The translations under genes were made by a program, and so were the position numbers. The notes below the pieces were generated by a model. It ran no database searches, was not told where the DNA came from, and saw nothing but the letters and a program-made list of their open reading frames with translations. Source: Rossellomorea aquimaris (lineage in GTDB: Bacteria > Bacillota > Bacilli > Bacillales > Bacillaceae_B). Taken from it: a stretch of 64,000 bases of DNA. The stretch lies in NCBI RefSeq assembly GCF_008180865.1, contig NZ_VTEX01000005.1, positions 62,001 through 126,000 on the forward strand. The letters run 5' to 3'. Shown piece by piece: positions 1 to 64,000 of the stretch (its first letter is position 1; each line of letters begins with the position of its first letter).

Positions 1-271
1 GAACTTTATCAAATTCGTCATCCTTAGCCGTTAACATAAGAATGGGGATATTAATCTTCCTTTGTCGCAGTTCTTTACACACTTCGATTCCATCCATGGA
101 AGGAAGCATCAGGTCAAGAATAATTAAGTCCGGGTATTGCTCAATCGCTTTATCCCTTCCTTCTTCACCATCATGTGCCGTAGTAACGGAATAACCGGAT
201 TGCTCAAGATTGTACTTTAAGAGTGTTGCAATAGACTGTTCATCATCGACTACCAAGATTTTTTTGCTCAT
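1..271 (-). CDS. phoP: PhoP-type response regulator, receiver domain (partial, runs off window)
   Basis: Only the first 90 codons are in the window; the rest lies to the left. They form a CheY-like receiver with the acidic pair D9-D10, the phospho-acceptor D53 in ILDLMLP, and the start of the conserved Thr/Lys part (ILMLTAK). Sequence and position next to mdh match B. subtilis PhoP, the phosphate-starvation regulator of the PhoPR two-component system, which acts in the cytoplasm on DNA through a C-terminal winged helix not visible here. The start is the ATG at 271, preceded by a strong GGAGG Shine-Dalgarno. The identity as PhoP rests on synteny and the receiver sequence; another OmpR-family regulator is less likely. 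Confidence 0.85.
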   Translation of the reverse strand, partial: MSKKILVVDDEQSIATLLKYNLEQSGYSVTTAHDGEEGRDKAIEQYPDLIILDLMLPSMDGIEVCKELRQRKINIPILMLTAKDDEFDKV

Positions 272-484
272 TTGTTGTGCCTCCATACAAAAGAAAATTA
301 ACCCCAACATCCAACGTAATTATGTAATTGTACTTTCATTATAATATAAATCTTGAGGGTTACCATCATTTAGAGAGATTTAATACTTTTTAGTTTTCTT
401 GCCGTACGTTACTAAACCGACCCAAACCTTATACTCTTCTTTTATATGATGCACTTCTCCCGCTTTCTTTATCATTTTTTGCAT

Positions 485-516
485 AATAAAAAGAGCTATG
501 GATATCATAGCTCTTT
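485..516 (-). terminator. Rho-independent terminator of the MaoC-like gene
   Basis: Perfect 11-bp stem (arms 490-500 and 506-516, AAAGAGCTATG) with a 5-nt loop. On the minus strand it is followed by TTTTTATT. It lies directly after the stop codon of the MaoC-like gene and separates it from phoP. Confidence 0.85.
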
Positions 517-523
517 CAGGTGT

Positions 524-1000
524 TTAGAAGTTTTCTAATGCATGGCTATTCATTTTCTCTAATCGGTGTGGGGGGCATACTTTGATGGTACCGTTGATGA
601 CCTTCTCCTCTTCTTCATTGGTAGCTGTTACTTCGATAGTTACCAAATGAGTGTGGGGATCCACTTCCATCACTTCAAACAGGAATTGTACTGTTGCATA
701 ATGATAGACCGGTTTAGGGAATTCAATGTTTTGCTCTACTATATGAGAACCCGGACCCGGTAAGTATTTAGAAACGGCAGATGTGATGATGCCCGTTAAC
801 ATGATTGAAGGCACAATCGGTTTTTTGAATGGCGTTTGAGAAGCATAATCATGCTGAATGTATAATGGATTGGCATCATTTGTGAGCCCTAAGTAAAGAA
901 GCAGTTCGTTATCTTCTATTTTTTCTGTAAGGGTCAGCTTTTCACCTATCGTCATTTCTTCAATTTTTCTTCCCAGTTTTCTCTTTTTCCCTAATAACAT
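524..1000 (-). CDS. MaoC-like hotdog-fold (acyl dehydratase family) protein
   Basis: A 158-residue hotdog-fold protein of the MaoC/R-specific enoyl-CoA hydratase superfamily, of the kind found between mdh and phoP in many bacilli. The motif region reads D42-A-N-P-L-Y47-I-Q-H50. In R-hydratases the pattern is D-x-N-P-L-H, so the usual catalytic His is a Tyr here; H50 three residues on could substitute, or the protein may only bind acyl groups. The start is set to the ATG at 1000: an ideal GGAGG lies 8 nt upstream, whereas the in-frame GTG at 1009 overlaps that Shine-Dalgarno. It is monocistronic with its own terminator. Substrate unknown. Confidence 0.8.
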   Translation of the reverse strand: MLLGKKRKLGRKIEEMTIGEKLTLTEKIEDNELLLYLGLTNDANPLYIQHDYASQTPFKKPIVPSIMLTGIITSAVSKYLPGPGSHIVEQNIEFPKPVYHYATVQFLFEVMEVDPHTHLVTIEVTATNEEEEKVINGTIKVCPPHRLEKMNSHALENF

Positions 1001-1362
1001 AAGAAGCACCTCCGCGTATGTAAACGATTACAATTTTAAATAATAAAAATTGTTTTTATTATCTGTCTATTACTATTTTATCATTTATAGGGTTTCCATA
1101 CAAAGAGTTTTTACGCGTAGGTCAGTGATTTTTAATAGCAAACTATTTGTACGTTATTTCGCAGCTAACTTAGCTGTTACGCCATGTTCAATGAGTTTGA
1201 TGATTGATAGTAAGAAACGGCTTAACTTCTCTGGAGAGAGCTAAAATCTAAATGAACATTGAATAAAAAAACCAAACTAATTTGCCTCCTGGCATGCAAA
1301 TTAGTTTGGTTTAACTTAGACAAAACACTTTTGACCCAGCCTCTGTATACGTATAATTATTG
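1001..1362. other. Intergenic gap with a repeat/terminator cassette
   Basis: A gap of about 360 nt between the MaoC-like gene and the DUF6440 gene. The part 1269-1345 is a repeat-associated terminator (listed separately). The rest is AT-rich and shows no convincing gene. Confidence 0.6.
1269..1345 (-). repeat. Repeat cassette: conserved GAGGCTGGG tail plus terminator hairpin
   Basis: A perfect 17-bp stem (1269-1285 with 1296-1312) is followed on the minus strand by a T run, so it can end transcription of the DUF6440 gene. Next to it, 1313-1345 carries a 33-nt block that is nearly identical to 62901-62933 (ACTTAGAC, AAACACTTTTG, CCCAGCCTCTG). The hairpin stem itself differs completely between the two copies, so the flank is conserved while the stem covaries. 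Confidence 0.75.
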
Positions 1363-1566
1363 TTAATTAGTTTCTTCTACCTGTGACACTACTACTTCAC
1401 CATTCTTATCTAATAAAGGGGTAAGAGCGCATCCTTGCGCACTCCATGTGTATAAATAATTTACACCTGTTTGACGATCAACCCATATAGATATTAAACT
1501 GCCCTGCTGAGAATTTTGCACCAACTTTTCATCAAAACGTTTATCACCTTTTTTTTTGAACATCAT
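1363..1566 (-). CDS. DUF6440 family small protein
   Basis: A 67-residue soluble protein with the DUF6440 core: a VDRQTGVNYLY strand followed by a short loop and LTPLLDKNGEVV. The usual glycine-rich loop before LTP is replaced by AQGCA. There are two adjacent ATG codons at the start (1566 and 1563), and AAGGAGAGG precedes both. It follows the ABC permease gene by about 96 nt and may be cotranscribed with it. The function of the family is unknown; no signal peptide or membrane segment is seen. Confidence 0.75.
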   Translation of the reverse strand: MMFKKKGDKRFDEKLVQNSQQGSLISIWVDRQTGVNYLYTWSAQGCALTPLLDKNGEVVVSQVEETN

Positions 1567-1662
1567 TTACCTCTCCTTATAAATAATTTTTGATTCTTAG
1601 TCTAAATATTCCTGGGATGATAAAAAAATACTGAATGTCATACAGTAAATTTTCCCCAGCAG

Positions 1663-2409
1663 TTAACTATCTAATCCATTTTTCTTGTACGCATAAACAA
1701 AGATAACTAAACAAATAATGAACCAACCGAAGAGAACGCTAATATCAGTAAGGTTCCACTGATATCCAGTCTCAGAAAATATGCTGTTTGCAAAGTTTGT
1801 TAACACACCTGTATAAGTGTAGTCCAGAATTTCCGACAAATCTTCTTTGAAGAGTTTTACTGCAGGCACAGATGTTAAAAGTAATGTAATAGGCATTGTA
1901 TATAATGAAGTTTGTGTTTGGTTTTTTGTAAGAATTCCAATAATGTATCCAATTAAAAGGCTGATCAAGCTAGCTACTGTTGTCATTAACAAGTAACTTC
2001 CAAACTGAACCTCTTCAAAAGAGGATCCACTTACAGGAATCATTAGAATATTCACTAGAATCAGGATAAATAATGGTGGCAGAAGAGTCCCAATCAAGTA
2101 CTCTAAGCCGTTTACGGAAGATGTCATTAGAACTCTTAAAGTGTTTTTTTCCTTTTCTTCTGCTAAAGGGCTACTGCTCATTGAAATACCAGCTATTGCA
2201 ATATTAAAGATAATCCCGAAGCTAAGCACAAAAGCATTAGTAGAAAAGCTAATTCCTTCCTTATTTACATCTAAATCTGGCATTATATTTTTTATAGCAA
2301 ATACAAACCCTAAGGCAAGAATGGGTCCTAACATAACACTGGTATTACTTAGCAATGTCTGAAATTTCATTCCTATGATTGCTTTTATTTTTCTTATTGA
2401 AATTCTCAC
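1663..2409 (-). CDS. ABC-2 type transporter permease
   Basis: A 248-residue integral membrane protein with about six hydrophobic segments, built like ABC-2 permeases that work with a separate ATPase. The motif SSSPLAEEKEKNTLRVLMTSSV (around residues 77-98) is the typical cytoplasmic coupling segment of this family. It starts at a GTG (2409) that overlaps the stop of the upstream ATPase gene (GTGA), with GGGAGGGAA as Shine-Dalgarno, so the two are translationally coupled. The substrate cannot be read from the sequence; peptide or antibiotic export or self-protection is common for such pairs. Confidence 0.85.
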   Translation of the reverse strand: MRISIRKIKAIIGMKFQTLLSNTSVMLGPILALGFVFAIKNIMPDLDVNKEGISFSTNAFVLSFGIIFNIAIAGISMSSSPLAEEKEKNTLRVLMTSSVNGLEYLIGTLLPPLFILILVNILMIPVSGSSFEEVQFGSYLLMTTVASLISLLIGYIIGILTKNQTQTSLYTMPITLLLTSVPAVKLFKEDLSEILDYTYTGVLTNFANSIFSETGYQWNLTDISVLFGWFIICLVIFVYAYKKNGLDS

Positions 2410-3260
2410 AGTAATTCCCTCCCGGTCAATTCTATGAAGACTCTTTCTAATGTCGGTTCAGTTGAATGAATGGTTACAAGTTCATTATTAGCTATCCACT
2501 GATTAATTTTCTTTGCCGTATCATCAGAGTGAGGGAGTGTGAACTCCTTTTCACCCTTTAACACGATCTGATAGCTTTTATCCTTATTGTACTTTAGGCT
2601 TAAAGCTTTAGGGGTTCCATGCTCTACAATGATTCCATCATTCAGAAGGGCAACATTATCGCAAAGTTTCGTCGCCTCGTCCATATTATGGGTCGTAAGG
2701 AATATTGCTGTCCCATTCCCTTTTAATTCAGAAAGTAGTTCATGAACTGCTAAAGCTGTACTGGGATCTAACCCGCTGGTAGGCTCATCTAAGAAAAGTA
2801 CCTTCGGCTGATGTAAAAGAGCTCTTGCAAGGACTAATCGTTGGGCCATTCCCTTGGATAATTTACTGGCAATTTTATCTTTGTGTTCAAATAAACCAAC
2901 TCTGGTTAGAAGGAAATCAATACGTTCTTTCTCAACCTCTAAAATGTTGGCGAAAAATTTCATATTACTGTAAACGGTCATTCTTTCGTATATTCCGCTA
3001 TTGTCTGTGACAATTCCCACTTGTTCATAAATGCTTTCATTAATTTGTTCAACGGGTTTTCCTAAAACCATTGCCTTTCCCGAAGTTTGCACTAATTGTC
3101 CAGTTAATATTTTGATAGTTGTTGTTTTTCCTGAACCAGAAGGTCCAAGAAAACCAAATATTTCTCCCGAATGAACTGAAAAGTTGAGATTTTTTAAAGC
3201 AGATTCGTTATTGAACTTTTTTGATAAATGTTCAACACGAATCACTGTGTGTTTTTCCAT
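2406..3260 (-). CDS. ABC transporter ATP-binding protein
   Basis: A 284-residue ATPase with all motifs intact: Walker A GPSGSGKTT (residues 39-47), signature LSKGMAQR, Walker B VLFLDEP and H-loop TTHNMD. The C-terminal 70 residues form the extra domain seen in ATPases of ABC-2 exporters. It pairs with the permease that follows by overlapping stop and start. The Shine-Dalgarno is AAGGAGAG. The upstream gene encodes a pseudo-ABC/LytTR fusion that may control this operon; that link is inferred from adjacency. Confidence 0.9.
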   Translation of the reverse strand: MEKHTVIRVEHLSKKFNNESALKNLNFSVHSGEIFGFLGPSGSGKTTTIKILTGQLVQTSGKAMVLGKPVEQINESIYEQVGIVTDNSGIYERMTVYSNMKFFANILEVEKERIDFLLTRVGLFEHKDKIASKLSKGMAQRLVLARALLHQPKVLFLDEPTSGLDPSTALAVHELLSELKGNGTAIFLTTHNMDEATKLCDNVALLNDGIIVEHGTPKALSLKYNKDKSYQIVLKGEKEFTLPHSDDTAKKINQWIANNELVTIHSTEPTLERVFIELTGRELL

Positions 3261-3433
3261 TTGCTTTTCTCTCCTTTTTTAATAATGAAGAATGTTTAGA
3301 TAGACTAGAAAAATTTGTATAAATACCGAAGCCCATTTAATATTGCCCAACTGCTTTTAGTTTAGAAAAAAACAATAGAAAAGTCGTAAATATCCGGTGA
3401 ATAGTACTATAAAATTGCTCGAATGTAACAAAA

Positions 3434-3463
3434 TGAGGTTGAAATGGACTCATTTCAACCTCA
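3434..3463 (-). terminator. Rho-independent terminator after the LytTR fusion gene
   Basis: A perfect 13-bp stem (3434-3446 with 3451-3463) and 4-nt loop, followed on the minus strand by TTTTGTT. It starts 9 nt after the stop codon of the fusion gene, so the transporter operon must have its own promoter or depend on readthrough. Confidence 0.85.
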
Positions 3464-3471
3464 AATGTACC

Positions 3472-4479
3472 TTAAAACTCTATTAATTTTTTCATATCTT
3501 CCAACCGATTTCGAGAAAGGGGCAGTTTCACATTGGATTTACCTCTCAAAATTAAGGTATAACTATTCTTTGAATAACTAATCAATTCAGACACTCGCTG
3601 CAAATTAACTAAATAAGAACGGTGACACCTGAAGAATCCAAATTTCAACAATCTCTTTTCTAGTTCATTCATCGTTAAGTCTGTTGGGAAATATTCATCA
3701 TCTATCCGTATATTACTTACGCTGTTAACACTTTCAATAAAATCAATTTCATCAGGACTGAAAAAAATCGTTTTATTCGCCAACTTACAAGCCACTTTGA
3801 AGACGTTGTTTGGAATGAATTTTTCGCTATCATTTTTTTCCCCAGAGATTGAATCAGGTTCGTTAGTAAGATCCGTTTTTTCAAGTCCACTTAGTCGGTT
3901 ATAGCGATAGATATCGTTGCTTAACAGCAATAAATCTTCTATAGAATTGGAAGTGAATAATGTGGCAGTATTAGTTGAACGAAGATGCTCCAATGCTTTT
4001 AAATAAAGTTCAATTCCTTCGCCTGTTAGATTATTAAGTGGATTTTCAATTAATAGAACTTCTGGGGAAAATAGAGACATTCGGAGTAAACTCACCCTTT
4101 TCTTCTGGTCGTCTGTCAGTTTCTTAATTTTAGTTCGCCAAACATCTAAAAGCGAAAATGTTGCAATGTAGTTTTGTAAAGGGTGAGGAAAACCTGCGAT
4201 TTTTTTAAAAAAATTCAAGTAGCTTTGAACAGTTAAATTATCGTATAAGCCATCATCTTTATATTCTGATACTATAGATTTTGTTTCTCTCTCAATATTA
4301 CCACTGGAAGGGGGAATTTCCCCTGATATCAGATCAAATAGCACTGCACTTTCTTCACTGGCCATTTTTATCCCAATCTGTGAAGTCTTTTCAATAACTA
4401 AATCTATATTCTTCAATACAATGCGATTCTCTTCTTGTTTCATCACTTTTTCTAATGTAATTAATCTCAATCTATACAC
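3472..4479 (-). CDS. Degenerate ABC-ATPase domain fused to a LytTR DNA-binding domain
   Basis: 335 residues in two parts. Residues 1 to about 210 follow the layout of an ABC ATPase: a 'LKNIDLVIE' strand, a signature-like LTDDQKKRVSLLRM, and a Walker-B-like VLLIENPLNNL followed by an H-loop-like FTSNS. However, the Walker A loop is absent, LSGGQ is lost, and the Walker B acid is not the normal DE. Residues about 230-335 are a LytTR domain (FSPDEIDFIES, FFRCHRSYLVNL, LPLSRNR). It is probably a transcription factor that uses a non-hydrolysing ABC fold to sense the partner ATPase or a nucleotide. The start (GTG 4479 or TTG 4470) is uncertain. It lies directly upstream of the ABC operon and has its own terminator. 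Confidence 0.85.
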   Translation of the reverse strand: MYRLRLITLEKVMKQEENRIVLKNIDLVIEKTSQIGIKMASEESAVLFDLISGEIPPSSGNIERETKSIVSEYKDDGLYDNLTVQSYLNFFKKIAGFPHPLQNYIATFSLLDVWRTKIKKLTDDQKKRVSLLRMSLFSPEVLLIENPLNNLTGEGIELYLKALEHLRSTNTATLFTSNSIEDLLLLSNDIYRYNRLSGLEKTDLTNEPDSISGEKNDSEKFIPNNVFKVACKLANKTIFFSPDEIDFIESVNSVSNIRIDDEYFPTDLTMNELEKRLLKFGFFRCHRSYLVNLQRVSELISYSKNSYTLILRGKSNVKLPLSRNRLEDMKKLIEF

Positions 4480-4503
4480 ACTCTCTTTTACTTATTTATA
4501 TAA

Positions 4504-4532
4504 ATTATACACTGTCAGATTCAGCAAATGAA
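4504..4532 (-). promoter_or_regulatory. Sigma-A-like promoter of the LytTR fusion gene
   Basis: On the minus strand TTCATT, 17 nt, TATAAT (the -10 is at 4504-4509), about 25 nt upstream of the start codon. The -10 is perfect and the spacing ideal. Confidence 0.5.
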
Positions 4533-4687
4533 TTTATAGAGCAGTTCCTCCTTCTGTTAGGTAGTTTTTAAAAAATCACTCTGAGTTACTACCTCCCTTA
4601 AATAAATAAGTTTACTGCCCGTTTGTTGAATAAAAAAACTGTTGTGAAGCATACACCAAGATTTATTACGGTCACTTGGAATACAAA

Positions 4688-4717
4688 AAAACTGGCCCCA
4701 ATAAAAGAGCCAGTTTT
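4688..4717 (-). terminator. Terminator of the citZ-icd-mdh operon
   Basis: Stem AAAACTGGC/GCCAGTTTT (4688-4696 with 4709-4717), with a T-rich stretch following on the minus strand. It lies 14 nt after the mdh stop codon. Confidence 0.9.
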
Positions 4718-4731
4718 GGATGGAATGTGTA

Positions 4732-5670
4732 TTAAGCCAAAGAAGACATCACGTTTTTTACGGCGTCTGCTGAGTTAGCGAGTGCAGCTTTCTCTTCTTC
4801 GGTTAGTTCGAGTTCAATGATTTTTTCCAGTCCATTACCACCAAGGATGGTCGGAACACCCAAGTAGATACCTTCGAAACCGTATTCACCTTCTAAGTAT
4901 GCAATGGCTGGGATGACGCGGCGTTGGTCCTTAAGGATGGCTTCTACCATTTGAACAAGTGAAGCAGCAGGAGCATAATAAGCACTTCCGTTGCCGAGAA
5001 GACCTACAATCTCGCCTCCGCCTTTACGGGTACGTTCGACGATCGCGTCTAAACGGTCTTTAGGAATTAATGTTTCCAGAGGGATGCCTCCAGCGTACGA
5101 GTAACGAATAAGAGGAACCATGTCATCCCCATGGCCGCCAAGAACGAATCCTGTAATATCTTTCACAGAGAGGTTTAATTCCTGTGCGACAAATGTGCGG
5201 AAACGGGCTGTATCCAGAACGCCTGATTGTCCGATTACGCGCTCTTTAGGGAACCCTGATTCTTTGAATACTGTATAGGTCATAGCATCCACTGGGTTTG
5301 TCAGAACGATGATGTAGCAATTTGGCGAATACTTAACGATTTGCTGCGTGACCGATTTCATGACCTTTTGATTGGTTTGAACCAGATCATCACGGCTCAT
5401 TCCAGGTTTACGGGCAATCCCTGCAGTGATGACAACAATATCGGAATCCTTTGTATCTTCATAATTGGAAGTACCGATAATGTTTGAATCAAATCCTTGT
5501 ACCGGGCTCGCTTCAAGCATATCCAGCGCTTTCCCTTTCGTCGGGTCTTCATTTTGAGGAATATCAACCAGTACAACATCTCCAAGCTCTTTCTGAGCAA
5601 GCATCAGTGCTGTAGTCGCCCCTGTAAAACCTCCACCGATAACAGATACTTTTCTACGTTTAATAGCCAT
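4732..5670 (-). CDS. mdh: Malate dehydrogenase
   Basis: 312 residues, the same length as B. subtilis Mdh and highly similar along its whole length. It oxidises malate to oxaloacetate with NAD+ in the TCA cycle (cytosol). Visible are the Rossmann loop [10 protein letters not shown], the substrate arginines in [10 protein letters not shown], and the catalytic histidine in GGHGDDMVP. The start is set at ATG 5670 (MAIKRR): GGAGG lies 7 nt upstream; the adjacent ATG at 5673 is the alternative. Longer N-terminal extensions have no Shine-Dalgarno and no counterpart in the family. It is the last gene of citZ-icd-mdh. Confidence 0.97.
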
Positions 5671-5706
5671 CATAATTCCTCCTATTCGTGTCATTATGTA
5701 AAGGAA

Positions 5707-5731
5707 GGAGTGCTCCAGTTCGAAGCACCCC
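5707..5731 (-). other. Intercistronic hairpin between icd and mdh
   Basis: An 8-bp stem (5707-5714 with 5724-5731) with one G-U pair and a 9-nt loop in the icd-mdh gap. There is no good T run, so it could be a processing or stability structure rather than a terminator. Confidence 0.4.
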
Positions 5732-5751
5732 ATCCCTATTTCAAATTAAGA

Positions 5752-7023
5752 TTATCCCATGTTTTCGATTAAAGCAGAACCGAACTCAGAACATTTCACT
5801 TCTGTTGCTCCATCCATTAGACGGGCGAAGTCATATGTTACGACTTTAGAAGCGATTGTTTTCTCCATGGATTTTGTGATTAAGTTAGCAGCTTCTGTCC
5901 AACCAAGGTGCTCAAGCATAAGCACTCCTGAAAGGATGACAGATGAAGGATTCACTTTATCCATACCTGCATATTTAGGAGCCGTTCCGTGAGTTGCCTC
6001 AAAGATCGCATGTCCTGATTCGTAGTTGATGTTTGCTCCAGGAGCAATACCGATTCCACCAACTTGAGCGGCTAATGCATCAGAGATATAATCTCCGTTT
6101 AGGTTCATTGTTGCCACTACATCAAACTCAGCCGGACGAGTAAGGATTTGCTGTAGGAAGATATCAGCGATTGAATCCTTCACGATGATCTTACCAGCTG
6201 CTTCAGCATCGGATTGTGCTTTATTAGCAGCTTCCAATCCGTCAGCATCTTTGATCTTGTCATATTGAGCCCAAGTGAATACTTTATCCCCGAATTCTTT
6301 TTCAGCAAGCTCGTAACCCCAGTTTTTGAAAGCTCCTTCAGTGAACTTCATGATGTTCCCTTTGTGAACCAACGTTACTGATTTACGGCCTTCTGTGATC
6401 GCGTAATTGATTGCTGCACGAACAAGACGGTTTGTCCCTTCTTCAGAAACAGGCTTGATCCCGATACCGGATGTTTCTGGGAAACGGATTTTGTTAGCAC
6501 CCATTTCATCTTGAAGGAAAGTGATTAATTTTTTAACTTCATCAGAACCTTTTGCGTATTCGATACCTGCATAGATATCTTCAGTATTTTCACGGAAGAT
6601 GACCATGTCAGTGTCTTCAGGACGCTTAACCGGTGATGGAACACCTTCGAAGTAGCGTACAGGACGCAGGCAAGTGAACAGGTCTAATTCCTGACGAAGC
6701 GCAACGTTCAATGAACGGATTCCGCCGCCGACAGGAGTTGTAAGTGGACCTTTGATCGCGATGAAGTATTCACGGATTGCTTCAAGTGTATCATTTGGAA
6801 GCCATTCGCCCGTTTTGTTGAATGCCTTTTCCCCTGCATATACTTCTTTCCATGAAATCTTGCGCTCACCTTTGTATGCTTTTTCAACAGAAGCATCTAG
6901 GACGCGTTGAGCTGCTGCCCAAATATCAGGACCCGTTCCGTCACCTTCAATGAATGGGACGATTGGATTGTTTGGCACATTAAGTTGGCCGTTCTGGTTT
7001 GTAATTTTTTCACCTTGTGTCAT
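5752..7023 (-). CDS. icd: Isocitrate dehydrogenase, NADP-dependent
   Basis: 423 residues, full length. It converts isocitrate to 2-oxoglutarate and CO2. Signatures are [12 protein letters not shown] near the N terminus, the phosphorylatable/substrate serine loop [23 protein letters not shown], and the metal-binding [17 protein letters not shown] with GTAPKYAG near the C terminus. It is the middle gene of citZ-icd-mdh, with gaps of about 120 nt to citZ and 80 nt to mdh. Both gaps carry hairpins, which suggests mRNA processing between cistrons. Confidence 0.97.
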
Positions 7024-7050
7024 TATGTAACCTCCATTTATTCATTATCA

Positions 7051-7097
7051 AAGGGGATGACCCATAATTGCCTTATGCATTTAGAGTCAGTCCCCTT
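7051..7097 (-). other. Intercistronic hairpin between citZ and icd
   Basis: Arms AAGGGG (7051-7056) and CCCCTT (7092-7097), extended by GAC/GTC with a small internal loop, close a loop of about 24 nt. It resembles the hairpin between icd and mdh and may mark mRNA processing or partial termination. Confidence 0.4.
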
Positions 7098-7145
7098 CCC
7101 TTATTCATTACACCAATATTTTCACCATTTGTAAATATTGATGTT

Positions 7146-8264
7146 TTAACCTCTTTGTTCTACAGGCACATATTCCTGTTTGCCAGGACCTACGTAATCA
7201 GCACGTGGACGGATCAGGCGGTTGTTTGAATACTGCTCAAGAATATGGGCTAACCAACCGGATACACGGCTTACAGCGAAGATCGGAGTGAATAGGTCAT
7301 GATCGATGCCTAAGCTGTGGTAAACGGATGCTGAGTAGAAATCAACATTAGGCGGTAAGCCTTTATTAGATGTAAATACATCTTCTACCTTAACGGACAT
7401 TTCGTAGTATTCACTTTGTCCTGTTAATTCAGTTAATTTTTTAGACATTTCTTTAAGGTGCTTGGCACGAGGGTCTCCTTGACGGTATACACGGTGACCG
7501 AAGCCCATGATTTTTTCTTTCTTCTCTAGTTTGTCCAGGATATATGATTCTGCTTTATCTACCGAACCGATTTCAGTAAGCATCTTCATGACCTGCTCGT
7601 TTGCTCCACCGTGCAGCGGTCCTTTTAAAGCACCGATCGCAGCAGTGACACCTGAATACACATCAGAAAGAGTAGCGACACATACACGTGCAGTGAATGT
7701 AGAAGCGTTTAACTCGTGATCCGCATGAAGAACAAGCGCTTTATTGAACGCCTCGATTTCAACCGGCTCAGGATCTTTCCCGGTTAACATATATAAGAAA
7801 TTAGCAGCGAATCCTAAATCTTTACGAGGAGCAATCGGCTCTTGTCCATTACGAATTCGTGAAAAGCTCGTAACGATTGTAGGAATTTTCGCTTGAAGTC
7901 GAACAGCTTTTAAATAGTTTTCCTTTTCGTCCATTACATCTGCTTTATCATCATATAATCCAAGTAAAGACACGGCAGAACGTAAAGCTGCCATAGGATG
8001 GACTTCCTTGATGTTGTACATCTTGAAGTGCTCGATGACCTCTTTAGGCAATTCAGCGTTATCTGCTAATAGTTCTGTAAATTCCTGAAGCTCTGATGAA
8101 GTAGGTAATTTCAGATGCCATAATAAGTAGATAACCTCTTCAAAACTGGCATTGTTTGCTAAATCATCAATGTTGTAGCCAACATATGTAAGAGTATCAT
8201 CAATGATCGAACTAATGGATGATGTTGTTGCTACAACCCCTTCTAACCCGCGAGTTGCTGTCAT
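7146..8264 (-). CDS. citZ: Citrate synthase
   Basis: 372 residues, the same as B. subtilis CitZ. It condenses oxaloacetate and acetyl-CoA to citrate. Catalytic histidines lie in LHADHELNAS and MGFGHRVY, and the catalytic Asp in PNVDFYSASVY. The start is ATG 8264 (MTATRGLEG), preceded by AAGGAGAGG at 6 nt; the open frame upstream has no family counterpart. It is the first gene of the citZ-icd-mdh operon, transcribed from the sigma-A promoter at 8466-8494 with a cre-like site just downstream of it. Confidence 0.97.
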   Translation of the reverse strand: MTATRGLEGVVATTSSISSIIDDTLTYVGYNIDDLANNASFEEVIYLLWHLKLPTSSELQEFTELLADNAELPKEVIEHFKMYNIKEVHPMAALRSAVSLLGLYDDKADVMDEKENYLKAVRLQAKIPTIVTSFSRIRNGQEPIAPRKDLGFAANFLYMLTGKDPEPVEIEAFNKALVLHADHELNASTFTARVCVATLSDVYSGVTAAIGALKGPLHGGANEQVMKMLTEIGSVDKAESYILDKLEKKEKIMGFGHRVYRQGDPRAKHLKEMSKKLTELTGQSEYYEMSVKVEDVFTSNKGLPPNVDFYSASVYHSLGIDHDLFTPIFAVSRVSGWLAHILEQYSNNRLIRPRADYVGPGKQEYVPVEQRG

Positions 8265-8444
8265 AATAACCTCTCCTTTTGTTAAGTATTTCTCTTTACC
8301 CATTTTCATATGAGCATAAAACCCTACATGACTATCAAATAAGTCAGTAGGCTTGTTTAAAAAGAACATAAATAAAGGTTGAGCGATTGCTCAATTCCTA
8401 TACAAAAAATGATTCCCGGCTCTTCCTGTGATATGACGAGAGCT

Positions 8445-8460
8445 TGGGATGCGCTTACAT
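8445..8460 (-). promoter_or_regulatory. cre-like CcpA site at the citZ transcription start
   Basis: On the minus strand ATGTAAGCGCATCCCA matches the consensus WTGNNARCGNWWWCAW at 14 of 16 positions. It begins 6 nt after the -10 box, so bound CcpA would block the start of transcription. CcpA control of citZ is known in B. subtilis; its use here is inferred. Confidence 0.5.
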
Positions 8461-8465
8461 TTCCT

Positions 8466-8494
8466 ATTATAAACAATTATCTGACTTTTGTGAA
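8466..8494 (-). promoter_or_regulatory. Sigma-A promoter of citZ-icd-mdh
   Basis: TTCACA (8489-8494), 17-nt spacer, TATAAT (8466-8471) on the minus strand, about 200 nt upstream of citZ. It leaves a long 5' leader with no gene in it. Confidence 0.7.
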
Positions 8495-8520
8495 TGAAAA
8501 CGCATCAATTTCTATAAAAA

Positions 8521-8540
8521 TTATTTTTCTAGAAAAATAA
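8521..8540. other. Perfect 20-bp AT-rich palindrome upstream of the citZ promoter
   Basis: TTATTTTTCTAGAAAAATAA reads the same on both strands. It sits 27 bp upstream of the citZ -35 box and about 160 bp after the end of the DUF441 gene. It may be an operator; CcpC-type ATAA/TTAT half-sites occur nearby. The rest of the gap 8541-8699 shows nothing further. Confidence 0.45.
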
Positions 8541-8699
8541 ACCATAGCATTGAGGCGTATAAACGGAGTGATTACAGGGGTTTCTCATCCTGTTATAAAA
8601 TCACTAAATATGTCGAAGATGTATAATCAAAGTCAAATGATATCAGTTACACACTCTCATCAGAAAGATTCCTTAACCAACAAGAACTCCATTGGCATT

Positions 8700-9158
8700 C
8701 TATAATAACAACTCATATAATTTCATCACGAGGTACGCAATACCTGCTCCAATAAGTGGTCCGACAGCTACTGCTTTGAAGAATGCCACAGCTAAGACTG
8801 TGCCGAGGACTAAAGCAGTCGTAATATGAGGGTCATCTTCCAACAGAGTTAACCCGCTCTTCGCAATTAACGCCACCGCCATACCAGAAGCCAGGGCAAT
8901 CCACGCATAAGGTGACTTTAATGAGTCATACAGGTCTTTAAGTCCGATCTCACCTGTAGCGATTGGTACCAATACAGCAATCGTGATGATTGTAACACCC
9001 CAGTTAATCCCTTTGGACTGAATGGCCGCAAACACTTTTTCATCGATGCCTGCCAGCTTAAGAATGATTAGAAATGTTACGGCTATAATAATCGACTGGT
9101 TTTTTGCAGCGAACCCAATTCCCAATAGGAGCAACAAAAACAGGAATGCCTGTGACAT
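8700..9158 (-). CDS. ytwI: DUF441/UPF0756 membrane protein (YtwI-like)
   Basis: A 152-residue protein with four to five hydrophobic segments, including a glycine-rich one with ALVLGTVLAVAFFKAVAVGPLIGAG near the C terminus. It is typical of DUF441 (UPF0756) proteins and lies in the ytwI position of B. subtilis between citZ and ytvI. Function unknown. ATG at 9158 with GGATGAGG upstream. It is divergent from ytvI with only 147 nt between the two start codons, so they share a regulatory region. Confidence 0.85.
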   Translation of the reverse strand: MSQAFLFLLLLLGIGFAAKNQSIIIAVTFLIILKLAGIDEKVFAAIQSKGINWGVTIITIAVLVPIATGEIGLKDLYDSLKSPYAWIALASGMAVALIAKSGLTLLEDDPHITTALVLGTVLAVAFFKAVAVGPLIGAGIAYLVMKLYELLL

Positions 9159-9305
9159 AAGTTACCTCATCCTTTCGTAATCATTATCCTGCCATATCAA
9201 CTTTTATCATTTGTTGTAAAATTGAGCAACCTCGTTAAATTAAACTTCCTTTCATTTCCTGTCTCCTTTAAAATAGAAGTAGAAGATCGGGTAGGAGGGA
9301 AGCCC

Positions 9306-10412
9306 TTGAATGTAGAATATGTTTATCGAACGATCCGGTTCATAATCGTTTTAGCCATCATCATGCTCTCGTTGATTTCACTCTATTACATATGGAAGCT
9401 TGCTTATCCCTTTATCATTGCCATTGCCATCGCGTTACTCATCAATCCTCTTGTGAATTGGCTTGAAAAATGGCTCCCCAGGATATGGGCAGTTGCTTTA
9501 TCTCTCATATTGATTATTGCGATCTTTGCGGGACTTATCACCTTATTGATCGCTGAGATTGTTTCCGGTGCGAATTATTTAGCAGAAGAGCTTCCTAAGC
9601 ATGTACAGACCCTGGTCAAATATGCTGAGGATTTCATCGTAGGTCAGGTGATTCCACTATACAACCAGCTATCAGGTTTATTCAAGAACCTTGAAGCCGG
9701 GCAACAGGATACCATTTTAGAAAATGTCCAGACCGCCGGAACGAAAATCGCCACATCTGCAGGGGATTTCCTGCAAAACTTTTTCACCAAATTGCCTCAG
9801 TTGATTTCTTGGATCCCCAACGCGGCATCCGTCTTGATTTTTGCCGCTTTAGCTACATTTTTCATCAGTAAAGACTGGTATACATTATCTTCTAAAGCAG
9901 AGAAAATCATTCCCGGAAAGGCAATGAGCAGCGGGAGAAAAGTATTCATCGATTTGAAAAGGGCCCTATTCGGATTTGTAAGAGCACAGTTCACGCTCAT
10001 ATCCATCACGGCTATCATCGTGTTAATCGGATTAATCATTCTGAGAGTGGATTACGCTATTACCATTGCACTCGTAACGGGTCTCGTTGATATTTTACCG
10101 TACCTTGGCACAGGAGCGGTTTTCGTACCATGGATCATTTATGAGTTCATAACAGGGAACGTCGGATTAGGTATCGGTTTATCCGTTCTCTATTTGGTTG
10201 TCGTGGTACAGCGCCAAATCATGGAGCCGAAAGTCCTGTCATCCAGCATCGGACTCGATCCACTCGCCACCCTGATCGCTCTCTTTGTCGGCTTTAAGCT
10301 AATCGGGTTTCTTGGCTTGATCGTTGGTCCGGTTGTGCTGGTCATTCTATCCACTCTTAAAAGAGCCGGTGTTTTTGAAGATACGTGGAAGTTTATTATG
10401 GGTGTAAAATAG
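9306..10412 (+). CDS. ytvI: AI-2E family transporter, YtvI type
   Basis: A 368-residue polytopic membrane protein of the AI-2E/PerM superfamily with about eight transmembrane segments. The C-terminal signature YLGTGAVFVPW ... QRQIMEPKVLSSSIGLDPLATLIALFVG is clear. B. subtilis YtvI is known for a role in sporulation; the transported substrate is not known. The start is set to the TTG at 9306, which has TAGGAGGG 6 nt upstream. Starting at 9222 would add 28 residues with no Shine-Dalgarno. It converges on fxsA across a shared terminator. Confidence 0.85.
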   Translation: MNVEYVYRTIRFIIVLAIIMLSLISLYYIWKLAYPFIIAIAIALLINPLVNWLEKWLPRIWAVALSLILIIAIFAGLITLLIAEIVSGANYLAEELPKHVQTLVKYAEDFIVGQVIPLYNQLSGLFKNLEAGQQDTILENVQTAGTKIATSAGDFLQNFFTKLPQLISWIPNAASVLIFAALATFFISKDWYTLSSKAEKIIPGKAMSSGRKVFIDLKRALFGFVRAQFTLISITAIIVLIGLIILRVDYAITIALVTGLVDILPYLGTGAVFVPWIIYEFITGNVGLGIGLSVLYLVVVVQRQIMEPKVLSSSIGLDPLATLIALFVGFKLIGFLGLIVGPVVLVILSTLKRAGVFEDTWKFIMGVK

Positions 10413-10415
10413 GAA

Positions 10416-10444
10416 AAAGCACTGCTCCCCGCGAGCAGTGCTTT
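10416..10444. terminator. Bidirectional terminator between ytvI and fxsA
   Basis: A perfect 12-bp stem AAAGCACTGCTC (10416-10427 with 10433-10444) and 5-nt loop, flanked by A-rich sequence on the left and T-rich on the right. It can serve ytvI and the converging fxsA. Confidence 0.85.
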
Positions 10445-10449
10445 CTATA

Positions 10450-10836
10450 TTATCTGTATATAATTACGTTTCCGTTATTGATCCAGCGCTTGAATAACTT
10501 ATAAATGAACGGTTTGAACATTTTACGTGTAGGTGGAAGTAATAGCAGGAATCCGATTGCATCGGTGATAAAACCAGGCGTCAACAGAACGACCCCTCCG
10601 ACCAGAATGCACAATCCATCAATGATGGCATCTCCAGGCAGCTGACCGTACTGCATGTCCTGTTGTGCTTTTCGGAGTGCTTCCATTCCCTGTTTCCTCG
10701 CCAAATAAGCTCCCAGAATTCCTGTTGTAATAATCAGTAAAACGGTTGGGATCAAGCCAAACGCTTGTCCGGAAAGAACAAGCAACCCAATTTCCAATGC
10801 GGGCACGATAATTAACAATAACAATATATATCTCAT
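10450..10836 (-). CDS. fxsA: FxsA family membrane protein
   Basis: A 128-residue FxsA (suppressor of F exclusion) protein with three to four membrane segments. The family pattern is P-A-L-E-I near residue 13, GAYLARKQG, and LLTPGFITDAIGFLLLLPPTR. In E. coli FxsA limits exclusion of phage T7 by the F plasmid; the role in bacilli is unknown. The start is ATG 10836, with GGAGG 8 nt upstream. The location between ytvI and pyk matches B. subtilis ytzA. Confidence 0.9.
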   Translation of the reverse strand: MRYILLLLIIVPALEIGLLVLSGQAFGLIPTVLLIITTGILGAYLARKQGMEALRKAQQDMQYGQLPGDAIIDGLCILVGGVVLLTPGFITDAIGFLLLLPPTRKMFKPFIYKLFKRWINNGNVIIYR

Positions 10837-10931
10837 GAGGAATTCCTCCATAAAATTTAATACTTATTGCTCTAATTATAACATATTAAGAATTTTAAGG
10901 TATTATGTGAGGATTGTTTTAGCTACCGACA

Positions 10932-10964
10932 AAAAGCCAGAGTCCATTCAAGACTCTGGCTTTT
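10932..10964 (-). terminator. Terminator of pfkA-pyk
   Basis: A perfect 13-bp stem AAAAGCCAGAGTC (10932-10944 with 10952-10964) with a 7-nt loop, 11 nt after the pyk stop codon. The T run within and after the 3' arm suits minus-strand transcription. Confidence 0.9.
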
Positions 10965-10975
10965 CACATTTCAAA

Positions 10976-12736
10976 TTATAATACGCTTGCGTGTCCGTTA
11001 TAGATGACACCGCGAGTAGCGTCTACTGTAATTTCCTGACCATTTGTGAATAGAGAAGTGGCATTGTCCACACCAACGACTACAGGAATTCCTAAGTTGA
11101 TACCTACAACTGCTGCATGACTTGTCAGACCGCCTTCTTCAACGATCAAGGCAGAACATTTCTCAAGAGCAGGCATCATGTCTTTATCAGTCCCAATTGT
11201 CACAAGAACTGATCCTGGTGTAGTATTCTTCACTGCTTCATCTGCAGTCATCGCGACTACTGCTTTACCATAAGCAGATCTACGGCCGATTCCTTGACCC
11301 TTTGCAACGACGTCGCCTACCACATGGATTTTCATCAGATTGGTTGTTCCAGATTCACCGATCGGAACACCAGCTGTGATGATAATGCGGTCTCCATGCT
11401 TTGTCATTCCTGAATTGACGCTTTCTTCTACTGCCATATCAAGCATTTCGTCAGTAGTCGTCACTTTACGTCCAACTGTAGGGTAAACGCCCCAGACAAG
11501 TGCCAATCGACGTGATACGGAATCTGTTCCTGTTACTGCTACGATTGGAGCTTTTGGACGGTATTTGGAAATCATGCGTGCTGTGTGCCCGCTTTCCGTT
11601 GGAGCCACAATTGCATTAACGTCAAGGTTAAGAGCCGTGTGCGCTACAGATTGCCCGATGGCATCCGTCATATTATGCTCACTGTCTTTGCTGCGTGCCG
11701 CCAGGATATCATTGAAGTTAAGGGCTGTTTCCGCTCTTGAAGCAATGTTGTGCATCGTTTGGACCGCTTCAACAGGATACGTACCTGCAGCTGTTTCACC
11801 CGATAGCATGATCGCGTCTGTACCATCGAAGATCGCATTGGCTACGTCACTTGCTTCTGCTCTTGTCGGTCTAGGGTTGCGTTGCATGGAATCAAGCATT
11901 TGAGTTGCCGTGATGACAGGCTTACCCATTGAGTTGCATTTCTTGATCAACATTTTTTGGACCAATGGTACTTCTTCAGCAGGGATTTCAACACCAAGAT
12001 CTCCACGAGCGACCATCAATCCGTCTGATACTTCAAGGATTTCATTGATATTGTCTACACCCTCTTGATTCTCGATCTTAGGGATGATTTGAATGTGGGA
12101 AGCGTCATGTTCTTCCAATAATTGACGGATTTCCAGTACATCAGAGGCACGGCGAACGAATGATGCCGCAATAAAGTCGACACCTTGCCCAATACCGAAT
12201 ACGATATCCTGAGCATCTTTATCCGTAATCCCTGGAAGGTTTACGGAAACACCAGGAACGTTTACACCTTTTTTGTTCTTTAACACACCGCTATTGGCAA
12301 CATACGTATGAATCTCGCCATTCGCTTTATCGATTTCCGTTACTTCCAATCCGATCAGACCATCGTCAAGAAGGATTTTGGAACCAACATGAACATCGTC
12401 GATTAATCCTTCGTATGTAACGGAGAATTTCTCAGTTGTTCCCAGTACTTCATTCATGGAAACGATGACGTTCGAACCTTGTGTTAATTCAATGGCACCA
12501 TCTTCCATATTATTCGTACGGATTTCCGGACCTTTTGTATCAAGAAGGATCCCGACTGTTTTACCGGCTTTTTCGGCTGCTTCACGGATATTAACGATTC
12601 TCTGTCCATGTTCTTCATGGTCACCATGTGAGAAGTTTAAGCGGGAAACATTCATTCCGGCTTCGATCAGTTGTGATAACTTTTCTACACTCTCACTTGC
12701 AGGACCGATCGTACATACTATTTTCGTTTTTCTCAT
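10976..12736 (-). CDS. pyk: Pyruvate kinase with C-terminal PEP-utilizer domain
   Basis: 586 residues, the long Bacillus form. It makes pyruvate and ATP from phosphoenolpyruvate and ADP. The N-terminal barrel starts [11 protein letters not shown] and carries the substrate/metal motif [12 protein letters not shown] and [12 protein letters not shown]. The last about 110 residues are the extra swivelling domain related to PEP synthase/PPDK, with a conserved histidine in [11 protein letters not shown]. The gene lies 30 nt after pfkA, so the two are one operon. Confidence 0.97.
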
Positions 12737-12766
12737 TTTCTTTACCTCCTGAAATCTTACAACAAT

Positions 12767-13825
<1,059 letters not shown>

Positions 13826-14027
13826 CTATCCTGTTGCATTCATTACATTATTATGGACCAATAGACTATGGATTATTTCTAAAATAACACGAAGATACAA
13901 GGTTCTCAACAAGTTACTCGAAGGAAATGCTAAAGACGAAATAATCTATTAAATGGAAGCGTTTTAATTGTTAAAACCTTCAAAATACCGTCACAAAACT
14001 TTAATTTGATGGAAAATTAATGAAAAA

Positions 14028-14059
14028 GACTGACAAATGGTATTTCCTATTTGTCAGTC
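14028..14059 (-). terminator. Terminator of the accDA transcript
   Basis: A perfect 11-bp stem GACTGACAAAT (14028-14038 with 14049-14059), followed on the minus strand by TTTTTCATT, 9 nt after the accA stop. Confidence 0.9.
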
Positions 14060-14068
14060 CATAGTTCA

Positions 14069-15049
14069 TTATGATTTTACCCCAATTAAATCATTTAAAA
14101 CAGAATATTCACCCATCGCTTTAAATTTTTCATAGCGATGCTGTATCAATTCATCTTTCTTCATTGGGATTAATTCTTTCAAGGATGCCTTTAGTACATC
14201 ATTGATATATTGTGCTTGCTCTTCGACATCTTTATGAGCACCGCCTTTGACTTCCGTAACGATTTCATCAATGATTCCAAGCTCCTTCAAATCCGGTGCT
14301 GTGATCTTCATGGATTCAGCCGCACGTTTCGCTTGTGTAGAATCCTTCCACAGGATGGCTGCCGCCCCTTCAGGTGAAATTACGGAGTAAGTGGAGTTTT
14401 CAAGCATATGGATATGGTTTCCGACTCCCAGTGCCAGGGCACCCCCACTACCACCTTCACCGATGACCATGCAGATAACGGGAACGGTCAAGCCTGCCAT
14501 CTCTACAAGATTTCTTGCAATGGCTTCACTTTGCCCTCTTTCCTCTGCCGCTTTACCGGGATATGCCCCCTTTGTATCAATAAAGCAGATGATCGGTCGA
14601 TTGAACTTGTCCGCTTGCTTCATCAAGCGTAAGGCTTTTCGGTACCCTTCCGGATGAGGCATCCCAAAGTTCCGGCGAATATTTTCTTTTGTATCTTTCC
14701 CTCTTTGGTGGCCGATGATGGTCACCGGGACAGCATGAAATTTCCCTACGCCTGAAACAATGGCTTCGTCATCCCCATACAGACGGTCACCATGCATTTC
14801 GATGAAGTCCGTAAAGAGATAGCCGATATAATCAAGCGTCGTCGGGCGATTGGGATGTCGAGCTACCTGAACCCTTTCCCAAGGCTTCATGTTTTCATAG
14901 ATATCATTTTCAAGCTTCGTGAGCCTGCTCTCCAATTTCTCGATTTCATTTGATAAATCGACGTCTGAATTTTGAGTGAACTCCTTCAGCTCGGCTATTT
15001 TTTTCTTGAGCTCAAGTACAGGCTTTTCAAATTCCATCTCATTTACCAT
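14069..15049 (-). CDS. accA: Acetyl-CoA carboxylase, carboxyltransferase subunit alpha
   Basis: 326 residues. It forms, with AccD, the carboxyltransferase that moves CO2 from biotin to acetyl-CoA to give malonyl-CoA for fatty acid synthesis. The family motifs [33 protein letters not shown] and the oxyanion-forming [15 protein letters not shown] are present. ATG at 15049 overlaps the accD stop, so the two subunits are translationally coupled. The N-terminal 60 residues are a predicted coiled region, usual for AccA. Confidence 0.96.
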
Positions 15050-15912
15050 GGCAGATCACCGTCCCACTGATGTATATCAAGTACTGTCCCGATTTTCTCT
15101 TTTAACTCGAGCCTCGAGATGACTCCGTCAAGTTGACCATGCTTCAATAAAAATTCTGATGTTTGGAAGTCTTCCGGTAAGTCTTCCCTGATCGTCTGCT
15201 CAATGATCCTTCTGCCTGCGAAGCCAATAAGTGCACCCGGCTCAGCAAAATTATAATCCCCTACGGATGCGAAACTAGCGGATACCCCGCCTGTCGTTGG
15301 GTGCGTCATGATCGAGATGAAGAGTCCTCCATTTTCACTCAATCGATTAAGTGCCACACTGGTCTTGGCCATCTGCATCAAGGAAAGGACACCTTCCTGC
15401 ATTCTCGCGCCTCCAGATGCCGTGAAGATGATGAATGGGACTTTTCGCTTGTCGGCTTCTTCGATGGCTCTCGTAATTTTCTCTCCGACCACAGAGCCCA
15501 TACTTCCCATTCTGAAGCGTGAATCCATGATGGCCGTCACCACTTCGATTCCGTTTACCTTACCTGAACCAGTTAATACTGCTTCATTCATACCTGTCTT
15601 CTTCCGATCCTTTTCCACTTTTCCTTCATAATCAGGAAACCCCAGGGGATTCCCGGAAACAAGATCATGATCAAGCTCTTTAAAGGTACCTTCATCTATA
15701 AAACTATCGACTCTCTCTGGTGAGCTCATCCCATGATGGAATCCGCAATGAATGCACACCTTTAAGTTTTTTTGAAGTTCTTTCGTGTACATGATCTTTT
15801 TGCAATCAGGACATTTCGTCATGATGCCTTCTGGAACGTCGTGTTTAGCCGCTTCAGAAGGGATCGTTGCATATTTTTTCTTTTTGGATTTATTAAAAAG
15901 TTCCTTAAGCAA
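15043..15912 (-). CDS. accD: Acetyl-CoA carboxylase, carboxyltransferase subunit beta
   Basis: 289 residues. It has the N-terminal zinc ribbon C-x2-C ... C-x2-C (KCPDCKK and VCIHCGF, residues about 34-58) and the crotonase-like carboxyltransferase core with GARMQEG and [14 protein letters not shown]. It partners AccA. It starts at ATG 15912 after GGAGGTTTCACC-type Shine-Dalgarno. It is downstream of the malic enzyme and FadR-like regulator genes with a gap of about 160 nt to the latter. Confidence 0.96.
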
Positions 15913-16075
15913 GGTGAAACCTCCTTAACTAATTACAGTAGCTTATACGTCTTCTGAAGGAAAAAAATGAAGGTGATACAGCTTTAAAATCAATTTCCCA
16001 GGGACAGCTTCCGCTTTCATTTCTAGTAGTAAATGCACATATATAACTGCTTGACTATCAGTTTAATGGAAAGGT

Positions 16076-16735
16076 TTAAAAAAAGATGTTGGAAATTGTC
16101 GCATCATTATCGACAATTTCCCTGACCCTTTTATACTTCTCTTGCACAGTCTCTTTATCTTGGTTTTCTATTCCTTGAAGCATTCGGGTAATCTCTTCTC
16201 TCATTCGCTCCGTAATCTTGATTTCTCCACAAATCAATGTTTCAAAATCATTTAAGATATTCCAAATCCGTTGAGCCAAATGATTGGCATTCATCATCAC
16301 GATATCCCTGAACACATCATCCAGGTTTTCCGCTTCTGACACTTTCTCAAAAAGGGCATCCATCTTCTTTTTTTCTGAAAATAGATCTTTCAGCGCTTCT
16401 TTTTCAATCATCATTTTCGTATAAAGAATATCTTCCTGGGCTTTATGGTCCTCGAGGATGAACATTCCTAACAAATCGATGAGGTGATGATCCCGAAAGT
16501 CCCTTAAAAAGGTACCTTCGCCTCTTTTGGTTTCAATCAGGCCCAACAATTCCAATGCCCGTAATGCTTCCCTTACAGAAGAGCGCCCAACGTTCAATCG
16601 TTCGGACAGCTCTCTTTCAGAAGGGATCTTATCACCCGGCTTGAGGCCGTCTTTAGATATCATTTCTCGTAATTGGTGAACAATTCCAATATATACTTTA
16701 GCGTGGGAATGGAGAGAGTTCACTTCTGACATCAT
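16076..16735 (-). CDS. FadR-subfamily GntR transcriptional regulator
   Basis: 219 residues. The N-terminal winged helix carries the GntR signature PGDKIPSERELSERLNVGRSSVREALRALELLGLIETKRGEGTF (split here only for reading: residues about 34-78). The C-terminal helical domain (about 90-219) is of FCD type but short and divergent. Proteins like this sit between malic enzyme and accD in many bacilli. The gene overlaps the ytsJ stop by 4 nt, so it is coupled to malic enzyme. A FadR-type palindrome upstream of ytsJ is a good candidate for its operator. The effector is unknown; an acyl-CoA or organic acid would fit the context. Confidence 0.85.
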   Translation of the reverse strand: MMSEVNSLHSHAKVYIGIVHQLREMISKDGLKPGDKIPSERELSERLNVGRSSVREALRALELLGLIETKRGEGTFLRDFRDHHLIDLLGMFILEDHKAQEDILYTKMMIEKEALKDLFSEKKKMDALFEKVSEAENLDDVFRDIVMMNANHLAQRIWNILNDFETLICGEIKITERMREEITRMLQGIENQDKETVQEKYKRVREIVDNDATISNIFF

Positions 16736-17970
16736 TCACTCTTCCCGATTACCGCTAAATCTTCTGTCTTTTTGCGAATATCTTCCGGATCCACCTTTAA
16801 ACGTGCCACTCCCGTCTCCATGGCGGCCTTTGCGACTGCAGCTGCAACAGCAGGTGCTACACGCTTATCAAATGGTGCAGGGATGACGTAATCCTCATTC
16901 AACTCGTCTTCTCCGATTAAAGCCGCAATCGCTTCAACAGCAGCTTGTTTCATCTTCTCATTGATATGAGTGGCGCGAACATCCAGTGCCCCACGGAAAA
17001 TACCAGGGAATGCAAGGACATTATTTACCTGATTAGGAAAATCGGATCGACCGGTTCCAACCACTTTTGCTCCAGCCGCTTTTGCCAACTGAGGCATAAT
17101 TTCAGGCACAGGATTGGCCATAGCGAAGATAATCGGGTCCTGTTTCATAGAGGCCACCATTTCTTCTGTTAACGCTCCTGCAACAGAAACACCGATGAAT
17201 ACGTCTGCATCTTTTAGTACTTCTGTCAGTCCACCTTTGATCTGATCACGATTCGTAAACTTGGCTACTTCGTCCTTGATTCCATTCATTCCTTCGGGAC
17301 GACCTTCGTAAATCGCTCCCTTGGAATCACACATAATGATGTCTCTCACACCATAACGGTAAAGAAGCTTAATAATCGCCATGCCCGCGGCACCGGCTCC
17401 ATTTGCCACTACTTTGATTTCTGACATCTTCTTCCCAACAATCTTGAGCGCGTTCACCAGACCTGCCACAGTTACAATGGCTGTACCATGTTGATCATCA
17501 TGAAACACAGGGATATTGGTCTCTTTCTTCAAGCGCTCTTCGATTTCAAAGCAATTCGGAGCTGCTATGTCTTCTAAATTCACTCCGCCAAAGGTAGGCT
17601 CAAGAAGTTTAACGGTTTCTACAATCTTGTCCACATCCGTTGTGTTCAAACAGATTGGAAACGCATCAACACCGGCAAAGCTCTTGAATAGAACCGCTTT
17701 ACCTTCCATAACAGGCAAGGAAGCTTCCGGCCCTATATTTCCAAGACCTAAAACTGCCGTACCATCTGAAACAACGGCTACCATATTCCCTTTCATTGTG
17801 TAATCGTAAACCGTTTCAGGCTTGTCATAAATGACTTTACACGGTTCTGCCACCCCTGGGGAATAAGCCAGGCTCAGGTCTTCCGCATTCCGGACCTCCA
17901 CCTTGGATGTTGTTTCTAATTTCCCTTTGTTTACCCGATGCATATGCAGAGCTTCTTCACGCAATGACAA
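16732..17970 (-). CDS. ytsJ: NAD(P)-dependent malic enzyme
   Basis: 412 residues, the length of the short bacterial malic enzymes. It decarboxylates malate to pyruvate with reduction of NADP+ (B. subtilis YtsJ prefers NADP). Visible are AYSPGVAEPC, the metal-site segment EDIAAPNCFEIEERL with FHDDQHGTAIV, and the nucleotide-binding GAGAAGMAI. It starts at TTG 17970, with AAGGAG 8 nt upstream. It is the first gene of the ytsJ-gntR(-accD-accA) cluster, linking NADPH and pyruvate supply with fatty acid synthesis. Confidence 0.93.
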   Translation of the reverse strand: MSLREEALHMHRVNKGKLETTSKVEVRNAEDLSLAYSPGVAEPCKVIYDKPETVYDYTMKGNMVAVVSDGTAVLGLGNIGPEASLPVMEGKAVLFKSFAGVDAFPICLNTTDVDKIVETVKLLEPTFGGVNLEDIAAPNCFEIEERLKKETNIPVFHDDQHGTAIVTVAGLVNALKIVGKKMSEIKVVANGAGAAGMAIIKLLYRYGVRDIIMCDSKGAIYEGRPEGMNGIKDEVAKFTNRDQIKGGLTEVLKDADVFIGVSVAGALTEEMVASMKQDPIIFAMANPVPEIMPQLAKAAGAKVVGTGRSDFPNQVNNVLAFPGIFRGALDVRATHINEKMKQAAVEAIAALIGEDELNEDYVIPAPFDKRVAPAVAAAVAKAAMETGVARLKVDPEDIRKKTEDLAVIGKSE

Positions 17971-18072
17971 TCAACTCACTCCTTCTGTTTCTTTACATGC
18001 TATATGTCGATCCATGATTCACATAAATCTTCTAAATGTACATGATATATAGTGAAAAAAATAAAGTTATAG

Positions 18073-18089
18073 AGGTGGTCTGACCACCT
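18073..18089. promoter_or_regulatory. FadR-type palindromic operator upstream of ytsJ
   Basis: AGGTGGTCTGACCACCT is a perfect palindrome around a central T. Its core TGGTCNGACCA is the consensus core of E. coli FadR and close to other FadR-subfamily GntR sites. It lies about 100 nt upstream of ytsJ, whose operon encodes a FadR-subfamily regulator. It could instead be a short hairpin behind dnaE, but the T run is on the wrong side for that gene. Confidence 0.5.
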
Positions 18090-18134
18090 TTTTCTATTAA
18101 ACAATAATATAAATATTGGTTTTAGTAAAGTATG

Positions 18135-21100
18135 TTATTGTAATATGACATTTGCCTCACCCAGAACCTGCTGCATTTCCCTAAGAGCCTCTTGAGACGG
18201 GGACACACGTAAATGGTCCGGAAGCTGGACACTCTTTTTTTCACGTTCATAATAAACGATGACAGGATTCTCCCCTTTGAATCGGTTAATCGTTTGATGA
18301 ATACGCTGCGTACACGCCTCTTCATCCTGACCGACGGGAATTTTCAAATAGAGCTTTTGATCCACTGCTTTCACTCTCGCCTGCACTTCTTCCATCGCTT
18401 CCACCTGATTCACAATGAACTGAAGCTTATCGTTCCGTTCTTCAACATTTCCACCAAACAGGAGGATATTCCCTTCTTTTAGTCGAGTCATATTATTTCG
18501 ATAGACATTCGGAAACACCACCGCTTCGATCTCGCCACTTTCATCACCGATTTCAAGGAAGGCCATCACTTCCCCTTTTTTGGTCCGGATGGATTTCACT
18601 CCGGTAATATAACCGCCGAATGTGATTTTCGACCCCTTATGAAGATCGGCTATTTGCTGTAAGCCAAGATCATCATACAGGTGACGGTAGGATGAAACGG
18701 GATGGTCAGATAAGTAAAGACCCAGCACCTGCTTCTCGAATTGAAGCTTGATATCGATCGTCATATCCTCTACTTCGACATGCTTAGGCTTTAACAGGAA
18801 CGCTTCTTCCTCATGAAACAGATCGGGATCCCCTTCAGGGTTGACAAGTTCCGCATGCTGGGCCGCTACATCAAGGCTTGCAAGCAGCGTGGCACGGTCC
18901 ATTCCGAATTCATCGAACGCCCCAGACAATACTAAATTTTCGAGGATTTTCCGGTTAATCGTTTTGGAAGATACCCTCATGCAAACATCAAACAGGTCCT
19001 GAAATGGTTTTTCTTTTCTGGCACGGATGATTTCCTTTAAAGCAGCTGCCCCTATTCCTTTGATAGCCCCTAAGCTGTAACGGATTCTGTTCTTACTTTC
19101 TACCGTAAATACAAATTGACTCGTATTAATGGATGGGGGCAGGATCTCAATATCATAAAGCTTTGCTTCCCGGATATACTGAGCCACTTTCGTCTCATTT
19201 CCCACTACCGATGTCAGGAGGGATGATAAGAAAAAAGCAGGGTAATGTGCCTTTAAATAAGCCAATTGATAGGCGATCATACTATAGGCAACAGCATGGG
19301 ATCGGTTGAATCCATAATCTGCGAATCTGACAATCAAGTCATAAATGGTGTGCGCGACTTCTTCGGTATATCCTTTCCGTATTGAACCGGAAACAAAATG
19401 CTCCCGTTCCTGATCGAGGACATCCTTTTTCTTCTTCGAAACCGCTCTTCTGAGCAAATCTGCTTCCCCTAGGGAGAAACCGGCCATTTTCGAAGCAATT
19501 TGCATGATTTGTTCCTGATATACAATGACGCCGTAAGTCATTTCAAGAATCGGCTTTAAGTCAGGCAAAGGATAGTCCACCTTCTCCACGCCGTGCTTCC
19601 GTTTAATATACGTCGGGATGTTTTCCATTGGCCCCGGACGGTACAACGCGTTAACGGCCACAATATCTTCAAATGAATTAGGCTTCAGTCTTTTTAATAC
19701 ATTGCGCATTCCTTCTGATTCAAGTTGAAAAATCCCATTGGTCAGTCCTTTACTTAATAATTCAAAGGTTTTAGGATCATTCATGGGTATAGACTCAATG
19801 GAGAATGATTTATTGGTTCCCATTTGAACGTTCTTCACAATTCTTTCTAAAATACTTAGATTACGGAGTCCGAGGAAATCCATTTTCAACAAACCGATTT
19901 CTTCCAGTATATCCATAGAGAATTGAGTCAGATGGATTCCGGATGAACTTCCCTGGATGGGTACCCACTGCACTAACGGAGCTTCACTCATCACGACTCC
20001 CGCCGCATGGGTCGACGTGTGTCTTGGAAGTCCTTCAAGTTTAAGAGCCGTCTGAAATAATTTCTTATAATGATCAGAGCTCGTCACAAATTCGCGGAAT
20101 CCCTTAGACTTTTCATAGGCTTCCTGCAGTGTGATCCCCAACTGATTCGGGACAAGCTTGGATACTTGTTCCTGCTCCTTCATATTCAAGCCGAATACAC
20201 GACCTGTATCACGAAGGGCTGCCTTTGCTGCAAAGGTCCCGAACGTAATGATCTGGGCAACGTGAAGACTCCCATACTTCCCTTCCACATACTCGATCAC
20301 TTCGTCCCGTCGGTGATCGGGAAAATCGATATCAATATCCGGCATGGAAACCCGTTCAGGATTTAAAAATCGTTCAAACAGCAAATGATGTTCGATCGGA
20401 TCCACATCTGTAATCCTCAATGCGTAAGATACCAGGGAACCCGCTGCAGATCCCCTTCCCGGTCCAGTCAGGATCTTTCTTTCCTTGGCATACTTCATAA
20501 AATCCCAGACAATCAGGAAGTAATCGCTGAATCCCATCCTGCCGATGACTTCAAGCTCATAATCCAATCGTTCTATGTACTCATCGGAAACCGACTCTAC
20601 CCTTTCACTCAGGCCTTTCTCACAAAGGTGGGTCAATTCCTGAAGGGCTGATACTCCCTCAGGCAGAGTATATTTCGGGAGGAGCTGCTGATGGAAAGGG
20701 ATGGTCAGGTGACACTGATCGGCAATCTTCATCGTGTTTTCAAGCTCCGTTACATGATCAGAAAACAACTCCACCATCTGCTCTTTGGACTTGAAGTAGT
20801 ACTCCTGTGAACCTAATACGTCCCTGTCATCTTCAGACAGCTTCACACCGTCCCTGATCGCACCCATGCATTCATGGGCGAAATGATCTTCCTGGTCTAA
20901 ATACTGAACATCATTGGTAGCCACCATATCCGTTCCCGTCTCTTCAGCTACCTGCTGCAGCAAAGGAATAAGTGTATCTTCAGACGGAATCCCATGCTTT
21001 TGAAGGCTTAAGTAAAAGGAATTCCTGCCAAAGATCTGTTGATAGGTGTGGATGCATTCCTTTGCTTTTTCACTTTCATCATTCAATAACAGGTTCTCAA

Positions 21101-21485
21101 TCTCACCTTTGATCCCTGGAGTGATGGCAATCAACCCCTCACTATAGGAAGAGAGCCACTTTAACGGGAGACCATCTTTCGACTTTGCCCCGATCGCACT
21201 CGAAATCTTTAATAGATTCTGATACCCCGTTTGATTTTTCACGAGGAGAACAAGGGGGTAGGATCCTTCCTCTGACGCAATATCTGCGGTCAACCCGATA
21301 ATCGGTTTTATGTTTTCTCTTAAACACGCCTTATAAAAAGGGATGGCGGCATACATCATATTTTTATCGGTTAAAGCCAGTGCTTTATACCCTGAATTCT
21401 TCGCTTTATGTACAAGTCCATTTATCGATATCGTGCTAGACAAGAGACTATAGGCACTCGCTACTTGTAAATGAACAAATGACAT
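18135..21485 (-). CDS. dnaE: DNA polymerase III subunit alpha (DnaE)
   Basis: 1116 residues, the DnaE-type replicative polymerase that in bacilli acts together with PolC, mainly in lagging-strand initiation. Domains in order: PHP (1 to about 270), palm with the catalytic aspartates in MPDIDIDFPDHRR, thumb and fingers, tandem HhH near YSLGAIKGIGAAALKEI, and an OB fold (KITFGGYITGVK) near the C terminus. The PHP start reads VHLQVASAYS; B. subtilis has a second His at this place, which is replaced by Ala here. Start ATG 21485 (MSFVHLQV), matching the family, with AAGG 11 nt upstream. Confidence 0.96.
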   Translation of the reverse strand: MSFVHLQVASAYSLLSSTISINGLVHKAKNSGYKALALTDKNMMYAAIPFYKACLRENIKPIIGLTADIASEEGSYPLVLLVKNQTGYQNLLKISSAIGAKSKDGLPLKWLSSYSEGLIAITPGIKGEIENLLLNDESEKAKECIHTYQQIFGRNSFYLSLQKHGIPSEDTLIPLLQQVAEETGTDMVATNDVQYLDQEDHFAHECMGAIRDGVKLSEDDRDVLGSQEYYFKSKEQMVELFSDHVTELENTMKIADQCHLTIPFHQQLLPKYTLPEGVSALQELTHLCEKGLSERVESVSDEYIERLDYELEVIGRMGFSDYFLIVWDFMKYAKERKILTGPGRGSAAGSLVSYALRITDVDPIEHHLLFERFLNPERVSMPDIDIDFPDHRRDEVIEYVEGKYGSLHVAQIITFGTFAAKAALRDTGRVFGLNMKEQEQVSKLVPNQLGITLQEAYEKSKGFREFVTSSDHYKKLFQTALKLEGLPRHTSTHAAGVVMSEAPLVQWVPIQGSSSGIHLTQFSMDILEEIGLLKMDFLGLRNLSILERIVKNVQMGTNKSFSIESIPMNDPKTFELLSKGLTNGIFQLESEGMRNVLKRLKPNSFEDIVAVNALYRPGPMENIPTYIKRKHGVEKVDYPLPDLKPILEMTYGVIVYQEQIMQIASKMAGFSLGEADLLRRAVSKKKKDVLDQEREHFVSGSIRKGYTEEVAHTIYDLIVRFADYGFNRSHAVAYSMIAYQLAYLKAHYPAFFLSSLLTSVVGNETKVAQYIREAKLYDIEILPPSINTSQFVFTVESKNRIRYSLGAIKGIGAAALKEIIRARKEKPFQDLFDVCMRVSSKTINRKILENLVLSGAFDEFGMDRATLLASLDVAAQHAELVNPEGDPDLFHEEEAFLLKPKHVEVEDMTIDIKLQFEKQVLGLYLSDHPVSSYRHLYDDLGLQQIADLHKGSKITFGGYITGVKSIRTKKGEVMAFLEIGDESGEIEAVVFPNVYRNNMTRLKEGNILLFGGNVEERNDKLQFIVNQVEAMEEVQARVKAVDQKLYLKIPVGQDEEACTQRIHQTINRFKGENPVIVYYEREKKSVQLPDHLRVSPSQEALREMQQVLGEANVILQ

Positions 21486-21558
21486 GTTATGCACAACCTT
21501 TTTCTCAATATACTTTTATTATAGGAAAGAAACCGCAAAAAAGAAAATATGTTCTCCC

Positions 21559-21587
21559 TCATATCTTGTCTACTAATCCCATATAGT
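21559..21587 (+). promoter_or_regulatory. Sigma-E-like promoter of ytrH-ytrI
   Basis: TCATATC (21559-21565), 14-nt spacer, CATATAGT (21580-21587). This matches the sigma-E consensus KMATATT-N14-CATACAHT at 12 of 15 positions. ytrH and ytrI belong to the mother-cell sigma-E regulon in B. subtilis, which supports it. Confidence 0.5.
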
Positions 21588-21622
21588 TATCGTAAAGACA
21601 CGTAATAGATGGAGATGATGAA

Positions 21623-21958
21623 ATGGCAGAAGCTTTCTTTCCGGAATTATTCAAAAGCTTCTTTATTGCTATGGGGGTATTACTGGGGGGATCACTCCTC
21701 GGCGGGCTGGCTTCATTCGCAATGGGACAGCCTTTATTCATTGAAATGAGACGACTATCCGATTTCCTGCGCATCTGGGCCATCATCGCAGCGATCGGCG
21801 GAACATTCGATACGGTCTACAGCTTTGAAAAAGGTTTTCTGAACGGGGAGACAAAAGAACTCTTCAAACAATTCCTCTTAATTCTTTCCGCTTTAGGAGG
21901 AGCCAACACCGCTGCCATGATCATCTCATGGCTCACACAGGAGCATATGCCGTCATGA
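21623..21958 (+). CDS. ytrH: Sporulation membrane protein YtrH
   Basis: A 111-residue protein with three hydrophobic segments, matching YtrH of B. subtilis in sequence (SFFIAMGVLLGGSLLGG, IAAIGGTFDTVYSFEKG) and place, divergent from dnaE. YtrH is needed for efficient sporulation and acts in the mother cell; its biochemical role is not known. Its last 4 nt (ATGA) overlap the start of ytrI, so the pair is coupled. Confidence 0.9.
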   Translation: MAEAFFPELFKSFFIAMGVLLGGSLLGGLASFAMGQPLFIEMRRLSDFLRIWAIIAAIGGTFDTVYSFEKGFLNGETKELFKQFLLILSALGGANTAAMIISWLTQEHMPS

Positions 21959-22458
21959 GAATCCCACCCTTTTATCGGCTTCCCTCCTGGCAGCGATTCT
22001 TCGCAGGGATGGTTGTAGGCGGAATCATCAGCTGGATGATCTTCTTATTCATGTTCGGAACCATGCATGAGAAGCAGGCCCAAAAGATAGAAGAACAGAA
22101 AAACGACATCAGCAAACTGAAAAACACCTTGTCCTATCTTCAAGAAGAATACAAACAACTAAACACTGAAAACGAACATGAACTCACCATCCAGGAAGTC
22201 AAAGTGAAAATCATCAACAATACGAAAACAAAAGTCGAGTTACTCAGTATTCACGAAACAGAGGATCAGTTGAGCGAGGATTTGCGGAGCCTTTTGACTA
22301 AAGACTTAGAAACGGTGTACGGGAATAAGGAACTCATCAAGAAGATTATTGAAAACAAAACGGTCAAATTGAATGATAAGTCCTTTAATCTGAAAGTGCG
22401 TGAGATGTACTTTTATACAACTACCCAGATTACGTTGGAGTTGAAGTATGAGGAATGA
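21955..22458 (+). CDS. ytrI: Sporulation membrane protein YtrI
   Basis: 167 residues starting MRIPPFYRLPSWQRFF. One transmembrane segment (about 16-37) is followed by a charged coiled-coil stretch (about 40-75) and a C-terminal globular part. It matches B. subtilis YtrI, a partner of YtrH in sporulation. The ATG at 21955 overlaps the ytrH stop and has AGGAG upstream; the frame is open a little further upstream but that part lies inside ytrH. It is the last gene of the conserved core block. Confidence 0.88.
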   Translation: MRIPPFYRLPSWQRFFAGMVVGGIISWMIFLFMFGTMHEKQAQKIEEQKNDISKLKNTLSYLQEEYKQLNTENEHELTIQEVKVKIINNTKTKVELLSIHETEDQLSEDLRSLLTKDLETVYGNKELIKKIIENKTVKLNDKSFNLKVREMYFYTTTQITLELKYEE

Positions 22459-22466
22459 TGTTGGTG

Positions 22467-22514
22467 GACGAACCTGTTGGAGAGGCGTTAGTGCCTTTTG
22501 ATGAGAGGTTCGTC
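22467..22514 (+). terminator. Probable terminator after ytrI
   Basis: A 9-bp stem GACGAACCT/AGGTTCGTC (22467-22475 with 22506-22514) with a 30-nt loop, followed by TTATTTT. The loop is long, so termination is only probable. Confidence 0.5.
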
Positions 22515-22594
22515 TTATTTTGGGCGGCCTCTGCTGCCGGTTAGCGAAGACGGGAGAGCTGCACTCCATGTCGTAATGCATACCTATTTAAAGA

Positions 22595-22716
22595 AAATTC
22601 GACACGGAGGATCAATTATTCAAAAAGAGGATCAATAAATCAAAATCAGGATTAATTAATTCCAAACAGGATTAATAATCTGTAATCAGGATTAAAAAAA
22701 GCCCAATCCGGATCAA
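22595..22716 (+). repeat. Phased 20-bp GGATYA repeat array, copy 1
   Basis: Six units whose GGAT(C/T)A cores begin at 22609, 22629, 22649, 22669, 22689 and 22710, a period of 20-21 bp. The sequence between cores is only partly conserved (often AAATCA or AATC before the GG). A head ATTCGACA (22597-22604) precedes the first unit, as in copies 2-4. It lies in the gap between ytrI and the alpha/beta hydrolase gene, in sense direction after ytrI. The rest of this 464-nt gap holds only the ytrI terminator. Confidence 0.8.
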
Positions 22717-22922
22717 TCTCTTCACAGAAGGCTTCCTCATCAGGAATTTCAATCCGAATCCGGCCACTCAGACCCGTCCAGGATCCTACTCCAGCTGAAA
22801 ATAGACAATCGAAAGTCATTTCACGTCCAAAAGCAGCTCATCTACTATGCTGAAAGTGCCACTTATCATCAGCATGATCTTTCTTTAATCTGCACCAGGA
22901 CTTTAACCTCTACACTGTTCTT

Positions 22923-23795
22923 TCATTCACTCCGTATAAATGCACGCTCACGATTTCCCTTAACAAACAAATCATACTCTTCCGCAAATCGCTCTGCCTC
23001 TTCCAGGAATGGATAATGGTTACTTATCTCAAAGATTACTAATTTGGAGTGAGGTATACCTTCAGCCATCTCAATGGAATACAGTAAAGGACATTGGACA
23101 TCATATCTGCCACACATGACCAAGGTGGGGACTGAAATAAACTCCAGTTTTCTACTTACATCATAAACTTGTAACTCCCGGATAAAAAAGTTCATTCGTG
23201 CAGCAGACAACCCTTTATGAATGTCTAGTGAAAAAAGCTCACCATATTTTCCAGGCGAGAACAAAGACAATTTCGTCCTTTCCACCGTTAGTTCTTTTCT
23301 TTTTTCCATTGGTAAATCCGACTGTTTTAACGTTTCTATCAGTTCCTGCATCCTGTTGAAATCCTGATGCGCAGAATTATAAATACAATCTTCTGAGAAG
23401 GTCATATATTCTCTTGCAGCTGCACCAACGATCACATTAACATGGAGACTTTCTGAAAAGTGGATTCCGTAAAGTATCCCTAACATCCCTCCTGTTGAAT
23501 GACCGGCGAACCCCCATTGAAGAAACCCTAAAGCTTCACGAATCGCTTCCAAGTCGAATATGGATTCCAGCATACTCAGCTGATAGGGTTCGTTTGCTTT
23601 CTCCGATTGACCGGCTTCCCGTAAGTTGATTAAAAAGACTTGGTTTGTCCTTGTAAATGACTCTGCAAAATAGTCACCGGTTTGGTTAAATTCTGAATAA
23701 TGGTGGGTCACACAAAGCGGCGCTCCCTGACCCTTGATAAATAGCTCAAATACTCCGCGTGTTGTATGTAGTAATTTCCTTTTCCAATTCCCCAT
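22923..23795 (-). CDS. Alpha/beta hydrolase (paralogue of the gene at 62957-63799)
   Basis: 290 residues, alpha/beta-hydrolase fold, probably cytoplasmic. The likely triad is the nucleophile serine in GHSTGG, the Asp in CGRYDVQCP and the His in SNHYPFLEE near the C terminus; the oxyanion strand is in LCVTHHYSEF. It resembles proline-iminopeptidase-type hydrolases, but the substrate is unknown. The start is ATG 23795 (MGNWKRK) with AAAGGGACG upstream. It clearly resembles the hydrolase at 62957-63799 along its whole length, so the two are paralogues at opposite ends of the accessory region. Confidence 0.85.
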   Translation of the reverse strand: MGNWKRKLLHTTRGVFELFIKGQGAPLCVTHHYSEFNQTGDYFAESFTRTNQVFLINLREAGQSEKANEPYQLSMLESIFDLEAIREALGFLQWGFAGHSTGGMLGILYGIHFSESLHVNVIVGAAAREYMTFSEDCIYNSAHQDFNRMQELIETLKQSDLPMEKRKELTVERTKLSLFSPGKYGELFSLDIHKGLSAARMNFFIRELQVYDVSRKLEFISVPTLVMCGRYDVQCPLLYSIEMAEGIPHSKLVIFEISNHYPFLEEAERFAEEYDLFVKGNRERAFIRSE

Positions 23796-23858
23796 CGTCA
23801 CGTCCCTTTCTGAGCTAAAATATTTGGCAATGATACCAAAACTTAAAACATGATTCAC

Positions 23859-24110
23859 TTAAAATAATCCTAAATAAGAAAATAAAAATATTAACACCAC
23901 ATACTTATAAGCATTGCTTGATGATTTTTTATTGTTTGTTTTCCTTTTTATATCTATGGTTAAAAATCCAAGTAAAACAATGATCAATACATATGTAATA
24001 GCTTCCTTTATTGACGACAGTCCACTCATAAGTGTTAACAGTAAAACTAAACTCACGATAAATATGAACGTTATAGGAATGTACTCAAGTTTAAATTTGA
24101 CGTTTTTCAA
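23859..24110 (-). CDS. Small membrane protein, unknown function
   Basis: 83 residues with three hydrophobic segments (about 9-28, 37-55 and 68-83) separated by short charged loops, one with KRKTNNKKSSSN. No family recognised. The start is taken as TTG 24110 because GGGGGTGAT lies just upstream; an earlier TTG at 24125 would precede that Shine-Dalgarno. It ends 63 nt before the start of the hydrolase gene in the same direction and may be cotranscribed. Confidence 0.55.
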   Translation of the reverse strand: MKNVKFKLEYIPITFIFIVSLVLLLTLMSGLSSIKEAITYVLIIVLLGFLTIDIKRKTNNKKSSSNAYKYVVLIFLFSYLGLF

Positions 24111-24180
24111 GTGTATCACCCCCAATAATTCCCTTCATTTTCATCAGCTTGCTCTCCCATTAGAATGAAAAATCTTAGGT

Positions 24181-25467
24181 TTAACCTAAATCACGTTCTC
24201 TTCTCAGACGCCTTTCAACACCGGCTATAACATCTCCTGCCTCTTGCACATTCTTTTTCCAAATGACTTTCCTCATGATAATACCAACGGTTCCTATAAG
24301 GATCAGGACCACGCCAATCCACCTGAACACATGCAGTACGCCAAAGTGATGAATAAGTACACCGCCAAGAAGGGGACCGGCAATGAACAATATACTTAGC
24401 GTCGAGTCCACTATACCCGACACTCTTCCTATCGCTTCTGTGGGAGGTTCCTTCTGGATCATGTAATTCACTGCCGTAAATGTTATCCCAGTGCCAATGC
24501 CGCCGATAAAGGCAAAACAGATTGCTACTATTAATGTACTTTGATGATCCAGAAAACCTAAACCGCCTGTCATAACACCGATCAGGAGACTACCAGTCCC
24601 GAAGAACCATCCATAGCTCTTGATTGTATCCAGCTTAGTAAGAACAAGAATGACCAGAAGAGAGCCGCCCCCGATAGCAGAGATCGTCCACCCTGTCATC
24701 TCTGTCTTATTGGGAAACACCTCGCTGAATAATGTTACAAGCTGAGCGTCGATCATTTGAATCGTCAGGGTGATGACCATTCCGTACAGCATACTTGCCA
24801 GCAAGATCCTGTTCTTAAAGACGATTTCCCATCCTTCCTTCCACGAGCGAAAGAAATGAGCGTGAACATCCGGGGTTGTTCCTTCGTTGTTCTCATTATT
24901 TCGTAAAGCTATCCTTGATAATATGATTCCTGAGAGGATGAAGGCAACCGAATTGATACCTATCGAAATGTCCGGGCTGAAGACTCCCGAAACAGACCCA
25001 CCCAATAGCGGACCCACCACTTTCACCAATTGAAGCAGGCTACCGTTAATCGTAACAGCCTTCATTAAATTCTCTTCATCTACAATGTTCCTCACTAAAC
25101 CTTGCTGAGCGGGGGTGCCGACCACTCCAACGGTATTCCTTAACAGAAGAACGAACAGAGCCACCATAGGGGAGGACACAAACACAAGCAATAGCGTTAG
25201 ACATCCCCTGATCCAGTCTGAATAAATCAGGATTCTCAGCTTGTCTTTCCGGTCCACAAACACCCCTGCCAACTGGCCAAATAACGTACTCGGAATGGCG
25301 TACATAACAGGGATCATGGCAATCAACATAGGGTCGGCATTCCATGTATACCTGAATAGAATGAGAACTGCGATGAAATCAAACCAATTCCCAAGATTCG
25401 ATAGTGCATTAGCTGAAAAAAACTTGATGAAATTTTGATCTTTCCAGATCGATGGATTTTCCCCCAT
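24181..25467 (-). CDS. MFS transporter
   Basis: 428 residues with about 12 hydrophobic segments, of the MFS group around macrolide/multidrug exporters (MefA/YfmO-like). The family marker between TM2 and TM3 appears as GQLAGVFVDRKDKLR. It probably exports a small compound from the cytoplasm with proton exchange. The start is ATG 25467, with GGAGGG upstream; the preceding in-frame ATG at 25488 has none. The regulator gene upstream ends 60 nt before this start in the same direction, so regulation of the pump by it is likely. Confidence 0.85.
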   Translation of the reverse strand: MGENPSIWKDQNFIKFFSANALSNLGNWFDFIAVLILFRYTWNADPMLIAMIPVMYAIPSTLFGQLAGVFVDRKDKLRILIYSDWIRGCLTLLLVFVSSPMVALFVLLLRNTVGVVGTPAQQGLVRNIVDEENLMKAVTINGSLLQLVKVVGPLLGGSVSGVFSPDISIGINSVAFILSGIILSRIALRNNENNEGTTPDVHAHFFRSWKEGWEIVFKNRILLASMLYGMVITLTIQMIDAQLVTLFSEVFPNKTEMTGWTISAIGGGSLLVILVLTKLDTIKSYGWFFGTGSLLIGVMTGGLGFLDHQSTLIVAICFAFIGGIGTGITFTAVNYMIQKEPPTEAIGRVSGIVDSTLSILFIAGPLLGGVLIHHFGVLHVFRWIGVVLILIGTVGIIMRKVIWKKNVQEAGDVIAGVERRLRRERDLG

Positions 25468-25526
25468 ACCTGATCCCTCCACATTCATTCTTTATCAAAG
25501 AATAAATGATGAATGTCAGAGGAATA

Positions 25527-26669
25527 TCAGAGATAAGTCTCAAGCTGGTTTCGAATGATAGATTCTAGATTAATTAATTGATACTCTTCCTCATATTTCT
25601 TCAATTGAAGGGAATATACCCGGGATAAGTCCAGGTCTGTCTCGTATTCAGCCAAGTAAAACAAAATGGTATTCAGGCTGATGAATAGTCCAGGGACATA
25701 TCTTGCTTGTGAAAATTGGTCCAACCCTCGATCAAAAAAGTGTTTCGCTTCGATTCTATCTCCTTTATACAGTGAGGCAATCCCTTTAATGATCATAAAA
25801 CTTGCTCTCTCTCTTAAAAAAGGATAATGTTGGAGCTCTTTCTCAATTTCCATTAGTCTTACTGTTATCCGGTCATCATCTTTTTTTGATAATAGTATGT
25901 AGAGCTCAATGAAGGAAAGGAGTGGGATAAACCCATCCACTTTCCTTTCCTGCACCGCATTTTTTGATTGTGCCAAAAGAATTTCCGCATCTTCCAGCTG
26001 ACCGGTGAATACAAGAAGGGGTAACCGATTTAACATTTCCAGTTCAGTACGGTGATCTACTGGAATGTTCGGGTTGGCCATGGCTTTTGTAAAATACTCC
26101 AGACACTTATTCTTGTCCTCTGCTATGTAGGAATATATGTGCAGTAAGTAATAACATCGATCCCAAAATGGAAGATCCCTCGATTCAGCTATCCATTTGA
26201 AATTCCCTTTCATGAATTGAAGGTACAAACGGTTCTGTATCTCCAGTTCAAAGCCCAACACTGACTGGTTTTCCTCCAGAAGCTTCAAGGCATCACCTTG
26301 ACCATATAAGTGATATTTACGAAAAAGCATTGCCATACTCGAAGAAACTTCATCGTCCTGCAGCAGGACATTCTCCCTGACCGTTTCCCTGATCTTCAGT
26401 TTATACCCCACTCCCCTTATGGTCTCAATACTCATAATGGAAGAATGGGGTTTCAATTTCTTTCTGACTCTGTAGATATGATCATCGACCGTCCTGTCAG
26501 TTGGTTCTTCCCTTGTCCAAACTGCATCCAGCAGCTCATCCCGAGTGAAAATACGGGACGGGCTTCGAAATAAACATTCAAATAACTGAAATTCCTTCCT
26601 CAAAAAATGAATTTCTTCTGAATGATATTTTAGTTTATATTCATTGTGTAATAGCTCAATATTATCCAT
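25527..26669 (-). CDS. Winged-helix (OmpR/PhoB-type) regulator with C-terminal helical repeats
   Basis: 380 residues. The first about 95 are a Trans_reg_C winged helix (FLRKEFQLFECLFRSPSR, TVDDHIYRVRKKLK, TIRGVGYKL) at the N terminus, without a receiver domain. The rest is helical and resembles the TPR-like repeats of SARP/BTAD-type activators (alternating short helices over about 120-380). It probably senses a ligand or protein and controls the MFS gene downstream. ATG 26669 with AGGTGAATC. It lies 8 nt after the HIT protein gene, so it is in one transcription unit with it. Confidence 0.75.
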   Translation of the reverse strand: MDNIELLHNEYKLKYHSEEIHFLRKEFQLFECLFRSPSRIFTRDELLDAVWTREEPTDRTVDDHIYRVRKKLKPHSSIMSIETIRGVGYKLKIRETVRENVLLQDDEVSSSMAMLFRKYHLYGQGDALKLLEENQSVLGFELEIQNRLYLQFMKGNFKWIAESRDLPFWDRCYYLLHIYSYIAEDKNKCLEYFTKAMANPNIPVDHRTELEMLNRLPLLVFTGQLEDAEILLAQSKNAVQERKVDGFIPLLSFIELYILLSKKDDDRITVRLMEIEKELQHYPFLRERASFMIIKGIASLYKGDRIEAKHFFDRGLDQFSQARYVPGLFISLNTILFYLAEYETDLDLSRVYSLQLKKYEEEYQLINLESIIRNQLETYL

Positions 26670-26677
26670 TGATTCAC

Positions 26678-27151
26678 CTACATCGTGTATCCTTTTTCAT
26701 GAAAACGCTCCATTAGTTTTTCTTTTAAAACCAAATGCTTTTCTTCTGAATATAAGTAAGTACTGTCTATCCAATGTTTTGGAGAATAATTCCACACTGG
26801 TTTTGACACATACTCTTCCCTTTCCCATTCGTACCTGGGGAAAATGTGGGCGTGTAAGAAGGCATCTGCGTTTCCGTAAATCGAATAATTGATTCGTTTC
26901 GGTTTACACACTTCCGTTATGACATCTCCAATTATGCTCATATCGAGTAAATACTCACTTCTCTGTTTCGTATCCAGGTCGTTCAACGAATTCACTTCAA
27001 CGTACGGTAGCAAGACACAATATCCAGGTAAAAATTGTGTATCCCCCATTACGGAAAAACCACTTGTCATCTTGGCCAGTACCATAGGATTGCGGCCAGC
27101 ATGAGCAGACCCGATCCGATCTTTTTTCCATTGGTCATTGTTCATTGACAT
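26678..27151 (-). CDS. HIT-like nucleotide-binding protein
   Basis: 157 residues. The C-terminal half carries the histidine triad core FLHAHIFPRYEWE, where HAHIFP corresponds to the HxHxH motif with the third His replaced (F-P-R), so the triad is incomplete. An upstream loop is NYSIYGNADAF. Members hydrolyse dinucleoside polyphosphates or nucleotide conjugates; the missing third His makes activity uncertain. Start ATG 27151 (MSMNNDQ) with GGAGG 8 nt upstream. It precedes the winged-helix/TPR regulator by 8 nt. Confidence 0.7.
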   Translation of the reverse strand: MSMNNDQWKKDRIGSAHAGRNPMVLAKMTSGFSVMGDTQFLPGYCVLLPYVEVNSLNDLDTKQRSEYLLDMSIIGDVITEVCKPKRINYSIYGNADAFLHAHIFPRYEWEREEYVSKPVWNYSPKHWIDSTYLYSEEKHLVLKEKLMERFHEKGYTM

Positions 27152-27190
27152 ACAAGGAACCTCCAAAATTCACATTTATTTACCTCTCAA

Positions 27191-27613
27191 TCACGAAAAC
27201 AATACAATAAAAATTTGATAAAATCGAAACAGCGCCCCTATAAATACAGCACCTACAGCAGCCATCAATAGATACCTGAATTTGAAAAACCACTGGTGTT
27301 TATATTCATTAGGATCCTTCCACTCCTGAATATCTTTTTTCAAAGTGTAAAAGAAAAGGAGGAACAGCGGTAAGACAATAAGTATGATAATACCAAAAAA
27401 GAAAACCTGCTTGTAATACATCATGGATGATTCCTTCAGAAAAACTTTCAATACTTCACCCAGTGCAACAAAAAGCAAAATCAACAGCATGACATTGGAT
27501 GTGAAAACGGCAGAGAGTTTTCTCCCTTTCTTTATGTCCCTTATGATTAAATATGGAATCAAAAAAAGGAGGACAAGCACTGCCGATGCGTAAAAATATG
27601 TACTTCCAGACAT
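27191..27613 (-). CDS. Membrane protein of unknown function
   Basis: 140 residues with four predicted transmembrane segments separated by short charged loops (RDIKKGRK, KKDIQEWKDPNEYKHQ). No family recognised. The start is ATG 27613 with AGGAGGAA upstream; it is 19 nt after the amj stop, so it forms a unit with the alternate lipid II flippase gene. A role linked to the cell envelope is only suggested by this neighbour. Confidence 0.6.
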   Translation of the reverse strand: MSGSTYFYASAVLVLLFLIPYLIIRDIKKGRKLSAVFTSNVMLLILLFVALGEVLKVFLKESSMMYYKQVFFFGIIILIVLPLFLLFFYTLKKDIQEWKDPNEYKHQWFFKFRYLLMAAVGAVFIGALFRFYQIFIVLFS

Positions 27614-27632
27614 GGGATTCCTCCTCTTTTCC

Positions 27633-28451
27633 TTAACTAACAAAAAACTGAGACATCCAGGCAATATAGTATGAGCCCGGGATAAAGATCAGTTGAGCGA
27701 TCACTGTCCCGAACAATCTTGAAATGATCATCATGATGGAAAGACCTTTTAATTCTGTATAATTCCCCTTCCCATTTGCCACATCATCAGCCAACACGGA
27801 AATCTTAGGATCAATGAACAGGGTAAGTAAAATGGTTGCGATACCATTGATCAATCCCGAAGCCATCGTCGCACTGTGTCCTCTATCAGGTACGATGATC
27901 GCAGCATATAGCGCAGATAGAACCCCAATCGTGTAAACCGCTGTAATCATCATATTGATGAAAAACAACCTCTTGGGGATTGCCCTGAAATTGATTCCCG
28001 TCAAATATCTTCTACCCGGTTTGGCGATATGATTGATCCCTCTTTTATAAAGGTCATTTTTAAACCCAAGCTTGATCAATCGGGGAACAGAACCTCCCTG
28101 CTCTGAAAGGTGGATAATTCCCCTGGAGAACAAAGCAACGAATGTAGGCAATAATATAATTCCCAGGATTGTCCCTAAAGTAGAGGCACCAATCAACACC
28201 CTGAATTGCCCATCTATCACTTCTAATTCTCTGCCATCTGGTGCAGCATCGATGAGACCGCCTGTAAAAGGCTGCTGCATCATATTCGACATCCTTGAAA
28301 CAATGACCATCATATTAAACAAAGATAGACCCGAAGCGATTAGCTTCACCCTTGCCCCGGATAACCGGACAGCATAAGCAAGGGTTTCAATGCTATGTAT
28401 AATCAGAATAAATAGTGCAATTGATATAACTGGTAAAGAAACAAACTCCAC
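27633..28451 (-). CDS. amj: Alternate lipid II flippase Amj (DUF2837 family)
   Basis: 272 residues, multi-pass membrane protein. The N-terminal segment ending in IIHSIETLAYAVRLSGARVKLIA and SLFNMMVIVSRMSNMMQ match the YdaH/Amj family. In B. subtilis Amj can replace MurJ for moving lipid II across the membrane and is induced by cell-wall stress through sigma-M. The start is the GTG at 28451, with GGGAG 8 nt upstream. No sigma-M type promoter was recognised in the short gap to the deaminase gene. A membrane protein of unknown function follows. Confidence 0.85.
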   Translation of the reverse strand: MEFVSLPVISIALFILIIHSIETLAYAVRLSGARVKLIASGLSLFNMMVIVSRMSNMMQQPFTGGLIDAAPDGRELEVIDGQFRVLIGASTLGTILGIILLPTFVALFSRGIIHLSEQGGSVPRLIKLGFKNDLYKRGINHIAKPGRRYLTGINFRAIPKRLFFINMMITAVYTIGVLSALYAAIIVPDRGHSATMASGLINGIATILLTLFIDPKISVLADDVANGKGNYTELKGLSIMMIISRLFGTVIAQLIFIPGSYYIAWMSQFFVS

Positions 28452-28544
28452 GACGACAGCTCCCTTTTTTATCCAAAACATATTATAGCATTAAAAAAAG
28501 GAACATTCCGTATTTTTGAAATATTCCTTGAATTCGGCTCTCCA

Positions 28545-28946
28545 TTATTTTCTATACGCCTCATACCAATGAAAAGGTTGAAGTTCTTTTAAAGTCTTAA
28601 ATAGTAGATCACCTTCAGGATGAAAAATTCCAACCTTCACGCTCGCCCCCCAATAGAAAAGCCTCTCCTGACAAATACCACAAGGTGTTAGAACTTTGTA
28701 CTCGGAATTTTCATCATCACGCACGACACAAATGGAATGAGTCACTTCAGTATCCAGTTTATGCGCTTCCAGTATGGCTCCCGTTTCGATACATAACTCT
28801 GTGGAAGCATTGATGATTTCAGGGGAAACGCTAGTAAGGACCTCTCCTCTTTTTGTATACATAGCAGCAGCACCGCCCCAACCTGGCGGGTATCTTTTTT
28901 CGATTAAGGCTACCGCTTCTTCGAATAGTGTTTTTTCAATGTTCAT
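28545..28946 (-). CDS. Cytidine deaminase-like protein
   Basis: 133 residues of the cytidine deaminase superfamily. The zinc site is visible as C-x-E (LCIETGAILEA, about residues 51-61) and PCGICQE (about 88-94), the Cys-only ligand set used by tetrameric CDA and blasticidin-S deaminase. It hydrolyses an amino group from cytidine or a related nucleoside antibiotic; which one cannot be told. Monocistronic-looking; the repeat array copy 2 lies 200 nt upstream. Confidence 0.75.
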   Translation of the reverse strand: MNIEKTLFEEAVALIEKRYPPGWGGAAAMYTKRGEVLTSVSPEIINASTELCIETGAILEAHKLDTEVTHSICVVRDDENSEYKVLTPCGICQERLFYWGASVKVGIFHPEGDLLFKTLKELQPFHWYEAYRK

Positions 28947-29142
28947 CTATTAGCCCCCTCTAAAATGCAAATTGCAAACTTCCTATTTACTCTATACTAC
29001 GTTGGTCATTTTCATTTTACCAGGCGAATGAAGGGCTGAAATCTTCCTATTCTAACTAGAAATCTATTGAAATGTTCGTATTTACTGCTTGAATAAGGGC
29101 TCTGTCGGAGTAAAACCTACGATCAGTACTCTCTCCAGCGAT

Positions 29143-29275
29143 TTATGATCCGGTTTGGACTCTTTATGATCCTCTTTTTGAAAATATGATCCGGTTTTGG
29201 GAACTTATGATCCTGATTTTCGATATATGATCCTGATTATCATTTTATGACCCGTTTGTCGAATAATCCTCATTC
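29143..29275 (-). repeat. Phased 20-bp GGATYA repeat array, copy 2
   Basis: On the minus strand seven cores, seen on the plus strand as TTATGATCC-like words at 29143, 29164, 29184, 29205, 29225 and 29245 plus a degenerate one near 29261. Spacings are 20-21 bp. The head ATTCGACA occupies 29257-29264 (reverse strand), next to the first unit. It lies downstream of the LLM oxidoreductase gene in sense direction. The remaining gap 28947-29142 shows nothing clear. Confidence 0.8.
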
Positions 29276-29307
29276 AAGGGCTACCGTCGTCTTCCCTACA
29301 AAAAAGA

Positions 29308-29345
29308 AAAGCTCCCAGGCATTTGATCAAATACCTGGGAGCTTT
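29308..29345 (-). terminator. Terminator after the LLM oxidoreductase gene
   Basis: A perfect 12-bp stem AAAGCTCCCAGG (29308-29319 with 29334-29345), followed on the minus strand by TCTTTTTTGT. The loop itself is a 12-bp palindrome. Confidence 0.85.
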
Positions 29346-29361
29346 GGTGCAGTCAATCCTT

Positions 29362-30321
29362 CTACTTCTGAATCGCTGGAAAGTGTGGTACCACATACTC
29401 CCCCAGCTCCTGAATAACTTCATCAGCCGGACGCTCACTGTCAAACAGTGCAAAGAAGAGATGATTCACTCCAGCCGCCTTATAGATGTTCAGCAATTCA
29501 ATGAGATAGTTCCGGCCGATCCGGAAGCCAAGGCGGATCGGTGTTGGGATTTCATTTGGATCGTCGGCAAGATCCAGGTGCATCGGTTGGCTGAATGGCT
29601 TGAAGAGACCTGGATGGTACTCTTCTACAAGGCTTCTCCAACGACGGATGGTCAGCTCTTGATCATGAGGACTGCGTGGATAGTACATCCATCCATCTCC
29701 ATGTTCAGCGAACCACTTCATGTCCTGCTGGGCATAGCCGGTAATGAAAGTCGGCATGCGTGTGGTCGGTTTTGGAACCAGATTCGCCCCTCGGATATTC
29801 CCTCTCGTTGACTCAATATGAGGAAATTCACTGTACAGGACGTCCTGGAGATAATGATAGGCTTCCACGAACGTCTGCCTCCGGTCCGGATGGGATACAC
29901 CGAGTGCAGCAAAGTCCGCCCGTCGGTCACCCGATGATACACCGAGCAGAACCCTGCCTGGGAACAATTGATCAATAGTGGCGATTTCCTTCGCGACACG
30001 CAATGGATGGCGAAGCGGCAATACCGCCGCAGCCGTTCCAAGTGCAATATCATTGGTCTTCCCGGCGAGATAGGTTAAATAAATCAGCATGTCATAAATC
30101 TGCCCAACTGCAGGATCTCCAAAGTTCGGATCCTCGAGTAGAACATCCCTGAACCAAAGGCTTGTGAAACCAAGTTTCTCTGACAATTGTGCCAGTTCTA
30201 CCTGCTTTTCCATCGTCGGGGTGTCGAAACGGTAATTTTCAAGAGGAATATGAAGGCCTAACGTCAATTCTCCCTCTTTATACATGCGGTTATAAGCTTT
30301 GTGATGTGAGAATGGATTCAT
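29362..30321 (-). CDS. LLM class flavin-dependent oxidoreductase
   Basis: 319 residues, luciferase-like monooxygenase TIM barrel using F420 or FMN. Family features: LGFTSLWFRDVLLEDPNF near the N terminus, the conserved ALGTAAAVLPLRHPLRVAKEIATIDQLFPGRVLLGVSSGDRRADF block (about 105-150), and ITGYAQQDMKWFAEHGDGWMYYPR. Substrate unknown. ATG 30321 with GGGAGAGG upstream. A GC-rich hairpin stands directly ahead of the Shine-Dalgarno. It follows the MFS gene in the same direction with a gap of 146 nt. Confidence 0.85.
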   Translation of the reverse strand: MNPFSHHKAYNRMYKEGELTLGLHIPLENYRFDTPTMEKQVELAQLSEKLGFTSLWFRDVLLEDPNFGDPAVGQIYDMLIYLTYLAGKTNDIALGTAAAVLPLRHPLRVAKEIATIDQLFPGRVLLGVSSGDRRADFAALGVSHPDRRQTFVEAYHYLQDVLYSEFPHIESTRGNIRGANLVPKPTTRMPTFITGYAQQDMKWFAEHGDGWMYYPRSPHDQELTIRRWRSLVEEYHPGLFKPFSQPMHLDLADDPNEIPTPIRLGFRIGRNYLIELLNIYKAAGVNHLFFALFDSERPADEVIQELGEYVVPHFPAIQK

Positions 30322-30345
30322 CTTTTCCTCTCCCTTTTTTCACTT

Positions 30346-30377
30346 GACAGGAGGCGGCGTATAGGGCCGCCCCTGTC
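30346..30377 (-). other. GC-rich hairpin just upstream of the LLM gene Shine-Dalgarno
   Basis: Arms GACAGG+GGCGGC (30346-30351, 30353-30358) pair with GCCGCC+CCTGTC (30366-30377), leaving one bulged A and a 7-nt loop. On the minus strand no T run follows; the ribosome binding site does. It may affect translation or protect the mRNA. Confidence 0.45.
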
Positions 30378-30406
30378 CAACTGGTCATGACAATATCCTT
30401 TTCGCT

Positions 30407-30457
30407 CTAATGATGTTTCTTCTGTTGATCCGCTCGTTCTTTCCATACTTGAGCCAT
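30407..30457 (-). CDS. Possible 16-residue basic peptide downstream of the MFS gene
   Basis: ATG 30457 has AAGGA 8 nt upstream and opens a frame of 16 residues (MAQVWKERADQQKKHH) ended by TAG. It starts 10 nt after the MFS stop. The peptide is basic and helical in character. There is no homology argument for it, so it may be chance or a relic of a longer C terminus. Confidence 0.2.
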   Translation of the reverse strand: MAQVWKERADQQKKHH

Positions 30458-30467
30458 TCTAACGTCC

Positions 30468-31673
30468 TTAGGCTGATTTTCGTTCAATGCCGCGGAGCCA
30501 TGCTGTTAATACAACGGCTCCTGCCACCATGATGGCACCGATCCACGGGGTATGGATCAAGCCGATTCCATCGACGATCATCCCACCAACAAAGGAACCG
30601 ATCGCGATCCCGACGTTAAATGCAGCGATATTCAAGGCTGACGCCACATTGACTGCTGACGGTACATACTTTTCAGCCAGGTTGACAACAAGGACCTGCA
30701 GCCCCGGCACGTTCATGAAAGCGAATAATCCCATTAGGAAGATCGCGATCAGACCTGCCACTTTAAATGGTGCTGCGAATGTAAGAACTAATAGAATGAT
30801 GGCTTGCATCACAAACATCCAGAATAACGCTTTTAAAGGACTCTTGTCCGATGCTTTCCCTCCGACGACATTTCCGATGGCCACGGCAATTCCGTATACA
30901 AGAAGAATGATACTCACCCATTTTGCGCTGAATCCCGTCACGTCCTGCAATAAAGGTGTTAAATAAGTGAAGGCGACGAACGTCCCGCCATACCCAAGTG
31001 CTGTGATGGCAAAGGCTAATAATAACCGACCATTCGTTAAAATCTTCAATTGTTCACTGAACTTAGCTGGTGGTGCTTCTTTCAAGTTCTTCGGTACAAG
31101 GATGGAACTGGCGATGATGCCTACTACACCGAGAAGCGCTACTCCCCAGAATGTGGCTCTCCAGCCGAATGCCTGACCGATGAATGTCCCGAGTGGTACT
31201 CCTGTAACCGTCGCGACCGTCAATCCTGTGAACATAAAGGCGATCGCACTGGCCCGCTTATGGGCAGGTACTAAATCGGCGGCAATTGTCGATCCGATCG
31301 AGAAGAAAATCCCGTGTGAGAATGCGGTGATAAATCTGGCAACGAGCAATAACCCGAAACTGGTGGAAAGTGCTGCAACCGAGTTCCCAACAATGAATAT
31401 AAGCATCAACGACATAAGAAGGGATTTCCTGTTCATCTTACTGGTCAATGCAGTCAATACGGGAGCTCCAATGGCCACTCCGATTGCGTAGCCTGAAATC
31501 AATAGTCCTGCAAGTGTAATCGATATCGATAAATCATCTGCAATCGATGATAATAATCCAACTGGTACAAATTCTGTCGTTCCAATTCCAAAGGCACTGA
31601 TGGCAAGGGCAAGTAACGCCGGTGTGCCACCTTTCGTTTTTGACTGATCTATTGTAGCTGAGGCTGAACTCAT
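30468..31673 (-). CDS. MFS transporter, DHA1/AraJ-YdhP type
   Basis: 401 residues with 12 hydrophobic segments. The start region TPALLALAISAFGIGTTEFVPVGLLSSIADDL is the hallmark of the AraJ/YdhP/YbcL drug-sugar exporter group, and GYAIGVAIGAPVLTALTSKMNRK carries the TM2-3 motif. It probably exports small molecules. ATG 31673 with AAGGAGGAA. It is divergent from a quinone oxidoreductase gene, and the 376-nt gap between them carries paired AAGTAC/GTACTT half-sites. Confidence 0.87.
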   Translation of the reverse strand: MSSASATIDQSKTKGGTPALLALAISAFGIGTTEFVPVGLLSSIADDLSISITLAGLLISGYAIGVAIGAPVLTALTSKMNRKSLLMSLMLIFIVGNSVAALSTSFGLLLVARFITAFSHGIFFSIGSTIAADLVPAHKRASAIAFMFTGLTVATVTGVPLGTFIGQAFGWRATFWGVALLGVVGIIASSILVPKNLKEAPPAKFSEQLKILTNGRLLLAFAITALGYGGTFVAFTYLTPLLQDVTGFSAKWVSIILLVYGIAVAIGNVVGGKASDKSPLKALFWMFVMQAIILLVLTFAAPFKVAGLIAIFLMGLFAFMNVPGLQVLVVNLAEKYVPSAVNVASALNIAAFNVGIAIGSFVGGMIVDGIGLIHTPWIGAIMVAGAVVLTAWLRGIERKSA

Positions 31674-31779
31674 AACGTTTATTCCTCCTTAAAATGATAG
31701 TTCGTTTATTGATATGAGAATCGAAGGCGCCTTTCGTTTCTCTGTACACATCATGATAACGGGTACAAATAATGAATGT

Positions 31780-31810
31780 AAGTACGCACTTTAAAGTCAT
31801 GTAGGTACTT
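31780..31810. promoter_or_regulatory. Candidate operator next to the MFS gene (AAGTAC/GTACTT)
   Basis: AAGTAC (31780-31785) and GTACTT (31805-31810) flank a 10-bp palindrome ACTTTAAAGT (31788-31797). The layout suggests a binding site of a dimeric regulator, perhaps of HxlR type. No regulator gene is adjacent. Confidence 0.4.
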
Positions 31811-31932
31811 TTTTGTAACCTAAGAACCTTTTTGTGCCTATATGTTTTTCAAACCTCTTCTGCTAAATCCAAAAGGTACTGTTTGAAAAGCTAAATTGAA
31901 TTATGAGGGATAGCTAACTTTTTGGGAAGAAC

Positions 31933-31965
31933 GTACTTTGAAGTGGCATAGGCACCTGGAAGTAC
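31933..31965. promoter_or_regulatory. Candidate operator near the quinone oxidoreductase promoter
   Basis: GTACTT (31933-31938) and AAGTAC (31960-31965), the same half-sites as at 31780-31810 but in mirrored order, lie about 85 nt upstream of the oxidoreductase start. The remaining gap has no gene. Confidence 0.4.
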
Positions 31966-32049
31966 CCATAAGAAGAAGGAAGCTCATTGCTAGTCAAAAG
32001 GATAGGAACTGGTTACACTAAAAATGAATGTTTCTATAGAGGAGAGTAA

Positions 32050-33018
32050 ATGATGAAAGCACTCATATTTGAAAAATTCGGTGGACCGGATGTCCTCCAT
32101 TATCAGGAGATCGATTCTCCCCAAATGGGACGGGATGACATTTTAGTTGAAATGAAGGCAATCGGCCTGAATTTCGCCGATGTATATAGAAGAAAAGGAA
32201 ACTATCACTTAGCAGGAAACCCTCCGTACATATGTGGATATGAAGGGGCAGGGATCGTCAATCGTGTTGGAAACAACGTGACAGGAATTGAGGTCGGGGA
32301 TCGCATAGCATTTGCAGATGTACCCTATGCGAACGCTGAACTTGTGGCCGTACCAAAGGAAAAAGCCATTCCACTGCCTGACGATATATCGTACGAAACA
32401 GCTGCCTCCCTTTTATTACAAGGGCTCACTGCCCATTACTTAACGAAAGACAGCTATAGTATCAAAAATGGGGATACTGCTTTAATCCATGCGGCAGCAG
32501 GCGGTGTGGGACAGCTCCTTGTACAAATCATCAAGATTCTAGGTGGCACAGTCATCGGTTTAACGTCCTCGGAAGAAAAGAGACAAGCGGCGTTGTCCAC
32601 TGGAGCCGACCACATGTTTTTATACAGCGATGACTGGAAAAAGCATGTTGAGGATGTTACTGAAGGTAAAGGGGTGGACGTTGTATATGAATCCGTAGGT
32701 TCCACGTTAATGGACAGTTTTGAGGTCACCCGCATCGGAGGGACGGTCGTATTCTTCGGTATGGCTGGAGGAGATCCTGTTTCCGTTGATCCCCGAATGC
32801 TGATGGACACCTCGAAAACCCTGACAGGCGGAGACCTATGGAATGTATTGACGTCTCACGAAGAACGGGTGACCCGCTCTCACGAATTATTCGGATGGAT
32901 CCAAGAAGGAAAGTTGAAGGTTTCTGAACCAACGGTCTTTCCATTAAGCGAAGGCGCAAAAGCCCATGAATACCTGGAAAGCAGAAAAAGTACAGGAAAG
33001 GTTTTATTGATTCCGTAA
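32050..33018 (+). CDS. NADPH:quinone oxidoreductase, zinc-independent MDR family
   Basis: 322 residues of the medium-chain dehydrogenase/reductase superfamily, QOR type. It has the N-terminal GroES-like domain (NFADVYRRKGNY, CGYEGAGIV) and the nucleotide-binding HAAAGGVGQLL (about residues 150-160). Cys/His ligands of zinc enzymes are lacking. It reduces quinones or similar electrophiles with NADPH in the cytosol. Start at ATG 32050 or the adjacent ATG 32053, behind GAGGAG. Divergent from the MFS gene, and possibly coregulated through the shared half-sites. Confidence 0.88.
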   Translation: MMKALIFEKFGGPDVLHYQEIDSPQMGRDDILVEMKAIGLNFADVYRRKGNYHLAGNPPYICGYEGAGIVNRVGNNVTGIEVGDRIAFADVPYANAELVAVPKEKAIPLPDDISYETAASLLLQGLTAHYLTKDSYSIKNGDTALIHAAAGGVGQLLVQIIKILGGTVIGLTSSEEKRQAALSTGADHMFLYSDDWKKHVEDVTEGKGVDVVYESVGSTLMDSFEVTRIGGTVVFFGMAGGDPVSVDPRMLMDTSKTLTGGDLWNVLTSHEERVTRSHELFGWIQEGKLKVSEPTVFPLSEGAKAHEYLESRKSTGKVLLIP

Positions 33019-33123
33019 AAAGGACAGCCATAATGAAATAGACCCAATCCCTTGTAGGGTAAGTACTGATTTAATGTAGAGTGATAAATAGGATTACGAA
33101 TTCAGCTGTGAAATTAACATAAG

Positions 33124-33160
33124 AAAAGCCATAACGAATTTAGCTATTCGTTATGGCTTT
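33124..33160 (-). terminator. Terminator, probably shared
   Basis: A 15-bp perfect stem (33125-33139 with 33146-33160, AAAGCCATAACGAAT). On the minus strand it is followed by TCTTATG after the T run in the arm. It ends the small gene at 33193 and can also catch the oxidoreductase transcript. Confidence 0.75.
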
Positions 33161-33192
33161 AACATTAAATTCAATTTTGCATTTTCTTCATA

Positions 33193-33381
33193 CTAGGATA
33201 CAACCTCAAATTTCAAAGTGTTTCGATGGACTTGGATATACTCACCGGTTGACTTATTCATTACTTGAGATACTTCCTTGGTGTGCGTTACCTCAAACCA
33301 ATCATTTTGTATATCCACCATTAATTTTATTTCCACATCACTTTCTCCATATTTTAATCCACTATAAGATAATTTCGTCAT
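33193..33381 (-). CDS. Small protein of unknown function
   Basis: 62 residues starting MTKLSYSGLKYG; ATG 33381 has AAAGGGATG upstream. The sequence is a mix of short strands (DVEIKLMVDIQNDWFEVTH and YIQVHRNTLKFEVV) and is soluble. No family recognised. Convergent to the quinone oxidoreductase; a strong terminator follows. The good Shine-Dalgarno and terminator support a real gene. Confidence 0.55.
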   Translation of the reverse strand: MTKLSYSGLKYGESDVEIKLMVDIQNDWFEVTHTKEVSQVMNKSTGEYIQVHRNTLKFEVVS

Positions 33382-33612
33382 CGTTATCATCCCTTTCTTA
33401 TGAAGAATATGGGTCGACACTTCATCAGTTTCTTAACTTAATTATAAGGTATTTTTAAAAATAATGGTTTAATTACTCTTGTGAAAAATATTGCTTTATC
33501 ATTTTCACATATGAAATAGTAGTTTGATTCTGTGTGCAGAATTAAATGTTGGAACTACTTACTTGTAGGGACGGGGTCTTTTTTCAAGTTTCATCCTCTT
33601 TCCCCTTGCCGT

Positions 33613-34065
33613 CTATAAATCCTGAGCTAACCGAATCATATCCCGGCACTGAATTCCATTCTCAAATATTTCATCTGAATAGTGTCTGATGAAAAAGTCC
33701 ATATCCACACCAACGATTCTAAATCCACATTTCTGATAAAGAGCCAATTGGCCTATTCCAGAATTCCCGGTACCCACTTCAATGGTCTTGTAACCTTTGG
33801 AGCTTGCTACCTTAACAGCATCCATCACCAGCTGCTTTCCAATCCCTCTGCCATGCATCTCTTCCGCAACCGCCACATTCACTAACTCGATGGTCTCAGG
33901 TCTTGTTGGAAGTAATACATACACTCCAACAATTTCCTGTCCAAGTTCAGCTACAAAGCACTCTCCCCGAGTAACATATTCTTTTACGATTTCTTCTGAA
34001 GGATCGGCCAATAGCAGTAATTCCATTGGGAGATCTTCATCTGTCTTTCGCTTTCTAATGATCAT
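33613..34065 (-). CDS. GNAT acetyltransferase, YvbK-like
   Basis: 150 residues, GNAT fold. The acetyl-CoA loop is ...EEMHGRGIGKQLV (R/Q-x-x-G-x-G/A type), preceded by strand 4 with VNVAVA, and the C-terminal part has GTGNSGIGQLALYQKCGF. It resembles B. subtilis YvbK, a phosphinothricin/aminoglycoside-like acetyltransferase with unclear natural substrate. It appears monocistronic; the gap of 180 nt to the nitroreductase gene holds only a weak stem. Confidence 0.85.
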   Translation of the reverse strand: MIIRKRKTDEDLPMELLLLADPSEEIVKEYVTRGECFVAELGQEIVGVYVLLPTRPETIELVNVAVAEEMHGRGIGKQLVMDAVKVASSKGYKTIEVGTGNSGIGQLALYQKCGFRIVGVDMDFFIRHYSDEIFENGIQCRDMIRLAQDL

Positions 34066-34248
34066 TTTTTACCTCGCTTAAAAAATTGGGATTTCTTTTA
34101 TAAGTTATTATACTACCCGTTTGCTGAAAAGATAAAAGGCAACGATTTGCTTATGAGCGGCGGTAACACCGATACCATAAAAAAAGACCCAACCGTTATG
34201 GCGAGTCAAGAGTCGTTTGCTTTTTTATAATAGGACTTTCCCCAAGAA

Positions 34249-34803
34249 TTAGTTCTTGTAAACCGTCAACTTCTCTTCTGCTGATGTTCGATCCCTCACC
34301 TGAGGTACTTTATCAAAGTATCCCATATGCAAGAATCCTACAATCTTCTCGCCAGGCTTCACGTCTAATAAGTCACGCACTTTTGGATCATAAATATGTG
34401 GATTCGTTTTCCATACAACTCCAAGCTTTTGTTCCCAAGCCAGCAACTGAAAGTTTTGAATCAGCGAGCTGACCGCACCAAAATTCTCTTCCCATTGCTT
34501 TTGTCTGGGATCTTCCTCCATGACCACAATAAGGAAAGCAGCGGGTTGGCTGAAATAATTCCTTCTATTCTCCTGCATGTCTGTAGAAAATGTCTTCACT
34601 AGATTTTCTACAAAGCCTTCCTTCTCTTTGGTAGACACAAAGATAAAACGCCAAGGCTCTCTTAATCCATGGTTCGGTGCCCAGATCGCATCGTCCAATA
34701 TCTCAAGCACAGTTTCCTCTGTCACTTCTTTATCTATATATCCACTTTTAATCGAACGGCGTTCCCGAATGATTTTTGCTAAATTTGATTTTGCATTTTC
34801 CAT
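34249..34803 (-). CDS. Nitroreductase family protein
   Basis: 184 residues of the nitroreductase/flavin reductase fold (YdjA/YdgI-like). FMN-binding features are RERRSIKSGY near the N terminus, APNHGLREPWRF, and the C-terminal GFLHMGYFDKVP. It transfers electrons from NAD(P)H to an unknown acceptor. ATG 34803 with GAGGAG upstream. A near-perfect Fur box 36 nt upstream suggests control by iron; a role in iron release from chelates would fit, but this is inference. Confidence 0.85.
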   Translation of the reverse strand: MENAKSNLAKIIRERRSIKSGYIDKEVTEETVLEILDDAIWAPNHGLREPWRFIFVSTKEKEGFVENLVKTFSTDMQENRRNYFSQPAAFLIVVMEEDPRQKQWEENFGAVSSLIQNFQLLAWEQKLGVVWKTNPHIYDPKVRDLLDVKPGEKIVGFLHMGYFDKVPQVRDRTSAEEKLTVYKN

Positions 34804-34838
34804 TGTACAATCTCCTCACATAATAGATACCATATAAA

Positions 34839-34853
34839 TGATAACAATTATCA
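34839..34853. promoter_or_regulatory. Fur box upstream of the nitroreductase gene
   Basis: TGATAACAATTATCA matches the 7-1-7 Fur consensus TGATAATNATTATCA at 14 of 15 positions, and the flanks extend the symmetry (AAATG.../...ATTCTCATTT). It is placed 36-50 nt upstream of the start codon, where it would overlap the promoter. Confidence 0.75.
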
Positions 34854-34919
34854 TTCTCATTTGTAAACATATATTTCTGTTAATCTCTGATATAGTATCC
34901 TGGATCAAAAGTAATCAAA

Positions 34920-34946
34920 GACCTCCAGTGAGGCTCACTGGAGGTC
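34920..34946 (-). terminator. Terminator of the TetR-ABC operon
   Basis: A perfect 11-bp stem GACCTCCAGTG (34920-34930 with 34936-34946) and 5-nt loop, then TTTGATTACTTTTG on the minus strand. It lies 14 nt after the permease stop. Confidence 0.8.
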
Positions 34947-34960
34947 CAACTCTTCAACGA

Positions 34961-36562
34961 TTACGTTTCAATATCACGTTTATTAAATCCAATAAACCCT
35001 GCCACAGTAAGTACAAAGGAAATCAAGCATAAAAGTAGAAGTGGCATGAAAGAAAAGTCTTCAATCGGTGTTTGCGGCACGTGACCATAAGGTGAAATGT
35101 TGCCAATCCAGTCCGAAAATTGGAATAATCCTCCCAGATACAACACGATAAAAGAATAAAAAACATAAAGCCATGTCATGCTCGTAAGCTTTGGCAAATA
35201 CCCCATAAGAAATACAGCTATACTGATCATGACGAGCATGGCTGGATAGTAGGACAGTGCTGCGCCAAAGATCATTTCAAAGGATAATCCTCCTTCCACC
35301 ACTGCATTCCCCGCCGACCATAGTCCGAGCGCTGCAAGGCAAATCATGACAAAACCATTGACTATAGAAATGATGAAGTAACTGCCCAATAGTTTTGTTC
35401 GTGAAACGGTTCTACTTAACAGGTGGAAAACTCGTTCCTTCCTCTCCTCCCCGCGCAGTTTATTCATGGACATAACGGGAGGGACGGTTGCCAGCAATGA
35501 CATGACGATCATCAACATGGGGATGAATTGTTCTATCAACGTGACCCCTTCCGCTGGTTGTAGCAGCTGTTTCATTGCTTCACTTTCAGAAAAAAAGGAT
35601 TCGAGATCTCCTAAAACAGAGCCATAAGAGGCACCTAACACATACATACCGATGGCCCATGATATGATTCCGGTTCGTTGCAATCTTAATGCAAGACCTA
35701 CTGGACTTTGTAAAAAGCGAGAGGCATGTTTTTTACCGGGCTTAGATGGTAAAAAGCCACGATCCAAGTCACGAATGGCGTTCAAATAATTCGCTGCGGC
35801 ATAAAGAACGATTGAAGCAGCAATCATTAAAATAATCGGCCACCAATTATTCGTATCGTACACTTCTGCTTTTGTTACCCATGCCAGTGGTGAAATCCAC
35901 GATAGCGCTTCGTTGCTTACGTCCGTGATGGCCCGAAGTAGATAGGAAAGAAGAAGTACGGCCATTGAATATCCGATGGTACCTCGTGAACTGTCCGACA
36001 GCTGGGCAAATATGGCTGTTACCCCGGCGAAGAATAAACCAGTCGCCCCTAATGCCGTACCATACAGTAAGGACCCTTCCAGATCAATGGTTTCAATCCC
36101 AAGGGCAAAGAGGCCAATACCATTGATCAATGCGATTCCAACACACGTAGCCGTTACGACAAGTAAGACTGCATTTAAATAGGAAAGGCGCCCAGTCGGT
36201 AACGAACGAAGCATTTCCAAACGTCCATCCTCTTCTGCAGCCCGCGTGTGGCGAGTGACAAGCAGGATGGACATTAATCCCACTACTGCAGCGGTCATGA
36301 GTAACATCTGATGCGCGGTCATGACACCAATCGTATAATTGCTTAAATCAGCTGGACCCGTCATGGCAGTCATCGCGGGGTTGGCCATTGTTTGGGCCAT
36401 CGCATCTCTTTCCTGTTGAGAGCTGTACAAATCCTTAAATGCTGTCGGGACAACTAATGTAAAAAACGTAAGGGACATGATCCAGATTGGGATCCGGATA
36501 CGATCAAGACGGAAAATGAATGTAGAAAGGGTAGCCGTTTTAGCCATTACACTGGCTGCCAT
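34961..36562 (-). CDS. ABC-2 type permease of a drug/polyketide exporter
   Basis: 533 residues with about 12 hydrophobic segments in two similar halves, as in permeases annotated 'exporter of polyketide antibiotics' (TetR-controlled exporters). The coupling segment is EEDGRLEMLRSLPTGRLSY (about 96-114) in the first half and GEERKERVFHLLSRTVSR in the second. The start ATG 36562 shares one base with the ATPase stop (TGATG) and has GGGAGG upstream. The first half has GRLEMLRS-type contact residues for the ATPase. Substrate unknown. Confidence 0.87.
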   Translation of the reverse strand: MAASVMAKTATLSTFIFRLDRIRIPIWIMSLTFFTLVVPTAFKDLYSSQQERDAMAQTMANPAMTAMTGPADLSNYTIGVMTAHQMLLMTAAVVGLMSILLVTRHTRAAEEDGRLEMLRSLPTGRLSYLNAVLLVVTATCVGIALINGIGLFALGIETIDLEGSLLYGTALGATGLFFAGVTAIFAQLSDSSRGTIGYSMAVLLLSYLLRAITDVSNEALSWISPLAWVTKAEVYDTNNWWPIILMIAASIVLYAAANYLNAIRDLDRGFLPSKPGKKHASRFLQSPVGLALRLQRTGIISWAIGMYVLGASYGSVLGDLESFFSESEAMKQLLQPAEGVTLIEQFIPMLMIVMSLLATVPPVMSMNKLRGEERKERVFHLLSRTVSRTKLLGSYFIISIVNGFVMICLAALGLWSAGNAVVEGGLSFEMIFGAALSYYPAMLVMISIAVFLMGYLPKLTSMTWLYVFYSFIVLYLGGLFQFSDWIGNISPYGHVPQTPIEDFSFMPLLLLCLISFVLTVAGFIGFNKRDIET

Positions 36563-37470
36563 CAGTGCACACCTCCCACTCCTGTATCCTTTGCTCCTTC
36601 ATAATGACTCATAAATAAATCTTCCAATGTTGGTGGGGCACTTTCCAGCTTAACAATACCAAATGGACTAATATGCTTGATAACGGCATCCATTTGCTCA
36701 GTATCAACCTGAAACGAAATACCATGTTCGCTTTCCTCGATTTCATGGATGCCTTCCAGCTCATGTAAACCTGTAATAGGCATCTTGGTATCGACCAGCA
36801 TTTGTGTTCGTGTTAAATGACGAAGCTCGCTTAAGGACCCAGACTCAATAATCTTACCCTGGCGAATGATACTGACTCGGTCGCACAGCTTCTCTACCTC
36901 TGATAAAATGTGACTGGAAAGCAGGACACTTTTTCCTTGTCTTTTTACATCCATCACACATTCCTGAAAGACCTTTTCCATTAATGGGTCGAGTCCGGAG
37001 GTGGGTTCATCCAGAATAAAGAGATCAGCATCAGATGAAAAGGCCGCGACTAAAGCTACCTTTTGCCGATTCCCTTTGGAATATGTTCTACACTTCTTGG
37101 AAGGATCTAAATCAAATTTTTTTATCAATTCTTCCCGTCTTGCCCTATTCGTTGTACCATTGAGTTTCACGAATAAGTCAATGACCTCTCCTCCTGTCAG
37201 ATTTGGCCATAAATTCACATCCCCAGGAACATAAGCAATGTTCTTATGGATGTCTACAGCATCCTGCCAGGCGTCTTTGTTGAAAATTTTCACCTCTCCA
37301 TCTGATGCCTTTAAGATTCCTAATAAAACGCGGATTGTGGTTGATTTACCTGCACCATTTGGACCGATGAACCCCACAACCTCTCCTTTATTCACCTCTA
37401 GATCGATCTTGTCCAATGCAGTAAACTTGCCAAACTTCTTCGATAAGTTGGTTACTTTCAATAAGCTCAT
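36562..37470 (-). CDS. ABC transporter ATP-binding protein
   Basis: 302 residues. All motifs are intact: Walker A GPNGAGKSTT, signature YSKGNRQKVAL, Walker B LFILDEPTSGLDP and H-loop LSSHILSE. The C-terminal extension (about 215-302) is typical for drug-exporter ATPases. Start ATG 37470 (MSLLKVTN) with GGGAGG 9 nt upstream; an earlier ATG lies ahead of that Shine-Dalgarno. It follows the TetR gene with a gap of 4 nt and overlaps the permease gene by one base. Confidence 0.92.
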   Translation of the reverse strand: MSLLKVTNLSKKFGKFTALDKIDLEVNKGEVVGFIGPNGAGKSTTIRVLLGILKASDGEVKIFNKDAWQDAVDIHKNIAYVPGDVNLWPNLTGGEVIDLFVKLNGTTNRARREELIKKFDLDPSKKCRTYSKGNRQKVALVAAFSSDADLFILDEPTSGLDPLMEKVFQECVMDVKRQGKSVLLSSHILSEVEKLCDRVSIIRQGKIIESGSLSELRHLTRTQMLVDTKMPITGLHELEGIHEIEESEHGISFQVDTEQMDAVIKHISPFGIVKLESAPPTLEDLFMSHYEGAKDTGVGGVH

Positions 37471-37474
37471 TTGT

Positions 37475-38116
37475 TCATTCCTCCCCATCTTTATAGAAAC
37501 AACGTCTCAGAATTTCAGAATAGCTGTTCCATTCATTGAATATCTCCATTCCAACCTGATTAAAAGAGTCTAACTTCGCCATTTGTAATTCTGCAAAACC
37601 AAGCATTGTCCAATTAAGGATATGCACTGCTTTTTCCGGATCAACACCCTCTCGGAATTTTGACCAATCTATATTTTGGTAGATCCTATTCAACCCATCA
37701 TCCAGAATGCTCCCCCTTATCCGCTCAATATCAGATTTCACTTCCGGTGCTTTCTCGTCACCAAGCGATTTAAGGAAATCAAATACTAAGGGATATTTTT
37801 GCTGAATATTTAATTTAACCAATCCCACCTGATAGATCCTTCTGAAGAGATCCCTTTCATTCATGTCTATTTTCTCAAAAATTTGCTCGATGATTTTCAT
37901 TGAATTTTCAATTAAAAACAGGTACAGATCCTTTTTATTTTTAAAATAGTTGAATAAGGATCCTTTAGATATCTGTGCTTCCTTAACTATTTTATTCGTT
38001 GATGCCTTATCATAACCACTGTTCACAAACTCTTTCATTGCAGCATTGATAATTCGTTCTTGTTTCTCGATTTTCAAATTTTTAAATTTAGTAATATTTA
38101 TGCTGCCTCCCTTCAC
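37475..38116 (-). CDS. TetR/AcrR family regulator of the adjacent ABC exporter
   Basis: About 209-213 residues. The N-terminal helix-turn-helix reads IINAAMKEFVNSGYDKASTNKIVKEAQISKGSLFNYFKNKKDLY; the C-terminal helical domain binds an unknown ligand. It heads the TetR-ATPase-permease operon. Two TGACCA-N3-TGGTCA palindromes directly upstream are its likely operators. The start is doubtful: the GTG at 38116 touches the first operator and lacks a Shine-Dalgarno, while AAGGGAGG (after the GTG) is positioned for an ATA codon at 38101, where relatives would have MNITKF-like starts. The reading frame itself is sound. Confidence 0.85.
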   Translation of the reverse strand: MKGGSINITKFKNLKIEKQERIINAAMKEFVNSGYDKASTNKIVKEAQISKGSLFNYFKNKKDLYLFLIENSMKIIEQIFEKIDMNERDLFRRIYQVGLVKLNIQQKYPLVFDFLKSLGDEKAPEVKSDIERIRGSILDDGLNRIYQNIDWSKFREGVDPEKAVHILNWTMLGFAELQMAKLDSFNQVGMEIFNEWNSYSEILRRCFYKDGEE

Positions 38117-38139
38117 AAAATGACCACTTTGGTCATTTT
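38117..38139. promoter_or_regulatory. TetR operator, proximal
   Basis: AAAATGACCA (38117-38126) and TGGTCATTTT (38130-38139) are perfect 10-bp inverted arms around CTT. It abuts the regulator coding region. Autoregulation by the TetR protein is inferred. Confidence 0.7.
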
Positions 38140-38154
38140 CAATATATCAATAAA

Positions 38155-38169
38155 TGACCATTGTGGTCA
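38155..38169. promoter_or_regulatory. TetR operator, distal
   Basis: TGACCA-TTG-TGGTCA, the same half-sites as the proximal operator, centred 34 bp further upstream. Two sites in this spacing are common in autoregulated exporter operons. Confidence 0.65.
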
Positions 38170-38229
38170 ATATTTAACTTTTTGGGGATATAGAGAGCCA
38201 CAAGAACAAGGTGAACAGTAATAAGAAAG

Positions 38230-38249
38230 GGCCATTCATTTGAATGGCC
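38230..38249 (-). terminator. Hairpin with T runs, probable terminator of the HAD-CPT unit
   Basis: Stem GGCCATTC/GAATGGCC (38230-38237 with 38242-38249) with a 4-nt loop. The minus strand continues CTTTCTTATT; on the plus strand six T follow. It lies about 110 nt after the CPT-like gene. Confidence 0.55.
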
Positions 38250-38362
38250 TTTTTTAGCGTTTAAAGTAAATCTAGCAAAGATAAACTCCCTCTATAAAGA
38301 TAGAACATGAAATTTCTTAGCTGCCAGTTCACATTGTTTGTTAAGTAACAACTCAATAGCTC

Positions 38363-38896
38363 TCAAACTTTGATTTTCCGTTCGATCATTCTTGCACATT
38401 CTTCTGGCGATGTCTTAGATGTATCAACTGAAATATCATATTGCATGCCTTCGTGCACCGCTGCAGCCTGCGAAACGGCCATACCTTCAATGCGGTCCTC
38501 TCGTTCCCTCTCCCGGACTGCCGCTACAGTGGGATCACACATGACTCCGACCCACAGCACCTGCAACCCATCCAAGGAAATTTCCCATCGTTTACGAGCT
38601 TCTATTCCACTCAGGAAGACATCGTCAATAATGATCCTGGCCCCTCTTCGTGCCATCTCTCCCAAACCGTGCCTCCATGCAGATTCCAGGGCACGAAATT
38701 CCGTACCCGGCCTGACCGACCCATCTTCATCCAGCTTAATTCCGCTATCTTTCTTAAGCATGGCATCGGGCATAGCCTCAATCAAATCGTCAATACTGAA
38801 CCTTAGCCATGACGCTGTCGATGTATTCTGAAGACATTTCGCGATTGTCGTTTTTCCGGAGCTGGATCCACCGTTTAGGATGATTATGTCTGTCAT
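38363..38896 (-). CDS. Chloramphenicol phosphotransferase-like P-loop kinase
   Basis: 177 residues. P-loop NGGSSSGKTT at residues 8-17, catalytic-site SIDDLIEAMP (about 34-43), and a LID-like RERERED segment. This is the CPT-like family; the Streptomyces enzyme phosphorylates chloramphenicol, others act on unknown small substrates. ATG 38896. It follows the HAD phosphatase gene with a gap of 30 nt in the same direction. Confidence 0.85.
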   Translation of the reverse strand: MTDIIILNGGSSSGKTTIAKCLQNTSTASWLRFSIDDLIEAMPDAMLKKDSGIKLDEDGSVRPGTEFRALESAWRHGLGEMARRGARIIIDDVFLSGIEARKRWEISLDGLQVLWVGVMCDPTVAAVREREREDRIEGMAVSQAAAVHEGMQYDISVDTSKTSPEECARMIERKIKV

Positions 38897-38926
38897 GTGT
38901 ATAACCTCACTTTAAGAACGATTTGT

Positions 38927-39592
38927 TCATTTTACCCGACTTCCTACCAGCACATCTTTTATCCCGACGACATTTTTGACAATATAAATGGGATCAGACT
39001 CGCTTATCTCTTCAAACGAACCATATCCATACGTCACTCCAATAGAGTCGATTCCGGTATTATGTGCCCCGATAATATCGTGCTTCCTGTCTCCTATCAT
39101 AATAAAGTTACCTGGTTCATATTCATTATAGATATCCAGGATGTATTGAATGATCTCAGTTTTTGACGTTCTCGTACCATCAAGGCTGCTTCCTGCAATC
39201 AGGGAAAAGAACTGGTCTATATTGAAATGCTTTACTATTTGTTCAGCAAATACAGTTGGCTTTGAAGTTGCAACAACTAACGTAAATCCTTTTTCTTTTA
39301 ACGTTTCCAATAGTGATGGAATATTTGAATACAGCTTGTTTTCAAACATCCCCTTCTCCTTGAATCGCTCTCTATAAAAGTCAATTGCTCTTTTTGTTTT
39401 TCCCTCATCAAAATCGTAATACTCAGCAAATGAAACTTGTAGTGGTGGCCCGATAAAACATTCGAGGTCATGAACATCAGGCACCGCAACATCCAAATTC
39501 TCTAATGCATATTGAACCGATTTAGTGATTCCTTCTTTTGGGTCGGAAAGTGTTCCATCTAAATCGAATAAGATGATTTTATAGTTATTCAT
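38927..39592 (-). CDS. HAD family phosphatase, phosphoglycolate phosphatase-like
   Basis: 221 residues. HAD motifs: I, LFDLDGTLSDP (catalytic Asp pair); II, VVATSKPT; III, lysine in SKTEII; IV, MIGDRKHDIIGA. The cap is helical (C1), as in phosphoglycolate phosphatases and PpaX. Physiological substrate unknown. Start ATG 39592 (MNNYK) with AAGGAG upstream. It is followed by the CPT-like gene after 30 nt. Confidence 0.87.
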   Translation of the reverse strand: MNNYKIILFDLDGTLSDPKEGITKSVQYALENLDVAVPDVHDLECFIGPPLQVSFAEYYDFDEGKTKRAIDFYRERFKEKGMFENKLYSNIPSLLETLKEKGFTLVVATSKPTVFAEQIVKHFNIDQFFSLIAGSSLDGTRTSKTEIIQYILDIYNEYEPGNFIMIGDRKHDIIGAHNTGIDSIGVTYGYGSFEEISESDPIYIVKNVVGIKDVLVGSRVK

Positions 39593-39678
39593 ATAAGCTC
39601 CTTTCAATTGATTTCGGGAACCTTTGAAAACGGATGTTCCTTTTCAGTTGAACAGAAAATTTAATAAAGGTTCGTTTA

Positions 39679-40080
39679 CTATCTTTCAATCTTCAATACA
39701 TCCTCTGAGGGAGACAGATACTCTTTTTCCCCAATCGAAAAGTCCGTTTTTTGACGAGTTATTTCTGCATACTGAACAACGTTCCCCTCGTTAAGAAAAA
39801 CGATTAAGTAGATATCGTCTCTACTCCTGATGTTGCTCGGATCTTCAAATTCAACCCCCATCTGCTTTTCAATATGCTCTTGAGGTGTATATGGTTGGAA
39901 CAAGTAAGCTTTATCCCACTTGAAGTCCGTTAAGGGTGTGACCTTTATAACCTTATTATCTTGATCTTTAACCATTGAATAAATGGCCTTCTCAAAATCC
40001 TTATTATGCAGACCATCACTTTGGCTACAGCCAACCATCATTAATACTATAAGTAGGAAGGAAACCGTTATTACTCTCAA
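39679..40080 (-). CDS. Small lipoprotein of unknown function
   Basis: 133 residues with a lipoprotein signal: hydrophobic stretch ITVSFLLIVLMMVG followed by Cys18 in the lipobox MVGC. The mature part is polar and has strands around VIKVTPLTDFKWDKAYLFQPY. It would be anchored to the outer face of the membrane. No family recognised. The start is the TTG at 40080, with only a weak Shine-Dalgarno, so a slightly different start is possible. Confidence 0.65.
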   Translation of the reverse strand: MRVITVSFLLIVLMMVGCSQSDGLHNKDFEKAIYSMVKDQDNKVIKVTPLTDFKWDKAYLFQPYTPQEHIEKQMGVEFEDPSNIRSRDDIYLIVFLNEGNVVQYAEITRQKTDFSIGEKEYLSPSEDVLKIER

Positions 40081-40146
40081 GGCAGATAGCTCACTTTCCT
40101 TAATATGATTTGCCGCAGGTGGAGTCTCCCCCCTGATACATGCACA

Positions 40147-40653
40147 TTAATTATTTATTAGATTCTTCAAATACTCTATCTTCCCCATATCCTTATGATT
40201 ATTTTGATCTGCCCGATAGCTGTCCTTGGATGAAGCCTCGTAAACACGTAAATATTGCTCGGGACTCAGCAGATAATATTTCACTTCTCCCTTTTGATGC
40301 ATTTCCAGATCTTCCAATCGTACCCCCGCGAAGTCCGGCAACGTGTCGATTATTCCAAACTCAACGGATAATCCATCTTTCGAGAACTCATGTTCATGCA
40401 AATCAATCAGGGTATAACCCTTTGAATTCATTACCTTCACAATATCATTCCAGTTATGTATGGATGTTTCAGGGGGTACTTCCCATCCTCTTTTATCACC
40501 GAGCACATGTATGTCCAGATCCTGTGCGTCCCAGCTCTTTTCTGTGACCACTTCCAATCCCACAGAGCCCATCAGCAATGGAGTGATTCCAATACCATTT
40601 AGCTTCCTGGCAACTTCAATAAACTCATTAAACTTTTGATGATACGTCTTCAC
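40147..40653 (-). CDS. Nucleotidyltransferase-fold protein (MNT-like)
   Basis: 168 residues. The Pol-beta-type core is visible: GITPLLMGSVGLEVV with the G-S pair, and DLDIHVLGD with the D-x-D metal pair; a third acid is in the VEFGIID strand. Related proteins in bacilli are often mis-annotated as phosphoribosylanthranilate isomerase. Substrate unknown. It starts at GTG 40653, 26 nt inside the end of the GNAT pseudogene, and is the last gene of the Nudix - papain-fold - GNAT - nucleotidyltransferase cluster. Confidence 0.65.
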   Translation of the reverse strand: MKTYHQKFNEFIEVARKLNGIGITPLLMGSVGLEVVTEKSWDAQDLDIHVLGDKRGWEVPPETSIHNWNDIVKVMNSKGYTLIDLHEHEFSKDGLSVEFGIIDTLPDFAGVRLEDLEMHQKGEVKYYLLSPEQYLRVYEASSKDSYRADQNNHKDMGKIEYLKNLINN

Positions 40654-41209
40654 TACTGAAAAACTCCTCCCTGAGAATACTCATCCGCAACCTGTCCACG
40701 AATTCCCCGTTTCTCAACCGGTCCTGCCTTAATAGACCTTCATCCACATAACCCATTCTTCTATAAGACTTGATTGCTTTTTCATTATCGACCTCGACTC
40801 TTAGCCAAATCTTGTTCAGCCCGAGTTCCTCAAACCCCCATTGAAGCATCACTCGCATCGCAGCTAATCCGAATCCTCTCCCCCAATAGGTTTTATCTCC
40901 GATGGCCACTCCCAGTTCCGCATGTTTGTTTAATCGATCGATGTTTTATAAATCGATCCAGCCGATGTGTTTGCCTTCTTTCGTCATAATCGCCTTTTGT
41001 TCATATCCATTCGTCCTCTTGATGCACATGTCAATCCAGGCAAGGGTTTCTTCCTGGCTGAATGGAGGATATTTCTCCGGCATGTTCAAGTGCTTCGTTA
41101 CTTCTCTATCCAGACACCACTGGTATCGGTCTTCTGCATCATCCAGCGTCAATTCTCTTAAAGTTACGTTTGGCCATTTAGTGGGTTTCATGGTAGTTTT
41201 CCTTTTCAT
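40628..41209 (-). pseudogene. GNAT acetyltransferase interrupted by one in-frame TAA
   Basis: The frame is continuous from 41209 to 40628 (193 codons plus stop) except for a TAA at 40946-40948. Before it lie 87 residues (TLRELTLDDAEDRYQW... HIGWIDL), after it NIDRLNKHAELGVAIGD and then the acetyl-CoA loop YWGRGFGLAAMR and NEKAIKSYRRMGY. Together they make a complete RimJ/RimL-type GNAT of normal length. The rest of the sequence is undamaged, so the mutation is recent, or the stop is read through, or it is a base error. It overlaps its neighbours at both ends (4 nt and 26 nt). Confidence 0.8.
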
Positions 41210-41967
41210 AGTTGAGTGCTTTTGTAATGCTTTAATATTTCGATTAGAACCGCTTTGTTGTATTTCGTTTTCCCATGAATTCTTTCAGCCCATTCTTCCA
41301 CCGTTTCCAGCTTTGGATCCTTCATCAGCCCTTCTGTCGTACTTAGAAAGCTCTCCCAGTTATAAAACTCCCAATGAGCGATTTCTGATTTGTACGGGAT
41401 TCTGCATTCCAATAATGGATGGTTCTTTATCATATGTTGAGAATGCTCAGCAGCCTTCAGAAAGGTATCCATATCAATTCGTTCAGTCTGGAAAACTTGT
41501 TTCGATACTTTTCCATTCGGTCGATGATAGTGGATTTCGGTACCTGATGAATGACCCTGAACATGCACCCTTGCAGCGGGAAAGAAACCACTTAATTTTT
41601 CGTTGGTGAAATTTGTGCTCTTCGTATCTATTAAAATCGGATTCAACCATTGATCACCTAGGTCACAAAGAAATCGTTCCCCTTTTTCATTTAGAGCAAT
41701 GACGGCCGCATGAGCCTCTTCCGAACCCAAGTTATGACCAACTGGATACGCTTCGACACCATTCCTTTTAAATTCATCCAGTAACCAGAGTGCAAGATCA
41801 AAACAATTCCCGGACATCCCGAATTGTTCCCGATGCTCCCGCATAAGAGAAACATCCCGCTGTTTCTTCGCGCTTCCCCCGTTATAAAACCAAACTTTCG
41901 TTAACGTTTCCATTGGAAAATCGTTAAATTTATTCCACGTCTTTAAAATGCTTTCTGAAGCTATCAT
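41206..41967 (-). CDS. Papain-like fold protein (NAT/transglutaminase-like)
   Basis: 253 residues. A Cys-His-Asp arrangement fits the papain-like superfamily: GNCFDLALWLLDEF (Cys about 54), EEAHAAVIAL (His about 86), and FLCDLGDQW (Asp about 102). This resembles arylamine N-acetyltransferases and transglutaminase-like proteins, but the family could not be fixed. It starts at 41967 overlapping the Nudix stop (ATGA) and its own stop overlaps the GNAT start, so translation is coupled in this operon. Confidence 0.6.
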   Translation of the reverse strand: MIASESILKTWNKFNDFPMETLTKVWFYNGGSAKKQRDVSLMREHREQFGMSGNCFDLALWLLDEFKRNGVEAYPVGHNLGSEEAHAAVIALNEKGERFLCDLGDQWLNPILIDTKSTNFTNEKLSGFFPAARVHVQGHSSGTEIHYHRPNGKVSKQVFQTERIDMDTFLKAAEHSQHMIKNHPLLECRIPYKSEIAHWEFYNWESFLSTTEGLMKDPKLETVEEWAERIHGKTKYNKAVLIEILKHYKSTQL

Positions 41968-42437
41968 TCTTGCACCTCGAATTCTTTCTTTAATTGATCT
42001 ATGTATGACTTGATATAGCTTTTATATTCGTCCGTTAAACCATCTGGCAGATTATTGAGTTTATAAAATTTGATATCAACAGATTCTGTTTTATCGACCT
42101 CCAATTTTCCTCTTATGTCCTTTGTGGCATAAACGGCTGTGACGGAATACAATTCATCCCCATTCGATACTTTAAAATAATAGTCCGGCCCGGAGAACAC
42201 ATTTACCAGAGTCAGTTCCCCTATCTCAAGACCGGTTTCTTCCATCACTTCTCGCTTTGCTGTCTCCTCTAAACTTTCACCCAATTCCATCAATCCTCCC
42301 GGCAGTCCCCAGCCACCGTCCGTCCGATGCTGCAGAAGCAGTTCATGATGGTCGTTTAAGATAATGACGACAGATCCGGGTAGGATTAAGGGGCTGGTGC
42401 CAACCAGTTTTCGCAGATCTTGGACGTAGTTCATCAT
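41964..42437 (-). CDS. Nudix hydrolase
   Basis: 157 residues. The Nudix box is complete: G-x5-E-x7-R-E-V-x-E-E-x-G in GGLMELGESLEETAKREVMEETG (about residues 46-68, split across the helix). Such enzymes cleave nucleoside diphosphates linked to another group, here unknown. Start ATG 42437 or the next codon (also ATG), behind GGGAGGGG. It is the first gene of the operon that continues to the nucleotidyltransferase-fold gene. Confidence 0.88.
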   Translation of the reverse strand: MMNYVQDLRKLVGTSPLILPGSVVIILNDHHELLLQHRTDGGWGLPGGLMELGESLEETAKREVMEETGLEIGELTLVNVFSGPDYYFKVSNGDELYSVTAVYATKDIRGKLEVDKTESVDIKFYKLNNLPDGLTDEYKSYIKSYIDQLKKEFEVQE

Positions 42438-42554
42438 TTCCCCTCCCTTATTTGTTCAGTTTTACACGCTCCCACCACATTTTCATATCCTATGACAAGA
42501 ATAGACTACTCTTCACTTGAAATAACATGGTTAATCATAGCCGTATACACTTTT

Positions 42555-42673
42555 TAATCCATTAGGAGACACTATTCATCCTGATTTGAGATTTTTAATC
42601 CTATTACAGATTAAATAATCCGAAATCCCAATAATTAATCCTGATTCGAAATAATTTTACATCCTTGTCGAAT
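42555..42673 (-). repeat. Phased 20-bp GGATYA repeat array, copy 3
   Basis: On the minus strand six units. The CC ends of the plus-strand words TAATCC/CATCC fall at 42559-60, 42580-81, 42600-01, 42620-21, 42640-41 and 42663-64, giving spacings of 21, 20, 20, 20 and 23 bp. The head ATTCGACA is at 42666-42673 on the minus strand. It lies downstream of the HAD gene in sense direction, in the 499-nt gap to the Nudix gene. The rest of that gap holds only the HAD terminator. Confidence 0.75.
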
Positions 42674-42808
42674 TTTATTTTTAGTTACGGCTATCTGGAG
42701 CATCCTTATATGACTTAGCCTTCAAATTTTTACATACAACAGCTTTATTACTGACAATTCCAATTATTCCAGTTTACTGACAGTAACTCAATCATTAGTT
42801 ATAAAAAA

Positions 42809-42838
42809 GAAGCTTATCATTAGAGATTGATAAGCTTC
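42809..42838 (-). terminator. Terminator after the YjjG-like HAD gene
   Basis: An 11-bp stem GAAGCTTATCA (42809-42819 with 42828-42838) with 8-nt loop, followed on the minus strand by TTTTTTAT. It lies about 100 nt after the stop codon. Confidence 0.8.
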
Positions 42839-42936
42839 TCTCCTCAAACTTGATGAATGATTCTTGTTTCTTCAATTTGTTCAAGGTGCCCTTTAGCTAA
42901 CTCGAGTCAATGCTCTCCCTTAAATCATCAAAATTA

Positions 42937-43656
42937 TTATTCATTGCTGCTACTTAGTAATATATCTTTGATTTCTTTAATAGAAGACACAATTGAATAT
43001 GGAATATGATCCGTTGGTTTTTCTCCCCCTCTGAAATTGACCCATATTGCATCCATTCCTGCTTCCATGGGGCCAAGAACATCATGTGTCCACGAATCGC
43101 CTATGAATATTGTCTCTTCAGGTTTCTTATTAAAAGCTTCTAAAGCAATAGTATAGATTCTGGAATCAGGCTTTCTAATACCTATTTGTTCTGCATGAAA
43201 TATTTTATTGTGGCTGAATATATGTCCTAGTCCCATATTGACTATCTTCTGTTGAGGGTCATAAAGTCCGTTTGTTACAATTCCTACCTCATAATGCTTA
43301 TTCAGTTCATTCATTAAATTTAATACATATTCGTTAACAATAATCCATTTCATACTTGTGTTAGTAAAAAGAGCTTCAAGCTGTTCAATTGCTTCAATGT
43401 TCACCTTCACGTCAAAGTAATCAAAAGCGTTCTTCCATCTTTCTCTCTTAAATTCAAATGTGTTTATTTCCCCACTTACAAGTTTGTCAATTAAGGATTT
43501 TGGAGGTTGTTTTATTTTCTTCAGAAATAGTTGTTTATCCATCTCCCTTGTCAGTGGATGTTCTGTAAGAGATTGAACCAGTCCGTCATCAAACCAAGAC
43601 GAATTTTCAAGTAGCGTGTCATCCAAGTCAAATAAAAGAAGGCTATACTTTTCCAC
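42937..43656 (-). CDS. HAD family hydrolase, YjjG-like nucleotidase type
   Basis: 239 residues. Motif I LFDLDDTLLEN (with the DD of nucleotidase-type HADs), motif II VTNGLYDPQQ, motif III lysine in GIRKPDSRIY, motif IV IFIGDSWTHDVLGP. The YjjG group cleaves nucleoside monophosphates, often non-canonical ones. Start GTG 43656 with only a weak Shine-Dalgarno (AAAGGG, about 12 nt ahead). Own terminator, and repeat array copy 3 downstream. Confidence 0.85.
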   Translation of the reverse strand: MEKYSLLLFDLDDTLLENSSWFDDGLVQSLTEHPLTREMDKQLFLKKIKQPPKSLIDKLVSGEINTFEFKRERWKNAFDYFDVKVNIEAIEQLEALFTNTSMKWIIVNEYVLNLMNELNKHYEVGIVTNGLYDPQQKIVNMGLGHIFSHNKIFHAEQIGIRKPDSRIYTIALEAFNKKPEETIFIGDSWTHDVLGPMEAGMDAIWVNFRGGEKPTDHIPYSIVSSIKEIKDILLSSSNE

Positions 43657-43768
43657 TGACGTATCAACCCTTTTAATAGTTTTTTATAAATGAAAAATCA
43701 AATTGCATATTCATAATGAGCCATTGCTAGAGAAATAAGGATTAATGACAACGCTGATACCCTGAATA

Positions 43769-44206
43769 CTACAGTTGTCTCTTCAACACAACTTCCCCCC
43801 ACATAATTTCACCCGTCTTCTCAAACCCCAGACTTTCATATAATCTGATGGCATTCACATTCTCAGGTTCCGCGCTTGTGAATAATTCTATATTTGCAAA
43901 TGTATGTGTCAGTTTTTCTATAAGTAATTGCGTTGCCTTCTTTCCGTAGCCTCTCCCTTGATATTTCTGATCGATCATTAACCGGCTCATTTCCATCCGG
44001 CTCGTTTCAGGATCTATCCCATACATGATGAAACCCACCATGCTATCTTGATGATAAATGCCCAATGGATATTGATCTTCTACATATTTTGACTGCAGCA
44101 ATGAATAAGCGTTATCTGCGACAAACTCCTTCTGATGTTCAGAAACAGATAAGGTTACACATTCCTCCCAATTGTCAGCATTGATTTCCTTTAATCCCAG
44201 ATTCAT
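43769..44206 (-). CDS. GNAT acetyltransferase, BltD/PaiA-like
   Basis: 145 residues. Acetyl-CoA motif QKYQGRGYGKKATQ, then NVNAIRLYESLGFEKTGE at the C-terminal half. It resembles spermine/spermidine acetyltransferase BltD of B. subtilis, including VGFIMYGIDPET. The start is ATG 44206 (MNLGLKEIN) with AAGGAG upstream. It follows the other GNAT gene directly (12 nt), so the two may be transcribed together. Confidence 0.82.
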   Translation of the reverse strand: MNLGLKEINADNWEECVTLSVSEHQKEFVADNAYSLLQSKYVEDQYPLGIYHQDSMVGFIMYGIDPETSRMEMSRLMIDQKYQGRGYGKKATQLLIEKLTHTFANIELFTSAEPENVNAIRLYESLGFEKTGEIMWGEVVLKRQL

Positions 44207-44218
44207 ATAAACCACTCC

Positions 44219-44764
44219 TTACGGATGCAACCGTCCCATCACCACGGTATCGTAATAACGTCCATCCGATAATAATTTATCTTTCTTCAATACTCCTTCT
44301 ACTTCAAAACCGTTGTTTTTATAGAGCTTGATGGCATTTTCATTGGTTTCAAGGACATTCAATGTGATCTTCTTAATGTCGTTTGCATCAGTCCAGCGGA
44401 TTGACTCTTTTAATAAATTTTTCCCAATGCCGAATCCCCAGAATTCCTGTAATACACATACACCAAACTCCACCTTATGAGCGACACGCTTTAATGATTT
44501 CCCCTCACACCTGGAGAAACCTGCAATCCTGTCGTTCACTTCACAAACCAAAAAGAGATTCTGGGCACTCTCCGTATCTTCTTTAATGAGGTATATAAAG
44601 CCCACCTCATCTATGTATGCTTCACCCTTTTCCCTATCCATGTTTTCTGTCTCTCCGTCTGCCTCCAATCGCACTTCTGAGAGACTTTTTGCATCATCTT
44701 TCCTTGCTGACCTTATGGTATAGGTTAGATTACGAATATGAAATTCTATTGGATTAATGATTAT
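44219..44764 (-). CDS. GNAT acetyltransferase with non-canonical or lost start codon
   Basis: From the GTG at 44674 the product is 151 residues and lacks the first strand and helix of the GNAT fold. The same frame stays open upstream for about 30 codons that read like a normal GNAT start (IINPIEFHIRNLTYTIRSA, RKDDAKSLSEV). No ATG, GTG or TTG occurs there; a strong GAGGAG stands 9 nt ahead of an ATA codon at 44764. So either ATA is used, or an ATG has mutated and a shortened protein is made. The acetyl-CoA motif is FGVCVLQEFWGFGIGKNLL and the C terminus NENAIKLYKNNGF. Substrate unknown. Confidence 0.6.
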   Translation of the reverse strand: MIINPIEFHIRNLTYTIRSARKDDAKSLSEVRLEADGETENMDREKGEAYIDEVGFIYLIKEDTESAQNLFLVCEVNDRIAGFSRCEGKSLKRVAHKVEFGVCVLQEFWGFGIGKNLLKESIRWTDANDIKKITLNVLETNENAIKLYKNNGFEVEGVLKKDKLLSDGRYYDTVVMGRLHP

Positions 44765-44927
44765 TTCGATCCACTCCTCGCATTGGGATCACTCCCACCT
44801 TCAAACTATCATACAAAATATTATCCATTAATTTCTAATTTCTAACCACACTTATTATCCAGACCCAGTATTGAAGATGCAAAAATTAGCTGAAGATTAT
44901 TATAGTGACCTCCAGCTATTTCTCCAA

Positions 44928-45398
44928 TCAACGATGTGACGGCCAAGAACCTTGCATTTTCCTCATTTGAATAATTTGACCCGTATGGTATGCCTCATGA
45001 AGCATGATGTCTAAGAGCTTTTCTTCCAGAGCATTCTGTTCAAGTTCTTCAGTCGTAGTTCTACCAAGTGCTTCTCTTAAAAGACGGTGAGCGGACTCAA
45101 CACGTTCAACAACTGCACTCCAGGCCTTGTCATCATTTAGTTGTTCCGTAAGATAGAAGGTTTCATTTCCATCGAGAGTTTGATTCCATTCACGGCCTTC
45201 TAATTGTGCGGTTAGTCTTTCTTTATAATAAGTAAGATGATTTACATTCTCCCATATGGTTTTGGTCGCCTCTCCATCCGGTCTCCAACTAGCCTGTTCT
45301 GCTGTGAGTCCTTCTATTGCAGGTTTGAATGGAGCATACCAACTTTCCTGGTCGTATGTAGTATCGAGCATTCTTAAGAGCAAGTCAGTTCGTTTCAT
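44928..45398 (-). CDS. DinB-family protein
   Basis: 156 residues, four-helix bundle of the DinB/YfiT superfamily. The putative metal ligands are His in NVNHLTYYKERL and the pair in HEAYHTGQI (H-x3-H). Family members are damage-induced proteins or thiol (bacillithiol) S-transferases; which applies is not clear. Start ATG 45398 with AAGGAGG. Divergent from the TolB-like gene. Confidence 0.8.
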   Translation of the reverse strand: MKRTDLLLRMLDTTYDQESWYAPFKPAIEGLTAEQASWRPDGEATKTIWENVNHLTYYKERLTAQLEGREWNQTLDGNETFYLTEQLNDDKAWSAVVERVESAHRLLREALGRTTTEELEQNALEEKLLDIMLHEAYHTGQIIQMRKMQGSWPSHR

Positions 45399-45586
45399 GA
45401 GTATTTTCCTCCTTGGAATTGAAGTTTCATATTGATAGTACTTCAGCATAAAGTAGAAAACTCCTTCTATAATAGGGTCGGTACAAAAATCCACCCAGAC
45501 CTCTTCTTTCATTCACACACTCTTTTTCACATAATGTAAGCCGTCCTGGAAAATAGTAAGAGCATATTCGAAAAGGAGAATTCACA

Positions 45587-46828
45587 ATGAAAAAAGCTAT
45601 CCTCTTTACCATCATCCTTGCTCTTGTTTTTCCATCAACACCCTCCGCATCCATAAACAATCAAGTTAAAGCTGCTTTTATAAGGGAGGGGAATTTGTGG
45701 ACCTTGATAAATAACCAAGAAACACAAATAACGCATTCCGGTAACGTCCGCTCTCAACCCAAATGGTCAACCGATGGCACCTGGCTTGCCTATCAAGTAG
45801 AGACCACTTCTGAATTTGATAAAGGGAAAACGCAGTCAGAGCTATGGACTTATAATCTTAAAACCGGGGAAAAAAAGAGAATTTCTTATAACGGTCATTC
45901 TCCAGAATGGGCTCCCCATAAAAGCCATGTTGCTTATAATAATAGAGGAATTTTAGATATCTCAGACCTCAAGCGTTTCTACAACATTGCAACCGGGGTC
46001 AGTGACTTCACGTGGCTTCCGGATGGAAGTGGATTCCTTCTTTCTTCATCAGGAACTCTCAATCCGGATGGATGGTCAAGCGCCTCTTTGTACATAAAAA
46101 AAGTCGGCGATAACTATGAAGACATTGTTCTTTTTGGAGGGGTTGAGCCATTCTTCACCCTCCCAAGGGAAATTGGGACAAGTGATCAAAACAAACTGAT
46201 TGCGGTCTATGCCGAGCAGCTGACCTACTCACCGAGCGGCAAGTGGATTTCATTTGTGGTGTCTCCAACCGCTTCCTGGTCCATGGACAGCAATATGGTG
46301 TGTGTCATCGATAAGGAAGGAAAAAATTTCGAAGTACTGGACGAGATGATTTTGGATGTAGGTCAGCCCAAATGGTCACCGTCAACAGATACGCTAGCCT
46401 ATATCGCAGGCGGAGGGAGAATCGTATTCGGCTTCAAAAATAAAGATCTAAAAGTAAAAGAAATGCCTGTTTCAGGAACTTACACCCCTGCCCAATTCGC
46501 TGACCTGGATTTTGACTGGATGACTGACAAATCACTGGTGGTTTCAAGAATCAAAGAGCACGAGTGGACCAATGACTTCAGTAAGCATCCGCTGCCTGCC
46601 CTTTATACTCTGAATATCGATTCGAATCAACAAATGAAAATCACGAGTCCTCCTAAAGGATATGGAGACTATGCCCCTCAGTTCATCCAATCCATTGAAA
46701 AACTCGTTTGGTTAAGAGGGACATCTATAACAGATACGAAAAGGGACCTGTGGATAGGGAACAAGGATGGTACTGATGCTAAGCAATGGTTGGGGGATAT
46801 TGAAGAAATTGTATTTTTTAAAAGGTAA
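45587..46828 (+). CDS. Secreted TolB-like beta-propeller protein
   Basis: 413 residues. A signal peptide (KKAILFTIILALVFPSTPSA) leads out of the cell. The rest has repeated blades typical of WD40-like/TolB propellers: QPKWSTDGTWLAYQ, SPEWAPHKSHVAYN, FTWLPDGSGFLLSS, YSPSGKWISF, PKWSPSTDTLAYIA. The protein probably works outside or at the cell surface as a binding platform; no enzymatic motif seen. ATG 45587 with AAAGGAG. Repeat array copy 4 begins 40 nt after its stop. Confidence 0.75.
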   Translation: MKKAILFTIILALVFPSTPSASINNQVKAAFIREGNLWTLINNQETQITHSGNVRSQPKWSTDGTWLAYQVETTSEFDKGKTQSELWTYNLKTGEKKRISYNGHSPEWAPHKSHVAYNNRGILDISDLKRFYNIATGVSDFTWLPDGSGFLLSSSGTLNPDGWSSASLYIKKVGDNYEDIVLFGGVEPFFTLPREIGTSDQNKLIAVYAEQLTYSPSGKWISFVVSPTASWSMDSNMVCVIDKEGKNFEVLDEMILDVGQPKWSPSTDTLAYIAGGGRIVFGFKNKDLKVKEMPVSGTYTPAQFADLDFDWMTDKSLVVSRIKEHEWTNDFSKHPLPALYTLNIDSNQQMKITSPPKGYGDYAPQFIQSIEKLVWLRGTSITDTKRDLWIGNKDGTDAKQWLGDIEEIVFFKR

Positions 46829-46865
46829 GGTTGAATCTTGCAGCGTTGCAGCCAGATGGCCAAAA

Positions 46866-47010
46866 TTATTCGACAAACGGATCACAAATGATTAATGTTG
46901 GATCAAATATAAAAATTCAGGATCATAAATCTGAATTCAGGATCAATTATCCTGAAAGCGGATCATAAATCCAAAATCCGGATCATAAGTAACGCAAACC
47001 GGATCATATC
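46866..47010 (+). repeat. Phased 20-bp GGATYA repeat array, copy 4
   Basis: Seven GGATCA cores at 46879, 46900, 46920, 46940, 46960, 46980 and 47001, spacing 20-21 bp. The head ATTCGACA is at 46868-46875. Several units contain the small inverted pair GGAT...ATCC. It lies downstream of the TolB-like gene in sense direction, before the convergent DUF4871 gene. It is the best-preserved copy in the window. The rest of the 320-nt gap is the DUF4871 terminator. Confidence 0.85.
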
Positions 47011-47120
47011 TCAATGTAGCCTGAATTTGTTCAAGCTTTTTAGGTTCCAAATGGATCTTATAATTACGACTCGCAAAATCCCCCCCCTCCATTTCCTAGT
47101 AAAAAGAAGAAAAAAACCAA

Positions 47121-47144
47121 AAAGCCGGGCATACCCCCGGCTTA
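47121..47144 (-). terminator. Terminator of the sigma/DUF4871 operon
   Basis: Stem AAGCCGGG/CCCGGCTT (47122-47129 with 47136-47143) with a 6-nt loop, followed on the minus strand by TTTGGTTTTTTTC. Confidence 0.85.
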
Positions 47145-47148
47145 ACAA

Positions 47149-48165
47149 TCATTTTTCAATCTCTAACACAACCACATCAAACAACTTCCCATCCGCATAA
47201 AGCACGAACGCCCACTCGCCACGTTCGGGAATGGTAACAGCCGATGGAGCATGAACATCAGCCCCATTATTCTCTCCACCCAGAGGAATGGTCCAGCCTT
47301 CACCATTATTCAATACGGGGTGGATGGTTCTCGTCTCCCGGTGATAACCAACCACTGTTAGTTCTGCAGCGTGGGTATTCCACAAATGCCACATCCATTT
47401 TTGTGCTTTCAAGCTTGGCATATCCGCTCCAATGATGCCTGATTGATGTTCATTTCCGATTATATTACGTCCAAATGTGCTTGCTTTTCGATCCCAGTTG
47501 ATTTTGTCAAAATCACTTTTCTTAACGTATTCCGGGATATCTTTCGGTAAAACGACAGGCCTCTCTTCTTCCTTTTCAGCCACACTCACGACAACATAAC
47601 CGTAAGCCTCGCCGTCAAGGTAGACTTCATACCTCCATAATCCGCTATTAGGTACCTGAAAGCTGGTGGTGAAGCGCTGTAAACTTGAGTACCCTGGTGA
47701 TGGCTCGGTTATTTTTTGAGGAGATAATACTTCAATACGTTGCCCCGTCTCCTTGTGAACCGCCAAAATGGAGAGTTCTTTTTCTTTAAAGATATCAAAG
47801 GGCTCCTTGAAACTGAAAATATAGCCATTAGGCTTTCCCGCATGAAGTTCAGGGTCAGGAAAGATGCTGAATACGACTTTCTGCTTCTCCTTATAATCGT
47901 GTATTACTTGCCATGTGTTTGGGCTGCCGTTGATGGTTTCATTCTGTTTGATCAAAAAACCAGTTGAAACGAAGAAGCCTATTAAACAAATGGCGACAGT
48001 GGTCATGATGAAAATAACGAATTTATTAGGGCTTTTTGTCTTGACCGTACTACTTGTATGAACTGCATTTCTAATCTTATTTTTTTGAAATTCCCTAAAG
48101 TGAAGACCTTTGTGAGTAGTCGAATCCATCGCGTCCTTTAATTCTTTAAGCTTGCTCTCCATCAT
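47149..48165 (-). CDS. Membrane-anchored DUF4871 protein, probable anti-sigma partner
   Basis: 338 residues. A cytoplasmic N-terminal part of about 48 residues is followed by one transmembrane segment (FVIFIMTTVAICLIGFFVSTGFLI) and a large extracellular part with two sandwich-like regions. The last about 120 residues (KAQKWMWHLWN, GADVHAPSAVTIPERGEWAF) match the DUF4871 type. It overlaps the ECF sigma gene by 20 nt, and such pairing with one-TM proteins is typical of anti-sigma factors. It has no ZAS zinc motif, so the role is inferred from context. Confidence 0.7.
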   Translation of the reverse strand: MMESKLKELKDAMDSTTHKGLHFREFQKNKIRNAVHTSSTVKTKSPNKFVIFIMTTVAICLIGFFVSTGFLIKQNETINGSPNTWQVIHDYKEKQKVVFSIFPDPELHAGKPNGYIFSFKEPFDIFKEKELSILAVHKETGQRIEVLSPQKITEPSPGYSSLQRFTTSFQVPNSGLWRYEVYLDGEAYGYVVVSVAEKEEERPVVLPKDIPEYVKKSDFDKINWDRKASTFGRNIIGNEHQSGIIGADMPSLKAQKWMWHLWNTHAAELTVVGYHRETRTIHPVLNNGEGWTIPLGGENNGADVHAPSAVTIPERGEWAFVLYADGKLFDVVVLEIEK

Positions 48166-48700
48166 CCCCCCACCTTTCCATCATATTTTTCAGGTTTGCC
48201 CTGCCTCTATTCAATCTCGTTTTGATCGTATTCTGGTTCAGACCTAATATCCCTTTAATCTCTTCAATCGAGCATTCTTCATAATAATAAAGCGTGATCA
48301 CTTCACGATACTTTACAGGCAAGGACAATACACACCTGGAAAGAAACTCTTCCTCACTTCGCTTTAGCAGACTCATCTCAGGTAACAAATCCCTTGATGT
48401 GAAAAGTGAAAAAAGACTTGAATTCATCACCACTTTCTTAAATGAAGAACTCTTCAATACATCCTTTGATTTATTAATGACCAGGCGATAAATCCACGCT
48501 TTGAAAGATTTAATCTCATCTATTTTTTCTTGATTCTTGTAGCATGTGATAAATACGTCTTGAACAATGTCTTCGGCCTGCTTCCAATCCTTCACATAGT
48601 TATAGGCTAACTTGGTGAGCCGTTCGCCATACTCATCCATTATCGCTTCAAGCCAGGCATCCCGAGCTTCAAAGTGCTCTTCATCCTTAACATTTCTCAC
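48146..48700 (-). CDS. ECF RNA polymerase sigma factor
   Basis: 184 residues. Region 2 (YGERLTKLAYNYVKDWKQAEDIVQDVF) and region 4 (LPVKYREVITLYYYEECSIEEIKGILGLNQNTIKTRL) are joined by a linker, as in ECF sigma factors. It starts at GTG 48700 with GAGGTGAGG. A TGAAAC-N16-CGTC promoter 33 nt upstream of the start suggests autoregulation. It overlaps the gene of the putative anti-sigma partner. Regulon and signal unknown. Confidence 0.9.
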   Translation of the reverse strand: MRNVKDEEHFEARDAWLEAIMDEYGERLTKLAYNYVKDWKQAEDIVQDVFITCYKNQEKIDEIKSFKAWIYRLVINKSKDVLKSSSFKKVVMNSSLFSLFTSRDLLPEMSLLKRSEEEFLSRCVLSLPVKYREVITLYYYEECSIEEIKGILGLNQNTIKTRLNRGRANLKNMMERWGDDGEQA

Positions 48701-48732
48701 AAGATCCTCACCTCATTCCCCTTTAATGCTAA

Positions 48733-48758
48733 GACGAATCAATCAGGGTTTGGTTTCA
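48733..48758 (-). promoter_or_regulatory. ECF-type promoter of the sigma operon
   Basis: On the minus strand TGAAAC (48753-48758), 16-nt spacer, CGTCTT (CGTC at 48733-48736). This is the sigma-X/W/M-type consensus with ideal spacing, ending 33 nt before the sigma start codon. Confidence 0.7.
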
Positions 48759-48880
48759 TTTTATTTAGTAAACTACATAAACAGCATTCAACACACATAT
48801 AGGTGTATCCTTTGATTAATCCAGAAAATAACATATACTTTTAATAGATTGGAAGTTTTTGAGACAGGAGGAGAAGATAC

Positions 48881-49684
48881 TTGGCTATTTACCATAAAGT
48901 AATAGGAGAAGGCTTTCCCGTTGTAATGGTGCATGGGTGGACGCTTGACCATCAGGCGATGGTGCATGCAATGGAACCGAATTTCGAGAACAGAAGCGGT
49001 TGGAAAAGGATATACATAGATTTGCCGGGAATGGGGCTATCCGAACCCCAATCGTCCATTAAGAACTCGGACGATATGTTAGAAGCCGTGGTAGGGCTAT
49101 TGGATGAGCTCATTCCTGATCAACCATTCATCGTGTGCGGATATTCATATGGGGGATATATGGCTAGGGGAATCGTTCAGGTCCGACATGACAGAGTTCA
49201 TGGCTTAATGCTTCTGGCACCAATGGTCATAGATGAAACTGACAAAAGAGTACTTCCTCAGAAGACCGTTTTCAAAAGAGACCACAATTTGCTATCAGGA
49301 CTTTCTTCAGAAGAAGCGGATGCATTTGCCTCCATGGGGGTCGTTCTAGGTAAGGCTGAATGGGAAAGGTTCCGGGATGATATACTGCTTCCTTCGAGCC
49401 AAACGAATGATGAATTCGTAAACAGGATCCGTGAAAATGGGTATGGTTTCACCTTCGAGCTCTCACAGAAACTTGACTATCCAGCGTTAATAATAACTGG
49501 TCGGCAAGACCATGTAGTAGGCTATCAGGACGCCTGGCAATTAATAGAGTATTATCCAAGGGCAACGTTTGCTGTCGTTGATATGGCTGGTCATAATGTC
49601 CAGATCGAGCAAGTCGATGTATTTAACACCTTGGTCCAAAGCTGGTTGGACAAACTTGAAACAGAGATTTTGCCGCCTTTGTAA
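48881..49684 (+). CDS. Alpha/beta hydrolase
   Basis: 267 residues, full alpha/beta-hydrolase fold. Oxyanion motif VVMVHGWTLD, nucleophile serine in GYSYGGYMA, acid in ITGRQDHVVGYQD, and catalytic His in MAGHNVQIEQ. Substrate unknown; many bacilli carry such genes. The start is TTG 48881 with AGGAGG upstream. It is divergent from the ECF sigma gene. Confidence 0.82.
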   Translation: MAIYHKVIGEGFPVVMVHGWTLDHQAMVHAMEPNFENRSGWKRIYIDLPGMGLSEPQSSIKNSDDMLEAVVGLLDELIPDQPFIVCGYSYGGYMARGIVQVRHDRVHGLMLLAPMVIDETDKRVLPQKTVFKRDHNLLSGLSSEEADAFASMGVVLGKAEWERFRDDILLPSSQTNDEFVNRIRENGYGFTFELSQKLDYPALIITGRQDHVVGYQDAWQLIEYYPRATFAVVDMAGHNVQIEQVDVFNTLVQSWLDKLETEILPPL

Positions 49685-49690
49685 GACAAG

Positions 49691-49733
49691 AGGGACGGAC
49701 CTATGCTTACCTAAAAACTAAAGGTCCTTCCCT
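49691..49733 (+). terminator. Hairpin after the hydrolase gene
   Basis: A 12-bp stem with one mismatch (49691-49702 with 49722-49733), starting 6 nt after the hydrolase stop. It lacks a good T run on the plus strand, and may work for both convergent genes. Confidence 0.5.
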
Positions 49734-49772
49734 CAGATTAATGTCTTACCAAAATATGATATTAACTTTCAC

Positions 49773-50207
49773 TTACTCTAATTCTCCCTTAACCAGCGCC
49801 GCTCTAAGATTGACACCATACTCCATGTATCCCTTCAAGCATGTCAGCATGTATACCCAGCCCTCTTTATTGTCTAGTAATTGGCTGATAAGGTTTTCGT
49901 TGGTCTCATCGAATCCTTCTTCTTTGACTACTACAATTGTGCTGCCTTTTTCTTCTTGCACAAATGTTATGGTCACTTTATGGTTTCCTGCCCACTCGAA
50001 GACAATCTTTTTATGTTCTTGAATTTCTTTTATGGTGATATCACCTTGTGCATCATATTCTTCATATCTTAAAGTAACAGTCTTTCCTTCCTCCCACCTT
50101 TCAGAACTTGAAGAAAACCAGAAGTTACCTATTTTTTCAGGATCAACAAATGCCTCGAAAATTTCATGTGCCGGCTTTTGAATTCTCATTTGAGAGAGAT
50201 TATTCAT
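49773..50207 (-). CDS. SRPBCC (AHSA1/START-like) domain protein
   Basis: 144 residues of the SRPBCC fold: an amphipathic first strand and helix (HEIFEAFVDPEKIGNFWF), the middle strand block KKIVFEWAGNHKVTITF, and the long C-terminal helix WVYMLTCLKGYMEYG. Members bind hydrophobic ligands or act as Hsp90 co-chaperone-like proteins; the ligand is unknown. ATG 50207. Convergent to the alpha/beta hydrolase. Confidence 0.8.
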   Translation of the reverse strand: MNNLSQMRIQKPAHEIFEAFVDPEKIGNFWFSSSSERWEEGKTVTLRYEEYDAQGDITIKEIQEHKKIVFEWAGNHKVTITFVQEEKGSTIVVVKEEGFDETNENLISQLLDNKEGWVYMLTCLKGYMEYGVNLRAALVKGELE

Positions 50208-50304
50208 ACTCTTCCACTCGCTTTCATATATTTTTGCGTTATTTTATTTATATACTGTCTACTATTTCTTGTCCATTTATTATACCATTCCGTTTTCAAT
50301 AATC

Positions 50305-50991
50305 TTATTTCTTGAAGCGGTACCCAACGCCCCAAATGGTTTCAATAAATTCAGGGGTTGAAGGATCATTCTCAATCTTCTCTCTGATTTTCCTGATATG
50401 AACGGTAACCGTCGTGATGTCTCCCATAGAATCAAATCCCCAAATCCTTTCGAATAGGTGTTCTTTACTGAAAACCCTGTTTGGATGAGTCGCCAGGAAA
50501 ACCAATAAGTCGAATTCCTTGGCGGTAAATGTTGTTTCATCCTCATCGACGAATACTCTGCGTGAATCCAAATCGACCATAAGATTTTTAATCTCAATTT
50601 CTTTTTTCTTTTCTTCCCGGTTGATTAATCGGTTATACCTTGCAATATGAGCTTTTACCCTTGCAACGAGTTCATTGGGAGTAAAAGGCTTCACGATATA
50701 ATCATCTGCTCCCCGATCAAATCCCCGGATTTTGTCAATGTCTTCTTTTCTTGCGGTAACCATTAAAATCGGAATATCCAGAAACTCCCTCAGTTTCTTG
50801 CATAACTGAAACCCATCGATTCCCGGCAGCATTAAATCTAACAAAATAAGGCTGTATGAATGGGTCCTTGCCAGGTTCAACCCTTCCTCTCCAGTCGATG
50901 CGATATCACTATCAAACCCATTCACCTCTAAATAATCCCTCTCTAATTCAGCAATATCTGCCTCGTCTTCTATTATCAGTATTTTCTGCAC
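50305..50991 (-). CDS. OmpR-family response regulator
   Basis: 228 residues. The receiver has the acid pair in IEDEAD, the phospho-acceptor Asp in LILLDLMLP (about 52), the conserved Thr in MVTARKE and Lys in IVKPFTPNE. The C-terminal winged helix ends in ETIWGVGYRF. It starts at GTG 50991 behind AAGGTG, directly after the histidine kinase stop, so it is coupled to it. In most pairs the regulator gene comes first; here the kinase does. Confidence 0.92.
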   Translation of the reverse strand: MQKILIIEDEADIAELERDYLEVNGFDSDIASTGEEGLNLARTHSYSLILLDLMLPGIDGFQLCKKLREFLDIPILMVTARKEDIDKIRGFDRGADDYIVKPFTPNELVARVKAHIARYNRLINREEKKKEIEIKNLMVDLDSRRVFVDEDETTFTAKEFDLLVFLATHPNRVFSKEHLFERIWGFDSMGDITTVTVHIRKIREKIENDPSTPEFIETIWGVGYRFKK

Positions 50992-50992
50992 G

Positions 50993-52078
50993 TTATTTCA
51001 CCTTTTTCAATGAAAAATAAATACTCGTCCCCACACCAGGCTCACTATCCGCCCAAATCTTCCCTTTGTGTTTTTCGATGATTTTTTTGGCTATTGATAA
51101 GCCAAGCCCGGTACCTCCCGTGGCTGAGTTTCTCGATGTATCTGTCCGATAGAAGCTGTCAAAGATATAAGGTAAATCGCTTTTCGCGATTCCGCTTCCA
51201 TTATCTTTGATTTCCACCTGGGCTTCATACTGATCCTCACTCAGAATGACTTGAATTTCCTTATAAGTTTTATCCATATATTTCAAACTGTTTTGTGTAA
51301 TATTCATGACAACCCTATTTAATTTTTCCCTATCTGCCTCAACGATATAAGAACCATGCCTATCATGATAAAGCACAGCTATACCATGCTCTTTTTCAAG
51401 CTTTATAGAAAGTTCTTCAATATAATCCTCAAAGTAATCGTTCAGTTTTACCTTCTCAAACGTAAACGGCAATTGTTCCAGGTCAAGCTTCGAATATAGA
51501 AATAATTCATCGATGAGGCCGTCCATATCATTAGCGTTTTTCTCAATTTTAGACATATAGCGATTCAGTTTCTCAGGAGTACACGCAACTCCATCTTGAA
51601 TCCCGCTCACATATCCTTTGATTGATGTTAATGGCGTTTTTAAATCATGAGAAATACTGGCAATAAGCTCCTGACGATTCAGATCGTATTGTTCTTGAAT
51701 AGCTGCAGCCTCCTTCAGTTTAAGCCGCATTTCTTCAAATGTATTGGACAATCGTCCTAACTCATCCCTCAAATCTGTAGCACAACTATAATCGAGATCA
51801 CCTTCACTGATTTTTTTTGCTGCCAAGGACAGTCTATTTATTGGCTCTATAATACTCCTGGAAATATAATAGGTCAGTAAGCCATTAGTGATTACTAAAA
51901 TCATTACGATAGCCCCGAAACGAAGGGTAAGGAAAAATTGTAAATCCTCCCCTTCCGGTTTCCTATTTAACACATAAAAAAACAAATATCCCGCAACCAC
52001 TTCCAGAATCAATAAGCTGACAATAGGAATGACAATCATCCCTATATTCGATAATATCAATCTTTTCTTTATGGACAT
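50993..52078 (-). CDS. Sensor histidine kinase
   Basis: 361 residues. Two transmembrane segments (about 8-34 and 46-68) enclose a very short outside loop, so the signal is likely sensed in the membrane or through another protein. Then HAMP (SRSIIEPINRLSLAAKKISEGDLD), the phospho-His in SISHDLKTPLTSIKGY, and an ATPase part with NITQNSLKY, IKDNGSGI and GGTGLGLSIAKKI. The start is ATG 52078 behind GGAGGTAGG. Similar kinases sit next to ABC transporters for antimicrobial peptides, and an ABC ATPase relic lies immediately upstream. Confidence 0.9.
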   Translation of the reverse strand: MSIKKRLILSNIGMIVIPIVSLLILEVVAGYLFFYVLNRKPEGEDLQFFLTLRFGAIVMILVITNGLLTYYISRSIIEPINRLSLAAKKISEGDLDYSCATDLRDELGRLSNTFEEMRLKLKEAAAIQEQYDLNRQELIASISHDLKTPLTSIKGYVSGIQDGVACTPEKLNRYMSKIEKNANDMDGLIDELFLYSKLDLEQLPFTFEKVKLNDYFEDYIEELSIKLEKEHGIAVLYHDRHGSYIVEADREKLNRVVMNITQNSLKYMDKTYKEIQVILSEDQYEAQVEIKDNGSGIAKSDLPYIFDSFYRTDTSRNSATGGTGLGLSIAKKIIEKHKGKIWADSEPGVGTSIYFSLKKVK

Positions 52079-52125
52079 GCCATCACCTACCTCCGACTCA
52101 GATTCTCCCATATAAGGAGAGCTTT

Positions 52126-52149
52126 GGCTGTCAGGAAGACCTGACAGCC
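52126..52149. other. Strong hairpin between the ABC relic and the kinase gene
   Basis: A perfect 10-bp stem GGCTGTCAGG (52126-52135 with 52140-52149) and 4-nt loop. No T run follows on either side. It could reduce readthrough from upstream genes or be a relic of an old terminator. Confidence 0.5.
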
Positions 52150-52155
52150 TCTTCA

Positions 52156-52248
52156 TTACTTTTCCATTATTCGTCCATCTTCTATATATAATACCCGGTC
52201 ACATAGATGGAGGACTCTTTCACCAGCAATGCAGTCTAAATTCTTGCC
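52156..52248 (-). pseudogene. C-terminal remnant of an ABC transporter ATPase
   Basis: The minus-strand frame 52248-52156 ends ...ERVLHLCDRVLYIEDGRIMEK followed by TAA. This is the typical end of MacB/LolD-type ABC ATPases, after the H-loop (D-x-R-V-L-x-L-x-D-R-V). Upstream the frame stops, and no other part of the ATPase is present. So most of an ABC ATPase gene that once preceded the kinase has been deleted. Confidence 0.5.
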
Positions 52249-52266
52249 TTAAAAGAAACACTCCAA

Positions 52267-52464
52267 TCACTCCTTCTTTAAACTTCTTACATCCATCATT
52301 GGAACTAAAAAGGCACATACAACTGCTGTAATGTAAGGTAGATATTTAATTCCAAATGGCTGATTGAAGAGTCCCAAGCTTATAATTCCTATTACACTTG
52401 ATAAAGCTATCCCTAATACAAAACCACCTATTAAACCTAGAATTATTGCCGCAAATGTTCTCAT
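52267..52464 (-). CDS. DUF5957 family small membrane protein
   Basis: 65 residues with two hydrophobic segments and a conserved glycine-rich start (TFAAIILGLIGGFVLGI) and the end YITAVVCAFLVPMM. It fits DUF5957, of unknown function. The ATG at 52464 overlaps the end of the DUF6220 gene (4 nt), so they are coupled. Confidence 0.7.
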   Translation of the reverse strand: MRTFAAIILGLIGGFVLGIALSSVIGIISLGLFNQPFGIKYLPYITAVVCAFLVPMMDVRSLKKE

Positions 52465-52865
52465 TTCGTTAGCTCCCCTCTCTTATTCTTCCTTATCAGG
52501 TTCCAGGCATTTGTAAAGATTACAATCGACTGCCCTCCTATAACAACAGCGATTACTGGATGCAGAGCTCCCGCCCAAGGCAATGTCCTTGTAATATTAG
52601 CCGTGAAATACATGAGAAAAATGGTTAACATCACTCCCATTACCTGAATCAAGCTTCTACTAGGCAATCTCCCGATGAATGCAAAAATTAGCATCAAAAG
52701 CGGGATAGTAAAACCGAATAGATGAACAAACTCTATATGTTTAGCCCAGTTTGTCGGGTTTACCAACGTTGCAGCACCTGCGATATAAACTTGAGCTAAG
52801 ACAGATGCAGCAAAAAGTACTGATAGTATAAAGAATCCCACTCTTCCCGTCCTATGATCTTTCAC
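52461..52865 (-). CDS. DUF6220 family membrane protein
   Basis: 134 residues with four predicted transmembrane helices. The helix pattern with His in EFVHLFGF and HPVIAVVIGG is as in DUF6220, a family of unknown function. ATG 52865 with GGAGG upstream. It is followed by DUF5957, the ABC relic and the kinase/regulator genes in the same direction. Confidence 0.7.
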   Translation of the reverse strand: MKDHRTGRVGFFILSVLFAASVLAQVYIAGAATLVNPTNWAKHIEFVHLFGFTIPLLMLIFAFIGRLPSRSLIQVMGVMLTIFLMYFTANITRTLPWAGALHPVIAVVIGGQSIVIFTNAWNLIRKNKRGELTK

Positions 52866-52981
52866 GTATTTTCCTCCTTTTTTTCAAACTATATTGGTAT
52901 CTTACAAAGGAGTTCTAAACGAATTATTAGCTAATTATTAAATAATTCTTAAATGTAAAAGAACAGACAAAATAAAAAAGA

Positions 52982-53000
52982 CAGTTCGTGATATGAACTG
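52982..53000 (-). terminator. Possible terminator of the glycerophosphodiesterase gene
   Basis: A short stem CAGTTC/GAACTG (52982-52987 with 52995-53000), followed on the minus strand by TTTTTTATTTTG. Confidence 0.5.
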
Positions 53001-53028
53001 CCTAAGTATGACATCATCCCCGCAGGAA

Positions 53029-54006
53029 TTAATTGTTTATAATAGGGGCTATCCGGTCTATCCTATTTGTCCAAATACCACCATTATAACTCTCTGGAAC
53101 ACGCTCAAGGTCTGCCTTCTCATCAAATCCTTCTGACCAGTCACCATCACCGGCAACAAGAATAACCCTCGTATTGACATCTTCCATTCTATTTATGAAC
53201 TTATCGGGGAACCCCCAAAGGTAAGAAGCATACTTCTCGGGTATATGAATTTGCGTATTTTTACAAGAGTCAGGTATATAGCCCGTCCAACTTAACGCTT
53301 CATAAGAAAGTAGACAGCTTTTTAGCGTCTCTTTTGACATGACCCGCATATCAGGCAATTTCTTCTTTAGAGTCTCAATAGGTTCATCCCCGCCATATAC
53401 TGATAGATCGCCTATCCTTTCCTCTGAATACTTAGAAAGGTAATCGGCTAACCGTTTTCCTTCAGTTGGATCGTTACTCTTAATGTGAATTAAAAATTCC
53501 TCATTGGGAAAGTGGGTTAATACTTTATTTAATGTAGGCATCTGCCCTATCCCTTTCCCTCGAAAAGGATAGGTCTTTCCATTGTCAGCTGTATAACCAT
53601 ATCCTATATCAAGCTTTCTCAGTTCTTCCATTGTATGGTCTCTTGTCTTCCCAGATCCATCCGTTCTACAATCAAGGGTCCAATCGTGGAAAATGGCAAA
53701 TTCCCCATCTTCCGTAGGTTGGATATCAATTTCCACTATATCTGCTCCTGCTTTGAAAGCTGCTTCCATTGAAGGAATAGTGTTTTCCAGGTAAGGGTGC
53801 TCGGGTTCATTGATCATTTCTGCTGTACACGTTTCGCCAGTAATCCCTTCCATTGGAAAGGTTTGAGCCAAGCCCCGATGAGCCAAAAGGATTGGCTTTC
53901 CTTTTCTTTCTTCAGTAAACATAGAGCTATTATTTAGATAAACAAAAATTGTTAATGCGAGGCTGACTACTATCGTTACTTTCAAGCCTTTTTTTATTCT
54001 TTTCAT
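53029..54006 (-). CDS. Glycerophosphodiester phosphodiesterase family protein, membrane-anchored
   Basis: 325 residues. An N-terminal hydrophobic segment (VTIVVSLALTIFVYL) serves as anchor or signal. The GDPD barrel has the catalytic HRG (AHRGLAQTFP), the metal acids in VEIDIQPTEDGEFAIFHDWTLDCRTDG with the second catalytic His in FHD, and KGIGQMPTLNKVL. It would cleave glycerophosphodiesters or related polymers outside the cell. ATG 54006. It is preceded by a separate small membrane-protein gene. Confidence 0.85.
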   Translation of the reverse strand: MKRIKKGLKVTIVVSLALTIFVYLNNSSMFTEERKGKPILLAHRGLAQTFPMEGITGETCTAEMINEPEHPYLENTIPSMEAAFKAGADIVEIDIQPTEDGEFAIFHDWTLDCRTDGSGKTRDHTMEELRKLDIGYGYTADNGKTYPFRGKGIGQMPTLNKVLTHFPNEEFLIHIKSNDPTEGKRLADYLSKYSEERIGDLSVYGGDEPIETLKKKLPDMRVMSKETLKSCLLSYEALSWTGYIPDSCKNTQIHIPEKYASYLWGFPDKFINRMEDVNTRVILVAGDGDWSEGFDEKADLERVPESYNGGIWTNRIDRIAPIINN

Positions 54007-54057
54007 TCGTTTCCCATCCCTATCAAAATAAATGATTTCCCTTACATCGAGGAAAAA

Positions 54058-54098
54058 CCGGACGTTTCCCTTGCTTGTAAAAAAGCAGAACCGTCCGG
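54058..54098 (-). terminator. Terminator after the 173-residue membrane protein gene
   Basis: Outer stem CCGGACG/CGTCCGG (54058-54064 with 54092-54098) with an inner GCTT/AAGC stem, followed on the minus strand by TTTTTCC. Confidence 0.75.
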
Positions 54099-54109
54099 CG
54101 CTTCCCGTT

Positions 54110-54631
54110 TTATATATTTAACTCTCTTTGATTACATTTGTCTACTGTTATAAAACGATCATACTTAATAAAGCCTATAAAAATAAACAATGATCCGAAA
54201 ATATTACATGCAACTCTGAACCAATGTACCATTTTGAATTCTCGAACCGTTTGCTTTAGGAATTCTACAGAATGAACGTCCACCCCTTCAATAAACATGA
54301 TTTCATTTCGAGGCCACTCAAATAGGATTGAAGCTGCCCCTTCCAAAATGATCGTCAGCAGACTAAATAGTATCCACTTCCTTGCGGGTTTCACTTTCCA
54401 CCCTAAGATCGTTGCTAGAACACCCGTTACTATACTTACAAATCCTAAGGGCGGAAAGTAGGTATGGGGACTTGCGACTTCCATCCATTCCATAGATGAT
54501 TCAAATGTTTGCGGTACGTTGTGAAAAATATTTGGATAGACCATGAATGTATTGAGCAAGATGCTCCCTAAAATAATCCATTGTATCCATAAGTGGGATA
54601 TAACTGAATAATACCCTAATTTTTTTATCAT
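54110..54631 (-). CDS. Four-TM membrane protein, possibly DUF1772-like
   Basis: 173 residues with four hydrophobic segments and a large loop after the first one (YPNIFHNVPQTFESSMEWM). The layout recalls DUF1772/anthrone oxygenase-like membrane proteins, but no signature is certain. ATG 54631. It lies between a glycerophosphodiesterase gene and the rifampin phosphotransferase gene, each with its own terminator, so it stands alone. Confidence 0.55.
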   Translation of the reverse strand: MIKKLGYYSVISHLWIQWIILGSILLNTFMVYPNIFHNVPQTFESSMEWMEVASPHTYFPPLGFVSIVTGVLATILGWKVKPARKWILFSLLTIILEGAASILFEWPRNEIMFIEGVDVHSVEFLKQTVREFKMVHWFRVACNIFGSLFIFIGFIKYDRFITVDKCNQRELNI

Positions 54632-54986
54632 AAGATAAACCCCTTTTCATTAATATGATTTTAGTCGTTCGGGAGTACGCTGTATTCCTTTCGGTAATAT
54701 CCTCATCTTAATGAGGAAATCTAAAAACATTCTTATGTATTTCTTAATTAATTCTTAAATAGATGTGTTATTGTTAAGCTCCCGTGTCATTCCTTCACTT
54801 TCTTTTTTAATATCGCATCATATTTTATTGCCAAATAGAAAAAGACACTCACAAAGGAGTGTCTTTAAGTATAAATATAGCGTTACCCAATGTTGTTTTT
54901 CTTCACTGGAATCCAAATGTCACTTCTATACTTTGGATCCACTGTGTCCTAAAGGGATTACGCCTTTTGAGACTATAGTTTATTCA
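54632..54986. other. Intergenic gap upstream of the membrane protein gene
   Basis: A gap of 355 nt that contains the rifampin phosphotransferase terminator (54838-54866) and AT-rich promoter-like sequence for the 54110-54631 gene. Nothing else is seen. Confidence 0.5.
54838..54866 (-). terminator. Terminator of the rifampin phosphotransferase gene
   Basis: A 10-bp stem AAAGACACTC/GAGTGTCTTT (54841-54850 with 54857-54866), followed on the minus strand by TTCTATTTGG. It lies about 120 nt after the stop codon. Confidence 0.7.
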
Positions 54987-57611
<2,625 letters not shown>

Positions 57612-57684
57612 CTATCCATCAATGTTCTATTGATTTTAGCAGTAGAAAATGGGAATAAACAGTCTATAATAAGAATTTATATCA

Positions 57685-57805
57685 TGCTATAATGGTATTA
57701 GGAAGAGATCAAAATTTATAATAAACGACGAATTTTTTGGGTTAAATTTCATTAAATAGTCTGTGAAAAATCTCTGAGTTATATTGCTCCAGAGCTTTTT
57801 TTATG
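57685..57805 (+). ncRNA. Candidate small RNA upstream of rph (plus strand)
   Basis: An extended -10 promoter TG-C-TATAAT (57685-57693) faces right; a hairpin CTCTG/CAGAG (57772-57776 with 57790-57794) followed by seven T ends about 100 nt later. No reading frame of note lies between, and the neighbouring genes are on the minus strand. It could be a small RNA or a chance pairing of signals. Confidence 0.3.
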
Positions 57806-57854
57806 GGGTTTTTTCGTTAAAATCACCGCTTATGGAATAAATACAATAAGAAAA

Positions 57855-57879
57855 GCGTAATCCAGTCTAAGGATTACGC
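57855..57879 (-). terminator. Terminator of the GyrI-like gene
   Basis: A 9-bp stem GCGTAATCC/GGATTACGC (57855-57863 with 57871-57879), followed on the minus strand by TTTTCTTATTG. Confidence 0.8.
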
Positions 57880-57913
57880 CCTCATCATAACTAAGCTTAT
57901 TCCTATGTTCTCT

Positions 57914-58399
57914 TTATTTCCTAACAACAGGAATCCACATTTCACCAAATATCTGCCCGTTTCGGTGGCCCATTTCGACCGTTGCATTAGGTGCACCGAC
58001 ATAAGCAACATCCTTTTCTTCAGGTAAGACATGACCAAAGGCAATGGCAGTAACCATATTATTTAATTCTTCAGCCGTCTTCCCTTCGCCTTTCACCACC
58101 ACGTATTCTCCCTTTGGAAACTGAATCACTCTAGCCCCATCCGGTACTGGTGACGATGCCTCTGCCATGACGCCTGCATAATGCATCATTTTATTATTCA
58201 CCGCTTCGTTCACTGCAAAAATGTAGTCGTTTGTGGCTATGGCTTTTAAAGTATCAAGCCTACCATCTTCGCTTACAGCTTGCCAAAAATCCGCCTTTTC
58301 CTTACTCAATCCAGCAAAATCAGTATAATCGCTCTTAAGATCGGTTCCTAATCCTATTACGATAAAACCGTCTTTTTCTTCCAACTTATACTCTGCCAT
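57914..58399 (-). CDS. GyrI-like / effector-binding domain protein
   Basis: 161 residues with the layout of the AraC-effector-binding/GyrI-like fold: KDGFIVIGLGTDLKSDY at the start, FAVNEAV in the middle and GEMWIPVVRK at the end. Such proteins bind small molecules (for example antibiotics) in a barrel. ATG 58399. It is divergent from the YafY-family regulator gene with 112 nt between starts, so the regulator probably controls it. Confidence 0.75.
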   Translation of the reverse strand: MAEYKLEEKDGFIVIGLGTDLKSDYTDFAGLSKEKADFWQAVSEDGRLDTLKAIATNDYIFAVNEAVNNKMMHYAGVMAEASSPVPDGARVIQFPKGEYVVVKGEGKTAEELNNMVTAIAFGHVLPEEKDVAYVGAPNATVEMGHRNGQIFGEMWIPVVRK

Positions 58400-58511
58400 A
58401 TTTTAAACCATCCTTTTGTTCATGTATTTCAAGCGATTTGTTTCCATCACTTGATAAATATATAATAGCGTTAAATAGTATCAAAAAATGACACCTTTTC
58501 TGGAGGTCCTG

Positions 58512-59474
58512 ATGAAAAAAGTTGAACGAATTAATGTGATTATGAGATATATCAACAACCGGGCTCACTTTACCATTTCTGAAATCATGCGTGAGTTTGA
58601 CGTTTCCAGGTCGACAGCTATTCGAGATATCAGGGAAATTGAGTCCATGGGGATGCCACTTGTCTCAGAAGCTGGAAGGGATGGGGGTTATTTTGTCATG
58701 CACAATTCTGTCCTGCCTGAGGTCCGTTTCACCGATCATGAAGTGAAAGCTCTATTTATTGCCTTTATGGCGACACGAAATCAGCAGCTCCCTTATCTAA
58801 AGAGCCGACAATCAATAGCTGAAAAATTACTCAGCCTCATCTCAGAAAGCCAGCAAGATGACCTGATTCTCCTGAACCAGCTCTTGCTGTTTGAAGGAAC
58901 CAATCCCCATAATCCCGACTTACTGGACCTATCAGACCTCCCCCATCCCATGGTGGAAACACTTTTCCAAACCCTCCTTTTGGATAGATATTTATGGCTC
59001 ACGATCCAAGAAGAAAAGGATATCAAATCTTATCCCATCTATCTGCTGCACCTTTACCATGAAAAAAGCTCCTGGATCATTGAAGGTTTTGACTTAACCG
59101 AAGAAAAGAAGCGGATTTTCCCCGCCGACCTCCTCCTCGACATCAAACCATACTCGCCGAAAAAAAGACTGAGAGAGCAAGAGATTATAGAAAAACTGAA
59201 AATGCGTGAAGAAGGAATCAACCTTGTCCTTGAACTTGGTCCAAAAGCGATTGCGCAGTATAAAAAATACCATCCTTTAAGAGTTTCAATCGCCTATACG
59301 AATCCTTACCAAACCACAGCCATCCTAAAGACTTTTGTTCATGTACATAAGCCCGATGAATTAACCGAATTCACAAACTGGTTACTTTTCCTCGGCAGGG
59401 ATCTCAAGATCAGGGAAATGCCAGAAAAGATCTTAGAAAATGTACGAAGGGGATTAGACCTTTACCGGGAATAA
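58512..59474 (+). CDS. YafY-family HTH regulator with WYL-like domain
   Basis: 320 residues. N-terminal HTH_11 (FTISEIMREFDVSRSTAIRDIREIE), followed by RDGGYFV and a C-terminal WYL-like sensor region (about 140-320, ending LGRDLKIREMPEKILENVRRGL). The WYL core itself is degenerate. It probably acts as a DNA-binding regulator that responds to a small molecule. The start is ATG 58512 (MKKVERINV) with GGAGG 8 nt upstream. Divergent from the GyrI-like gene, which is its likely target. Confidence 0.8.
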   Translation: MKKVERINVIMRYINNRAHFTISEIMREFDVSRSTAIRDIREIESMGMPLVSEAGRDGGYFVMHNSVLPEVRFTDHEVKALFIAFMATRNQQLPYLKSRQSIAEKLLSLISESQQDDLILLNQLLLFEGTNPHNPDLLDLSDLPHPMVETLFQTLLLDRYLWLTIQEEKDIKSYPIYLLHLYHEKSSWIIEGFDLTEEKKRIFPADLLLDIKPYSPKKRLREQEIIEKLKMREEGINLVLELGPKAIAQYKKYHPLRVSIAYTNPYQTTAILKTFVHVHKPDELTEFTNWLLFLGRDLKIREMPEKILENVRRGLDLYRE

Positions 59475-59514
59475 CAGCTGCATGCTAGAATATACGCTTT
59501 AACTCAATTGGATG

Positions 59515-60177
59515 TCATAAATTTTGACGATAAGATTTTATCATTTCAAAGTATTGTGTATCTCCTAAGCCGTGGTCTTTGAAATTTTCGATTAGAAGAG
59601 ACACCAGTTCTTTTATCGGGACGTCCTGGTGTTGTTGAATATACAACATAAGATCACTATCTTTCTTAAGGTAATTCAAATACAGTTCAACCCCTTTGTA
59701 TAAAGGGATTGGACGAACTTCCTTAGGCATAGCTTTATGAATCATTACTTGTTTGTAGAGTTGATCATATCCTTTTGCCTTTAGGCTGTAATGACTTTCA
59801 GGTTGAAAATCATCACCAACAAGATGGAGGTCAATTGAACCTTCATAATCTGTTTGATCTAACCAGGCGAGTATCGTGAGAAGGTTCATTTGACAAAACA
59901 TATCCTCATCAAACCATAGGGCTATATGATCAAAATCCCCACAAAAGAGAGGGTGCAATGGTTTTAAGGTGATTTCAGCCTATTGCGCAGTTGTTACTTG
60001 ATGAACATTCGCACGCATTTCGATAAATTCATCGGAAAATAAATCTCCACAGGTTTCCCCATAACACATGGCCTCGTTGAAGGGAATCATCCATTCGGCT
60101 TCAAGAAACTGTGTCTCTTTGAAATTCTTATACATTTCTGTTCCATTTAATATATGTACGGTTCCTGTTGGATTCAC
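59515..60177 (-). pseudogene. AraC-annotated-type protein interrupted by one in-frame TAG
   Basis: The frame is continuous from 60177 to 59515 (221 codons) except for a TAG at 59980-59982. The first part (VHILNGTEMY, MIPFNEAMCYGET) and the second part (ITLKPLHPLFCGDFDHIALWFDEDMFCQ, LNLLTILAWLDQ) together look like proteins annotated as 'AraC family transcriptional regulator' in bacilli, although no HTH is visible. No frameshift is needed to join them. So the gene is either freshly dead or read through. Confidence 0.75.
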
Positions 60178-60236
60178 ATTGACACCTCCTGTTCTGTTGA
60201 CTTGAATATCAGCATTTCTCTATACAGTATACTTAC

Positions 60237-60584
60237 TTATTTCTCCCATAGCTCAATCAGTCTACCTTCAGGATCTTTAATCCAAATAAACGTGCCATAT
60301 TCACTAACCTCTTTTTCCTTTACAAGGGGTACACCAACTTGTTCCAGATGCTCAATTGTCTCGTTTATATTATAAACTTGGAAATTCAACATCACTTGCT
60401 GTTCCATTGGGAAGTAAGGGTCATCTTCAGTAAAGAAAGAAAAAATGGTTTCATTTCCTGATTGGGGTTTAATAATAGTCCCATTCCAATCTTCCATTTC
60501 AATCTTCAACACTTCACTGTACCATTTTTTTAAAGCATCCAGATTTTTAGTCCTCCAAAATATTCCCCCGAAACCCTTTATCAT
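60237..60584 (-). CDS. VOC-fold protein (glyoxalase/dioxygenase superfamily)
   Basis: 115 residues, two beta-alpha-beta-beta-beta modules. Start KGFGGIFWRTKNLDALKKWY and end TFIWIKDPEGRLIELWEK are typical; the metal-type Glu is in LIELWEK, while the first His is not clear. Substrate unknown. ATG 60584. Short gap to the upstream repeat region. Confidence 0.82.
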   Translation of the reverse strand: MIKGFGGIFWRTKNLDALKKWYSEVLKIEMEDWNGTIIKPQSGNETIFSFFTEDDPYFPMEQQVMLNFQVYNINETIEHLEQVGVPLVKEKEVSEYGTFIWIKDPEGRLIELWEK

Positions 60585-60778
60585 AATAAAACTGGCTCCT
60601 TTCTCTAATTCCTTTAATGTTCCGATTAAATTAGAAATTCAAGAAATATAAACAAAATCCTTCTTCAATCATCCTATAGTTGTTGAAGGCAATACCCGTT
60701 ATATATATCGTTTTCATTTATCTATTAGATTGGCTCTTTTTGCAATAATTGTTGTTTTCAAGAATAGAATCTGCCAGG

Positions 60779-60946
60779 GCTCTGTCAACCAGGTTTATGC
60801 CGAATGGTGAGGGGAACTGCTCCGCTTTCCGCGGACGTTCGGCCGAGCCTCCTCAGCTTCGCTTCCGGGGTCTCGGCACGCCCGTTCTTCCGCAGGAGTC
60901 TGCGCAGTTCCCCTCACCATCTTTAACAGTTTTTTCATGACAGAGC
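60779..60946. repeat. Inverted-repeat element R1 upstream of the second mraY gene
   Basis: Outer arms GCTCTGTCA (60779-60787) and TGACAGAGC (60938-60946), inner perfect 17-bp arms (60804-60820 with 60904-60920, ATGGTGAGGGGAACTGC). The middle is GC-rich (TCCGCGGACG, CCTCCTCAGC, TTCCGGGGTCTCGGC, TTCCGCAGGAGTC), the common GC-rich Bacillaceae intergenic repeat type. It codes for no convincing protein. Confidence 0.75.
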
Positions 60947-61090
60947 TTCAAGGTGTGCAAGAAAACAATGTAAATAGAAAAAATAATTCTTCTTCCTTAA
61001 AAGGAAATTCAATCTTTACTTACCTTTAATAAGATTGTTTGCTAAAAAGCTTGTTTAAATTGTTTTCGATTTAGGATTCATGCTCAGAAA

Positions 61091-61273
61091 GTTGATTGGA
61101 GAGGAAGGAGGCTCGACTCCTGCGGGAATAGCTGGACAGGTGAGACCCCGGAGGCGCAGCCGAGGAGGCTCGACTCCTGCGGGAATAGCTGGACAGGTGA
61201 GACCCCGGAGGCGCAGCCGAGGAGGCTCACCGCCAGCCCCGCGGCAAGCGAGCATCCTGGAGCGGAAATCAAC
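61091..61273. repeat. GC-rich repeat element R2 with a 57-bp tandem duplication
   Basis: Ends GTTGATT (61091-61097) and AATCAAC (61267-61273). Inside, a 57-bp unit is present twice in a row (61107-61163 and 61164-61220), beginning GGAGGCTCGACTCC; a third start at 61221 continues into different sequence. Because 57 is a multiple of three, it creates apparent coding with repeats such as GGSTPAGIAGQVRPRRRSR on the plus strand, which is not a gene. The rest of the gap 60585-61533 shows nothing more. Confidence 0.75.
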
Positions 61274-61533
61274 TATTACTTTCTCCTCTACAATAGCAAC
61301 AAACTATACGAAAAAGATCCATTAGATCTTAAAGTTTTTTTAAGGCTCACTTATGGCCCACAAGGTTTTTGAATGCACCCCAAAGAATTTTAGCTCAACT
61401 TCACCAGATTCTTCTATACTTCTTTTTTTCGGCAATATAGATGTAGAAAAAGTTTTGAAAATATTTTAGAGGATATCTCCAGTCTTACTAGAACTTATTT
61501 ATAGATAGTAAATAGAAAAGGGGAAGATAAGAA

Positions 61534-62484
61534 GTGATCGATCAACTAATTCCGGCTATTATTGCTTTTATATTAGTCTCCGTTTTATCCCCGCTATTCA
61601 TTGAACTCTTACGGAAATTAAAGCTCCTGCAACCGATACGAAAAGAACTTCCTTCCAATCATCAAATCAAAAAAGGGACTCCGTTAATGTTTGGCATCAT
61701 TCTTTTTATCGGGATTATCGTATCGTTATTTTTTTCACCTACACCACTGATGTATTTCCTGGCGATTACGTATATATTATTCAGCTTTATAGGTTTCCTG
61801 GATGATTTTTGGAAAGCGTCACGCCAGGATCCTGGAGGGGTATCAAGTAGAACCAAGCTTATTTTCCAATTTCTCTTTACGGGGGCTTTGCTTTTTTATT
61901 TGATGAGCGAACTCGGAATAAACTCAACGATTGGTATTTATCAAAATCTCTCTTTGAATCTTCCAATAGTGGTATATTTTATTGTCATCACCTTATTTAT
62001 TGTCGGTTCTGCAAATGCCATTAATTTTACAGATGGCTTGGACGGCCTTTTAGGAGTTGTGGCCATCCCTACCTACTTTTTCTTTTTTATGATTTCAGAC
62101 AAATCAGAGGTGGAGCTTTTTTGTTTAATCATGATTGGATGCTTACTCGGGTTTCTCATTTATAATATCTTTCCTGCCAGAGCTTTTATGGGGGATACAG
62201 GGTCATTAGCGATAGGGGGTTCCCTTTCATTTCTTGCCATTATCGAGAAAGTTGAGATTCTCATTCCCGTTTTATTCTTTATCTATTTTGCTGAACAGCT
62301 ATCGGTTATATTACAGGTTGCTTCATTTAAATCGACAGGGAAACGAATCTTCAGAATGACTCCGATTCATTATCACTATGGCTTAAAATATGGCTGGGGT
62401 GAAACGACCATTGTTACCGCCTTTGGGTTTGTTTCGTGGATTTGTACGTTTATCTGTTATGCTTATTGGAAGTTTGTACTCTAG
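61534..62484 (+). CDS. Second MraY-like phospho-MurNAc-pentapeptide transferase
   Basis: 316 residues with about ten transmembrane helices. MraY motifs: IKKGTPLMFGI, DD pair in FIGFLDDFWKASRQ, the catalytic NAINFTDGLDGL, MGDTGSLAIGG, and RMTPIHYHYGLKYGWGE, which takes the place of PIHHHFE in MraY. It would transfer phospho-MurNAc-pentapeptide to undecaprenyl phosphate to make lipid I. The main mraY should be in the dcw cluster elsewhere, so this is a paralogue. GTG 61534 behind GGGGAAG. It is flanked by repeat elements on both sides. Confidence 0.82.
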   Translation: MIDQLIPAIIAFILVSVLSPLFIELLRKLKLLQPIRKELPSNHQIKKGTPLMFGIILFIGIIVSLFFSPTPLMYFLAITYILFSFIGFLDDFWKASRQDPGGVSSRTKLIFQFLFTGALLFYLMSELGINSTIGIYQNLSLNLPIVVYFIVITLFIVGSANAINFTDGLDGLLGVVAIPTYFFFFMISDKSEVELFCLIMIGCLLGFLIYNIFPARAFMGDTGSLAIGGSLSFLAIIEKVEILIPVLFFIYFAEQLSVILQVASFKSTGKRIFRMTPIHYHYGLKYGWGETTIVTAFGFVSWICTFICYAYWKFVL

Positions 62485-62496
62485 CCATAAGGTAAA

Positions 62497-62932
62497 AGAG
62501 GCTGGGACAGAACTACAAAATTACGAAATATAAAGACGATTAATAGAAGTGTAGGTTCTTCATACCGCTAATGATTTCCGTGCAAGACTACGCTTTCCGC
62601 GGGTAGCCCGTGAGCCTCCTCGGCAAGCCTGCGGGTAGAAAAGTGGAGGGCTTCGCTCAGAGGCGGTTGGCATAAGGCGGATTGGCCTTGAAGGCGTTCT
62701 TTGCCTTCATGGACGATCTGACTTATGACATTTGCCTCTAAGCCCTATAGCTGGACAGGTCTCACATAAGCTACTTTTCCCGCAGGAGTCTTCGTCTTGC
62801 ACTCCAATCAACCGCTGGAGACTGCTAAAATCAAATGGACCAAGATTAAATAATAAACCCGAACCAATCCGCCTCTAATTAGCGGATTGGTTCAGGTCTT
62901 ACTTAGACTAAAACACTTTTGTCCCAGCCTCT
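62497..62932. repeat. 436-bp element with 13-bp terminal inverted repeat (AGAGGCTGGGACA)
   Basis: The left end AGAGGCTGGGACA (62497-62509) and the right end TGTCCCAGCCTCT (62920-62932) are exact reverse complements. The interior holds the GC-rich repeat type (CTTTCCGCGGG, GTGAGCCTCCTCGG, CCCGCAGGAGTCTTCG, CTCCAATCAAC) and further inverted pairs. The right-hand cassette (62859-62932) is a hairpin plus the block shared with 1313-1345. It has no transposase gene, so it looks like a miniature, non-autonomous element. Confidence 0.75.
62859..62896 (-). terminator. Terminator-like hairpin in the repeat cassette, after the hydrolase gene
   Basis: Stem CCGAACCAATCCGC (62859-62872) with GCGGATTGGTTCAGG (62882-62896), one bulge, 9-nt loop, then GGGTTTATTATTTAAT on the minus strand. 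It is the counterpart of the hairpin at 1269-1312, with a quite different stem sequence. Confidence 0.7.
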
Positions 62933-62956
62933 GTTGATTTATTCACTTCTATCCAT

Positions 62957-63799
62957 TCAGACCAAATGAAAGGAATCTTTCACCATCCCGCTGAATTTTT
63001 CTTGTTCTTCTAGATGGGGTGCATGGTTACTATTTTCAAAGATATAAAATGTTGAATTGGGTACAAGATTAAAAATTTCCTCTGAATACACAAATGGGCA
63101 TTGAGAGTCATGTTTTCCACAAAAAACGATTGTCGGGGTTTTTATGTTCGAAATGTCTTCTCTGATATCAAACGTTGGCAATTCGTTATAAGCATAATAC
63201 TCTAAACGTTTTTGAACCACTTTTCCACTGCTTGGCTTAGAAAAGTATTCATCATATCTGCATGGGTCATTCAGAGACATTTTCGTCCATTCCCTACGTG
63301 CGTGCTTCCGTTCTTCTCTTGTTGCCTCATCGGAATTCAGGATGGAAAATACCTCTTTCAATCGGTCGTTATAGGGATTTTCATCACAATAAATACTTTC
63401 CTGATCATTCACATACTCATTGGTAGCTGACGCCCCACCTACAATTAATCGGTTTAGAGAACCCGGATGATCAGCAGCATAAACCAGCCCTAACATCCCG
63501 CCTGTGGAATGCCCTGCAAAATTCCAGCTATCATACCCTAAAGCAGATCGGATAGCTTCTAAATCCTTGCTGGTTTCACTCATGCTTAACTCATCTTCAT
63601 CTTGAATCTCAGTGGAATTCCCCGATTCTTTCAAATTGACAAGGTACACTTTAAAGTCGTCCACAAACCGGTCAGCAAAGTGGTAGCCACGCTCGTTAAA
63701 CTCGCTATATAGATGAGTCACACATAATGGCTCACCATTCCCGGCTTCAAATATTTCGAAATCCCCTCGATCTGTTTTAATTAGCTTTTGTTCCCACAT
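62957..63799 (-). CDS. Alpha/beta hydrolase (paralogue of the gene at 22923-23795)
   Basis: 280 residues, alpha/beta-hydrolase fold. Nucleophile serine in GHSTGGMLG, acid in CGKHDSQCP and His in SNHAPHLEE; oxyanion strand LCVTHLYSEF. It aligns along its whole length with the hydrolase at 22923-23795 (shared VTHxYSEFN, NLxExGxS, DLEAIRxALG, GHSTGGMLG, CGxxDxQCP). Substrate unknown. ATG 63799, near a weak GGGGGATAAAAC Shine-Dalgarno. The downstream repeat cassette serves as terminator. The last 200 nt of the window show nothing. Confidence 0.85.
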   Translation of the reverse strand: MWEQKLIKTDRGDFEIFEAGNGEPLCVTHLYSEFNERGYHFADRFVDDFKVYLVNLKESGNSTEIQDEDELSMSETSKDLEAIRSALGYDSWNFAGHSTGGMLGLVYAADHPGSLNRLIVGGASATNEYVNDQESIYCDENPYNDRLKEVFSILNSDEATREERKHARREWTKMSLNDPCRYDEYFSKPSSGKVVQKRLEYYAYNELPTFDIREDISNIKTPTIVFCGKHDSQCPFVYSEEIFNLVPNSTFYIFENSNHAPHLEEQEKFSGMVKDSFHLV

Positions 63800-64000
63800 G
63801 TTTTATCCCCCATTCACTCTTCACGGCCCGTTACTTGAAAATAAGAAAAGCCGTAGAGGTGCTATAAATTTAACTATATTTATCTAAATTGATCTTTCCC
63901 GAAGTAGAAAGAAGTAGGATGATACTTTTCACCAAATTCTCCTTCTGTGGGATTCCTGCTCAATCAACTAGTACTTACTATCTATTAGACGTTTTTAAAA

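Follow-up and report, generated by a model that had tools for sequence, protein, structure and literature searches.

The FadR subfamily of GntR regulators holds the closest described systems for the site analyzed here. E. coli FadR has half-sites of the TGGTC type, like the core at this locus. According to the available part of PMC4494728, operators of the subfamily follow the palindromic consensus TKGT-N3-ACMA; the same source tabulates the FadR residues that contact DNA and reports that an arginine at position 28, a serine at position 40, and a glycine at position 59 correlate with G/C at box positions 6/14. The accessible portion of PMC10272880 gives the box of E. coli LldR as AAnTGGTCnGACCAnTT, and that of PMC11734750 gives the operator of B. 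subtilis LutR, whose effector is L-lactate, as TCATCTGATGA. The excerpted text of PMC10433868 attributes expression of ytsJ in B. subtilis to PdnaE, P2, and P1.

The site described here lies between dnaE and ytsJ in a window of 64 kb, the whole stretch of DNA that was analyzed. Its conserved core, TGGT-CWG-ACCA, conforms to the subfamily consensus. Compared with the LldR box as printed in the part of the article available, the TGGTCnGACCA core is identical, but the flanks are AAn..nTT there and G..C here, and the neighboring genes here are ytsJ and accDA rather than lactate genes. The LutR operator, in the form in which the accessible text presents it, differs from the site at this locus. A survey of titles and abstract openings turned up no description of the regulator or of the ytsJ site; a listing in RegPrecise or in the supplement of PMC4494728 is possible. 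The palindrome is very probably a single, dedicated, autoregulatory operator for the product of gntR, the second gene downstream, and would serve to repress ytsJ-gntR until an effector lifts the repression. This reading assigns a target and an exact predicted site to a GntR regulator that is widespread, unnamed, and encoded between malic enzyme and acetyl-CoA carboxylase.

The palindrome and its gene neighborhood

The genes lie on the minus strand in the order dnaE, palindrome, ytsJ (malic enzyme), gntR, accD, and accA. Pfam matches served to name ytsJ and gntR; dnaE, accD, and accA were named by eye from their translations. The features are as follows.

18073..18089, no strand assigned: 17-bp perfect palindrome AGGTGGTCTGACCACCT, the feature under study; pairs beyond the 13-mer vary in relatives
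18075..18087, no strand assigned: predicted operator core GTGGTCWGACCAC, the conserved unit (36/36 genus genomes; 93/93 and 80/80 loci; 154 unique sites)
18124..18129, minus strand: predicted -35 element TTTACT for ytsJ, belonging to the top-scoring -35/-10 pair ahead of the operator (17-nt spacer)
18101..18106, minus strand: predicted -10 element TATTGT, the partner of TTTACT, 13 nt from the operator
16732..17970, minus strand: ytsJ, encoding a malic enzyme of the NADP type (412 aa; start codon TTG), the gene nearest downstream of the operator
16076..16735, minus strand: gntR, FadR-subfamily GntR regulator, 219 aa, predicted operator binder (Pfam GntR, E=1.3e-19)
15043..15912, minus strand: accD, tied to the operator solely via possible read-through
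14069..15049, minus strand: accA, recognized by eye from its translation

The preliminary description had placed a palindrome at 18073-18089, and AGGTGGTCTGACCACCT is found at exactly that position. The ytsJ and gntR open reading frames overlap by 4 bases, and the promoter-like pair starts 5 bases past the dnaE stop codon. Promoters were detected with our own -35/-10 score, and the start point follows from it: ytsJ transcription is expected to begin near 18094, so that the operator core would span roughly +8 to +20, a location suited to a repressor.

By its frequency alone, the palindromic string is at chance level and not beyond. The segment TGGTCTGACCA (18076-18086) is the sole exact TGGTCNGACCA within the window, and allowing one mismatch gives 2 sites versus 1.17 expected. 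Odd-centered perfect palindromes of at least 8 pairs number 3 in the 64 kb, versus about 1.3 expected at 41% GC. Another perfect palindrome in the window, 27 bp in length, is GACCTCCAGTGAGGCTCACTGGAGGTC at 34920-34946. The organism's own genome contains 4 exact TGGTCNGACCA sites versus 2 for the reversed control pattern, and the 3 copies outside the window lie inside open reading frames (by eye, those of an FecCD-type permease, a YtaF-like protein, and a CcpA-like regulator). The 13-mer GTGGTCNGACCAC occurs once in this genome; at up to 2 mismatches it has 52 sites versus 89 for the control pattern.

Conservation of the site and its linkage to gntR

All 36 genomes of the genus have a gntR match, and all 36 contain the exact 13-mer GTGGTCNGACCAC, in single copy in 35 of them; the reversed control was found in 3/36. 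A second exact 13-mer is present in genome G025. Among the closer members of the genus the stretch from the -35 element to the operator is, by eye, almost invariant, whereas the bases to the right of the operator differ. At two loci of the genus (L105 and L106), repeat-like DNA lies between the operator and ytsJ, and the retained site is 397 and 522 nt from the gene.

The site was also found well beyond the genus. A first comparison set joined the 36 genus genomes with 57 loci of other genera, hand-picked among the better gntR matches listed, and in 93/93 of these loci a site with 0 to 3 mismatches to the 13-mer stands between dnaE and ytsJ or gntR (76 exact, 15 with one mismatch, 1 with two, and 1 with three). 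The set of named loci, the best 80 of 583 and overlapping with the 93, has it in 80/80 cases (60 exact, 18 with one mismatch, and 2 with two). A more distant set began with 30 gntR matches, from which another GntR gene lying away from the locus (L143) was dropped; the site is present at 29/29 of the rest with 0 to 2 mismatches (two in L127, L137, and L142), in L122 and L124 only once a longer flank was included. For each relative the best match within a short region was counted as its site, a procedure biased toward apparent conservation, but at 20 dnaE-ytsJ-accD loci that lack gntR (L155, where the contig ends, was omitted) identical handling yielded best matches with 3 to 6 mismatches. Merging 172 of 173 sites, one with short context being omitted, left 154 unique sites. 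Eight of their 13 positions are invariant, and 153 sites have A or T at the center; one base beyond the 13-mer, conservation drops off.

Judged by this comparison of sequences, the site is far beyond chance, because of its conservation in relatives and not of its frequency. A palindrome that arose by chance and has no role would be compatible with the window and genome frequencies given above, but conservation at specific positions across many genera makes such an origin scarcely credible, and it was rejected. Phylogenetic footprinting, proposed earlier as a check, found the palindrome core at every examined locus that retains this gntR.

The predicted promoter accompanies the site. The best-scoring -35/-10 pair ends 6 to 19 nt before the operator in 154/154 unique sites, and the distance from the -10 element to the operator is 9 to 16 nt in 137/154, versus 30/154 after shuffling. 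The mean -35/-10 score is 10.3 across the unique sites and 8.3 for shuffled sequences, and the best -35 element is TTTACA or TTTACT in 129/154.

Alternatively, the hairpin might be no protein-binding site but an intrinsic terminator acting on dnaE or on an antisense transcript. The RNA can fold into a 9-bp stem, and a T-run follows it on the plus strand, but that strand is opposite to the one that carries dnaE and ytsJ. The folding of the 91-nt stretch does not stand out from that of shuffled versions (z = -1.19; 29/200 as good), and T-runs are unconserved, being present at 29/154 sites in the sense and 48/154 in the antisense direction. Pairs outside the 13-mer are not maintained in relatives, and changes within the core break pairing rather than restore it. 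The presence of the site tracks gntR, and the accessible part of PMC10433868 describes a bicistronic dnaE-ytsJ transcript in B. subtilis. The interval 14000-18400 has two weak hits in Rfam when the threshold is relaxed, both below their gathering scores and neither covering the palindrome. Termination of dnaE, which the preliminary description had named as the finding that would overturn an operator, was therefore rejected on a T-run that is unconserved and on the wrong strand and on the lack of covariation, and together with the folding data this leaves a terminator very unlikely.

The linkage of the site to gntR is seen across the order, in which 107/135 sampled genera have a gntR match at E <= 1e-20. 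The exact 13-mer is present in 227/318 order genomes with such a match versus 1/79 without (Fisher p about 1e-33, a value that ignores the kinship of the genomes); these counts are not independent, because the genomes are related. The reversed control pattern matched in 29/397 order genomes by hand count. Among the 79 genomes without gntR, 20 were listed as such and the other 59 were derived as genomes absent from the positives; the lone one with the 13-mer is G238, a genome of 62% completeness whose locus shows no accD. Of the 318 genomes that match gntR, 91, some of which were examined, lack the exact 13-mer, and at least one near-threshold match (G277) is another GntR gene.

The presence of the site follows gntR. 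A ytsJ match was found in 24 of the 26 gntR-less genomes searched, out of the 79, and the 20 gntR-less loci compared above come from these genomes. Where gntR is retained and ytsJ is absent from the locus, as at 2/93 loci of the first set (L079 and L083), 3/29 distant loci (L114, L117, and L127), and 9/80 named loci, the sets overlapping, the site stands before gntR. By eye, a site that looks decayed lies at the customary distance (15 nt) downstream of a preserved -10 element in two gntR-less loci (L144 and L146), and L148 perhaps has another, 20 nt from the -10.

The GntR protein and a proposed mechanism

The window protein has an N-terminal GntR winged helix-turn-helix (PF00392, E=1.3e-19; 70 bits versus a cut-off of 27), which resembles that of E. 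coli FadR and has matching contact residues. At the positions aligned with the DNA contacts of FadR, homologues show little or no variation: R41, R51, R55, and G72, which we aligned with FadR Arg35, Arg45, Arg49, and Gly66, are invariant in alignments A1 and A2. The first homologue alignment has 115 rows, including a 3-residue fragment from L102, with nine loci that lack a start codon left out; A2 covers 72 of the 80 named loci, L260 having no usable open reading frame. The published correlated positions 28/40/59 correspond, in our own alignment, to R41, S53, and G72.

By NCBIfam cut-offs, the protein is none of the fatty-acid FadR, LldR, and PdhR. The two NCBIfam models for fatty-acid FadR gave 32.8 bits versus a cut-off of 249.2 and 31.7 versus 189. 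Of the NCBIfam models, LldR matched the protein best, with 67.4 versus 311 bits, and PdhR gave 60.3 versus 330. The best PDB sequence match is the DNA-binding domain of B. subtilis LutR (PDB 8pqm), the comparison covering that domain. A group of fatty-acid genes carrying the site, as expected of FadR, was not seen, although accDA does lie downstream in the gene block; a wider regulon near lipid genes was likewise not found among the 3 exact TGGTCNGACCA sites that the genome has outside the window. Identity with the fatty-acid FadR is therefore not supported, the model cut-offs lying far above the scores and none of those 3 sites lying near lipid genes. The preliminary description had suggested a FadR-type operator and a search for further sites near lipid genes. 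A FadR-subfamily-type operator upstream of ytsJ, probably belonging to the gntR two genes on, is supported by the sequence comparisons; its core is that of the published LldR box as well, and the 3 other exact copies gave no further site near lipid genes.

The C-terminal part may be a domain of the FCD type. Pfam FCD does not match the window protein; it matches 11/34 aligned homologues, the best at 2e-26. A predicted structure (mean pLDDT 81, pTM 0.63) resembles the C-terminal fold of the TM0439 FCD regulator (3sxy and 3sxk), with Z 12.7 and rmsd 3.0 over 125 residues for the FCD domain, in a range where helical bundles with Z under about 13 may share arrangement only; Foldseek TM-scores, query-normalized, were 0.24 to 0.50 among the matches listed. 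Because the domain is a helical bundle, this likeness is support for an FCD-like fold in the model and not proof. The D..FH-like metal motif of TM0439 and other FCD proteins is absent from the window protein and was found in 12/114 homologues, one of which (L129) is doubtful. This motif is kept only in some distant families, where the operator core is unchanged.

In the mechanism that we propose, a GntR dimer would occupy GTGGTCWGACCAC, which would span about +8 to +20 relative to the ytsJ transcription start, and would block RNA polymerase. Malic enzyme and the regulator would then be repressed together, a form of negative autoregulation, until a metabolite, most likely a small carboxylate, bound the C-terminal FCD-type domain and lifted repression. 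A site behind the transcription start is compatible with repression but no proof of it. That an effector acts here is uncertain because the metal-binding residues of FCD domains are missing from this protein. We infer the binding itself, a negative sign of control, the effector, and transcription continuing into accDA.

The palindrome could also be an operator at which the GntR protein activates transcription or regulates it in both directions, or at which another FadR-subfamily paralogue binds. FadR-subfamily proteins include activators, and this genome has 11 matches to the GntR protein, itself counted. In addition, some relatives have a second copy of the site before accD, often after a terminator-like hairpin, an arrangement unlike that at ytsJ. 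However, a place behind the -10 element is typical of repression, and the site is missing from the examined loci without this gntR; because of that absence, another binder fits poorly. Activation or a different binder is thus improbable, though less so than a terminator.

The link to acetyl-CoA carboxylase

The proposal that one regulator governs malic enzyme and acetyl-CoA carboxylase held in part: the site precedes ytsJ-gntR, but accDA is tied to it only indirectly here, and a direct copy was found at 36/196 loci. The gap between gntR and accD in the window contains no second operator, the best match having 5 mismatches. The 36 loci, drawn from overlapping sets, have a second copy before accD with 0 to 2 mismatches, whereas in the same gap of the other 160 loci the best match has 4 to 7 mismatches (5.2 on average after shuffling). 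Second copies stand 59 to 327 nt before accD and are GTGGTCTGRCCAC-like, for example in L054-L058, L195, L211, L219, and L234; by eye, many lie behind a terminator-like hairpin. Named loci make up 30 of the 36, and Neobacillus, Mesobacillus, or Cytobacillus account for 18 of those 30. The link between malic enzyme and the carboxylase thus looks direct in some relatives and in the window would run only via possible read-through.

It is possible, and we offer this tentatively, that this regulator of central metabolism has one operator, a DNA site frozen over many genera, and a sensing domain that in most of the examined homologues is without the metal motif, with accDA captured via a second copy in some relatives. 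It might then act as a homeostat coupling malic-enzyme NADPH and pyruvate to malonyl-CoA, responding to a signal unlike the metal-bound carboxylate usual for FCD domains. The near-constancy of the site across many Bacillus-like bacteria points to a dedicated on/off switch by which malic enzyme would be coupled to the opening of fat synthesis, and the system offers a direct test of how NADPH and pyruvate supply is balanced against the first step of fatty acid synthesis.

On the minus strand, a promoter-like stretch at 16030-16085 lies over the 3' end of gntR and is, by eye, similar in relatives within the genus; because of this stretch, accD may have a promoter of its own.
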